NCBI GenBank assembly: GCA_012960135.1
Contig: DUBW01000074.1
Coordinates: 20,520-66,050, forward strand
Length of the DNA: 45,531 nt
From: Methyloprofundus sp.
Lineage (GTDB): Bacteria > Pseudomonadota > Gammaproteobacteria > Methylococcales > Methylomonadaceae
Reading direction: 5' to 3'
Positions 1 through 45,531 of the stretch are shown one piece after another. Position 1 is the first letter of the stretch. The number at the start of each line of letters is the position of its first letter. The notes under the pieces were generated by a model that saw only the letters and a list, made by a program, of their open reading frames with translations, ran no database searches and was not told the origin of the DNA. Made by a program: the position numbers and the translations under genes.

Positions 1-460
1 AGTGCTGCACAGCATGATATCCAGATGATTGCGGTACTCTATACTCGCATATTGGCTACCACGATCCGAGTGATGTCGCAGTCCAGGCTTGGGGTTTCTG
101 CGCCAAAAACTCATCTGCAAGGTATCTAAGTAAAGCGAGGTGCGCATATGATCATTAATCGCCCCACCCATCACTTGGCGTGAAAACAAGTCAATAACGA
201 CAGCGACATAAAGCCAGCCTTCAAGTGTCCAAACGTAGGTAACATCGGAAGTCCACACTTTGTTTGGCGCTTTAACCGTCAACTGACGGTCAAGCTTATT
301 TGGCGAGATCTCATCATTGTGATCGCTGTCAGTCGTCACTTTATATTGCTTGGGGTAACGTATCTTTATAACGCCCAGCCTTAATGCCTATTTTGCTAAG
401 TGCATCTGCCATGCGACGACTTCCATACACTTGTTTATTTGCATAAATGCGGCTCTTATG
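1..460 (-). pseudogene. IS3-family transposase OrfB, broken, cut by left window edge
   Basis: Reading leftward, the sequence encodes the HTH_21/rve part of an IS3-family DDE transposase. One frame holds a segment with YANKQVYGSRRMADALSKIG. After a frame change near 350, a second frame holds VKAPNKVWTSDVTYVW (first catalytic Asp) and HHSDRGSQYAS (second catalytic Asp). The third acidic residue would lie beyond base 1. Compared with what I recall of the family, a dozen or so residues are missing at the frame change, so this copy is dead. It overlaps the end of orfA in the -1 register, as is normal for IS3 elements. The family call is secure; the exact IS name cannot be given. Confidence 0.85.
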
Positions 461-602
461 CGGCTTCTTGCACAAAGACGACTGCGGCCTTTGTTAATAG
501 TTCGCGCTCCCTACGCAATTGTTCGTTTTCTTTGCGTAAGTGCGTTAATTCATCATGCGCACTTAGATTTAATGCAGAATACTTTTTAATTGTTTTCTCT
601 TC

Positions 603-870
603 CGCTGCTAGCCAAGGAGAGCGAACGCGAGGGCCGTTGTTTTGTCGGAATCGGAGCGCTAGCGTAGTTGGAGACAAAATAAAAGGCATTCCGAAACGCC
701 GTCCAGTCATTTGAGGGAGTGTTACGAAGCCAGCGCCGAGTTTACGATGGTAGTAGCGAAGTGGCATGTACGCAGGACGTCTGGGGCGCTGAAGGCATTA
801 GCGGTCGCGTTAAGTTTTTGTCGCTTGCTTGGGCTGGGATGCCCAAAACAAGCTTTCGCAAAAATAGCGA
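603..870. other. Foreign-looking segment inside IS3 orfA
   Basis: OrfA homology stops at about 870 on the N-terminal side and resumes at about 602. The roughly 260 bases between are more GC-rich, carry no OrfA-like peptide and introduce stops. The two flanking OrfA parts would join almost directly, so an insertion is the simplest reading. One end of the segment coincides with an imperfect palindrome (815-864). I could not identify target duplications, and origin by rearrangement instead of insertion is possible. Confidence 0.45.
815..864. repeat. Imperfect 50-bp palindrome
   Basis: The outer arms TTTTTG / CAAAAA, then GCTTG / CAAGC and TGGGC / GCCCA, pair around a short loop near 836-840. 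It lies at one end of the segment that interrupts the IS3 orfA. Its role is unknown. It has the general look of a fold-back recombination site, but no consensus core was identified. Confidence 0.4.
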
Positions 871-1145
871 CTCCCCGTAGGACCTTTTTCAGCCTTAACC
901 CAGCGACTAATAGCGCTTAATGAAACCCCTAAATGATCTGCGGCTCGTTGTCGCATATATCTATTTTTAAGCACTTAGTTCGCCGCATCTGAATACTTGA
1001 CCATTACACTCCTGTTTAAATTCTAGTGTCTATCTAGGTTTTGGCTGTTTGTTTTCGTTACTCATATTCACCCCTAATGACGTAATAAAAAAACCTTTAA
1101 ATGTGTCCTGCTTTATTAAGCCATTACAAGTGTACCTAGTGGAAT

Positions 1146-1313
1146 GGAGCTGGGTATATTGTTAGTGACCCAGTGACTGGGGATGGGGCTTATAAGATTG
1201 CGGGTGGGGGTAATAGGTATTTTTTTGCAGTAATGATATTTATTTTTTTATTTTTTGCTTCAACTACAGTTATTGGTTTAATAGCTGCGACTATTGTTTA
1301 TCGAGCAATGTGA
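1146..1313 (+). pseudogene. C-terminal remnant of a membrane-anchored gene
   Basis: An open frame without a start reads SDPVTGDGAYKIAGGGNR, then a hydrophobic stretch (FFAVMIFIFLFFASTTVIGL) and ends YRAM before TGA. A stop (TAG at 1137-1139) precedes it, so only the tail of a gene survives, next to the IS3 element. The motif YIVSDPxTGxGAYKIxGGxNG recurs, as far as I recall, near the end of large RHS- or transglutaminase-like bacterial proteins; that assignment is from memory and weak. One transmembrane helix is clear. Confidence 0.4.
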
Positions 1314-1414
1314 ATTCAGGCCGTAACGAAAAGAAGTAATGACTTAACCTACGATTTTTCCCGTTGAGTGGGCTGACCTCATATAGCTCCTGATCCAAAA
1401 ACATAAACCTTGTT

Positions 1415-2134
1415 TCAGGCGAGCACTTCAGCCAGGAAATTCTGCATACTTTGCCATGAGCGTTGCTTGGCAATGTCTTTATACACAGTGCCTAATTCCG
1501 GACTGTTAGCGTTAGGGTTGGTAAATGCATGCACTGTATTGCCATACTGGTGTAATTGCCAATCCACTTTTAAATCAGTCATTTCCTGGCAAAAGGCGCT
1601 AACCATATCGTCTGTTGCCATCGGATCATCATGCCCATGTAAGGCTAGAATCTTTGCCTGCACCGGTTTATTCGCTAAATTTTCCGGTACATTTAATAGA
1701 CCATGAAAACTCACGACACCTTTAATATCGGCGCCCATGCGTGCCAGATCCAGAACACATAAGCCACCAAAACAAAAGCCAATGGCTGCGATCTTGCTAT
1801 CATCGACCCAGGGCAATAATCTAACGGCATAAAATGCGGCATTGATACGTTGCTGCAGTAATTGTCGATCATCTATAAAGGGCTGCATTAAAGCCGCATT
1901 TTCTTCCGGGTTAGCACCCAATACTCCTTGACCATACATGTCCAGGGCAAAAGCAACATAACCCAGTTCGGCTAATTGTATGGCTTTGTTATTAACAAAA
2001 TCATCCCTCCCACCCCAGGCATGACTAATTAATACCGCAGGGCGTCGGCCTTCGAATGTATCGTCATAGGCAAAGAAGGCTTGTAATAAGGTGCCGCCAT
2101 CTAAATAATTGACTGTGTTAGATATTATTGCCAT
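1415..2134 (-). CDS. Dienelactone hydrolase family protein
   Basis: A 239-residue alpha/beta hydrolase, the normal length for the family. The nucleophile is the cysteine of GFCFGG (Cys121), the hallmark of dienelactone hydrolases, with Asp169 or Asp170 in HGHDDP and His202 in NTVHAF completing the triad. It should be a cytoplasmic hydrolase of lactone or ester bonds. The true substrate is unknown because many bacteria carry such genes outside any aromatic pathway. It is the last gene of a three-gene leftward unit, 9 nt after the Dabb protein. The start ATG at 2134 has only a weak ribosome-binding site. Confidence 0.9.
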   Translation of the reverse strand: MAIISNTVNYLDGGTLLQAFFAYDDTFEGRRPAVLISHAWGGRDDFVNNKAIQLAELGYVAFALDMYGQGVLGANPEENAALMQPFIDDRQLLQQRINAAFYAVRLLPWVDDSKIAAIGFCFGGLCVLDLARMGADIKGVVSFHGLLNVPENLANKPVQAKILALHGHDDPMATDDMVSAFCQEMTDLKVDWQLHQYGNTVHAFTNPNANSPELGTVYKDIAKQRSWQSMQNFLAEVLA

Positions 2135-2143
2135 TGTGACAGC

Positions 2144-2527
2144 CTATAGGTTACCAAAGTTATAGACTACGACTCGATTGACTAATGGCTTAAGTTGCTT
2201 ATTCAACATATCTTTATGCTGCTGACTTTTCATATATTTTTTAAGTGCCTGAGCATTTTCAAAAGTAACCGTCACAGCAACATCGAAAGTGTCGTCATTG
2301 ATAGTCCGCTCACTAGGAATAACGGCACTGACATGACGAGATACAACCCCGGGTAAATCCTCCAGACCACGGCTGGCATTAATGAATTTTTCACGCATCT
2401 GAGCGTTGCCCAGCTCGTTTAACCAGACGACAACTACATGGCTGACGCGCTGATCTTCCTGGGCATGAATAATAAAGCTAAAGCCAAATAGAGCAAGGAA
2501 TACTATGCTTTGTATATATTTTTTCAT
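2144..2527 (-). CDS. Secreted Dabb (stress-responsive A/B barrel) protein
   Basis: A 127-residue protein with a clear Sec signal peptide (residues 1-22, ending IIHA-QED) followed by one Dabb ferredoxin-like domain: VSHVVVVWLNE at the start of the barrel, LPGVVSRHVSA in the middle and LVNRVVVYNF at the end. Dabb domains usually form dimeric barrels and often have no defined enzyme activity. Export to the periplasm is less common than a cytoplasmic location. The ATG overlaps the stop codon of the upstream phosphatase by one base (TAATG), indicating translational coupling. Confidence 0.8.
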   Translation of the reverse strand: MKKYIQSIVFLALFGFSFIIHAQEDQRVSHVVVVWLNELGNAQMREKFINASRGLEDLPGVVSRHVSAVIPSERTINDDTFDVAVTVTFENAQALKKYMKSQQHKDMLNKQLKPLVNRVVVYNFGNL

Positions 2528-3018
2528 TAAATTTCTCCTGATGTCTTGAGTTTTTCCAGAAAACCAACTGAGGCTTCTTCGATTAAATCCAGTACGCGCT
2601 CAAATCCATAAGTCCCCCCATAATAAGGATCAGGAACTTCATCGGTATCTAAATGAGGTGCGTAGTCCAAAAATAATTGAATTTTATGTTGATGCTCTTC
2701 GGGGCAAGACTCCATCATAATCGCATGATTATCTCCGTCCATGGCCAGTAAGTAATCATAATCTTCAAAATCACCCATAATAACTTTCCGCGCACGTAAC
2801 GTACTCAGGTCGACTTTTCGCTCCTTTGCAGCCCTTTGCGAGCGTAGGTCGGGGGAATCTCCAATATGATAGGCATGAGTACCCGCCGAATCAATTGAAA
2901 AGCATTTTTGTAATTGCTCTTCTTTAATTAATTTCTTGAATACGCCTTCAGCACTTGGAGACCGGCATATATTGCCCATGCAAACAAAAAGCACTTTTAT
3001 TTGGTTTTGATTCTTCAT
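2527..3018 (-). CDS. Low-molecular-weight protein-tyrosine phosphatase
   Basis: 163 residues, standard for LMW-PTPs. The P-loop CMGNICRS gives the nucleophile Cys13 and Arg19 (C-x5-R-S), and DPYYGG near residue 130 supplies the general acid Asp130. It dephosphorylates phosphotyrosine or small aryl phosphates in the cytoplasm. Many such genes sit beside exopolysaccharide kinases, but none is visible here. It is the first gene of the leftward operon with the Dabb protein and dienelactone hydrolase. The upstream 400 bases are AT-rich and probably hold the promoter. Confidence 0.93.
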   Translation of the reverse strand: MKNQNQIKVLFVCMGNICRSPSAEGVFKKLIKEEQLQKCFSIDSAGTHAYHIGDSPDLRSQRAAKERKVDLSTLRARKVIMGDFEDYDYLLAMDGDNHAIMMESCPEEHQHKIQLFLDYAPHLDTDEVPDPYYGGTYGFERVLDLIEEASVGFLEKLKTSGEI

Positions 3019-3417
3019 AACTAACTGAATTTATTTATTTATTTTAAATTACTATTTATCAGAGTGCACTAGTGTTTACAGCTGATTTGTACGCAAACTT
3101 AAAAAGCATGAGTGTATTTTAATGAATAAAAAAGAAATTGAAAAGCTTATCTATTAGGCAATGATACAGATTATTCAATACCTGAATCAGAAACTTCATT
3201 TTCAAAAGACAACTGTCTACGTAACGTTTGGTTTATTTTTTTAAAATTCCTCCAAAAACTACAAAGATAACGACTAGAGTGTTCTTTTAATCTAGTGTGT
3301 TCAAATTTTTATCATATTTTATTAATTTCAGCTCAAATAATCGCCTCTGTACCTAAATAGCCGTTATTCTAAATGCTTACTCTTTAAGTCTAAGAGACTT
3401 AACCAGAGCATAATTTT
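3019..3417. other. AT-rich intergenic stretch
   Basis: No gene I can support. There are short broken reading frames rightward (for example MNKKEIEKLIY at about 3122, then a stop), but nothing recognisable. It probably contains the promoter of the leftward phosphatase operon and decayed insertion-sequence DNA. Confidence 0.5.
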
Positions 3418-3621
3418 TCATAAACTCTCTGAAAAGAAAAAATGCACAGGTTGACCGACCGAAACGAATGCCAATCGACCTCCACGTTTATAAGTATGCG
3501 CCCTAATATAGATCAATTCCTGTATAACCGTTTTGCCCCGTCGTCTTTTTTCATTATGTCGCACCAAAGAGTCTTCACCTATTAAGCCTTTTAATCCGAT
3601 CCATTTCAGCATGTTGGTCAC
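3418..3621 (-). pseudogene. IS1380-family transposase, C-terminal fragment
   Basis: The frame reads NMLKWIGLKGLIGEDSL, then RRRGKTVIQELIYIRAHTYKRGGRLAF, matching the pattern of the C-terminal end of IS1380 transposases (YNxLRxIGQ, RRRxxTVMQDLMYxAARxxRHxRRLxL). Everything upstream is missing. About 35 bases at 3583-3617 are nearly the same as 10104-10141, where another IS1380 fragment ends, so both come from the same kind of element. Confidence 0.7.
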
Positions 3622-3880
3622 TACTACTTAGCGTAAACAAATAAAATCGTTCTTGATAGGGTTGTAGCCCGTTGTTGATATTTTTAGTGAACTAGGTGTT
3701 AGCTGATAAATATCCTGTTTATTACTTCTGTTTTCAAAAGCATCCGGAAACTTTTTTGTAATTACCGTCAACCTCGAGCCACTTTTTTATTCGCCTTACA
3801 TTCGAGTACAACAAGGAAAATTGGGGTTTTAAAGACCATGAGATAATAAACCTGTCCATAGAGCAATACAGGTGCCCCCC

Positions 3881-4530
3881 TTGAAAATAGATTCCATCGA
3901 TATTGATATTTCAAGAGTCGTGACAGAGTATCGAGCGCAACGGTTGGCTAATGAAAAAGGTCAGTGCTTTATCGCCCCTTTTTCAAATGAAGTCACTAAG
4001 GCTGTGCAATAGGGTAATGGGATAAAAGCCCATGTGGTTTATCTTTCGCAATATCAGTTATTGCCCTACCACCGAATTTAGGAGTATTTCACTGATCAAT
4101 TAGGTATGCCGGTGAGTGAAGGCTCCCTCTACAATTTCAATAAGCAAACGTATGAGAAATTGGCAGGGTTTGAGGCGATCAGTGAAGAACACTTAGTCGG
4201 ATCCCCGTGTATTTATGTGGATGAAACAGTAACTATCAGATTGATAATAATGCAGCAAAGCGCCATATTAAACCATTTGTTATTGGACGTAAAAACTGGC
4301 TATTTAATCAAACATCACGCAGTGCTAATGCCAGCGCAGTAGTATACAGCCTTGTGCAAACAGCGGTAGCCAATAATCTGAAACCTTTTGATTACCTGAA
4401 GTACTGACTGACTGAACCCCGCAAACTTGGTAGGTATTATGTACCCGAGGCATTGGATCAGTTTCTACCCTGGAACTTGACTGAAAAAATAAACCTTAAA
4501 GTAAATGGCATAGCTTGCCAGGTGGGGTGA
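3881..4530 (+). pseudogene. IS66-family transposase, internally deleted
   Basis: The segments appear in IS66 order. First comes GQCFIAPFSNEVTKAVQ, then a stop, VVYLSQYQLLPYHRI, another stop, and EYFTDQLGMPVSEGSLYNFN. Next is CIYVDET, and directly after it in another frame IDNNAAKRHIKPFVIGRKNW and SAVVYSLVQTAVANNLKPFDYL. The region between the catalytic YVDET and IDNN motifs, most of the DDE domain, has been lost. Two in-frame stops and the frame change confirm decay. Confidence 0.85.
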
Positions 4531-4845
4531 ATTGACGCTTACGAAGCAAAAACATGGTCTTCAGAAATAACTTACTCAAAAAACCAAATGCGCCTGACAG
4601 CCATGAGCTACAACTTATTACGTCTGGTTGAAGAGCTTTCTAAAATACAAGACCCTGAATTGATTCACCCCCTCTGATAAAAAGAACACCGAAGTACTTG
4701 AGAAAAGACTGCAAGCTGCCAAAAAATGAGGAGGATTTGTGAATCCATTATTTTTTAATGAAAGAATCACACGTATAAGCTCGCCTACTATTCGGGCTGT
4801 TCAAAGTGCAATAATAACCGGAACGGTCACTGAGTGGCTTTATCA
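4531..4845 (+). pseudogene. Unassigned transposase-like remnant
   Basis: An open stretch without a start contains MRLTAMSYNLLRLVEELSK and ends at a TGA at 4676-4678. After a frame change it continues EKRLQAAKK, stop, NPLFFNERITRISS and TIRAVQSAIITGTVTEWL. This resembles the C-terminal end of a DDE transposase, but I cannot name the family. It directly follows the IS66 remnant. Confidence 0.45.
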
Positions 4846-4922
4846 CTGAGCTTGTTGCCTAGTTAGTTTCAAGGGTGGGGCTGATAGGGGAGCGCTGATG
4901 ATTGAGTCAGTTATATGATCAA

Positions 4923-5030
4923 TCTAGTACAGCGCCAATACCAGTTTTAAAAAGATTAATAGGTTAATGTCTATTTTAAATCAGCATCTTACTCTACTAT
5001 CTATTAAGGCGGAATTGGTGCTGTACTAGA
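4923..5030. mobile_element. 108-bp MITE-like element
   Basis: Terminal inverted repeats TCTAGTACAGCGCCAAT at the left and ATTGGTGCTGTACTAGA at the right match with one mismatch and enclose about 75 AT-rich bases without coding capacity. A TA dinucleotide sits next to the GTACAGC termini on both sides (4925-4926 and 5027-5028), as would be left by a Tc1/mariner (IS630)-type transposase. No such transposase is in the window. It lies between the insertion-sequence graveyard and the Cys-rich gene. Confidence 0.6.
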
Positions 5031-5139
5031 ATTTAATCATGGTCTGTCCCTTTTTTTATAATTTTGTAAAGATACTTGGGATAGAAATTAATTCAGTAAT
5101 ATTTTCAAAAATCTAGCTCAGATATATTGAAGCAAAATA

Positions 5140-6651
5140 CTAAAAATTATCACATGAGGTTGCACCCCCTACTGAAATGTTGTAACACAGCCCTTGAGTT
5201 GCTACATAACTAAATAGTTTACTCTGGTTTGTAAAATTTAAAGAATTTATATCGCTCGTTGCCCCCGCCATTCTGCAACAATTTTCCTGAGTAGTATAAC
5301 AAGACGCCCCCGGACCACATTCATTTGTTTGAAAATTAACGTCTAATGAATAAGGGCAATCTAATACATTTCTGATAGCCCTATTATTTATTGCACAACT
5401 AGCAAGTTTATTAGCTATATCTTTAATAACTGGCTCCGTTAGTTCACTAGTACATTCTGTTGAAGTTGATGCTGGGACAGTTACACTCGTGTCAGTGCAG
5501 TTACCATTAGCTATACTAAACACATTACCTTTAACAATACTTTTCAAAAAACCTTTAAAATAATTATTTGGAAAATTATCTTGAGATGACCAAGGATGTC
5601 CTGTTGGCGCTACTGGTGATGGAGTATTATGACAAAATGGTCCTATATAATTTTCATCAGTTTGGGAATTGCAAGTGTTATCTATACAATAATTAGAGTT
5701 AGTGTCATAACATTTTTTTGTGTTATTTGAATAGGTTACACATACCTTTTCTTGTGGGCCATCAGTAGCAACCTCATTCATTATAATACAACCTATTTCA
5801 GTTTCACCAGGTGTAGTATTTTTGGCTTTTACATTTAATTGTGGTATTAATACTACTCTGGTTGCAGCCCATATATTTTCACATATATTATTGTTATTAT
5901 AGCCAAATGGGTCCCTACAAGTATCACATTGTAAAACTCCCGAATTTACACTGCCTGTAATTTGATTAACAAAATCTCCAGGATTTCCTCCATTAATTTG
6001 AGAAGCTTCTCCTCCTGCAAGCATTGTGCCGTAATATGCAGTATCCGGTGTATTACCAGCATCCACCCACGCTCTTGCTATATCTAATGCTCCAACTAAA
6101 GTACCTTTTGTAGTAGCGTACGTATAACCATATTTACCATCTGCTGCATAATCGTTACAAGCAGGCGGAGGACTTTTAATATTTATAGTTGGATCTACAA
6201 TAATCTCTTTAACTGTCAGTGTCCTTCCATTCTTTGTGTTAGGTATTATTAGATTTTTTTCGCCGCCAAAGCCGACGCCGGACGTATATGGCGCATTACT
6301 TACAAGATTAAATGTTGGGAAGTCTACTCCAAGTTGTGCCTGCCACAATTTGTTATTAAAGGAAACACAGGTGACCGCTAGAGCCACCTCGGGGGTGTAC
6401 AGAGCACAGTCCTTGTTGCCTAGATCGAAGGTCGCAGGCGTGATGCTCTTTGTATCTACACTCCACATATCTGGCTGTGCTTGCTGTATTAGCGTCGCAC
6501 TGTAAGTCTTATTCCCAGACACAACGCATGGAAGTTTTAACACCATGGCATCATCGAGGGTACCACAGGCTGAGTCTTGCGCAAAAACCACTCCACTCCC
6601 CCCCATAAAGGCTGATAGCGCCAGTAAACAAACTATTCTAATATTTTTCAT
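5140..6651 (-). CDS. Large secreted cysteine-rich protein, function unknown
   Basis: 503 residues from the ATG at 6651, preferred over an in-frame GTG at 6657 because CGGAG then sits 8 nt upstream. A Sec signal peptide (MKNIRIVCLLALSAFMGG to VFA-QDS) is followed by two tandem modules of about 45 residues, each with C-x12-C-V and a later A-x-L: CGTLDDAMVLKLPCV and CALYTPEVALAVTCV. The rest carries 20 more cysteines (24 in the mature chain), including CDTC and a CC pair, and is rich in Asn, Thr and Gly. No catalytic motif or membrane anchor is seen, so it is probably periplasmic or extracellular and disulfide-bonded. The divergent neighbour at 6995 shares the N-terminal module. Confidence 0.75.
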   Translation of the reverse strand: MKNIRIVCLLALSAFMGGSGVVFAQDSACGTLDDAMVLKLPCVVSGNKTYSATLIQQAQPDMWSVDTKSITPATFDLGNKDCALYTPEVALAVTCVSFNNKLWQAQLGVDFPTFNLVSNAPYTSGVGFGGEKNLIIPNTKNGRTLTVKEIIVDPTINIKSPPPACNDYAADGKYGYTYATTKGTLVGALDIARAWVDAGNTPDTAYYGTMLAGGEASQINGGNPGDFVNQITGSVNSGVLQCDTCRDPFGYNNNNICENIWAATRVVLIPQLNVKAKNTTPGETEIGCIIMNEVATDGPQEKVCVTYSNNTKKCYDTNSNYCIDNTCNSQTDENYIGPFCHNTPSPVAPTGHPWSSQDNFPNNYFKGFLKSIVKGNVFSIANGNCTDTSVTVPASTSTECTSELTEPVIKDIANKLASCAINNRAIRNVLDCPYSLDVNFQTNECGPGASCYTTQENCCRMAGATSDINSLNFTNQSKLFSYVATQGLCYNISVGGATSCDNF

Positions 6652-6994
6652 GTGCACTTCTCCGATTTATTATTCCTCAAATTAATTTAGGTTAATTTGA
6701 GGCTTACCCCGATTTAATCATATCTTAAAATAATCTAGCCGGCAAGATCATTAATGCTTGTAGTTCAGTGGTTTTTGTGGCAGCATTCCTAGAAGTCTCT
6801 TTTGGTAATATTGGTGAGTGGTACAAGCGATATTCTACCGTTTAGATGATCTTTCTTCTTTTTAATTCAATTGGTTGCCTTGTTATGTGTGTTTGAATCC
6901 CGAAGCTTTTATGGTTCATAGTAAACAAAAACGTACTGAATACTCGAAGTATTGGGATCAGCCTTGAAAATAATAATAAATCGGAGTATTGAAT
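6652..6994. promoter_or_regulatory. Shared control region of two divergent Cys-rich genes
   Basis: 343 bases, AT-rich, between two start codons that diverge. Each gene has the same ribosome-binding site (CGGAG) at the same 8-nt spacing from its ATG. A perfect 11-bp palindrome lies next to the leftward gene (separate entry). I cannot assign -10/-35 boxes with confidence. No RNA gene is supported. Confidence 0.45.
6675..6702. promoter_or_regulatory. Perfect 11-bp inverted repeat, possible operator
   Basis: CCTCAAATTAA, a 6-base spacer TTTAGG, then TTAATTTGAGG. It lies 24 bases upstream of the ATG of the leftward Cys-rich gene, inside its likely 5' leader. It could be an operator or an mRNA hairpin next to the ribosome-binding site; the sequence does not decide between them. 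Confidence 0.4.
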
Positions 6995-9142
6995 ATGAAA
7001 CATAATTATTTATATAGTGCTTTAATAATATCAGGTTTTCTGGGAGGCGGCATGGCACTCGCAGATCAAACTTCGTCCTGTACGACTTTAGATAAGGATC
7101 TCAACTTACAAATTGGCTGTATTGACGTAGGGGGGATAAAATACCAAGCGGGCTTAATCAAAAATAAGCAGGAAGGTATTTTGAGTTGGGATTTTTTAGG
7201 TGGGGAAAAGAAAATTTCAGCGGGGCTTTCAAGCGAGCAAGACGAGCAATGCGCTACAATGGATAAGCAATCAAAAATTCATTTTGGCTGTGTTATTGTG
7301 GACGGAAGATTGGAGGAAGCAGAGTTAGTTCAAACTACCCCGAATTCCTGGAAATTCTCAAGTTTTACTCGTCCTCATTTATTTGGTTCTGAAGATGAAC
7401 TATTGGGTGCCCCTGCCGGGTATAGTAATTACACTCCGCCTAGCTGTCCAGATCAAATGTCAATTGCTTGCCATGATATAGACCAATATGGACAAAGTGA
7501 GTTGTGTAATGCACATGCTCCTTCACCAGGGCAAGTCAGGCCGGATAAGGCGGGCGCATGGCAAAAGAAGATAAGTATCAAAGTTGAAACGGAAGGTAGT
7601 GACTCTTTTACATACCCAATACCGACGAAAACGACACCGCCAAGAGTGTTTACTAACGGCAATAACCCCGCACTGACAAGCTTTTATAATAATAATACCC
7701 CATCCGATGTTGTATATCCGCAGCCCCCCAAGACCATCCCTCCCGTGCCAAAAGTAAGCGACTTGAAGAGCGTATCCTATACTACTGATGGTGGACAAAC
7801 TTTTACGAAATGTACCGTAAGTACAACTGATACTAATGACTTCTATGATGGAATTAACGTTTCGATAAAAAATGTAAAAGAAGGCGACGACCCGAAAGCA
7901 TGTACATATGAACTTCAAAACAGATGTGACTGGAAAGGGCCTAAGGCAGCCACACTCAAGCCTATGATGCCCCAGAGCATATCGCAAGATAATAGCGCGC
8001 GCGCTCCATATAAATCCTGTACAGGGCAGTTTTTCAAAACAAGTTGGGACAAAAAGATTCCAGGTGAGAATATCGCCTGCGTGCAAAATACAGATGATAA
8101 CTTAACAGGTGGATATGCTACATTCGTAACGGGAATTTATCCTTATAGCAAAGTGTATGGTACATTCACGTTGACTGCGCAGCTGCCGGATGGAGCTGAC
8201 CCTAGTTGTAAACCAGGAGATAGGACGCAATGTGCATACCAGGTAACCTCAGAACTTAACTGCGTACTCAACGATGGCCACGCTGACAATGATTTACTAG
8301 GATCTCAGGGAGATAGTACTTCAAAAAATTATGTCGGCAACAAGGGGAAATGGGCTACTTTTATGGACAAAGGGGAACAAGCAACTTATGACTGCCTGCA
8401 ACAAGGAACAGTTAATGGTGAAACTGTATGTATTACTAGGCAATACCCTCTTGTAACTCACGGAACTTATGGAAGTTGGCCTAACGACACTAATAACCCA
8501 TCCAATTACCCTGACCCGAATAAACAACCAATGACTGGCGCTTGTTCAAATGGTAAATGGGCTACATTTGATCACAGCATATCTAAAGAAATCGTAACTC
8601 AACAAAGGACGTTTGTAAAATTACGCGAGCAATGTGTTGGCAGTCCAACTGAAGACAATCCAGAAGTTGGCTGCATGGTAAAGCTTCCAGCCGCTACATA
8701 CTTTGATGCAAATGGAACAGAGATCAAACAAGCTCTCTTGAGTATTGGACATGGCACAATGCTCGACCGTTGTGGCGACATAACTTTAGCTTCAAATGGT
8801 AACAATGCTATTTTAGAAATGGTTACAGGAACTCGCTCTTGGAGCTTTGAAATTCAATCTCCAAGTGGTTCATGGCTAGCCTGTGAAAGTGCTGAGTACT
8901 ATAAGATGAACATGTCAGCCTGTGATGCCGCTCGCACTATCTTTGGTTATCCTAAACTAGATGCACCAACTGGCCAAGGCCCCCTTAGCTATCCCGCGGA
9001 TGCAACTGTACCAGTAAATGGTAAAAGTCAGAAAGTATCTTGCAAACCTGATGGAACCCAAGGTATACAACCATGGGTACAGAAATTCGACTTTAAAGAT
9101 TTGCCTACTACTGGCTCAAAGGTGACATTGCCTGCTGACTAA
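6995..9142 (+). CDS. Large secreted cysteine-rich protein, function unknown
   Basis: 715 residues from the ATG at 6995, chosen over an upstream in-frame TTG because CGGAG lies 8 nt before it. A signal peptide (MKHNYLYSALIISGFLGG to ALA-DQT) precedes two tandem modules with the same C-x12-C-[VI] spacing as its neighbour: CTTLDKDLNLQIGCI and CATMDKQSKIHFGCV. A Pro-rich stretch follows at about residues 215-250. The remainder holds scattered cysteines, 24 in all. Two short stretches (GKWATFMDKG and GKWATFDHSI) look like an internal duplication. No enzyme motif was recognised. The divergent partner suggests joint function at the cell surface. Insertion-sequence debris on both sides suggests acquisition as an island. 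Confidence 0.75.
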   Translation: MKHNYLYSALIISGFLGGGMALADQTSSCTTLDKDLNLQIGCIDVGGIKYQAGLIKNKQEGILSWDFLGGEKKISAGLSSEQDEQCATMDKQSKIHFGCVIVDGRLEEAELVQTTPNSWKFSSFTRPHLFGSEDELLGAPAGYSNYTPPSCPDQMSIACHDIDQYGQSELCNAHAPSPGQVRPDKAGAWQKKISIKVETEGSDSFTYPIPTKTTPPRVFTNGNNPALTSFYNNNTPSDVVYPQPPKTIPPVPKVSDLKSVSYTTDGGQTFTKCTVSTTDTNDFYDGINVSIKNVKEGDDPKACTYELQNRCDWKGPKAATLKPMMPQSISQDNSARAPYKSCTGQFFKTSWDKKIPGENIACVQNTDDNLTGGYATFVTGIYPYSKVYGTFTLTAQLPDGADPSCKPGDRTQCAYQVTSELNCVLNDGHADNDLLGSQGDSTSKNYVGNKGKWATFMDKGEQATYDCLQQGTVNGETVCITRQYPLVTHGTYGSWPNDTNNPSNYPDPNKQPMTGACSNGKWATFDHSISKEIVTQQRTFVKLREQCVGSPTEDNPEVGCMVKLPAATYFDANGTEIKQALLSIGHGTMLDRCGDITLASNGNNAILEMVTGTRSWSFEIQSPSGSWLACESAEYYKMNMSACDAARTIFGYPKLDAPTGQGPLSYPADATVPVNGKSQKVSCKPDGTQGIQPWVQKFDFKDLPTTGSKVTLPAD

Positions 9143-9155
9143 AAAAAGTATATTT

Positions 9156-9194
9156 CAACTAACCCAGACCTAAAATTTGAGTCTGGGTTAGTTG
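9156..9194 (+). terminator. Hairpin after the Cys-rich gene
   Basis: A perfect 14-bp stem (CAACTAACCCAGAC / GTCTGGGTTAGTTG) with an 11-base loop begins 13 bases after the stop codon. No strong T-run follows, so intrinsic termination is likely but not certain. Confidence 0.6.
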
Positions 9195-9253
9195 AGTTCT
9201 TGGTTCTGTTGATTTTTCGTAGCTGATGTGTCAACATTTTTTTGGGCACAAAA

Positions 9254-9775
9254 TTACGCTGATTTTGGCAGCATTTCGTCATCAGCAGGTGATATATAAT
9301 TATTAGCTGAATGGTGTCGTTTACGGTTATAAAAAACTTCGATATATTCAAAGATTTCCTGCTTTGCTTCTGCGCGTGTTGCAAAGTCGAAATGATGCAC
9401 CAGCTCTGTCTTAAGGCTGTTAAAAAAGCTTTCAGCGACCGTATTGTCCCAACAATTCCCTTTATGACTCATACTTTGCGTAATGCCATTGGCGACCAGT
9501 AGCTCTCGGTGGCTTTCTGAGGCATACTGGCTTCCTCTATCACTATGCCACAGCAGATTATTTTCAGGTTTTCTTTGGTTAAGTGCCATAGACAATGCAT
9601 CATTGACGAGGGCTGTTCGCATATTATCTGCCATTGACCATCCAACAACGCGGCGTGAATATAAATCAATCACAGTCGCAAGGTATAACCAACCTTCTCT
9701 TGTCGCGATATACATCATGTCACCGACATAGCATGTATCAGGCTTATCAACCGTAAACGCTCGATTTAACACCTT
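9254..9775 (-). pseudogene. IS3-family transposase OrfB, N-terminally truncated
   Basis: About 170 residues of the rve catalytic domain with all three acidic positions: VGDMMY (Asp), HSDRGSQY (Asp) and DNTVAESFF (Glu), then the usual NRKRHHSANNYISP end. The HTH_21 part and orfA are missing. The frame runs into a stop at about 9776, where an IS1634-type fragment of opposite orientation begins. The 3' side ends in TGTTGACA-like bases near 9229, a plausible IS terminus. It differs in sequence from the IS3 copy at the left edge. Confidence 0.85.
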
Positions 9776-9776
9776 A

Positions 9777-10052
9777 TTGGCTTATCATTTGGTGCATACA
9801 CTGCGTCATCAACTCAGACTGCAGGTTTTTCACTTAAGCTGGGACAGCATTCGCAGTATCATGTCGACCCAGCAGCGCCTGACCATTACCTTGCCTAAAG
9901 ATAGCGACACTATCATTCACCTGAGAACCACATGCAAAGTAGAGGCCAGGCAAAAACAAATATACACTGCATTGAACATTACCCCAGACCCGATAGGAAA
10001 ATTTAAAACGACCGTTAATCTAAAATCTGTAGTGCTAACCGAGACCGACTGA
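9777..10052 (+). pseudogene. IS1634-type transposase, C-terminal fragment
   Basis: The frame reads AYHLVHTLRHQLRLQ, SWDSIRSIMSTQQRLTITL and then IYTALNITPDPIG, the layout of the C-terminal end of IS1634-like (IS4 superfamily) transposases, which end in a QRVT... region and ALGI(N)PxPGG. No start or catalytic core remains. It abuts the truncated IS3 orfB on one side and an IS1380 remnant on the other. Confidence 0.65.
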
Positions 10053-10056
10053 AAAT

Positions 10057-10344
10057 TTAACTCATTGAAATAATGGGGAATTGACAGTATAAGTGGCGAA
10101 GATGGGTTAAGCTTTCTAATCCGATCCATTTCAGCATGTTGTAATTAAAAAGGCCAAGCGTCAAAATCAATGTATTGCCTGCACACTTCCCAAAGGGCAG
10201 TCTTTCCAGGTCCAGATTCGTTTTTATTTCATTATGACATTGTGCTGAGGTCGCATGGTCTCTGTCCAGGGGAAATACATCTTTGCTGGGATATTTAAGT
10301 GTAGTCCACCAGTTCTCGAGTTCTAACTTGGGAGTTAGTAACAA
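10057..10344 (-). pseudogene. IS1380-family transposase fragment
   Basis: The frame contains ELENWWTTLKYPSKDVF, DHATSAQCHNEIKTNLDLER and LPFGKCAGNTLILTLGLFNYNMLKWIG, closely following the IS1380 pattern (DHATxEQFHxEIKTDLDLERLPSGKFATN, YNxLRxIG). After IGLESL the frame becomes unrelated, and both ends are missing. It is the partner in kind of the fragment at 3418-3621, with which it shares about 35 nearly identical bases. Confidence 0.75.
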
Positions 10345-10365
10345 TTGTCCTTTCGGTAATCTACA

Positions 10366-10590
10366 TTATTCTGGCTGTTTTATATTTTTTTCATCATGCT
10401 CCTCTTCAATATCGACAATAAAAGTTCCAATCCGTTTGCCTTCTCTAGGAACCGTTCCATTACTATCCTTTTTGCTCTTGTGCGAAATGACTTCTTGAAG
10501 AATTTTGAAAATAGCTTCTTTCAAAGATTTTGTTGTATAAATGTGTTGTAATCCAAGCAGGATGAGTTGAATATCATCACCAGATGACAT
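10366..10590 (-). CDS. Small ORF, possibly a transposase N-terminus
   Basis: 74 residues, begins MSSGDDIQLILLGLQHIYT with KSLKEAIFKILQEVI next, and ends acidic (VDIEEEHDEKN). The leading LLxxLQHIYxTxxLxEAxFxILxxxI pattern resembles the start of ISNCY-type transposases as I remember them, so it may be a remnant and not a gene. GAGAA just before the ATG is a possible ribosome-binding site. Confidence is low that it is expressed. Confidence 0.3.
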   Translation of the reverse strand: MSSGDDIQLILLGLQHIYTTKSLKEAIFKILQEVISHKSKKDSNGTVPREGKRIGTFIVDIEEEHDEKNIKQPE

Positions 10591-10675
10591 TTCTCATGTT
10601 TTTTTGCGCGAAGTTTTGGTAAGTTAGGGCGGGTATTGAAGACTCAGGGGTTTTCAGTGCACTTTTAGGGTATAA

Positions 10676-10717
10676 ATTTACATTTAAAAACAGTGGCTTA
10701 GCTGTTTTTATGTAAAT
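10676..10717. repeat. Long hairpin upstream of the ydbH-like gene
   Basis: ATTTACAT-TT-AAAAACAG pairs with CTGTTTTTATGTAAAT around an 8-base loop (16 bp with a 2-base bulge). It lies about 170 bases before the ydbH-like gene in an otherwise gene-free stretch (10591-10889) where I see no other signal. Confidence 0.5.
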
Positions 10718-10889
10718 ACTAAAATGGCGGATTTTGAATATCCAATCGTTTTATTAACCATTATTAGAATATAGTATGCTGATTTTAAAGGGGAAATTTT
10801 TTTCCGTTCAATCACAAGCTAAGAATGCTGAGAGGGTGGTTTATATGCATAAAAAGGCCTGTAGACAGTATTCAATTGTTGGCTAAGGT

Positions 10890-12950
10890 ATGTGCCATAT
10901 TCGAAATGCTCTGCTACAAATAATTATTGTTAGCTTATTTTGTTCGGTGCAAAGTGCCTATGCAATAAATGCAATGACCGTGAACATAGACAGTATGACG
11001 GCTGAGGAATTTTCCTTAAAAAATGCAGTACTGGAAATACATGACATTAACCAGTCACCTGCGAAAATATCCCTGCAATCTGCGACCCTGATCTTACCCC
11101 CTCCGTTTAATACTTTCACTGAACTAGACATTCATTGCAAGCAGTTTTCTTGGCACGAGCATTATCTTGAATGTTCTGACGGGCACGGGCGTTTCAATTC
11201 TGAGAAGTTCAAAACACAGTTTTTTGATTTTTCCATTCAACTACAGGATAACAAAACTAAAATCACCATTAAACGGTTGTCATTAGCTGGTGGAATGTTA
11301 TCAGTCTATATGCAGGAAGAAGCTGATCAATGGCAGGTTCGTATCAAAGCAAAAAATATAGACCTGGTAAAATTACAGACCTGGTTTTCTCTGGAAGGCT
11401 TAACAGTAACACAAGGCATGTTGGATTTTAATATGCAGCTCAAAGGCACTCAGACAACTATCCAGAGGCTCATTATTAGGGCCTTGTTGACAAAATTATC
11501 AATACAGGATCAGCAGGGAAAGCTGGCAAGTGAATCGGCAGACTTGCAAACAGAATTTACGCTAAGAAAAAATAAAACGGGTTGGCGGTGGCACAGTAAC
11601 AACTGGTTAACTGGCGACTTGTATGTAGACCCTGTTTATCTCCAATTGAACAAAGATGATGAATTTACAGTCTCCGCACAGGGCTTATGGCAACCGGGTC
11701 AAAAAAAAATTCAGGTGCAGAAATTTCACATTGAACATCCTCATTATCTTGAATTGAAAGGCAATGCAGAGCTTTCTTATCAATCCGAATTCAAAATGGA
11801 AACTGCTGATTTAACACTTTATGTCCCTCAATTAAAATTGGCGACCCCGGTTTATCTTTTGCCTTTTCTTGAGTCTAGTGCCTTTCATGCTATTGAATTG
11901 GCTGGTATAGCAGACGTTCAACTTAAGATAAAACAGCACAAGTTGCAGGACGCTAGTATTGTTGTCAGTCACTTATTTCTAGCTGAAGCTGAAAATAAGT
12001 GGGCTATCAAACAGGCTAATGCTTCGATTAACTGGTCTAAGAATGGCAGTAATAAGCAGTCTTCTTATATAAACTGGCAACATTTAAACATACAGGCAAT
12101 TCCATTTCAGGCTGGCCAACTCGATTTTGTCAGTTATGCTCGGCAGGTTGAATTGTTAAAACCTGCTAATCTTGCGCTTTTAGGCGGATTGTTATCCATT
12201 AAACGATTTAGTTTCTCGGCTACTGAAAATTCAGAAGATGCCAATGTTTATTTTGCAGCGGATATAAAAAAATTATCTTTGCAGCAGTTAACAAAAGCAC
12301 TCGATTGGACGCCCTTGAGTGGCACTATCAGTGGCTATATTCCCTCGGTACGGTATCAGGATAAAACATTGTCGCTGGACGGTAACATTAAAATGCAGGT
12401 TTTCGATGGTGAGGTAATTATTAAAGACCTGGCTTCTTCAGGACTTTTTAGTGACTTTCCGCAGTTTTACACAGGTATTGAATTTGACCGTCTAGACCTG
12501 CAGGCCGTCACGCATACCTTTGATATAGGTTATATCGAAGGTAGATTATCCGGAACTGTGCAAAACCTGTATCTGGAAAACTGGAAGCCAGTATCATTTT
12601 ATGCCTGGGTAGGAACCCCCGAAGACGATAACTCTAGGCATAGAATCAGTCAGCAAGCTGTAGAAAATATTGCCAGCATCGGCGGTGGCGGTATATCAGA
12701 TGTTTTATCCAGAGGCTTTTTGGGACTATTTAGTACGTTTGGCTACAGAAAATTAGGTTTTGGTTGTTATCTGTATCAGGGTGTTTGTCAACTAATGGGA
12801 GTTGAAGCCGTTGATAATGGATTTTATCTAATCAAGGGGGGAGGCTTGCCAAGAATTGATATTATAGGTTATAACCCTAGGCTGGATTGGAATGTATTGT
12901 TAAATCGTTTAAATAGAATTGAAGCCTCTGATGAGGTTATTGTTGAGTAA
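10890..12950 (+). CDS. YdbH-like AsmA-superfamily protein
   Basis: 686 residues with a signal sequence (residues 1-25, FCSVQSAYA) and a long beta-rich body typical of AsmA-like bridge proteins. The C-terminal third has the most distinctive motif set: GYIEGRLSGTVQNLYLENWKP, an alanine/glycine helix around ENIASIGGGGISDVLS, and LIKGGGLPRIDIIGYN. In E. coli, YdbH acts with the lipoprotein YnbE and the periplasmic protein YdbL in phospholipid transport between the membranes; here the next gene carries YnbE- and YdbL-like parts, which supports the assignment. It is shorter than E. coli YdbH (about 880 residues). The ATG at 10890 follows AAGGT closely. Confidence 0.75.
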   Translation: MCHIRNALLQIIIVSLFCSVQSAYAINAMTVNIDSMTAEEFSLKNAVLEIHDINQSPAKISLQSATLILPPPFNTFTELDIHCKQFSWHEHYLECSDGHGRFNSEKFKTQFFDFSIQLQDNKTKITIKRLSLAGGMLSVYMQEEADQWQVRIKAKNIDLVKLQTWFSLEGLTVTQGMLDFNMQLKGTQTTIQRLIIRALLTKLSIQDQQGKLASESADLQTEFTLRKNKTGWRWHSNNWLTGDLYVDPVYLQLNKDDEFTVSAQGLWQPGQKKIQVQKFHIEHPHYLELKGNAELSYQSEFKMETADLTLYVPQLKLATPVYLLPFLESSAFHAIELAGIADVQLKIKQHKLQDASIVVSHLFLAEAENKWAIKQANASINWSKNGSNKQSSYINWQHLNIQAIPFQAGQLDFVSYARQVELLKPANLALLGGLLSIKRFSFSATENSEDANVYFAADIKKLSLQQLTKALDWTPLSGTISGYIPSVRYQDKTLSLDGNIKMQVFDGEVIIKDLASSGLFSDFPQFYTGIEFDRLDLQAVTHTFDIGYIEGRLSGTVQNLYLENWKPVSFYAWVGTPEDDNSRHRISQQAVENIASIGGGGISDVLSRGFLGLFSTFGYRKLGFGCYLYQGVCQLMGVEAVDNGFYLIKGGGLPRIDIIGYNPRLDWNVLLNRLNRIEASDEVIVE

Positions 12951-12960
12951 TGGGATAACT

Positions 12961-13554
12961 ATGAATATACAAAAAATACCGTTAATGAGTGCTTTATTTT
13001 TAACCGCTTGTGTGACTATTAATATTTATTTTCCTGCCGCTGCGGCTGAAAAGGTAGCAGACGAAATAATACAGGATATACAAAGCAGTGAACCGGAGAA
13101 ACCTCAAAGCCAGTTGCTGCCAGTTTCTGATCTGGCGCAATGGCAGATAAGTTTTTATCAACTGCTAGATCAGACTGTTTCCCTGTTTATTACCTCTGCA
13201 CATGCAGAAGCAAATTTGTCAGTAGATAGCGCTGATATTAGGCGTATCAGAGCAAATATGCGCAACCGTTTTAGTTCCTTAAAAAGGTTTTATCAGCAAG
13301 GCATTATAGGTATTAAGTTTGATGGTTTTTTGGCTACTAGGGGGAGTGTTGCATTAAAAGACCGGAATAAAGTTAATAAATTGATTCAAGCGGAAAATAC
13401 CGACAGGATTAATCTATATCATGCTATTGCCAAGGCAAACGATCACCCTGAGTGGTTTAATCAGATTAAAGCGACTTTTTCCCTTAGCTGGGTTGGTCAT
13501 GCACAATCCGGCTGGTGGTATCAGGCTGCTAATGGGCACTGGAAACAGAAATAA
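12961..13554 (+). CDS. Lipoprotein with YnbE-like N-terminus and YdbL (DUF1318) domain
   Basis: 197 residues from the ATG at 12961, 10 nt after the ydbH-like stop. Residues 1-17 end in a lipobox (FLTAC), followed by VTINIYFPAAAAEKVADEII, the short lipid-anchored segment that plays the YnbE role. A linker of about 60 residues includes another hydrophobic stretch ending in AHAEA. Then comes a DUF1318/YdbL-type domain: RRIRANMRNRFSSLKRFYQQ, GIIGIKFDGFLATRG and finally WWYQAANGHWKQK, which parallels the end of E. coli YdbL (GxYxQGINGKWxRK). In E. coli YnbE and YdbL are separate proteins, so this looks like a fusion. Outer-membrane anchoring is inferred. Confidence 0.7.
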   Translation: MNIQKIPLMSALFLTACVTINIYFPAAAAEKVADEIIQDIQSSEPEKPQSQLLPVSDLAQWQISFYQLLDQTVSLFITSAHAEANLSVDSADIRRIRANMRNRFSSLKRFYQQGIIGIKFDGFLATRGSVALKDRNKVNKLIQAENTDRINLYHAIAKANDHPEWFNQIKATFSLSWVGHAQSGWWYQAANGHWKQK

Positions 13555-13971
13555 AATGACAGCCCCCAAATGATTAGAGAATTTAGCTCGGTAGTCCGTT
13601 ATAGACCTGAGTTTTGATGTATATTAAATCAATAAACTGAATTTTAAACTCATAAGTTCTAACATTTAGTTTTTAGCTGTTTGGCTAATGCTCATCAAGG
13701 CGTCTTTAATTTTAGTCCCTTCTTCTGACATGTTATGAAAGCTAACATCTCGTGACCTAGCTTGAACACGTGTAGCTCATTATTTGCCATAATCAGGACC
13801 ATCCGGAGAGAGCAGGGCATCATCAGGTTTGTTTACCTATATTTTTAAATTTTAGCCTGAATGAGACCTGTAAGCTCAGCAATCCACATTCACCCTGCAT
13901 CAAACAAACTGAAAATAAATTTGTGCTCAGAGGCATCGACTAACCCAACGACTTTCTATAGTTGATTTTCG
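13555..13971. other. Gene-free stretch with decayed reading frames
   Basis: Leftward, short broken peptides can be read (for example NKPDDALLSPDGPDYGK near 13800-13850 and KIKDALMSISQTAKN before a stop near 13669), but none can be assigned. The stretch continues the decay seen in the neighbouring nirF remnant. Confidence 0.4.
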
Positions 13972-14220
13972 TTATACAGGGCCGCCATCACGGCAAAAGA
14001 TAAAAGCATAGCGGGCATCTCGGGAGAAAACCACGGAGGCATGCGATAGGTCGCCTTAACCTATGATTCTACTTAATGAAGATTTACTCGTGGTGTAAAG
14101 GATTTGTACGTCTGCCGGTTCTCTTTCGATAATGACACCTAGCTCACCTGCGCCAGGTAATTCAGCAACGCTGCTTTGAGAAAATAGTAATAAGCTGAGC
14201 AGGGGTATTAGGTGCGTCAT
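13972..14220 (-). pseudogene. NirF-like heme d1 biosynthesis protein, N-terminal remnant
   Basis: The frame starts at an ATG (14220) with a signal peptide (LIPLLSLLLFSQSSVA), then GAGELGVIIEREPADVQIL, a TAA, and GDLSHASVVFSRDARYAFIF and CRDGG before another stop. GxGDLGxVIER and GLGDLSHASxVxSRDGRYxxVFxRDGG are the characteristic opening of NirF, which works in heme d1 maturation for cytochrome cd1 nitrite reductase. The rest of the propeller is missing. The stop at the L of GLGDLSHAS is compatible with a single base change (TTA to TAA). Confidence 0.75.
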
Positions 14221-14273
14221 TTATGATTTAAAATGCAATAGGTGAACGAGTTAGCGATTAACCCATTTTTTAC

Positions 14274-14298
14274 CATGAAGGGCATGAAGGGCATGAAG
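14274..14298. repeat. Short 9-bp tandem repeat
   Basis: CATGAAGGG occurs twice in a row, then CATGAAG, in the space between creA and the nirF remnant. It may mark slippage or a decayed element; no function is suggested. Confidence 0.5.
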
Positions 14299-14371
14299 AA
14301 AAGATATAAAACTTCAAGTCCTTGATGCCTTTTATGTTGATAAAAATATGAGTAATGTTAGTTTGTAGAGC

Positions 14372-14833
14372 TTATTTTCCCCACGGCATAATAGGGACTG
14401 TTGATATGCTATTTGCAGGTGCGCCATCAATTACTTTGCGGCTGATGGCAAGGTAAATAAGCGTATTGCGTTTTTCATCATATATCCGGTTGACGCGCGT
14501 TTCTTTAAACAAAAGCGACGTATCTTCACTGAACGCGACTTCCTGCTCGGGTAGTTTTGAATCAATAATAATTTTACCAACCTGGCGACAATCCAGAGAA
14601 AATTGAGCCGGGTCTTCGGCCAAGCCAAAAGTCCCTGAAAGTCCGCCTTTTTTAGCCTGACTCATATAGCAACTAACGCCCTTAACTTTTGGATCATCAT
14701 AGGCTTGCACGCAGACTTTATGATTAGCGCCAATTAATTTCCATGATGTTGTGACACAGTCAACTTCTTCGGCATAGGTGTTAACAGCCGTCATACTGAA
14801 TAGCAGTGCGTAAAGGGTGAGATTTTTTTTCAT
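14372..14833 (-). CDS. creA: CreA family protein
   Basis: 153 residues with a signal peptide (MKKNLTLYALLFSMTAVNTYA) and the conserved CreA core: VDCVTTSWKLIGANHKVCV, VKGVSCYMSQAKKGGLSG, GLAEDPAQFSLDCRQVG and a C-terminal RNTLIYLAISRK. Cysteines at four positions fit an exported protein. CreA is a widespread periplasmic or secreted protein whose biochemical role is not settled. It is intact although both neighbours are pseudogenes. The ATG at 14833 has AGAAGGC upstream. Confidence 0.88.
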   Translation of the reverse strand: MKKNLTLYALLFSMTAVNTYAEEVDCVTTSWKLIGANHKVCVQAYDDPKVKGVSCYMSQAKKGGLSGTFGLAEDPAQFSLDCRQVGKIIIDSKLPEQEVAFSEDTSLLFKETRVNRIYDEKRNTLIYLAISRKVIDGAPANSISTVPIMPWGK

Positions 14834-14902
14834 AAGGCCTTCTGTCTATAGTGGGTTGTTTGAATATGTTGGGTACGAATGCATTAGCGGATAAAGTCCG
14901 CT

Positions 14903-15130
14903 CTACAAGTTTTTTAAGGCCAATTCAAGATAGGCTTCATCTCAACCTGCTAAAGGAGGGAATGATGCTTCGGCACTGGTAGAACGAATCCCGTGACACT
15001 AAGAGCAAACGGCCGCTGCATTGATTTTACCAGCATAAATACTGGCTGCCTAACTGTTCAAGCTAAAACCTAAAGCAAAGCTTACACAAAAAAATAAGAC
15101 AGGGTTATTATAGGTCTTACTCCATTTCAT
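14903..15130 (-). pseudogene. c-type cytochrome with three nonsense codons
   Basis: Read from ATG 15130: a signal peptide (YNNPVLFFCVSFALGFSLNS), TAG, then AASIYAGKINAAAVCS, TAG exactly inside the heme motif (C-S-stop-C-H-G), then ASFPPLAG, TGA, DEAYLELALKNL, TAG. The pattern CSxCHG...PPLAGxDxAYL is that of small soluble cytochromes c (c4/c553 type). The two TAG codons fit CAG to TAG changes and the TGA a CGA to TGA change. The ATG overlaps the end of the d1-domain remnant, so they were once one operon. Confidence 0.75.
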
Positions 15131-15880
15131 CAAGTGATAAGTCACGTGTCATATATTTAACACGGCCATGAGAGAATATTTCAGTGGGGCTATTTATACG
15201 AATATTGGCGGCTTTTTTCAATGATATTGAGCCGTAAACAACGACTTCATCGCCCGTATAGGCTGCGTTGATACACAGGGATTAAGTACCACCATAGACC
15301 GAATTTTGTTTAATCAGTTCCAATTTGTCCAGATCCCATGCGCTGGCCATGTTTTATCACAAGTACCAAAATTGGTTCCAAAGCCTAAAGTACGGCCATC
15401 CACTTTAACGGCTGCCCCCCACACATGAGACACGCAACCGGCAGGCAGTTTTTTGATGATTTCGTGTTTTTCTCATATAACCACACTGTCATCATAAGAG
15501 GCAACCATGAGTTTTTTGCCTTCTTGAGTCAAGAAGGCGTCATGTAAATGGCGCCCTATATTTTTGATTTTTGTTAATGGAAAGCTTTCTTTTAAGTCTA
15601 CTACCCAGACCTGACAAGCATTTTCCAGCGCGATGGCAAAAACATCAGCGTAGGGTGTACCTATAATCAGCTCAGAACCTGAGCTGAATACCATCTCGAT
15701 CTACACCTAATAATTTTAGCATCTTTAAGGGATTTAATGCCTCTGCATCTAGATTTACGGCATTATGTGGTACAAATGAACCTGCCATAATATATTCCCC
15801 ATCACGCGAAACCTCGACGTTTATAATTCTTGAGAAAAGAGAGTTTATAAAGATAACCAGGGGGGCTAATAAACGGTTTT
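15117..15880 (-). pseudogene. Heme d1 propeller (NirN/NirS-like) remnant
   Basis: Order of readable segments: VEVSRDGEYIMAGSFVPHN, LDAEALNPLKML, LIIGTPYADVFAIALENACQ, VWVVDLKESFPLTKIKNIGR, HLHDAFLTQEGKKLMVASYD, a stop, KKLPAGCVSHVWG, DGRTLGFGTNFG, and finally TGDEVVVYGSISLKKA with SPTEIFSHGRV before TAA. These follow the d1 beta-propeller of NirN and cytochrome cd1, with repeated S-R-D-G-E-Y and H-D-A-F blades. At least two frame changes, a stop and an internal gap show decay. With the adjoining cytochrome c and NirF fragments it marks a lost heme-d1 locus. Confidence 0.75.
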
Positions 15881-15911
15881 TTCATATTCAACTGTTGCAA
15901 AAAGGGCGTAA

Positions 15912-16175
15912 TATCTTAAAAAAGCCAAGTCGACTGAGCTGTTTAATAAAGCATCGGTTATTTTAGCGACAAATACATCAATATCAGGGGGAGAAGAAAT
16001 TTTTATTGATGCACTGACAGCGCTGCAAAAATCCAACGAATCAATGCCTTTTGGAGTATGTAAAACTTGTAAAAATTTTACTAGAAATGCGAATGTATTT
16101 TATTATCAGTTAACGCAGGAAAAATTAAGTAAAAATGATAGCGAGAAGATTTGTCAGGAACATATTCCTATATAA
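15912..16175 (+). pseudogene. C-terminal remnant of a MarR-like regulator with Cys tail
   Basis: An open frame without a start, preceded by a stop at 15909, reads ELFNKASVILATNTSISGGE, then ALTALQKSNESMPFGVCKTC, KNF and a Tyr/Gln-rich segment to SEKICQEHIPI before TAA. The C-x2-C-x2-F ... L-T-x-E-x-L ... I-C-x-E-H pattern is known to me from MarR-type regulators with an extra C-terminal metal-binding cluster. The DNA-binding half is missing, removed at the junction with the decayed d1 gene. The family call is tentative. Confidence 0.45.
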
Positions 16176-16220
16176 TACAGCAGTTATATTTTGATGTATT
16201 TTTACAGGATAAAAGAGCGA

Positions 16221-18431
16221 ATGATAAAACGACCTTTACTAATGGGTGCGGGGATGCTGTCGGGATATACAAATAGTCTGCGTCATGATCTACCTGCGGG
16301 TATTGTAGTCTTCCTACTGGCATTGCCTTTATGCCTGGGTATTGCGCTTGCATCTGGGGCTCCGTTGTTTGCGGGATTAATAACCGGAGTTGTTGGTGGT
16401 ATTGTAGTAACCCATTTTAGTGACTCGGCATTAGGTATTAGCGGTCCCTCTGCAGGACTGGCGGTAATTGTCTTTGCGGCTATTCAGGAACTGAGTTTTG
16501 ATGCCGTCCTGTTAGCCGTTGTTTTGGCAGGGGTTATTCAATTTATTATCGGGAACCTGGGGGCGGGAGTGATTGGCTATTATTTTCCTTCTGCTGTGAT
16601 TACCGGCATGCTATCGGGTATAGGGATTATTATTTTCCTTAAGCAGATTCCTCATACAATGGGGTATGACAAGGATTATGAAGGGGATATCTCATTTTTT
16701 CAGGGTGATGATTACACAACGTTGACAGAATTAGGGCATATGTTGGATTTTATTGCTCCTGGCGCGGTGGTTATCAGTCTGGTTTGTCTGGCGATTCTAC
16801 TGCTATGGGAAACCAACTGGATTAAGCAATACCCGTTTAGACGATGGTTGCATAGTTCGTTAATTGTGGTGATTGTCGGAGTATTATTAAATCAGCTGTT
16901 TGTATTCTTTTATCCAGAGTTGGCATTGGGTGCGAGCCATCTTGTCAGGTTGCCCGAAGCAGAAACACTGCACGATGTCCTTGGTTTAATTACCTTACCG
17001 AATTTTAGCCAAATTACCAACCCTGCTATTTATACGCTTGCTTTTACTATCGCTATTGTTGCCAGCCTGGAAACTTTATTATGTGTGGAGGCGGTAGATA
17101 AACTCGACCCTTATAAGCGAGTTACCTCTAGTAATCGAGAGCTTAGAGCGCAGGGCATCGGTAATATCTGTTCTGGTTTGATTGGTGGTTTACCGATGAC
17201 CCAGCTGATTGTACGAAGTTCGGCAAATATGCAATCAGGTGGACGTACTAAAACCGCAGCGTTCACTCAGGGTGTTTTGCTATTAATTGTGGTGTTGTGG
17301 GTTCCTCATGTAGCCAATATGATCCCTTTGGCAAGTCTTGCTTCTATTTTACTGGTGGTCGGCTATAAATTAGCTCAGCCAGCCTTATTTAAAACTATGT
17401 ATCAGGTAGGTTACTTTCATTTCATTCCATTTATGGCAACGATTTTCGGATTGATTTTTTCTGATATGTTGACAGGTATTAGTATAGGTATGGGGTTTGC
17501 CTTGTTTTTTATTTTGCTAGAAAATTTGAAAGTGGGGTTTTATTTACTTGAACAGAAAAAATCAAATAAAACAGTTATTACCTTTTCGGACAATGTTTCA
17601 TTTTTGAATAAGTCAAAAATTCTTCATATATTAAGTAATCTACCGGCCAAATCTAGCTTAGTGATCGATGCAACCTACGCTAAATATATTGATTATGATG
17701 TTTACGAAGTTATCCAGAATTTCAAGGTTGAGGCAAAACGTAGGAAGATCAATCTAGTCATTCAAAATTTGCGTGGTTTTGGTTTTTTAAAACCGGTCGA
17801 GCGTGCCTTGCCCATTACAAAAGAATCTCAGCAGGCATTATCGCCCAAAGGTGTGCTGGAGATATTAAAATCAGGAAATAGCCGCTTTGTTAATAGCCTT
17901 AAAAATAATCGTAATCTTTTAGAACAGGCAAACGAGAGTGTAGAGGGGCAGTTTCCTATTGCCATCATTTTAAGCTGTATTGATTCACGTACTTCAGCGG
18001 AATTGATTTTTGACCAAGGACTGGGTGATGTCTTTAGTGTTAGAGTCGCTGGAAATATCGTTAATGAAGATATTCTGGGCAGTATGGAGTTTGCCTGTAA
18101 ATCAGCAGGCTCTAAATTGGTCGTGGTGTTAGGGCACACCCATTGTGGTGCTATCAAAGGTGCATGCTCGGGAACTAAGCTAGGTAATTTAACGGGGTTA
18201 CTGGAAAAAATACAACCTGCCATTGAATCCGTTAACATGGGAAAACTCACTAACAACAGTTCTCTTTACTGCTCGCGAGAAGAGAAGGTTGCAGAGCGTA
18301 ATGTTGAGCTGATGGTAGAGCAAGTGAAGCAACGCAGTGATGTCCTGGCTGAACTGGAAGCAGCGGGTGGAATTAGTATCGTTGGGGCAATGTACAATAT
18401 TGAAACCGGAATTGTTGAATTTTATAATTGA
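16221..18431 (+). CDS. SulP anion transporter fused to STAS and beta-carbonic anhydrase
   Basis: 736 residues from the ATG at 16221; in-frame TTG/ATG codons at 16191/16194 are possible alternatives with no better ribosome-binding site. Residues 1 to about 420 form the SulP membrane domain (LPAGIVVFLLALPLCLGIAL, SGPSAGLAVIVFAAIQEL, about 11-12 helices). About 430-520 is a STAS-like domain (VIDATYAKYIDYDVYEVI). About 545 to the end is a beta-carbonic anhydrase with zinc ligands Cys586 (SCIDSRTS; Asp588 and Arg590 form the active-site dyad), His639 and Cys642 (GHTHCGA). Such fusions are thought to couple bicarbonate transport to CO2/bicarbonate interconversion at the inner membrane; transport of bicarbonate, not sulfate, is inferred. 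Confidence 0.92.
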   Translation: MIKRPLLMGAGMLSGYTNSLRHDLPAGIVVFLLALPLCLGIALASGAPLFAGLITGVVGGIVVTHFSDSALGISGPSAGLAVIVFAAIQELSFDAVLLAVVLAGVIQFIIGNLGAGVIGYYFPSAVITGMLSGIGIIIFLKQIPHTMGYDKDYEGDISFFQGDDYTTLTELGHMLDFIAPGAVVISLVCLAILLLWETNWIKQYPFRRWLHSSLIVVIVGVLLNQLFVFFYPELALGASHLVRLPEAETLHDVLGLITLPNFSQITNPAIYTLAFTIAIVASLETLLCVEAVDKLDPYKRVTSSNRELRAQGIGNICSGLIGGLPMTQLIVRSSANMQSGGRTKTAAFTQGVLLLIVVLWVPHVANMIPLASLASILLVVGYKLAQPALFKTMYQVGYFHFIPFMATIFGLIFSDMLTGISIGMGFALFFILLENLKVGFYLLEQKKSNKTVITFSDNVSFLNKSKILHILSNLPAKSSLVIDATYAKYIDYDVYEVIQNFKVEAKRRKINLVIQNLRGFGFLKPVERALPITKESQQALSPKGVLEILKSGNSRFVNSLKNNRNLLEQANESVEGQFPIAIILSCIDSRTSAELIFDQGLGDVFSVRVAGNIVNEDILGSMEFACKSAGSKLVVVLGHTHCGAIKGACSGTKLGNLTGLLEKIQPAIESVNMGKLTNNSSLYCSREEKVAERNVELMVEQVKQRSDVLAELEAAGGISIVGAMYNIETGIVEFYN

Positions 18432-18607
18432 ATGGTTTTTCTTGAAAGTATTCAGGTTTTAGCCATAGAAATTTCTGATTTATTCACATTGAAAGATGGA
18501 ATTCAAGTAGAATACGGCTCCTTTTAAAGATAATATCAATTATAAAAGCACATCCTATGTTCTGATCTTTCAGGCTTATGTGCTTACTCACTACCTAGAA
18601 AATAAAC

Positions 18608-20197
18608 ATGCTTACCACCGCAAATATCACCATGCAATTTGGCGCCAAGCCGCTCTTTGAAGATGTCTCTGTTAAATTTGGTAACGGAAATCGTTATGGA
18701 CTTATTGGTGCCAATGGCTGTGGTAAAACAACCTTTATGAAAATTTTGGGTGGTGACCTGGAGCAAACAGCGGGTAATGTTTCCAAAGATTCACAGGAAC
18801 GCATTGGTAAACTGAAACAGGATCAGTTTGCTTATGAAGAGTATGCGGTAATAGATACTGTCATTATGGGGCACGAAGAATTATGGAAAGTAAAATCGGA
18901 GCGTGATGCCATTTATGCTAATCCAGCGATGACAGAGGAAGAAGGGATGCGTGTTGCAGAACTAGAATCTGAATTTGCCGAGATGGATGGCTACACTGCC
19001 GAGTCGCGTGCCGGGGAATTATTAGCCGGTGTCGGAATACCGCCAGAGCAACATTATGGCTTCATGAGTAACGTTGCCCCCGGCTGGAAATTGCGCGTAT
19101 TATTAGCGCAGGTATTGTTCGCTGAACCAGATATTATGCTGCTGGACGAGCCGACAAATAACCTGGATATTAACGCTATCCGCTGGCTGGAAGGGGTGTT
19201 AAATGAACGTCAGTGCACCATGGTCATCATCTCGCATGATCGACACTTCCTAAATAGCGTGTGTAGTCATATGGCTGATCTGGATTATGGTGAAATTCGG
19301 CTTTATCCAGGTTCTTATGATGATTATATGACCGCATCAACGATGGTTACCGATCAGTTACAAGCCGATAACGCCAGAAAACAAGCGAAAATTACCGAAC
19401 TCAAAGCCTTTGTCAGTCGCTTTTCTGCCAACGCCTCAAAATCAAAACAAGCGACCTCTCGCGCAAGACAGATGGAAAAGATAGATCTAGTTGAGATCAA
19501 GCCTTCGAGCCGGAAAAATCCGTTTATCCGCTTCGAGCAAAATAAAAAACTGCATAGGCTGGCACTAGAAATACAAGATCTGACTAAAGGTTATGAACAA
19601 CAATTATTTAAGCAGCTTAACCTGATGGTACAGGTAGGTGAGCGTATTGCCATTATCGGTCCAAACGGCATTGGTAAAACAACCTTATTAAAATGCATGG
19701 CAGGAGAAACAGAGCTAGATTCAGGGACGGTAAAATGGTCTGATAATTCAGATATAGGCTATTGTGCGCAAGATCATGCGGCTGATTTTGTACAAGATAA
19801 ACAATTATTTGACTGGATGGAGCAATGGAGGCAACCTAGTGATGATGATCAGGCTATACGTGGTACGTTGGGGCGTTTGTTATTTTCTCAGGATGATATC
19901 GATAAAAAGGTGAGTGTACTATCCGGTGGGGAAAAGGGCCGGATGATCTTTGGTAAGCTGATGTTGCGTCGTAATAATATTCTATTACTGGATGAGCCGA
20001 CCAATCATCTGGATATGGAATCTATCGAGGCATTGAATCTAGCGCTGGAAAATTACCCGGGGACTTTAATTTTCGTTAGCCATGACCGTGAATTTGTTTC
20101 CAGTCTGGCAACCCGGATACTGGAACTATCACCCTCAGGAATAGTTGATTTTCGTGGCACCTATGAAGAATATCTTGTGAGTCAGAATATTGGCTAA
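18608..20197 (+). CDS. ybiT: ABC-F ATPase, YbiT type
   Basis: 529 residues, nearly the same length and very similar throughout to E. coli YbiT (VTMQFGxKPLFEDxSVKFG opening; [13 protein letters not shown] in the linker). Two ABC cassettes in tandem without membrane segments: Walker [10 protein letters not shown] (about 34-42) and GPNGIGKTT, Walker [11 protein letters not shown] and [10 protein letters not shown]. The second signature is a normal LSGGEKGR, while the first is replaced by VAPGWKLR, as in YbiT proteins. ABC-F proteins act on the ribosome as translation factors; the specific job of YbiT is less well defined. Its 3' end faces dapB. Confidence 0.93.
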
Positions 20198-20250
20198 CAT
20201 TTCCTGGTTTGAATTTAACTCTGCGTATCAGTACAACTAATAAGCTGTTT

Positions 20251-20272
20251 CGGTAAGATTCATGTCTTGCCG
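20251..20272. terminator. Hairpin between convergent ybiT and dapB
   Basis: CGGTAAGA and TCTTGCCG pair (one G-T) around six bases, with AAGC/GCTT outside. It lies in the 96-base gap between the two converging genes and could serve both strands. No long T-run was seen. Confidence 0.4.
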
Positions 20273-20293
20273 CTTGCTTCAGATATTGCTGCG

Positions 20294-21109
<816 letters not shown>

Positions 21110-22261
21110 TTATCCTGTTAATTTATCGAAAAAACTTTTTACACCATCGACCCAAGTATGCTCTTGTGGACTATGGTGTTTGCCGCCAGATGATAGGGCC
21201 TCGCGAAATTTCTCAACCAGTTCTTTTTGCTCTTTTGTTAATCGCACCGGGGTTTCAATCTGCACACGACACATTAAATCACCCACTGCACCACCACGCA
21301 CTGGCTTAACGCCTTTGCCGCGTAATCTAAATAATTTTCCTGTCTGGGTCTCGGCAGGAATTTTTAATTTAACCTTACCACTTAGAGTAGGTACTTCCAG
21401 TTCGCCGCCCAGGCAGGCTGTAGGAAAGCTGATGGGCACTTCACAATAAAGGTTCGCACCATCACGGGTAAAAATAGGGTGATCTTTTACCTGAATCTGA
21501 ACGTATAAGTCTCCAGCTGGACCGCCATGAGCGCCTGCTTCTCCTTCTCCGCCCAAGCGAATACGATCGCCGGTATCAACACCTTGTGGTACTTTGACAG
21601 ATAAGGTCTTATTTTCTTGAACACGTCCCTGTCCCTGACATTTACGACAAGGGTCTTTAATTTGCTGACCTGTGCCCTGACAGGTAGGACATGCCTGCTG
21701 TACAGAGAAAAATCCTTGCTGCATTCTAACTTGGCCATGCCCCTGACAGGTTGAACATGTTACCGGGCTGGAGCCTTTTTTAGCACCTGATCCGCTACAT
21801 TCTCCACAGGCGGTTAATACGGGTACTCTGATCTTAGCTTCAGTACCGGCAACAGCATCTTCTAGAGAGAGTTCCAGGTTATAGCGTAAATCGGCACCGC
21901 GCTGTACATTACTGCGTTGGCGACCGCCGCTAGCTCCACCACCACCAAAAATATCACCGAAAACATCACCAAAGACATCGCCAAAGCCTTCAGCATTACC
22001 GCCAAAGCCACCTCGGCCACCACCAGTAGAGTTATCAACACCGGCATGACCAAACTGGTCATAAGCTGAACGTTTCTGAGCATCGGATAGAATTTCGTAA
22101 GCTTCTTTAATCTGTTTGAATTTCTTCTCAGCTACCTTTGGCTTTTCTTTATTTCTATCAGGGTGATATTTCATTGCCATCTTGCGATAGTTTTTCTTTA
22201 TTTCTGGTTCACTTGCGTTTTTACTAACACCCAGTAGTTTATAAAAGTCTTCTTTTGCCAT
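21110..22261 (-). CDS. dnaJ: Chaperone DnaJ
   Basis: 383 residues with all parts of a type I Hsp40: J-domain with HPD (YHPDRNK, about residue 34), a Gly/Phe-rich linker ([10 protein letters not shown] to GGGGASGG), four CxxCxGxG zinc repeats ([32 protein letters not shown]) and the C-terminal substrate domain. It stimulates DnaK ATPase and delivers substrates. It is separated from dnaK by 372 nt containing a hairpin and a 176-bp palindromic element, so it may have transcription of its own or reduced read-through. Confidence 0.97.
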
Positions 22262-22287
22262 GTTTCAGTCCACACCCTAACATTGTC

Positions 22288-22463
22288 AGGGCTTATACTT
22301 CACGCTGTCACGGAATGCGGAATCCTAACGGCTGTTTTTTTGCCGATAGCTACGTTTCTGAAACAGTTACGTAGTTATCTATGCGCCTGTTTGAGCACCT
22401 TGCTTTCGACAAAAAACAGCTCGCTATCAATTCCTCACCCGTGACAGCGTGAAGTATAGCCCT
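22288..22463. repeat. Palindromic element, copy A, with conserved 20-nt core
   Basis: The outer arms (22288-22313 and 22439-22463) pair over 25 bases with a single extra base; they include CTTCACGCTGTCACGG / CCGTGACAGCGTGAAG. Pairing continues inward around GCTGTTTTTTT / AAAAAACAGC. In the centre CTGAAACAG (22358-22366) and CTGTTTGAG (22387-22395) flank the core TTACGTAGTTATCTATGCGC (22367-22386). The same core, with different arms, occurs at 31606-31625 (reverse) and 40130-40149. It lies between dnaK and dnaJ. Confidence 0.75.
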
Positions 22464-22568
22464 GTTAAATTTGATTTTTTATACTTACAAAAAAGAGTAA
22501 ATTTTAAGTCACGGGTCTTAATACTTGCGTAATTTCGTGGTTAAAGGCCACTCTTAATTTGATACAAC

Positions 22569-22605
22569 AACGCCTCGCCACAGATTTTCTCTGTGGCGAG
22601 GCGTT
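22569..22605 (-). terminator. Strong hairpin after dnaK
   Basis: A perfect 16-bp GC-rich stem (AACGCCTCGCCACAGA / TCTGTGGCGAGGCGTT) with a 5-base loop begins 29 bases after the dnaK stop. In the dnaK direction only TTGTTGT follows; TTTT follows on the other strand. It may attenuate transcription into dnaJ or stabilise the grpE-dnaK mRNA. Confidence 0.65.
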
Positions 22606-22633
22606 TTCCATTATTAAAATGGAGTGTTACGAC

Positions 22634-24568
22634 TTATTTTTTCTCGTCGTCTTTCACTTCTTCAAATTCCGCATCAACAACACTATCATCAGCTTCGTCA
22701 GCTGGTTGCTGAGCAGCACCGTCCATATCTGGTGCACCTTCAGCGCCTGCTTGCTGTGCATAGGCACGTTCAGCCAGTTTGCCTGACAACTCAGTTAGCG
22801 CAGTTGTTTTTGCTTCGATAGCTTCTTTATCGTCACCTTTAACGACTTCTTTTAGCTCTTCGACAGCAGCGTCAATTGCAGCTTTTTCTTCTTCAGTGAC
22901 TTGCTCGCCTAATTCTTCTATCGATTTTTCAGTCGCGTTGATCATGCTTTCCGCTGTATTACGCACAGAAACTAGTTCAGTGACTTTCTTATCTTCTTCT
23001 GCGTGAGCTTCAGCATCTTTTACCATACGCTCAACTTCTTCGTCTGATAAACCACTCGATGCTTTAATGATGATAGATTGCTCTTTACCCGTTGTTTTAT
23101 CTTTTGCCGAAACATTCAGGATACCATTGGCATCAATATCAAATGCAACTTCAATTTGAGGTGCTCCACGACGTGCTGGTGGAATATCTGCTAAATCAAA
23201 ACGGCCTAATGACTTGTTACCTGTAGCGACTTCACGCTCACCTTGTAAGACATGCACAGTTACCGCAGTCTGGTTGTCGTCAGCAGTAGAGAATACCTGT
23301 GATGCATTGGTCGGAATAGTGGTGTTTTTTTCGATCAGCTTAGTCATTACACCGCCCATAGTCTCAATGCCTAAAGATAGAGGTGTCACATCTAATAACA
23401 AGACATCTGTAACATCACCACCTAAAACACCGGCCTGAATCGCAGCACCTAAGGCAACCGCTTCGTCAGGGTTGACATCTTTACGAGGCTCTTTACCGAA
23501 AATGCTCTGTACGATTTGCTGTACTTTCGGCATACGTGTCTGGCCACCAACAATAATAACATCGCTGATTTCACTTGTAGATAGACCCGCATCTTTCAAT
23601 GCTGTTTCACAAGGGCCTTTAGTACGCTGAATTAAATCTTCAACTAAAGACTCTAATTTGGCGCGCGTTAACTTAACATTTAAATGCTTGGGACCTGAGG
23701 CATCCGCTGTTACATAAGGCAGGTTAATATCTGTTTGTTCTGCAGAAGATAATTCGATTTTTGCTTTTTCTGCCGCTTCTTTTAAGCGTTGTAAAGCTAA
23801 TGGATCATTGTGTAAGTCAATGCCATTGTCTTTTTTAAACTCAGATGCCAGATAATCAATGATACGTAAGTCGAAATCTTCTCCACCTAGGAATGTATCA
23901 CCGTTAGTCGCTAATACTTCAAACTGGTGCTCGCCTTCAACTTCTGCGATTTCAATAATGGAAATATCAAATGTTCCACCACCTAAGTCATACACAGCTA
24001 TTGTAGAGTCACCTGGTGTCTGATCCATACCAAATGCTAATGCTGCTGCAGTTGGCTCATTGATAATACGTTTAACATCGAGTCCTGCAACACGGCCCGC
24101 ATCTTTAGTTGCCTGACGCTGAGAATCATTAAAGTAGGCAGGAACAGTAATTACTGCTTCTTTTACTTCTTCACCTAAAAATGCTTCTGCATCTTTTTTT
24201 AGTTTCATCAAAATACGAGATGAAATTTCAGGTGCAGCCATTTTTTTACCATGACACTCAACCCAGGCATCACCATTTTCTGCTTCGATAATGTTATAAG
24301 GCACCATCTTGATGTCTTTTTGTACCACATCCTCTTTAAAACGACGACCGATTAAACGCTTAATCGCGAATAATGTATTTTCCGGGTTAGTTACCGCCTG
24401 ACGTTTAGCAGACTGACCGACTAATACTTCGTCATCTTTAGTAAATGCAATAATTGAAGGTGTTGTTCTAGCACCTTCGCTGTTTTCTATAACGCGTGCT
24501 TTACCGTTTTCCAGTACCGCAACACATGAATTAGTTGTACCTAAATCAATTCCAATCATTTTAGCCAT
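22634..24568 (-). CDS. dnaK: Chaperone DnaK (Hsp70)
   Basis: 644 residues from the ATG at 24568, preceded by GGAG with good spacing; an in-frame TTG 12 bases earlier is not needed. The nucleotide-binding domain has [40 protein letters not shown] and [10 protein letters not shown]. The inter-domain linker and beta-domain follow ([15 protein letters not shown]). The C-terminal lid ends in an acidic tail ([15 protein letters not shown]) that binds partner proteins. It works with the GrpE and DnaJ encoded on either side. Expression should be RpoH-dependent from the promoter upstream of grpE. Confidence 0.98.
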
Positions 24569-24673
24569 TGAATGCTCCAAAAAGGTTTATATATTTAAAA
24601 AGTTAAATCTGATATGTGGTTGTTAATTTTTTTTTCAAGCCCTGTTTTCTTTGCGCTTTGAAAATAACCTGCT

Positions 24674-25282
24674 TTAGGTTGCTGCCTGAGCGACCACCAC
24701 CATCGCAGGGCGAATCAAACGGCCGTTCAATACATAACCTTTTTGCATGACATTAATCACCGTATTTGGCTCTGCATCTGCTGTTGGCATCATAGTCATC
24801 GCCTGATGGAATTCGGGATTAAACGGCTGATCGATAGGGTCGATTGCTTCAATATTAAATTTAGCGAATACAGACTCAAACTGCTTAACGGTTAATTCAC
24901 TGCCTTCTTTCAGTTTAATTACTTCAGGTACATCACTGGTAGCGGCTTGCAAGCCTAATTCCAGTGAATCAATGACGCTGAGTAATTCTTTGGCAAATTT
25001 TTCCAGACCAAATTTGTGCGCACTATCCAGGTCTTTTTGTGTGCGCCTTTTTAGGTTATCCATTTCCGCCTGAATACGTAGGACTTTATCCCAGTTCTCA
25101 GTAGCTTTTTTTTCTGCCTTTGCCAATTGCTGTTGCAATGCTTCGATAGTAATCTCACCATCAGGCTCTACAGGCTCAACTATTTCTATGTCGTCACTGT
25201 TCAAGTCTTCCACTTGCTCAAGAATGTCCTCATCCAAATCGTTATCAGATTGAGACTCCGGGGGTAGCTGGTCTTTACTCAT
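24674..25282 (-). CDS. grpE: Nucleotide exchange factor GrpE
   Basis: 202 residues from the ATG at 25282 (MSKDQLPPES), which has GGAG 9 nt upstream; an upstream in-frame start at 25336 would add a hydrophobic stretch not found in GrpE. An acidic, flexible N-terminus is followed by the long dimerising helix (ITIEALQQQLAKAEKKATEN to NLKRRTQKD), and the beta-domain has FNPEFHQAM and VLNGRLIRPAMVVV. It releases ADP from DnaK. It lies 105 nt before dnaK. Confidence 0.96.
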   Translation of the reverse strand: MSKDQLPPESQSDNDLDEDILEQVEDLNSDDIEIVEPVEPDGEITIEALQQQLAKAEKKATENWDKVLRIQAEMDNLKRRTQKDLDSAHKFGLEKFAKELLSVIDSLELGLQAATSDVPEVIKLKEGSELTVKQFESVFAKFNIEAIDPIDQPFNPEFHQAMTMMPTADAEPNTVINVMQKGYVLNGRLIRPAMVVVAQAAT

Positions 25283-25353
25283 TTGTTGTTGCTCCAAAAA
25301 AATATAGCTATTACATAAAAAAATGTCATTAATCAATTAGCTATCAACCTAGC

Positions 25354-25386
25354 AAAAGATAAAGCCAGGGTATGGCTTTATCTTTT
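25354..25386 (-). terminator. Perfect 14-bp hairpin between hrcA and grpE
   Basis: AAAAGATAAAGCCA and TGGCTTTATCTTTT flank a 5-base loop, so each strand ends in a T-run. It lies downstream of the RpoH-type promoter and upstream of grpE, inside the likely 5' leader. It could end hrcA transcription, or act as a leader structure that heat-shock transcripts must pass. Confidence 0.55.
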
Positions 25387-25487
25387 AGCTAAACACTTTT
25401 TTTGTGGATACAGGCGGGTTGATACCACGCCTTACGTAAGACAAATACAAGTAAGCACTGATTAATTACAAAAAATATGCACTTATG

Positions 25488-25513
25488 ATGGGGATGCTTA
25501 ATCTTTATTCAAG
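25488..25513 (-). promoter_or_regulatory. RpoH (sigma-32) promoter for grpE-dnaK
   Basis: On the minus strand CTTGAA (25513-25508), a 14-base spacer, then CCCCATCAT (from 25493). This matches the heat-shock consensus CTTGAAA-N13-15-CCCCATNT closely. The -35 box overlaps the hrcA stop codon (25509-25511). Transcription would start near 25480, giving a leader of about 200 nt before grpE. Confidence 0.8.
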
Positions 25514-26549
25514 ACTTTGCATTCAAGGCGGCACCTAATAATTTTGCAGTCACATCGACATAAGGAATAATTTTCTCATAAGCCATGCGTGTCGGGCCTA
25601 TGACCCCCAGGACACCGACTACTTCATCATTGATAGAATAGGGCGAAGTCACCAGGCTACAATGCTCAAAAGCCTGATAACCGGATTCTTCACCAATATA
25701 GATTTGTACGCCATCGGCTTCCAGGCACTTGTCTAACAAATGGATAATACCGCGCTTCTGGCTAAAGGCGTCGAACAAACCTTTTAAACGATCCATATCC
25801 GACAACTCGGAAAAGCCCATTAGATTGGTTTCTCCAGACAAAATATAATCATCCTTTTTTGCCTCATCAGTAAATGCCAGTTGCGCCATACTGACCGCAT
25901 CGTACATGGTTTGATTAACCTGCTGCTGATCTAATTGTAATTCTTTAACCACCGCTTCACGCACAGCAGCAAGGCTATGACCAGAATATAATGAAGTCAG
26001 ATAATTGGCCGCTTGCTGTAATTCTGCAGCAGAAAACTTTTTCGCCGTATGAATAATCCGGTTATGCACTTCTTGCTCGTTTGTGACAAAGATAACCAGT
26101 ACACGCGTATTGGATAAAGGTAAAAATTCTATATGCCGTAAACAAACTAGATCTTTGCGCGGTAAAGTGACCACACCAGCCATGTGAGATGTTTCAGATA
26201 ATAATTTTGATGCTATACCCACGACATCTTCATTTGCCTGATTAGTTAAACCATCGTGCAACAAGCCCAGTTCCTGCTCTTGCAAAGGTTTAACCGATAA
26301 TAAAGTATCAACAAAAAAACGATAGCCACTCACAGTCGGTACGCGCCCTGCCGAGGTATGTGGCGAATGAATCAAACCCAGGTCTTCAAGGTCTGCCATA
26401 ACATTACGAATAGTGGCAGGACTCAGGTGTAAATCAGAATCTTTTGATAAAGCACGCGAACCGACGGGTTGACCATCATGGATATAGCGTTCTACCAGCG
26501 TCTTTAATAATTGTTGCGAGCGTTCGTTTAGTTCAGGAGTTAATGCCAC
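25509..26549 (-). CDS. hrcA: Heat-inducible transcription repressor HrcA
   Basis: 346 residues from a GTG start at 26549, preceded by GAGG. The N-terminal winged helix (LVERYIHDGQPVGSRALS, LSPATIRNVMADLEDLGLI, SPHTSAGRVPT) is diagnostic. The C-terminal domain includes VQIYIGEESGY and GVLGVIGPTRMAYEKIIPYV. HrcA normally represses chaperone genes by binding CIRCE inverted repeats with GroE as modulator. I saw no CIRCE sequence in this locus, so its target is probably elsewhere (for example groES). Confidence 0.95.
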   Translation of the reverse strand: MALTPELNERSQQLLKTLVERYIHDGQPVGSRALSKDSDLHLSPATIRNVMADLEDLGLIHSPHTSAGRVPTVSGYRFFVDTLLSVKPLQEQELGLLHDGLTNQANEDVVGIASKLLSETSHMAGVVTLPRKDLVCLRHIEFLPLSNTRVLVIFVTNEQEVHNRIIHTAKKFSAAELQQAANYLTSLYSGHSLAAVREAVVKELQLDQQQVNQTMYDAVSMAQLAFTDEAKKDDYILSGETNLMGFSELSDMDRLKGLFDAFSQKRGIIHLLDKCLEADGVQIYIGEESGYQAFEHCSLVTSPYSINDEVVGVLGVIGPTRMAYEKIIPYVDVTAKLLGAALNAKS

Positions 26550-26668
26550 ATCTGCCTCAAATAGTTATTAATAGCACAGCACTAGGCTCCCTTGAGGTAT
26601 AGATGCATTTCAGATTTCGACTTAATATTAAGAACTGTATTCATCTATCTAACAGGGGGCTGCGCAAG

Positions 26669-26753
26669 TGACAGCAAAGGAAAATAACAGTTTATTGCAT
26701 AAGAAGCAATACTGTCGCAACTTGTGTTATACGCAAGTCGGTATTTGCTGTCA
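26669..26753. repeat. Palindromic element between hrcA and purB
   Basis: The ends TGACAGCAAA / TTTGCTGTCA are perfect inverted repeats. Inside are two smaller hairpins, ACAGTTTATTGC / GCAATACTGT and ACTTG / CAAGT. The 85-bp element would extrude as a three-way or cruciform fold. It lacks the 20-nt core of the A/B/C elements. No coding capacity. Confidence 0.55.
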
Positions 26754-26792
26754 TATAAAAATACGACAACAAACATTAGGTTTACTGGACTA

Positions 26793-28199
<1,407 letters not shown>

Positions 28200-28279
28200 T
28201 TAACAAAAGATTGATCATACGGGTGTAAAAATAAGTGTTCTGTTTTTCAGTGACAGATTAAATGACCTGCAAGCAGAGT

Positions 28280-30364
28280 TTACTTTTGCAGCATTTCATT
28301 TTTAAGTAATACATGCAATTTACTGGAAATAATCTCATCTTCATGCAATTCCTTTAAAGTATCAGCCTGAGTCATTTGTAATAGGGCTTTCGCCGATTGT
28401 TCATTCATATCATCAACCAGACCTCTATTAGACAGGATTTCATGTTCCATTTGCTGCACGCTATTTTTCTTTAAGCCTTGATAAATGTTGCTAACATTAT
28501 GTATCGCTTGGGAATCGTCAAAAATCTCTACCAAAGGCGAATTTTCAATGACCGATAATTCATCCAGCACTTTGTTAATTAATTTGTATTGTGTACGATA
28601 ATAAAGATAAAGTTCATGGGGTTCATTTTTGCTAGAAGGTAAAATGAAAACACACCGTAGAAATCCAATCAGGCTGGAGATAGTTTTATAAGAACTCAAG
28701 TAAGCATTGAGTGATTGTAATTTGGGCCGGTCCTGTTTTACTTTTTCAGTTTGGGTATCTAAAATCAGTATATTTTTTTTATAGATACTTTCATTAATTT
28801 CATCACGCCTGAATAGCTCTTTTAATTCACCTTTTTGTATTGCCAGTGTATAGATTCGCAACATGTTTTCACCGATATGGCTAAGGCCTTTAGTCTGATC
28901 CTTACATTGCTGGCAAACCTGTTGATACTGAGTTTGATATGCACTGCTTAAAGCGTTGTACTGTGCTTCACTAATGTCACGATTGTCAAACAGATCTTTA
29001 CTTTTAGCGCATAGAGTCTGATAAATAAGAGCTTTACTCTTAAAGTAACTCATTTGTTCATGCGGTAACAAGGCATCAATTTTCAACCAGCGAATGACCT
29101 TGCCTATGGTTGTTGCTTTAACCAGTAAAGTGAAATAAATACTACCAATCGTAATCGCAATGATAAATTCTTTAATCGAAAAATCGTATTGCCAGTCTGG
29201 CAGGCTCAACTCATCGGGTATTAAAAGCACCATAATCACAGCAATTGAGCCGCGTAGACTCCCCCAGGAAAGTAAATGCTGCCAATTTGCCGGAATACTT
29301 TCTTCAGCGGTAAGCAGGTTAGCAAAACCAATAGAACTATATATTGAGACTGCTCTGGCGATGATGACCACTAAAATCATTGTGAAGATAGGCAAAATGG
29401 CAATATCTAAGGAGATCGAAAGACTGGTAAATAATAAGCCCATCAACATAAATACCAGTGAGTTGGAAATAAAGGCGAAATAGCCCCAGAATTTTTCCAT
29501 ATACTGTTCTACGCCGGCAGACATTTTATAGCGTCCGAAATTACCTATGACCAGTGAAGAAACCAAGGTGGCAATGATTGAAGAAAAATGAATAGGGTGG
29601 CCGTAAATCACTAATTTCTCGGAGAGTAGCTCCGCGATCAAAAAGGTAAAGTGTGCTACCAATAACGTCAAGGTGATTTCTAAGTGTTCATTGCCCTTAA
29701 CCCATTCGATAAGTTTAGAAAACAACAGTCCCATAAACAAACCGAATAAGCCACCACCGAGGATCATGGTGCTAAAGGAGAACAATCCGTGTAATAGTGT
29801 TGTACTGCCATGATAGCCATGAAGCATGATATCCAGGATAACCAGGAAAATCGCAAAAGCGGTACCATCGTTAAACAGACTCTCGCCTTCAAATATCAAG
29901 GTCAGGCGGTGTGGTGCGCCATATTCTTTAAACAGCGAAAGCACGGCAACGGGGTCGGTTGCCGAAATAATGGCACCAAATAACAAGGTGACCAATAGTG
30001 GCATGTCGAAACCTAAAAGATGAAAAGCCCAGCGCCCGACAAAACCGATAAAGAAGGTGGAAATGAGCAAACCTACAATGGCTAAAATGCTAATAGCATA
30101 TTTATTTTCCTTTATATTACGAATCTTGATGTTATAGGCAGATTCAAAAATCAGGATCGGCAGGAAAATAAAAAATAACAGCTCAGGGGTTAACTGGAAA
30201 CTAGTGATAAACGAGAAAAAATCGATCCTGGACAGTGGAACTAACAGTGATCCACCAATAACCAGGAGTACTGTATAAGGGATACGTGTTTTCAGTGAAA
30301 CGATATTTATACCCAGAGAGAATAGCATCAGGGTGAAAACTGATAAATAAACGTCGAGTGTCAT
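28280..30364 (-). CDS. CPA1-family Na+/H+ antiporter with long cytoplasmic tail
   Basis: 694 residues. The first about 420 form a CPA1/NhaP-type membrane domain with some 12 helices, the TDPVAV motif and the ion-binding Asn-Asp pair in GESLFNDGTAFAI, plus WGSLRGSIAVIM. The remaining about 270 residues are cytoplasmic, helical and charged, with no domain I can name; similar tails in bacterial CPA1 proteins are regulatory. It exchanges Na+ (or K+) for protons across the inner membrane. The start at 30364 has AGGAACAGGT upstream. Confidence 0.9.
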   Translation of the reverse strand: MTLDVYLSVFTLMLFSLGINIVSLKTRIPYTVLLVIGGSLLVPLSRIDFFSFITSFQLTPELLFFIFLPILIFESAYNIKIRNIKENKYAISILAIVGLLISTFFIGFVGRWAFHLLGFDMPLLVTLLFGAIISATDPVAVLSLFKEYGAPHRLTLIFEGESLFNDGTAFAIFLVILDIMLHGYHGSTTLLHGLFSFSTMILGGGLFGLFMGLLFSKLIEWVKGNEHLEITLTLLVAHFTFLIAELLSEKLVIYGHPIHFSSIIATLVSSLVIGNFGRYKMSAGVEQYMEKFWGYFAFISNSLVFMLMGLLFTSLSISLDIAILPIFTMILVVIIARAVSIYSSIGFANLLTAEESIPANWQHLLSWGSLRGSIAVIMVLLIPDELSLPDWQYDFSIKEFIIAITIGSIYFTLLVKATTIGKVIRWLKIDALLPHEQMSYFKSKALIYQTLCAKSKDLFDNRDISEAQYNALSSAYQTQYQQVCQQCKDQTKGLSHIGENMLRIYTLAIQKGELKELFRRDEINESIYKKNILILDTQTEKVKQDRPKLQSLNAYLSSYKTISSLIGFLRCVFILPSSKNEPHELYLYYRTQYKLINKVLDELSVIENSPLVEIFDDSQAIHNVSNIYQGLKKNSVQQMEHEILSNRGLVDDMNEQSAKALLQMTQADTLKELHEDEIISSKLHVLLKNEMLQK

Positions 30365-30534
30365 ACCTGTTCCTTTAGTAACCGTAAGTGTCTGAATTAT
30401 GGCGTTGTTGTTCGCTTTTATTATACACTCAGCGAGCTTTGCTGAAGGGGTTTTTTGTCTGTTGAGAATTTATTCAGGCAATGCATCGCGTGTTTTTGTC
30501 AATGCTGTAAGTGCACTGCAGTTTTGACTACGAA

Positions 30535-31158
30535 CTAGACATCTTTCTGGTTATCATCATTACTATCAGACCAGTCATGGCGTATCTTTTTGAAATTCTT
30601 GCGCCAGTCCTCAATGTCACCGTAATCAACAAACATAAGTGTACGGTCATGTTCATCCTTGCGCCGCTGAGCATGTTTGATTGGACACCAGTACTGTTCT
30701 GTACGGGCAATCACTTCACGCGTATAGGCAATCAGTCCATTGCCATAGCCACAATAAACACAATTTAGCGATTCGATAGCGTTTAGATAGGGTAAACGGT
30801 GGCGATCAATCACTATGTGCTGGGAGCGATTTACACGAGGAATGCCATAGATACGAAAGCAGATATGCTGATAGATGCTGATAGAAATGTCCAGCAGCAA
30901 CAGTGGTCCAATTAAACTGTAGATAACCGGTGAGGATAGAATATGGGCGATAGGTGCCTTACGTAAATAGCTCCATAATCCCGCTCGTTGCTGGCGTTGC
31001 AAGCGACGAATACTGCGCTCAAAAACGACTTTTCCACGGCGTAAACTATAATGAAACAATTCGCGTTTATCTTTTAATAAGCGCTCAATTTCAGCTTCCA
31101 GTTCCTGTTGAGTTATCCGCAGGCGATCAAGTATTTCGTCTAATTTAGTCTTAACCAT
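30535..31158 (-). CDS. Conserved protein with coiled coil and Cys motif
   Basis: 207 residues from the ATG at 31158. The N-terminal third is a coiled coil (LDEILDRLRITQQELEAEIE). A hydrophobic region (PVIYSLIGPLLLLDISISIY) follows, then NCVYCGYGNGLIAYTREV, IARTEQYWCPIKHA and a charged tail. The CVYCGYGNG...EQYWCPIKH block is one I know from uncharacterised gammaproteobacterial proteins; its cysteines could bind metal. It probably associates with the membrane. No function can be given. Confidence 0.75.
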   Translation of the reverse strand: MVKTKLDEILDRLRITQQELEAEIERLLKDKRELFHYSLRRGKVVFERSIRRLQRQQRAGLWSYLRKAPIAHILSSPVIYSLIGPLLLLDISISIYQHICFRIYGIPRVNRSQHIVIDRHRLPYLNAIESLNCVYCGYGNGLIAYTREVIARTEQYWCPIKHAQRRKDEHDRTLMFVDYGDIEDWRKNFKKIRHDWSDSNDDNQKDV

Positions 31159-31363
31159 AGTTTGTTCCAATGATTTAATTGATTGGCATCAAAGCCAATA
31201 AGCAACAACGCTGGTCTTGTTGAAAGTAGGCTGGTTCTGGAGCAGATAAAACCAGTAGCAAGTTGAGCTAATACTCGATTGGGTTGATCTCGCCTACGCT
31301 TCTGTGCCAATGGAAAACTTGCCGGTAAACAACTGAGTACGGGCAATTTTGTTAATGACATTG

Positions 31364-31392
31364 ACTTGCAGTAGTTTAACGACACTGCAAGT
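31364..31392. repeat. 9-bp inverted repeat upstream of the conserved gene
   Basis: ACTTGCAGT, 11 bases, ACTGCAAGT. It sits in the 546-base gap between the COG0523 GTPase and the conserved gene at 30535, about 205 bases before the latter's start. Possible operator or hairpin. Confidence 0.35.
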
Positions 31393-31443
31393 TCGACCAT
31401 AGTTTAACTGAGTATTAAACCATAAAGGCAGGGGCATGACATA

Positions 31444-31581
31444 TTATTTACCTTGCAAATACTGCTGAATATTTTCCTGACAACTGATAGATACTACATT
31501 GATTTGTTTATTTACGCTGATATAAACATGATAAGGCACCTGGAAATAAATAACCGTCCAATATTTAGGCAGGATGTTTGT
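31444..31581 (-). pseudogene. Unrecognised C-terminal ORF fragment
   Basis: A start-less frame after a stop reads TNILPKYWTVIYFQVPYHVY, then ISVNKQINVVSISCQENIQQ and YLQGK before TAA. It ends 3 bases short of palindromic element C (31585), as if cut by it. Not assigned to any family. Confidence 0.3.
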
Positions 31582-31584
31582 TTA

Positions 31585-31646
31585 TCATCAGTGCTCTAGC
31601 AAGAGGCGCATAGCTAGCTACGTAACTATTGCTACAGTGCTGATGA
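31585..31646. repeat. Palindromic element, copy C, with conserved 20-nt core (reverse)
   Basis: Outer arms TCATCAGTGCTC / CAGTGCTGATGA and inner arms TAGCAAGAG / CTATTGCTA enclose the core GCGCATAGCTAGCTACGTAA (31606-31625), the reverse complement of the core in copies A and B. Two arm mismatches would be G-U wobbles in RNA. At 62 bp it is the most compact copy. It lies in the gap between the COG0523 GTPase and the conserved gene. Confidence 0.75.
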
Positions 31647-31703
31647 CAGAAAAAAGACCAGCAAGGATGGATGATGTGTGTTTCCAGGTGCCTAAGCATA
31701 TAT

Positions 31704-32684
31704 TTAAACCTGTGCAGTAAATCTGCACAGGTTTAAAGCGGTAAGAATATCCGTCAAGTCATTCTGCTGAGTGATAATTTCAATGCGGTTTTGATTAGCA
31801 GGAGTAGTCGGAAGATAATTAATACTTTGATCAGTACCGTTAATAATAAACCAGCCACTATTAGTGTTGATAATGCCTTTTATACGTTCTGCGTTAAGCT
31901 GGCCTAAAAAATCGCTTAAGCGCTGATAATCAAAGCACACTTGCGCAGGGAAGATATGCCCCATACTTTGGTAACCATCTGCGCTATTGCTGAATGAATG
32001 ATCAGGTTGATTAATGGCAGAAAGTTTACTGACCTTATGTGCATCTGGGTAGGTAGCTAGCCTATGTGGGTTTCTAGGTATATCCAGCCAGGCTACATCT
32101 AATTGCCCTTGTTGCGTCTGTGCAATCATTGCTTTTTCTGGATGACTATTATCGCTCCACTGATGAAATAAATTAATTGCCTCGTTACCCGCTAAATCCA
32201 TTTTATTGGCCACTAACACATCAGACATAGCGATTTGATCAATGAAATTTCCATGGGTCGTGTAACGACTGTCTTTTAATTTCTCAGGATCAACTAGACA
32301 AACACTTGCGCGTACATCCAGTACTTCTTTAAACGAATTATTCACCAGCATATCCAATACTTTTTTGGGATGCCCCAATCCAGTAGGCTCAATCAGTAAA
32401 CGGTCTGGTTTGATTTCTTTTAATAGACGATTAAGACTCACCTGAAAGGGCAATCCGACCGCACAGCATAGGCAGCCGCCTGCGATTTCTTTTACTGTCA
32501 CACCCGCAGCAGAATAAATTGCACCATCCATGCCTATTTTTCCGAACTCATTAACCAACACCGCCCAGTTTTCATTTTTAGGTTTTTGATTGAGTAAATC
32601 CAGGATAGCAGTGGTCTTACCCACTCCGAGAAAGCCCATCACCAGATTGGTGGGGGTATTGTTTATTTGTAGTTTGCTAGTCAT
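31704..32684 (-). CDS. COG0523 (CobW/G3E) GTPase, mer-associated
   Basis: 326 residues from the ATG at 32684; an in-frame TTG at 32699 overlaps the old merA end. Walker A GFLGVGKTT (17-25), the metal-binding CLCC (71-74) in GGCLCCAVG, EPTGLGHP, and the guanine-specificity motif NKMD (160-163) define a G3E GTPase. A C-terminal CobW-like domain follows. These proteins handle metal delivery, often zinc. It lies 2 nt behind a decayed merA, and a 38-residue fragment of a homologue ends the intact mer operon, so it was probably part of mercury loci. Confidence 0.88.
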   Translation of the reverse strand: MTSKLQINNTPTNLVMGFLGVGKTTAILDLLNQKPKNENWAVLVNEFGKIGMDGAIYSAAGVTVKEIAGGCLCCAVGLPFQVSLNRLLKEIKPDRLLIEPTGLGHPKKVLDMLVNNSFKEVLDVRASVCLVDPEKLKDSRYTTHGNFIDQIAMSDVLVANKMDLAGNEAINLFHQWSDNSHPEKAMIAQTQQGQLDVAWLDIPRNPHRLATYPDAHKVSKLSAINQPDHSFSNSADGYQSMGHIFPAQVCFDYQRLSDFLGQLNAERIKGIINTNSGWFIINGTDQSINYLPTTPANQNRIEIITQQNDLTDILTALNLCRFTAQV

Positions 32685-32686
32685 TG

Positions 32687-33170
<484 letters not shown>

Positions 33171-33267
33171 CTACCTTGCATGATGACAGCCATTTCCTAA
33201 TAGGTCCAGTTGGTTTGTTTATAGGCCCACTCATTAATTTAGCAACTGTGAAATTATGTATAAAAGA

Positions 33268-33750
33268 TCAGTGATAAACATTTTTTAAAGCCTCAGGATG
33301 TAAAGCAATATGCATAGCTTGTTTTATTTTTTTCAAACGCGCACGATTGGCACCAAAATCATAATAGCCAGTGCGTGATGCAGAGCGCAAATGGATTTGC
33401 CTACTTTTCAAGTCGAGGCGTGCCTGAACATCATCGACAAACTCCAGCAGCGGCGTGGTAAATACTGCGTGTAAATAATCGCTTTGCAGATTTTTTATCT
33501 GTCCGCCCTGGGTGATTATGGTTTTCTGTAGTTTTAACCAGGCTTGCTGCCCTTCCATTTTACTGAAATCAATGGCTGTAATCATGCCTTGTTCACTACT
33601 AATACAGTTAGGCGAAGTAGGGCAAAGTGGTAACTTACCCTCCTGTAAGCTATCATTAAATTCAGCAGAAAAGACTACTTGGGTGCTAAATAATGCTAAA
33701 AAAAGCAACCCATGCATATGCTTATTATATTTTGTGTACCAGGCTTTCAT
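33268..33750 (-). CDS. DUF1499 family exported protein
   Basis: 160 residues from the ATG at 33750, which has GGGGAG 8 nt upstream. An N-terminal hydrophobic signal (GLLFLALFSTQVVFSA) is followed by the DUF1499 core: LCPTSPNCISSEQG, a central strand set (LHAVFTTPLLEFVDDVQARL) and the conserved SASRTGYYDFGANRARL. The two cysteines of CPTSPNC are typical. The function of the family is unknown; the location is probably periplasmic. Monocistronic. Confidence 0.88.
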   Translation of the reverse strand: MKAWYTKYNKHMHGLLFLALFSTQVVFSAEFNDSLQEGKLPLCPTSPNCISSEQGMITAIDFSKMEGQQAWLKLQKTIITQGGQIKNLQSDYLHAVFTTPLLEFVDDVQARLDLKSRQIHLRSASRTGYYDFGANRARLKKIKQAMHIALHPEALKNVYH

Positions 33751-33943
33751 TTTATAACTCCCCATTTGTTATCAAGATAATCTCTACTCGTATCAAATAT
33801 TTGTTGTAACTTTTTTGCAATCAATAAACTATAGCTCACTTTACAAGAACTTATGCAACAATTAATATTTTCCGGCTTTTTTAAATTCATATTCCTGATT
33901 AGCCTAAAAATAATTTATTAACCTTGTATTTTCAAAGAATCTA

Positions 33944-34606
33944 ATGATCGATGATAAACATGAAATAAAAGTAGGTATTAGCAGTTGCCTGCTAGGTAAT
34001 GAAGTACGCTATGACGGTGGGCATAAGAGCAATGACTATATTCGTCAAACTTTAAGTCAGTATTTCGAATTTAAGCCCTTTTGCCCTGAGCTCGAAAGCG
34101 GTATGAGCGTACCACGACCCCCTATTCAGCTCAGACATACAGAGCAAGGTATTCGCTGTGTAGTTGTAAAAGATCACGAGCGCGATGTTACCGAGCAACT
34201 GCAATCGTGCAATCAAAAACAAGATCACTGGTTGGGTGATTTATGTGGCTATATATTAAAAAATGGCTCACCTAGTTGTGGTATGGAAAGAGTTAAAGTG
34301 TACCGAAACGAACATCCGGATCGTAGCGGTACGGGGATTTTTGCGCAATATCTTAAAGACCACTACCCTTTACTGCCTATAGAGGAGGAAGGTCGCCTTG
34401 GAGATGCTAAATTACGCGAAAATTTTATTCAACGCGTGTATGTTTACCACCGCTGGAAACAATTCAGTCAGGAAATAATAACCCCTAGCAGGTTGCAGAC
34501 CTTTCACTCGCAGCATAAGTTGATTGCCATGAGCCATGAACAAAATATGGCCAGAAGTCTAAGTCAGCAGGTAGCAAATGCTACTAAAAAAATATCGAGG
34601 AAGTAG
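33944..34606 (+). CDS. DUF523-DUF1722 protein, 5' part of a frameshifted gene
   Basis: DUF523 opening VGISSCLLGNEVRYDGGHK, PFCPELESGM and the NGSPSCGM motif: the cysteines would hold an iron-sulfur cluster, as in the related thiouracil desulfurase TudS. From about residue 150 a DUF1722 (YbgA-like) domain starts (RLGDAKLRENFIQRVYVYHR, FHSQHKLIAMSH). The frame ends at TAG at 34604. The missing end of DUF1722 continues in the -1 frame after a run of seven A (34586-34592). The joined product would be about 310 residues, the normal family length. Start ATG 33944. Confidence 0.75.
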   Translation: MIDDKHEIKVGISSCLLGNEVRYDGGHKSNDYIRQTLSQYFEFKPFCPELESGMSVPRPPIQLRHTEQGIRCVVVKDHERDVTEQLQSCNQKQDHWLGDLCGYILKNGSPSCGMERVKVYRNEHPDRSGTGIFAQYLKDHYPLLPIEEEGRLGDAKLRENFIQRVYVYHRWKQFSQEIITPSRLQTFHSQHKLIAMSHEQNMARSLSQQVANATKKISRK

Positions 34607-34875
34607 CGCAAAGCTATGTACTCTGGTTGATACGCTGCCTGAAAATTACTGCGACCCGGGGTAATCATGTCAACACTCTGCAACATATTCAGGGGTATCT
34701 GAAGAAAACGCTCGATGTTGATGATAAAGCGGAATTGATAGAAACTATTGAACGCTATCGCTTAGATCAATTGCCGTTGATTGTACCGATTACCTTGTTG
34801 CGCCATCATTTTCGCAAACAGCCGGATCCGTTTATTGATCAATCCTATTATATGAAGCCTTACCCGCAAGAGTAG
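34592..34875 (+). pseudogene. DUF1722 C-terminal part in the -1 frame
   Basis: Continuing from the A-run, the frame reads IEEVAQSYVLWLIRCLKITA, TRGNHVNTLQHIQGYLKK, YRLDQLPLIVPITLLRHHF and DQSYYMKPYPQE before TAG. This is the conserved end of DUF1722 (HxNVLQHIQGYxK, LVPLIVPITLLxHHFR). It has no ribosome-binding site or convincing start of its own. It belongs to the gene at 33944, separated by one missing A or by ribosomal slippage at A-AAA-AAA. Confidence 0.75.
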
Positions 34876-35745
34876 TCGGTATTAAATGATATTTAATTGT
34901 TAACTTAAGTGTAAAAAGTGAGTACACATTTATGATAAAAATAATAGAAAATGAATTTTATTTAAGAACAAAAAAAATTACACACTATCCTCATATCAAT
35001 TAAATCCTCTTTATTACACTGATAGTGCTGTGTTTTATTGGGGCTTTGATAATAGATCAATTAAGCATATTTCAGCTTCAATTTTAATCTTTTCCCCATA
35101 GTTCATCTAAACGACGCCTTTCATATACAGGTATACCGATAAAAATCGTATCGAATTGGATTTTTTTTACATAGCTTTGCTTGCTTTTATCTCTGATTTT
35201 TGGAACCTGAACATCAATATCCCCTAGGATCTTGTCCAAGAATACGAAACTTAAAAGGAATTATCTAAGGCCGAAATTAATTTTTTTTATTTTTATATTT
35301 CAATGCTGCCTTTTTCATCACATTAGCGATTAGATGATGTTTATATAATGTAAACTTTAGGTTTATACATTAAAAACTAAAAGTTTATAATGTCTTCTTA
35401 GTTTCGTAATAAAATAGTCAGTGGAGATAACAAGACCCTAGTGTGTTAGATTCGTTCTAAAGACAGGTAGAATTATTCATATAGAACATGGTTATGATTT
35501 ATATTGAAAGATATAAAAACGTATGAATATTTATATTATATTTAACGATAGATTTAACACTCTAGCATCATGTGATAATTGGGTGTTTCTGATTATTAAT
35601 GACGAAATGAATTCCTAAAAGGGTTTGTTTAGTTTCCATTAAAAAGTTTCAAGCGTATGATGTCTAAGCGGCTTCAATAGTGCGAATAGACCATATGAAT
35701 AATAATGAGGTTATTGGTTAATATATTTTAATTTGAGGAGAACTC
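34876..35745. other. 870-base AT-rich gene-poor stretch
   Basis: Apart from the unassigned remnant at 35084-35260, no gene is supported. Around 35345-35395 GTTTATA-like words recur and AATGTAAAC / GTTTATACATT form an inverted repeat. Bases just before 35746 contain the promoter region and the GAGGAG ribosome-binding site of the carbonic anhydrase. Confidence 0.5.
35084..35260 (-). pseudogene. Unrecognised ORF remnant
   Basis: A start-less frame after TAA reads FLLSFVFLDKILGDIDVQVP, KIRDKSKQSYVKKIQFDTIF and IGIPVYERRRLDELWGKD before TAA. It looks like real protein sequence but I cannot place it. No start codon or ribosome-binding site. Confidence 0.35.
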
Positions 35746-36408
35746 ATGGCTAACGTGAACACAGATCAACTTTTAGAAAATAATAAACAGTATGCGAGTG
35801 GTGAGCAGGTACATAAAGCATCCCATCCTGGACAACAACCCATTAATCCAGCCAGGCATGTAGCTGTTGTTGCCTGTATGGATGCGCGGCTTGATGTTGA
35901 GGATTTGCTCGGCTTACAAACCGGAGACGCACATATCATTCGTAACGCCGGGGGCGTAGTAACAGATGATGCCATTCGTTGTCTGATCATTTCGCACCAC
36001 TTGCTTAATACCAATGAAATCATATTGATTCATCACACTCGCTGTGGCATGTTGGCCTTTACCGACGATCTGCTTAAAGCTGGACTGGAAGGTGATCGAG
36101 CATCTGAGAGACTATTGGGACAAGCTACGGGGCGCGATTTCACAAGTTGTCACCAAAGCGCTTCAACACCTACTCAGTTTCATGCCTTCCGTGGTCCGCT
36201 TGAGGCGCTTGATTCGCCTAGCAGTGAACAGCAAACCGAACGCCTCTCGTGGGATGTCAGACGTTCAATATCCAGAGTCATGAATCATCCATGGATTCCT
36301 ACCGAAGGACCTGATGCTTCGACAGTGCGAGGATTTATCTACGATGTAGATACAGGAATGCTTGAGGAAGTGAGCTATCCTGGGCCGATGGGAACCTTCG
36401 GCTTATAG
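35746..36408 (+). CDS. Beta-carbonic anhydrase
   Basis: 220 residues. The zinc ligands and dyad are in [10 protein letters not shown] (Cys44, Asp46, Arg48) and IHHTRCGM (His97, Cys100); RNAGG lies at about 66-70. The first half is a compact clade of beta-carbonic anhydrase; between about 115 and 180 the chain has an extra Ser/Thr/Gln-rich insert before the C-terminal [14 protein letters not shown] strand. It interconverts CO2 and bicarbonate in the cytoplasm. The GAGGAG ribosome-binding site is strong. A terminator-like hairpin follows, so it is a single-gene unit ahead of cydPABX. Confidence 0.9.
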
Positions 36409-36445
36409 TCTGACTGGATATTAACAGTTCAGATAAGCAAAAAAA

Positions 36446-36495
36446 GAGTGCCAACGGGGGGTAAGGAGATTTTTAGCCCCTCCGTTGTTGCGCTC
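36446..36495 (+). terminator. Terminator-like hairpin after carbonic anhydrase
   Basis: GAGTGCCAACGGGGGG pairs with CCCCTCCGTTGTTGCGCTC with small bulges, 38 bases after the stop codon. The loop includes ATTTTT. There is no T-run after the stem, so the mechanism is uncertain. Confidence 0.5.
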
Positions 36496-36499
36496 ATCG

Positions 36500-36936
36500 C
36501 CTATATGGTAAATTTATCGCATCCCTGCGATCTTATCATTACCAATACACTGTAATTCTCCAGACGAACCGATAGTATCTTTCAATAGCCCGTTTTATGT
36601 TTTACATAAAAGCATATGGGGCTTCTGTTTTTCCTCATAAAAAAACTCACCCAACTCTTTTTATTCCTTTGTCGTCGAATAAACTAAGGTTCAGATAGGC
36701 TGGTCCTATCAAAATGTGCTATAAATAAAAATTGAAGGCTGCTATTATCAATCATGATATGGCTGATTTGATAAAATCGCTTCCAAGTTATTCAAGTGTG
36801 TCATGCGCATTCCTTACCTTTTTTCTGTAAAGCAGGAATACAGCCATTAAGAAAATCCTAAGTTGACTTTTACTGTACCTGATTTGATATTGGAAAGGTT
36901 TGTAATTGTCTGTTTTTTTTAAAGGAGAGTAGTTAA
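36500..36936. other. Upstream region of the cyd operon
   Basis: No gene seen. It holds a small perfect hairpin TTTTATGT / ACATAAAA (36593-36611) inside AGCCC / GGGCT, and an inverted repeat TTATCAA (36745-36751) / TTGATAA (36768-36774) with 16 bases between, which could bind a redox regulator, though spacing does not match an FNR site. A sigma-70-like promoter lies at 36863-36891. Confidence 0.45.
36863..36891 (+). promoter_or_regulatory. Sigma-70-like promoter of cydPABX
   Basis: TTGACT, a 17-base spacer, GATATT: five and four matches to the consensus boxes at ideal spacing, 45 bases before the first ATG. The only good candidate in this region. Confidence 0.5.
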
Positions 36937-37152
36937 ATGTTGAATGATCCATTCAGGCAAATACGTTCTTTCTCATTTAGTCGAGAAATCAGCATTGCCT
37001 TGATCATTAAATTTTTGTTATTAATCAGCTTGTGGTGGTTTTTTTTCGCTGGAAAAAAGCAAGTCATTGATGAAACGGATATAGCAGGAAAAATATATGG
37101 CGAAGTTCGTTCGGAAAATATTATTGGAAAAAAACATGGAGAAACAAAATGA
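36937..37152 (+). CDS. cydP: CydP-like small subunit of cytochrome bd oxidase
   Basis: 71 residues with a positively charged start (FRQIRSFSFSREISI), one transmembrane helix (ALIIKFLLLISLWWFFFAG) and a polar tail. This is the layout of the small CydP proteins encoded just before cydA in some proteobacteria. The AAGGAG ribosome-binding site is excellent, and its TGA overlaps the cydA ATG by 4 bases (ATGA), so the genes are translationally coupled. A role in assembly or stability of the oxidase is inferred from position. Confidence 0.75.
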   Translation: MLNDPFRQIRSFSFSREISIALIIKFLLLISLWWFFFAGKKQVIDETDIAGKIYGEVRSENIIGKKHGETK

Positions 37153-38714
37153 TTTCTAATGAAGTTGTGGAGCTTTCCAGGCTCCAGTTTGGACTGACTG
37201 CGATGTATCATTTTCTATTTGTACCGCTGACAATGGGATTGGCCTTTTTATTGGCGATCATGGAATCAGTGTACGTTATGTCCAATAAATTAATTTATAA
37301 GGATATGACTCAGTTCTGGGGTAAGCTATTTGGTATTAATGTCGCTATGGGTATCACAACTGGCATTACACTTGAATTTCAGTTTGGGACCAATTGGGCC
37401 TATTACTCACATTATGTTGGCGATATTTTCGGACCACTCCTAGCCATAGAAGGAATGCTTGCATTTTTTCTGGAGTCTACCTTTATTGGATTATTCTTTT
37501 TTGGCTGGCAGCAGCTTAGTAAAATGCAGCATTTGATAGTGACCTGGCTACTTGCCTTAGGCTCTAGTTTGTCCGCGATGTGGATATTGATTGCAAATGG
37601 TTGGATGCAACACCCTGTTGGGGCTGAGTTTAACTACGAAACTATGCGCATGGAATTGACTAGTCTTGCGGATATATTCTTTAACCCAATCGCACAGGTC
37701 AAGTTTGTGCATACTGTTGCAGCGGGGTATACAACCGGATCGATGTTCGTGCTTGGCATCAGTGCTTTCTATCTATTACAAAACAGAGATGTCGCTTTTG
37801 CACGAAGGTCATTTAGAATTGCGGCTGGTTTCGGTTTAGCATCCGTACTGTCAGTGATCGTACTGGGCGATGAGAGTGGTTATACTGTCGGCGAGGTGCA
37901 AAAAGCCAAACTCGCAACCATTGAAGCAGAATGGGAGACTGAAAAGCCGCCTGCTTCGTTTACTGTTTTTGGTATTCCAAATGAGCAGACCATGACAACT
38001 GATTATGCCATTAAAATTCCCTGGTTGATGGGGTTGGTCGCTACTCGGTCAATAGATGAAGAAGTGGGGGGTATCAAAGAAATACTGAAAAACAATCGCA
38101 AGCGCATAAAACGCGGCATGATTGCTTATGATAATTTGCAAAAAATTCGCCAGGATAAAAATGATGCTCAGGCAAAATCAGTGTTTGAAGAGTATAAGGG
38201 TGACTTAGGTTATGGTTTGCTGCTAAAGCGCTATACCGATAATGTTATTGATGCTACTCCGGCACAAATAGACGCGGCTACCCGTCATTCGATACCTAAG
38301 GTTGCGCCCATGTTCTGGGCATTTCGTGGCATGGTGTTAGCTGGCTTTTTGATGCTGTTTATTTTTGCTGCCTCATTCTACTATAATGCTAAACGGACAG
38401 CGCATAAACAACGCTGGTTATTGCGCCTAGCTGTCTATGGTATTCCTCTTCCCTGGATTGCTAGTGAACTTGGTTGGGTGGTTGCTGAATATGGCCGCCA
38501 ACCCTGGACAATTGCTGGCATTTTACCGACTCACTTAAGTGTTTCCAGCGTTGATGCTGGGCAGTTATATTTAAGTTTGGCAGGTTTTTTCGTGTTCTAC
38601 TCTGTATTACTCGTTATTGAACTGTTTATGATGACAAAATATATACGTTTAGGGCCGAGTAGTTTGCATACCGGACGCTATCATTTCGAACAGGAAGGAG
38701 GCGAACATGTTTGA
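37149..38714 (+). CDS. cydA: Cytochrome bd ubiquinol oxidase subunit I
   Basis: 521 residues, the size of E. coli CydA (522). It opens with LSRLQFGLTAMYHFLFVPLT, whose His21 corresponds to the heme b595 ligand His19 of E. coli. The long Q-loop marks the L-type subfamily (GEVQKAKLATIEAEWETEKP, GDLGYGLLLKRYT). WVVAEYGRQPW and the end LGPSSLHTGRYHFEQ are conserved. The His ligand of heme b558 (FVHTVAAGY) is present. It oxidises quinol and reduces O2 at the inner membrane, suiting low oxygen. It overlaps cydB by 8 bases. Confidence 0.97.
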   Translation: MISNEVVELSRLQFGLTAMYHFLFVPLTMGLAFLLAIMESVYVMSNKLIYKDMTQFWGKLFGINVAMGITTGITLEFQFGTNWAYYSHYVGDIFGPLLAIEGMLAFFLESTFIGLFFFGWQQLSKMQHLIVTWLLALGSSLSAMWILIANGWMQHPVGAEFNYETMRMELTSLADIFFNPIAQVKFVHTVAAGYTTGSMFVLGISAFYLLQNRDVAFARRSFRIAAGFGLASVLSVIVLGDESGYTVGEVQKAKLATIEAEWETEKPPASFTVFGIPNEQTMTTDYAIKIPWLMGLVATRSIDEEVGGIKEILKNNRKRIKRGMIAYDNLQKIRQDKNDAQAKSVFEEYKGDLGYGLLLKRYTDNVIDATPAQIDAATRHSIPKVAPMFWAFRGMVLAGFLMLFIFAASFYYNAKRTAHKQRWLLRLAVYGIPLPWIASELGWVVAEYGRQPWTIAGILPTHLSVSSVDAGQLYLSLAGFFVFYSVLLVIELFMMTKYIRLGPSSLHTGRYHFEQEGGEHV

Positions 38715-39846
38715 TTTTGAAACAATTCGTATTATTTGGTGGGGACTATTAATCTTTGTTATTTGTGGCTTCCTGGTAACGGACGGATTCGATTTTGGAA
38801 TTGCTATGTTACTCCCTTTTCTGGGTAAAACAGATGATGAGCGACGCGTCATGTTGAATTCCATAGGCCCCACCTGGGAAGGCAACCAGGTTTGGCTGGT
38901 AGTATTGGGTGGTATTGCATTTGGTGCCTGGGCACTGGTATATGCCGTGTTATTTTCAGGTCTGTATACCGCTATGCTGGTATTGTTATTTGGACTTTTT
39001 TTGCGCCCGGTTGGCTTTGATTACCGCAGTAAACTGCCAAATCCTCGCTGGCGTTCTGCCTGGGATTGGGCGTTATTTGCCGGTGGTGCGGTTCCAGTAG
39101 TCGTGCTGAGTCTGGTGGCAGGAAATTTAATCCTTGGTCTGCCTTTTCAACTTGATGCAGATCTACGTTCTACCTATAGCGGTGGCTTCATTGATTTATT
39201 TCAACCGTTTGCGTTGCTTTCCGTAGTCATCGGTGTTGCCTTGTTGTGTCTACATGGCGCTGTATTCCTCCTTTGGCGAACTGAAGCGGCATTAGCTGAA
39301 CGCGCACGAAAGGTTATTTTCTGGAGCAGCCTGGTATTTTCAGTGAGTTTTATTATTGCGGGTGTGTGGGTTGCCATAGGTCTGGATGGATATCATATTA
39401 TTTCAGGAATAGATACCACTAGCATTAACAATCCATTAGCTAAAACTGTAGAAAAAGCTAACGGTTTATGGCTCGACAACTATAGTCAATATCCAGGCTT
39501 ATGCTTAGTTCCATTACACGCGATTATAGGGGCCTGGTCAGTCGTCTGGTTATCCGCTAAACATTATCAAGGGCTGTCGTTTTTAACCAGTAGCCTGGTC
39601 GTTATTTGTGTCATATTAACAGCGGCAGGTTCCATGTTTCCATTTCTTGCGCCTTCCAGTACTTTTCCCACAAGTAGCCTTACAATTTGGGATTCCAGCG
39701 CTAGTCATTATGCTTTGCAATTATTGTTTGTTGCTACCGTAATATTAATGCCGATCGTCATGGCCTATACCACATGGGTTTACCGTGTGTTACGTGGGAA
39801 GATCACGGTTGCAGATATTAAGAAAAATAACAACATATTGTATTAA
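38707..39846 (+). CDS. cydB: Cytochrome bd ubiquinol oxidase subunit II
   Basis: 379 residues, like E. coli CydB. It has the conserved opening GFLVTDGFDFGIAMLLPFLG, GPTWEGNQVWLVVLGG and FGLFLRPVGFDYRSK, with about nine transmembrane helices. It forms the heterodimer with CydA and binds structural quinone. The start at 38707 lies inside cydA with AGGAGG just upstream. An 11-nt gap with AAGGAG leads to cydX. Confidence 0.97.
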   Translation: MFDFETIRIIWWGLLIFVICGFLVTDGFDFGIAMLLPFLGKTDDERRVMLNSIGPTWEGNQVWLVVLGGIAFGAWALVYAVLFSGLYTAMLVLLFGLFLRPVGFDYRSKLPNPRWRSAWDWALFAGGAVPVVVLSLVAGNLILGLPFQLDADLRSTYSGGFIDLFQPFALLSVVIGVALLCLHGAVFLLWRTEAALAERARKVIFWSSLVFSVSFIIAGVWVAIGLDGYHIISGIDTTSINNPLAKTVEKANGLWLDNYSQYPGLCLVPLHAIIGAWSVVWLSAKHYQGLSFLTSSLVVICVILTAAGSMFPFLAPSSTFPTSSLTIWDSSASHYALQLLFVATVILMPIVMAYTTWVYRVLRGKITVADIKKNNNILY

Positions 39847-39857
39847 GGAGAAAGTGT

Positions 39858-39959
39858 ATGTGGTATTTTACCTGGATTTTAGGCGTTGGATTAGCTTGTT
39901 CAATGGCCATTATTAATGCCTTATGGCTGGAAATTAATGAAGACCCTGATGAAGATTAA
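39858..39959 (+). CDS. cydX: Cytochrome bd accessory subunit CydX
   Basis: 33 residues: MWYFTWILGVGLACSMAIIN, then ALWLEINEDPDED. E. coli CydX starts MWYFAWILGTLLACS, so the match is unmistakable. One transmembrane helix with a short acidic tail. It stabilises heme b595/d in CydAB. AAGGAG lies 8 bases before the ATG, directly behind cydB. At this length it is easily missed by automatic annotation. Confidence 0.93.
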   Translation: MWYFTWILGVGLACSMAIINALWLEINEDPDED

Positions 39960-40024
39960 GGTAACTCACAATAAATAAACTACCTGAAATGGTATAAACC
40001 GACTGAATGTGTAGCTGCCCGCGC

Positions 40025-40043
40025 TCCCAAATTTTGTTTGGGA
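40025..40043 (+). terminator. Hairpin after cydX
   Basis: TCCCAAA / TTTGGGA with a 5-base loop, 66 bases after the cydX stop and 30 bases before palindromic element B. GGAACGC at its end is complementary to GCGTTCC beyond element B (40211-40217), so it may be part of a larger fold. Confidence 0.4.
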
Positions 40044-40072
40044 ACGCATGGAAAGTAAGCTCTACTTACAAG

Positions 40073-40213
40073 CGCGCACGCAATAATTTAAGCAACTGAC
40101 TTGCCTTTTTATCCGTGATGTAGAAACAGTTACGTAGCTAGCTATGTTCCTGTTTCTATGCCTTGAATACGAATAAAAATCGTGCACCAGATGCTCACTT
40201 TATTACGTGCGCG
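40073..40213. repeat. Palindromic element, copy B, with conserved 20-nt core
   Basis: Ends CGCGCACG / CGTGCGCG with AATAA / TTATT next, a middle pairing of CTTTTTATCCG with CGAATAAAAA, and perfect inner arms TAGAAACAG / CTGTTTCTA (40121-40129, 40150-40158). These surround the core TTACGTAGCTAGCTATGTTC (40130-40149). It has the same architecture as copy A between dnaK and dnaJ, but with different arm sequences. It lies downstream of the cyd operon. Confidence 0.75.
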
Positions 40214-40239
40214 TTCCTTACTTGAACTGGCTAGTATTT

Positions 40240-40343
40240 TAAGACGAGACACCTCGGTGGGAAGTAGGCTTTAGCCTACACGTAAAATCTGCGCGTTACA
40301 CATGTAGGCTAAAGGCCTACTCCCCTCGATACATTCCGTCTTA
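40240..40343. repeat. 104-bp palindromic element with GTAGGCTTTAGCCTAC arms
   Basis: The ends TAAGACG / CGTCTTA and inner blocks AGTAGGCTTTAGCCTACA / TGTAGGCTAAAGGCCTACT pair over most of the length. Each inner block is itself nearly palindromic, so two foldings are possible. It lies 27 bases after element B and differs from it in sequence. Confidence 0.65.
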
Positions 40344-40527
40344 AGGTTGCGACACAGCAGAGCTTGGGAACAATTGTTTCTTGCCATTTTTTTAATGGGT
40401 GGGTTATTATTTGCGAGTGACCTAAAAGATGAAGTTGCTGGTTTTTACCTAATTCGCCATTATCCATCCCTACTTCGCGCGGTTACAGATGTGGAATTTA
40501 TAACGCACTAATTTTTGTCGTAAGCAT

Positions 40528-41169
40528 TTATTTCGGTACTTTATCTAGCAGAGTAAGGCCACCGATCAGTCCGAGAGTGGCAGCAATTAAAAAATAGGGA
40601 CCAAAAAACCACAAGACAATTGGCAGGCTAAAAAAGAAGGAGCGAATACCAATCGTATAATAACTGCCAGCCTTATTTAAATAAGCACTGGTTTGTTCAT
40701 ACAAGTTGTTATCAGTAGCGGGGTCTTCAGGCAAATTAATCATATAACCAACATGATTAAATAATCGAACTGCCATGGAAAAACAGAAAAATGCCATTGA
40801 AAAAACCAGTAATAATAACCCCAGCTTTAGTTGCCATATTTCAGGAGAAAATGAATGTGTAAAACCAAAAGGGTGCCACTTTAACGCCCATTGACCAATT
40901 TTGTCACTGATATTTAGGGTGCCGATGGTAAGTAATATAGAGGTCGATGCCATGAAGTTGGCTGCTAATACTGAGTTGCGTAGGGTTTGAACGGCTAGAA
41001 TTTCCTTCTTATCGCTGTCCATAATCATCTTGACCCACCGCTTTCGCACCCTCGCGTTCAGAATGTGTGTGCTCGAATCTGGTGCATTACGGTTTTTTCT
41101 TGCCAAGTATAGATAATAACTTAACACCAATAGGCAACTGACGATGATAGCAACGATATCGTAATTCAA
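40528..41169 (-). CDS. DUF599 family membrane protein
   Basis: 213 residues with four hydrophobic segments (IVAIIVSCLLVLSYYLYLAR, FMASTSILLTIGTL, LGLLLLVFSMAFFCFSMAV, LIAATLGLIGGLTLL) and the DUF599 motif set NARVRKRWVKMIMD and AVQTLRNSVLAANFMAST. Function of the family is unknown. Single gene, unrelated in orientation to cyd. The start ATG 41169 has GGAAATA upstream. Confidence 0.85.
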   Translation of the reverse strand: MNYDIVAIIVSCLLVLSYYLYLARKNRNAPDSSTHILNARVRKRWVKMIMDSDKKEILAVQTLRNSVLAANFMASTSILLTIGTLNISDKIGQWALKWHPFGFTHSFSPEIWQLKLGLLLLVFSMAFFCFSMAVRLFNHVGYMINLPEDPATDNNLYEQTSAYLNKAGSYYTIGIRSFFFSLPIVLWFFGPYFLIAATLGLIGGLTLLDKVPK

Positions 41170-41643
41170 AGCAGATATTTCCTTTTTGCAATATATAGAT
41201 CTATTAGGTTAATCATTCTACGCAAGCCCTCTACAAAATAAAATAGTTAAATAGAGAGATACACAGGGCAGGGTGTAGTTAACAACAAAACATTTACCTT
41301 TAGAACGTGACTTCTTGTTCAACTGTACGCGATCAAGTGAGTTTATAATTTTGTTAAATAATCAGGAATTTGAATCTTTCTGATCAGAAAGCGCATCGAT
41401 CAGGGAGCAGTGATGCGTGGAATCATCTAGTTGACAGCCTTTTATGAGGGTTGGCCGGTATTACGGTTATTTTCGCAGAAAGTTAGTTAAATGAATGATT
41501 TGTAAGTAGTATTGTAATTTATATGTTGCTTATTTTAAGATTGAATCAGCACCTTATGCAAAGCAGTCACTGAAAACTATTAATTCGAAGCCAGTTGATT
41601 GACTCCACCCGACCCATAGCGGGCATTGGAACTTTAAATATTT
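41170..41643. other. Gene-free stretch before the mer operon end
   Basis: No gene seen on either strand. CTTTCTGATCAGAAAG (about 41377-41392) is a perfect 16-bp palindrome. The right end borders the truncated GTPase at 41644, where a deletion or insertion junction must lie. Confidence 0.45.
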
Positions 41644-41760
41644 TCAATCGAGGCCCTTTTGGTTCTCTTTTGGTTTTTGTTTGTGCAAGTCCAGAATAGC
41701 GGTGGTTTTACCTACGCCTAAAAATCCCATCACAAAATTTGTTGGGGTATTAGTTATCAT
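41644..41760 (-). pseudogene. Truncated COG0523 GTPase (N-terminal 38 residues)
   Basis: The frame reads MITNTPTNFVMGFLGVGKTT and AILDLHKQKPKEN, then diverges (QKGLD, stop). Compare the intact GTPase at 31704-32684: NNTPTNLVMGFLGVGKTTAI, LDLLNQKPKNEN. Only the Walker A end survives. Its ATG overlaps the stop of the 15-cysteine gene by 11 bases, so a full-length GTPase was once the last gene of the mer operon. Confidence 0.85.
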
Positions 41761-42133
41761 TGGTGCAACATCCCTCCTGTTTACCGAAGATACCTGCATA
41801 GTTTGTTTGCCATGCTAGACGCTTAGTAAAATAGTCTTGATCCTGATTAAATACATCCAGACAATGAGGACAGTGGCAAAAATTGAATAACGTCCCATTG
41901 AATATATGCTCAACTGTCATGTTAACGGGTTTTTCTGCAAGGCAAACCGGGCAAACGACCAGCTCTGATGTCTCATTCAAACATTTTTCAGGGTTGCTGT
42001 TAAAGAGTTTCAGACATCCATCACAACAGAACCAGTATAGCTTTTGTTGATAATGTAGGGAAACAGCCATTTTTTGACTGATGCCTAAGCGAACTAAGGA
42101 ACAGCCACAGCAAGGGCAGATGGGCGTTTGCAT
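41750..42133 (-). CDS. Cysteine-rich TRASH/YHS-like protein of the mer operon
   Basis: 127 residues from the ATG at 42133 (GAGGTTGAG just upstream; an in-frame ATG 12 bases earlier lacks a ribosome-binding site). Fifteen cysteines: CPCCGC (6-11), FCCDGCLKLF (36-44), CPVC (61-64), FCHCPHCLDVF (86-95) and a terminal CC (122-123). The FCC-x2-C-x3-F and FCxCxxC-x3-F blocks look like two TRASH/YHS treble clefs, which bind heavy metals in transport and sensing proteins. No signal peptide. In this operon it may carry Hg(II) or zinc between merT/merC and merA. That role is inferred. Confidence 0.75.
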   Translation of the reverse strand: MQTPICPCCGCSLVRLGISQKMAVSLHYQQKLYWFCCDGCLKLFNSNPEKCLNETSELVVCPVCLAEKPVNMTVEHIFNGTLFNFCHCPHCLDVFNQDQDYFTKRLAWQTNYAGIFGKQEGCCTNDN

Positions 42134-42212
42134 TCTCAACCTCATTTTCTGAACAACTATTTAGCAAGTCGAAGCTTACAAGCAGAATTTAGCAGGAATG
42201 AGGTTCACTTTT

Positions 42213-42575
42213 TTAGCCACGAAAATTACCCACAAAAAATAGACCTAACCCTATATAAATCAGCAAGGATGCCAGGCCTATACCTGCGACTGATAGCAAT
42301 AAGCCTAAAATACTGATTGCTCCACCCATTGCCGCTAATTTAAAGGGACTCATTGATTCAGTAGTATTGGCCTCCTGTGCATTGAAAGCGTGCTGTAATA
42401 GCCATAAATTGAAACCAATAAAGCCGATAAATAAGGGTATCAGTATTGCATCATTAATTAAAAACCCCAGTCCAATCGCTGTCAATGCACTTAGGACAAC
42501 GGGAAGTCCAAGGCAACAAGCCGCAGTAATGGCCGTGCCGATTAAACTGGTCATTTGTTTGCTTTTTTCTTTCAT
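42213..42575 (-). CDS. merC: MerC-like inner membrane mercury transporter
   Basis: 120 residues from the ATG at 42575 (AGAGGT upstream). About four helices: LIGTAITAACCLGLPVVLSA with vicinal Cys20-Cys21, ALTAIGLGFL, LIPLFIGFIGFNLWLL, and a C-terminal pair ending LLIYIGLGLFFVGNF. The AIGLGFL and LxYxGLxLxxxG motifs point to MerC; MerF also has a Cys pair but is shorter with two helices. It would pass Hg(II) across the inner membrane, in addition to merT. Some doubt remains over MerC versus another mer membrane protein. Confidence 0.65.
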   Translation of the reverse strand: MKEKSKQMTSLIGTAITAACCLGLPVVLSALTAIGLGFLINDAILIPLFIGFIGFNLWLLQHAFNAQEANTTESMSPFKLAAMGGAISILGLLLSVAGIGLASLLIYIGLGLFFVGNFRG

Positions 42576-42590
42576 GGTGTTACCTCTCAC

Positions 42591-42956
42591 TTATTGTTTG
42601 ATGACGTTGAATGTCAATAGACTTTGTTCAAATGCACTGACTTTAAAGCGCTTATCTTCAATATATTGATTCAGTTCCAGTAGTTCTAAGCTGGTTCTCT
42701 CATTATCGCCGTTATCATGGGTAGATAATAAACAGGCTATTTTGGCTAAGGGGACTTCTGCATCTCTAGCCGTTTTAATAAAACGTAAGCGTTTAATGGC
42801 CACTTCATCAAACAACAATAGCCCGCCCTGTGTTCTATCACTGACCAGGATCAATCCTTGATCCATATACGTTCTAATGCAATGCACACTGATACCCGTT
42901 TTTTCAGCCAGTGTTGAGAGCCTGATTAAACTGTCCTTGTTGTGTTCGCTAGTCAT
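42591..42956 (-). CDS. merD: MerD-like MerR-family co-regulator
   Basis: 121 residues from the ATG at 42956, two bases after the merA stop. The MerR-type HTH (LSTLAEKTGISVHCIRTYMD, QGGLLLFDEVAIKRLRFI) is followed by a short helical part. The three Hg-binding cysteines of true MerR are absent; the only Cys is in the HTH. Position directly behind merA and the ISVHxIRxY, GGxxLFDxxAxxRLRFxxxA pattern fit MerD, which binds the mer operator and helps switch it off. The alternative is a general MerR-family regulator. Confidence 0.7.
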   Translation of the reverse strand: MTSEHNKDSLIRLSTLAEKTGISVHCIRTYMDQGLILVSDRTQGGLLLFDEVAIKRLRFIKTARDAEVPLAKIACLLSTHDNGDNERTSLELLELNQYIEDKRFKVSAFEQSLLTFNVIKQ

Positions 42957-42958
42957 TA

Positions 42959-44647
<1,689 letters not shown>

Positions 44648-44971
44648 TTATTTGTCAGTACGAAGTGAGGAAGGATAACCCACATCGGTCGTGGATTTAA
44701 TCAAGGCTTCTATATTGGTTTTTTTAGGATCAAATGTCACATTCGCTGTTTTGCTATCAAAGTCCACTTTGGCACTTTGCACCCCATCCACTTTTTTTAA
44801 TGCCGCTTTAACAGTAATGGGGCACATACCACAGGTCATGTTTTGCACATCAAGCTGAACCGTTTGACTACTATTCTGCGTTTGTTCTGTGGATTTAGCC
44901 TGGGCTGTTTGTAAGCTAACAAAACCTGCGAATAAAATTAATACGAGTAATAAAATTTTAATATTTTTCAT
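44648..44971 (-). CDS. merP: Periplasmic mercury-binding protein MerP
   Basis: 107 residues. The signal peptide (KILLLVLILFAGFVSLQTAQA, cut after about residue 25) and a short Ser/Gln-rich spacer are followed by one HMA domain with NMTCGMC (Cys47, Cys50), VDGVQSAKVDFDSKTANVTF and a final VGYPSS. It captures Hg(II) in the periplasm and passes it to MerT. It lies 12 nt behind merT. Confidence 0.95.
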   Translation of the reverse strand: MKNIKILLLVLILFAGFVSLQTAQAKSTEQTQNSSQTVQLDVQNMTCGMCPITVKAALKKVDGVQSAKVDFDSKTANVTFDPKKTNIEALIKSTTDVGYPSSLRTDK

Positions 44972-44983
44972 CTCTTTTCTCCG

Positions 44984-45349
44984 TTACATAAAATAAGGGG
45001 CGACCCAAGGAAAGCTGAGTAATAATAAAATAGCGATTGAACCAGTCCAGAAAATGATTCTTTGATTGCGCTGCACTTTGGGTGAAACGCAAATATCACC
45101 CTCTTTGCAATCCTCTTCGGATAAATACAGCCTCATAAATCCCAGCCAGATAAAGAGTAAGGTCAATACAAAAAAGAAAGGTCTAACCGCTGTCATTGAG
45201 GTCAAGGTGCTCATCCAGGCACCGCCTACCCCTAAAGACAACAGCAGTAAAGGGCCCACGCAGCAGGCTGATGCGCCGATTGCTGCCAGCACTGCGCCTA
45301 TGCCCAGCCAGGGTGTTGTTTTTTGGGTGGTTTGTTGTTCTTGTGCCAT
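44984..45349 (-). CDS. merT: Mercury transporter MerT
   Basis: 121 residues from the ATG at 45349, for which GGAGAG is the ribosome-binding site; the in-frame start at 45394 would add an unlikely hydrophilic piece. Three helices: the first holds the Cys pair ASACCVGPLLL (29-30), the loop after the second carries CKEGDIC (81, 87), and the third ends LSFPWVAPYFM. It moves Hg(II) from MerP through the inner membrane to MerA. First gene of the operon behind a MerR-type promoter. Confidence 0.95.
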   Translation of the reverse strand: MAQEQQTTQKTTPWLGIGAVLAAIGASACCVGPLLLLSLGVGGAWMSTLTSMTAVRPFFFVLTLLFIWLGFMRLYLSEEDCKEGDICVSPKVQRNQRIIFWTGSIAILLLLSFPWVAPYFM

Positions 45350-45419
45350 GATGCTCTCCATAAAAGAAATAGTTGTATGTAAATTAATGTTCAAGGTAAA
45401 TCTTTTTAGCTTGTGAGAG

Positions 45420-45451
45420 AATATACCCCCCGTTCCTTAGAACGTAGTCAA
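45420..45451 (-). promoter_or_regulatory. MerR-type mer promoter/operator
   Basis: On the minus strand TTGACT (45451-45446), a 20-base spacer and TATATT (45425-45420). The spacer contains the dyad ACGTTC-TAAG-GAACG, the layout of mer operators with an overlong spacer that MerR must twist to activate. It is 71 bases before the merT start. A TATAAT box (45474-45479) and AAGGAG (45481-45486) on the plus strand may belong to a divergent merR beyond the window edge. Confidence 0.85.
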
Positions 45452-45531
45452 GTATTGTTCTTGTTTTATGGGGTATAATTAAGGAGCGCGCACTGAATAA
45501 GTTGTGACTTAAGATTTGGCTATGTCACCGC

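Follow-up and report, generated by a model that had tools for sequence, protein, structure and literature searches.

The window, by which we mean the whole 45,531-nucleotide stretch of Methyloprofundus sp. DNA analyzed here, carries three intergenic palindromic elements. Copy A lies between dnaK and dnaJ, copy B lies directly past the stop of a cobW-type gene, and copy C is flanked by the cytochrome bd subunit II region and a DUF599 gene. The elements and their parts are as follows.

22296-22456, + strand: copy A, a 161-bp palindromic element with TA-type ends (TACTTCACGCTGTCACGG/inverted), dnaK-dnaJ intergenic, by boundary call
22294-22295 (left) and 22457-22458 (right), no strand: TA target words of copy A, by sequence and boundary call
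22367-22386, + strand: apex core of copy A, by core pattern match
22324-22428, + strand: conserved inner module of copy A, by match to covariance model R1
31535-31692, - strand: copy B, a 158-bp palindromic element with GGCACCTGGAAA-type ends, by boundary call
31532-31534 (left) and 31693-31695 (right), no strand: TAA target words of copy B, as read on the plus strand, by boundary call
31606-31625, - strand: apex core of copy B, by core pattern match
31563-31666, - strand: conserved inner module of copy B, by match to covariance model R1
40069-40217, + strand: copy C, a 149-bp palindromic element with GGAACGTGCACG-type ends
40066-40068 (left) and 40218-40220 (right), no strand: TTA target words of copy C, by boundary call
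40130-40149, + strand: apex core of copy C, by core pattern match
40095-40191, + strand: conserved inner module of copy C, by match to covariance model R1

A sequence-only reading of this DNA had located the three cores, and a search allowing up to 3 mismatches returned exactly these 3 matches, compared to 0.03 expected by shuffling. The 9-base arms said to pair around each core were found to do so at 8/9 positions in A, 8/9 in B, and 9/9 in C. Pairing had also been described as extending much further in A and B; the long arms are present there, but the restriction to these two copies did not hold, as copy C is long-armed as well. The three copies are members of different subfamilies of one dispersed palindromic family of ~158 bp. 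Alignments revealed a gap in the left stem of copy C, which falls below the length of its subfamily.

A second long palindrome (GGGAAGTAGGCTTTAGCCTAC ... GTAGGCTAAAGGCCTACTCCCC) adjoins copy C at window positions 40250-40330. Its style resembles that of the hairpin centers at loci L258 and L259 and of the dnaK-dnaJ gap of genome G002 at locus L115, and it is probably another dispersed repeat.

Copy number, distribution and anatomy

The core proved over-represented genome-wide. The assembly to which the window belongs comprises 2.5 Mb in 92 contigs, and in it a 17-base core with up to 2 mismatches matched 36 times, compared to 3 matches for the reversed pattern. Whole-element blast with two queries identified 32 and 14 places, partly overlapping. 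A covariance model was built from alignment A1, which holds 64 of the 89 listed copies, and gave 95 two-strand hits in the window's genome. Because the element is a palindrome, many copies were scored on both strands, and the hits were therefore merged, yielding 63 distinct copies, including a few weak ones. After merging, the loci read contained 165 distinct copies in all. The 117 core-like places were reduced to 91 by removing 15 rows from the 13 off-clade loci together with 11 hand-listed rows that were weak matches or second readings of one palindrome, and alignment A3 comprises the best 150 of 201 matches.

Within the window's genus, 16 of 18 genomes had model matches, the range being 0 to 135 two-strand hits per genome. 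Across the order Methylococcales, matches were present in at least 44 of 201 sampled genomes and at least 17 of 48 genera. The hit counts per genome are two-strand, and all these numbers are lower bounds, with 19 candidates scored per genome under strict filters. An exact core scan of the public genome collection returned 57 stretches. Thirteen of these loci are in unrelated bacteria, have weak pairing next to the core, at 2-7 of 10 positions, and were set aside; 41 of the remaining 44 carry titles of Methyloprofundus, methanotrophic Bathymodiolus symbionts, Methylomonas, Methylobacter, and other Methylococcales, and the other three are two Gammaproteobacteria and one stretch titled as a thiotrophic symbiont. 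The plasmid and phage collections held no match to one consensus-like copy. A single exact hit among viral contigs was judged from its sequence to be a chance match and was discarded.

Two further observations concern individual contigs. A contig from the Bathymodiolus heckerae thiotrophic symbiont (L047) carries the element twice, and over 1556 bp its genes share ~79% identity with those of a methanotroph contig (L045); L047 is likely a methanotroph contig misplaced in the wrong assembly, or it may alternatively reflect transfer. At locus L142 of genome G001 (near 1337-1604), two copies with different end classes are adjacent, with a TAA apparently common to both.

Each copy is a single imperfect palindrome, 155-161 bp long in 80 of the 91 copies with boundary calls. 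The apex has the consensus TTRCRTAGCYNGCTATGCGC, mostly closed by AG/CT, and outside it the 64-copy alignment contains variable stems followed by the common motifs CTTTTTGTCCGTC and GACAAACAAAAATCCTGC. The flanking arms had been described as unrelated between copies; they do differ, but subfamilies share both of these motifs, and the arms are not wholly unrelated. The apex and the flanking motifs retain internal mismatches across subfamilies.

Two 165-bp palindromes of genome G006, at L272 (near 1812-1977) and L274 (near 2026-2191), have related ends and a diverged apex, exemplified by TTGCATAG-AACAA-CTATGCGCC in L272. Judged by sequence, these forms suggest that the apex loop may be able to change.

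Pairing of the arms and conservation of the apex

The earlier observation of arms that are altered and yet complementary was confirmed by paired changes in other copies. In the 64-copy alignment, 90.0% of cells were paired compared to 73.7% in shuffled alignments, 219 cells were changed on both sides compared to 74, and the covariation score was 0.401 compared to 0.142, with all slid versions far lower; because the aligned sequences are related, the shuffles do not amount to a significance test. Between full copies with 85-98% identity, we counted 165 compensated pair changes against the ~25 expected under independent change, using 129 of the 165 copies in pairwise comparisons that overlap. 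One-sided changes that broke a pair made up 1046 of 10525 cells in the same identity band, indicating that individual copies decay. Together, the copy number and the paired changes refute chance similarity, a reading suggested by the 13 of 57 exact-hit loci that fell in unrelated bacteria with pairing at 2-7 of 10 positions, and we assign it next to no probability.

Template switching in a quasi-palindrome might also produce paired arms without any selection for folding, the element being otherwise an ordinary MITE. Compensated changes were mildly clustered, with 210 of 740 having a compensated neighbor compared to 140 expected, a difference that is not decisive but that template switching would account for, as it would the commonness of one-sided breaks in close copies; these comparisons are non-independent. 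Left unexplained by such a process are the internal mismatches kept in the apex and flanking motifs across subfamilies. We regard template switching as possible, if somewhat unlikely, and it is compatible with a mobile element, competing only on how the pairing is kept.

Conservation of the apex was evaluated in 60 copies that the model detected and the core pattern missed. In this set, the core window averaged 1.64 bits compared to 1.14 elsewhere and ranked third of 85, behind only versions of itself offset by one or two columns. As the apex was the best-kept part of these pattern-independent copies, core conservation is not merely an effect of the search, in a control that is weaker than a core-blind search since the covariance model itself includes the core. 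Within a single subfamily, represented by 17 of the 32 whole-element blast places, core identity was 0.79, compared to 0.66-0.85 for ends and stems and 0.27-0.28 for flanking DNA. Because the core is kept no better than the rest within the subfamily, we read the constraint as acting on transposing copies rather than after insertion.

These figures bear on the protein-bound cruciform that the sequence-only reading had listed among its options. A bound tip may still be part of the element's biology, but the idea loses ground where the core of inserted copies is preserved no better than its surroundings. A host site of this kind, for example a cruciform bound by protein for chromosome organization and kept for the host's benefit, would be in keeping with an apex constant over a wide range of relatives. 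Counting against it are the range of core (0.79) and stem or end (0.66-0.85) identities in the 17 of 32 copies above, two-strand hits that vary from 0 to 135 between genomes of the genus, and positions that differ between relatives; we consider it highly improbable.

Two finer signals were tried and rejected. Outside the core, unpaired columns were not better kept than paired columns (permutation, 1965 of 10000), leaving recognition of unpaired bases there unsupported. A G-T wobble that looked fixed in the apical stem was considered as a strand signal, being present in 59 of 64 copies, but the position was mixed (G 35, A 24) in 59 letters of the 60 copies not found by core pattern, and the candidate was therefore dropped.

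Insertion sites, gene context and ends

Boundaries were called for 91 of the 165 copies, with none for the other 74, and the target words of the called copies were TAA in 34, TTA in 32, and TA in 25. Since a call required equal words, the count of word pairs resolved by length serves as the test of target repeats. For elements of length 155-160, TTA/TAA words formed 66 equal and 19 unequal pairs, compared to 39 equal and 35 unequal at other lengths. A palindrome alone would favor TTA opposite TAA, and the excess of equal words thus indicates target duplication.

Comparison of orthologous loci, as proposed in the initial reading, identified relatives without the element at three sites. Copy A was absent in 7 relatives with a readable dnaK-dnaJ gap, and 5 of these 7 have the same small dyad, for example CAGGGCTTAACCCCTG, at the position that in the window is occupied by the element and its two TA words. 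The element of locus L014 is absent in L081, and the two fit gap-free if one TTA leaves with it, the triplet in L081 being ATA rather than TTA. At the third site, a single TAA in L087 corresponds to one on each side of the element in L036. Relatives at the copy B site are too diverged for an empty-site comparison. The direct target repeats, the empty sites, and the dispersed copies support the option of a small fold-back mobile element. They do not support insertion into palindromes as a general rule: a small inverted repeat forms the target at dnaK-dnaJ, but the other two empty sites are without a comparable dyad.

The elements were located inside a long open frame in only 4 of the 132 copies with enough flank. 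With context genes called simply as longest ORFs, 126 copies had a gene on each side, of which 33 were sense and 35 antisense between co-directional genes, 31 lay between divergent genes, and the remaining 27 had convergent neighbors. Where a stop codon faced the element, the median gap between the two was 38 bp, and it was 50 bp or less in 69 of 122 cases. A structured RNA, whether cis-regulatory or a small RNA, with a conserved apical loop and spread as a repeat, would be consistent with stems that vary pairwise around a constant apex, and the nearness of stop codons means that many copies may be transcribed. The 33 sense and 35 antisense copies among the 68 between co-directional genes argue against an RNA read in one direction, as do the 31 of 126 between divergent genes, and the target repeats and empty sites also count against this reading. 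No Rfam family matched at gathering score in the window, and the 9 weak matches in six loci were all below cut-off. The structured-RNA option of the sequence-only reading is accordingly disfavored, and we hold it to be quite improbable.

The ends of the elements are conserved within subfamilies and not across the whole family. Nine end classes were chosen by hand, and single-linkage clustering gave five clusters of two or more; as two classes are close and intermediates merge several, part of the variety reflects gradual divergence. One inner-stem class, TCTTCTGCGTTG, occurs with seven of the nine end classes, and the TA-type ends go with a different inner-stem class. The GGAACGTGCACG-type ends of copy C are also found on ~122-bp elements that have no core and a different hairpin center, GCGGGGTCTTTAGCCCCGC (L258, L259, L267, L270), and on shorter elements. 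Ends of the TATACTTCGCGCGG class are found on 163-bp and ~210-bp elements and on palindromes of 28-34 bp.

Several unusual forms were noted beside these classes. The 28-34 bp palindromes (L250 near 2000, L256 near 340, L257 near 460) have two TATACTTCGCGCGG ends and little between them, as if the center had been deleted; those of L256 and L257 look like one place on two contig ends. In genome G025, the ~210-bp copies of L245 and L246 have a left arm lengthened by some 47 bases that include CCTACATGGATGTAGG, and the stretch CTACATGGATGTA is also present in the RU-2/YPAL sequence in the available portion of PMC2759123. From their sequence, these copies are perhaps one palindromic element nested in another. 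Solitary TATACTTCGCGCGGTC ends occur near 2000 at L238, L239, L242, and L244 of G025, with no second end in the scanned stretch, and by eye the sequence beyond several of the solitary ends resembles the element's right half alone.

Proposed mobilization and comparison with known repeats

The family is short (~158 bp), codes for no protein, is present in 63 copies, and has terminal inverted repeats and a target site duplication, as is characteristic of MITEs. We consider it probable (roughly 0.8) that these palindromes are DNA transposons of the MITE class in methanotrophic gammaproteobacteria, that they are non-autonomous and depend on DDE-type transposases acting in trans, and that the apex is kept in transposing copies. 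Neither the searches for two end patterns nor those for two transposase families matched an autonomous element having the same ends. PF13340 was found in G025 only, of 4 genomes, and PF13359 in G025 only, of 8 genomes; the IS ends in G025 are GGGGCTGTTGCC, unlike those of the element. Inspection by eye of the 25 largest ORF clusters beside copies revealed no recurrent helper gene, and no Y1 transposase was noticed there; the one ORF cluster that recurs, in 8 loci, derives from repeats common to those loci. The partner transposase may be lost, missing from the assembly, or beyond the PF13340 and PF13359 families.

In the mechanism we propose, a DDE-type transposase would act in trans on the element ends. 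TTA/TAA triplets presumably fit IS5/PIF-like enzymes and TA an IS630-like enzyme, and we would assign the respective copies to enzymes of these two types. Insertion would duplicate a target word of 2-3 bp. Selection on the copies still transposing would keep the apex module, the folded tip perhaps being bound during mobilization, and individual copies would decay once inserted.

If one transposase bound the ends, variable ends around a constant center would not be expected, and this counts against the mechanism. Alternatively, the hairpin tip, and not the ends, might be what is mainly recognized: the apex module would recruit the machinery as a cruciform or single strand, the fixed arm length would set the cuts, and the ends could vary freely or adapt to different transposases. 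One module could thus have spread with both TTA/TAA-type and TA-type ends. We view tip recognition as doubtful.

The open-licence literature, in the parts available, yielded no earlier description of this methanotroph palindrome family. By analogy, the methanotroph element would work like YPAL, ERIC, RUP, and Correia, so far as these are set out in the accessible text of PMC2229807. The likeness is closest in size to YPAL/RU-2 of Yersinia, described in the available text as a palindromic intergenic mobile repeat of ~167-168 bp with known filled and empty sites (PMC2229807, PMC2759123). From the same text, YPAL has internal inverted repeats, target duplications of 3-26 bp, and termini without TA, whereas here the ends lie within the palindrome and the words are 2-3 bp; compared by eye, the RU-2 sequence in the available part of PMC2759123 is without the apex core. 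RUP of Streptococcus pneumoniae is a small intergenic non-autonomous element with TA targets and IS630-Spn1 as its proposed mover (PMC2229807, in part). RUP ends, as there described, are common to a known IS, whereas here none matched, the ends vary, and the center is constant. ERIC and Correia/NEMIS are presented in the available portion of PMC2229807 as small mobile repeats that form long stem-loops, are bounded by terminal inverted repeats, and carry TA at their ends. By these descriptions they are set apart from the methanotroph element, which has mostly TTA/TAA words and several end classes on one center; ERIC is moreover a 127-bp enterobacterial consensus, differing in length and target words. 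QMITE1 and QMITE2 of Coxiella are palindromic gammaproteobacterial MITEs with shorter derivatives (PMC5896051, PMC10969869, both in part); their direct repeats are 2-4 or 7-9 bp, and the available text describes no constant apex with varied ends.

The GTAG within the apex, which folds as a hairpin, raises the further possibility that these are elements of REP/REPIN type, mobilized by a Y1 (RAYT) transposase that acts on folded single strands. GTAG REPs are dispersed intergenic palindromes with 20-40 bp units, GTAG at one end, and a link to RAYTs (PMC3733652, as far as available). In the methanotroph element, GTAG and the constant part as a whole are at the tip of a ~158-bp palindrome, not at the foot of a short hairpin unit of 20-40 bp. 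Transposition by Y1 enzymes is not expected to leave flanking direct repeats, and such repeats are present here; nor was a recurrent helper gene seen among the 25 ORF clusters. Movement by a Y1 transposase therefore receives very little of our credence.

In MITEs as described in the literature consulted (PMC10969869 and PMC2267715 among others, in the portions available), the ends are the constant part, as expected if a transposase binds them. The methanotroph family reverses this pattern, in that the end classes vary, the tip and total length are near-constant, and two kinds of target word are used. It thereby offers a natural test of the role of a folded tip in recognition, and of joint change in the arms of a palindrome. 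As a common repeat family of methanotroph genomes, including those of deep-sea mussel symbionts, it could aid strain typing and the spotting of misassigned contigs.
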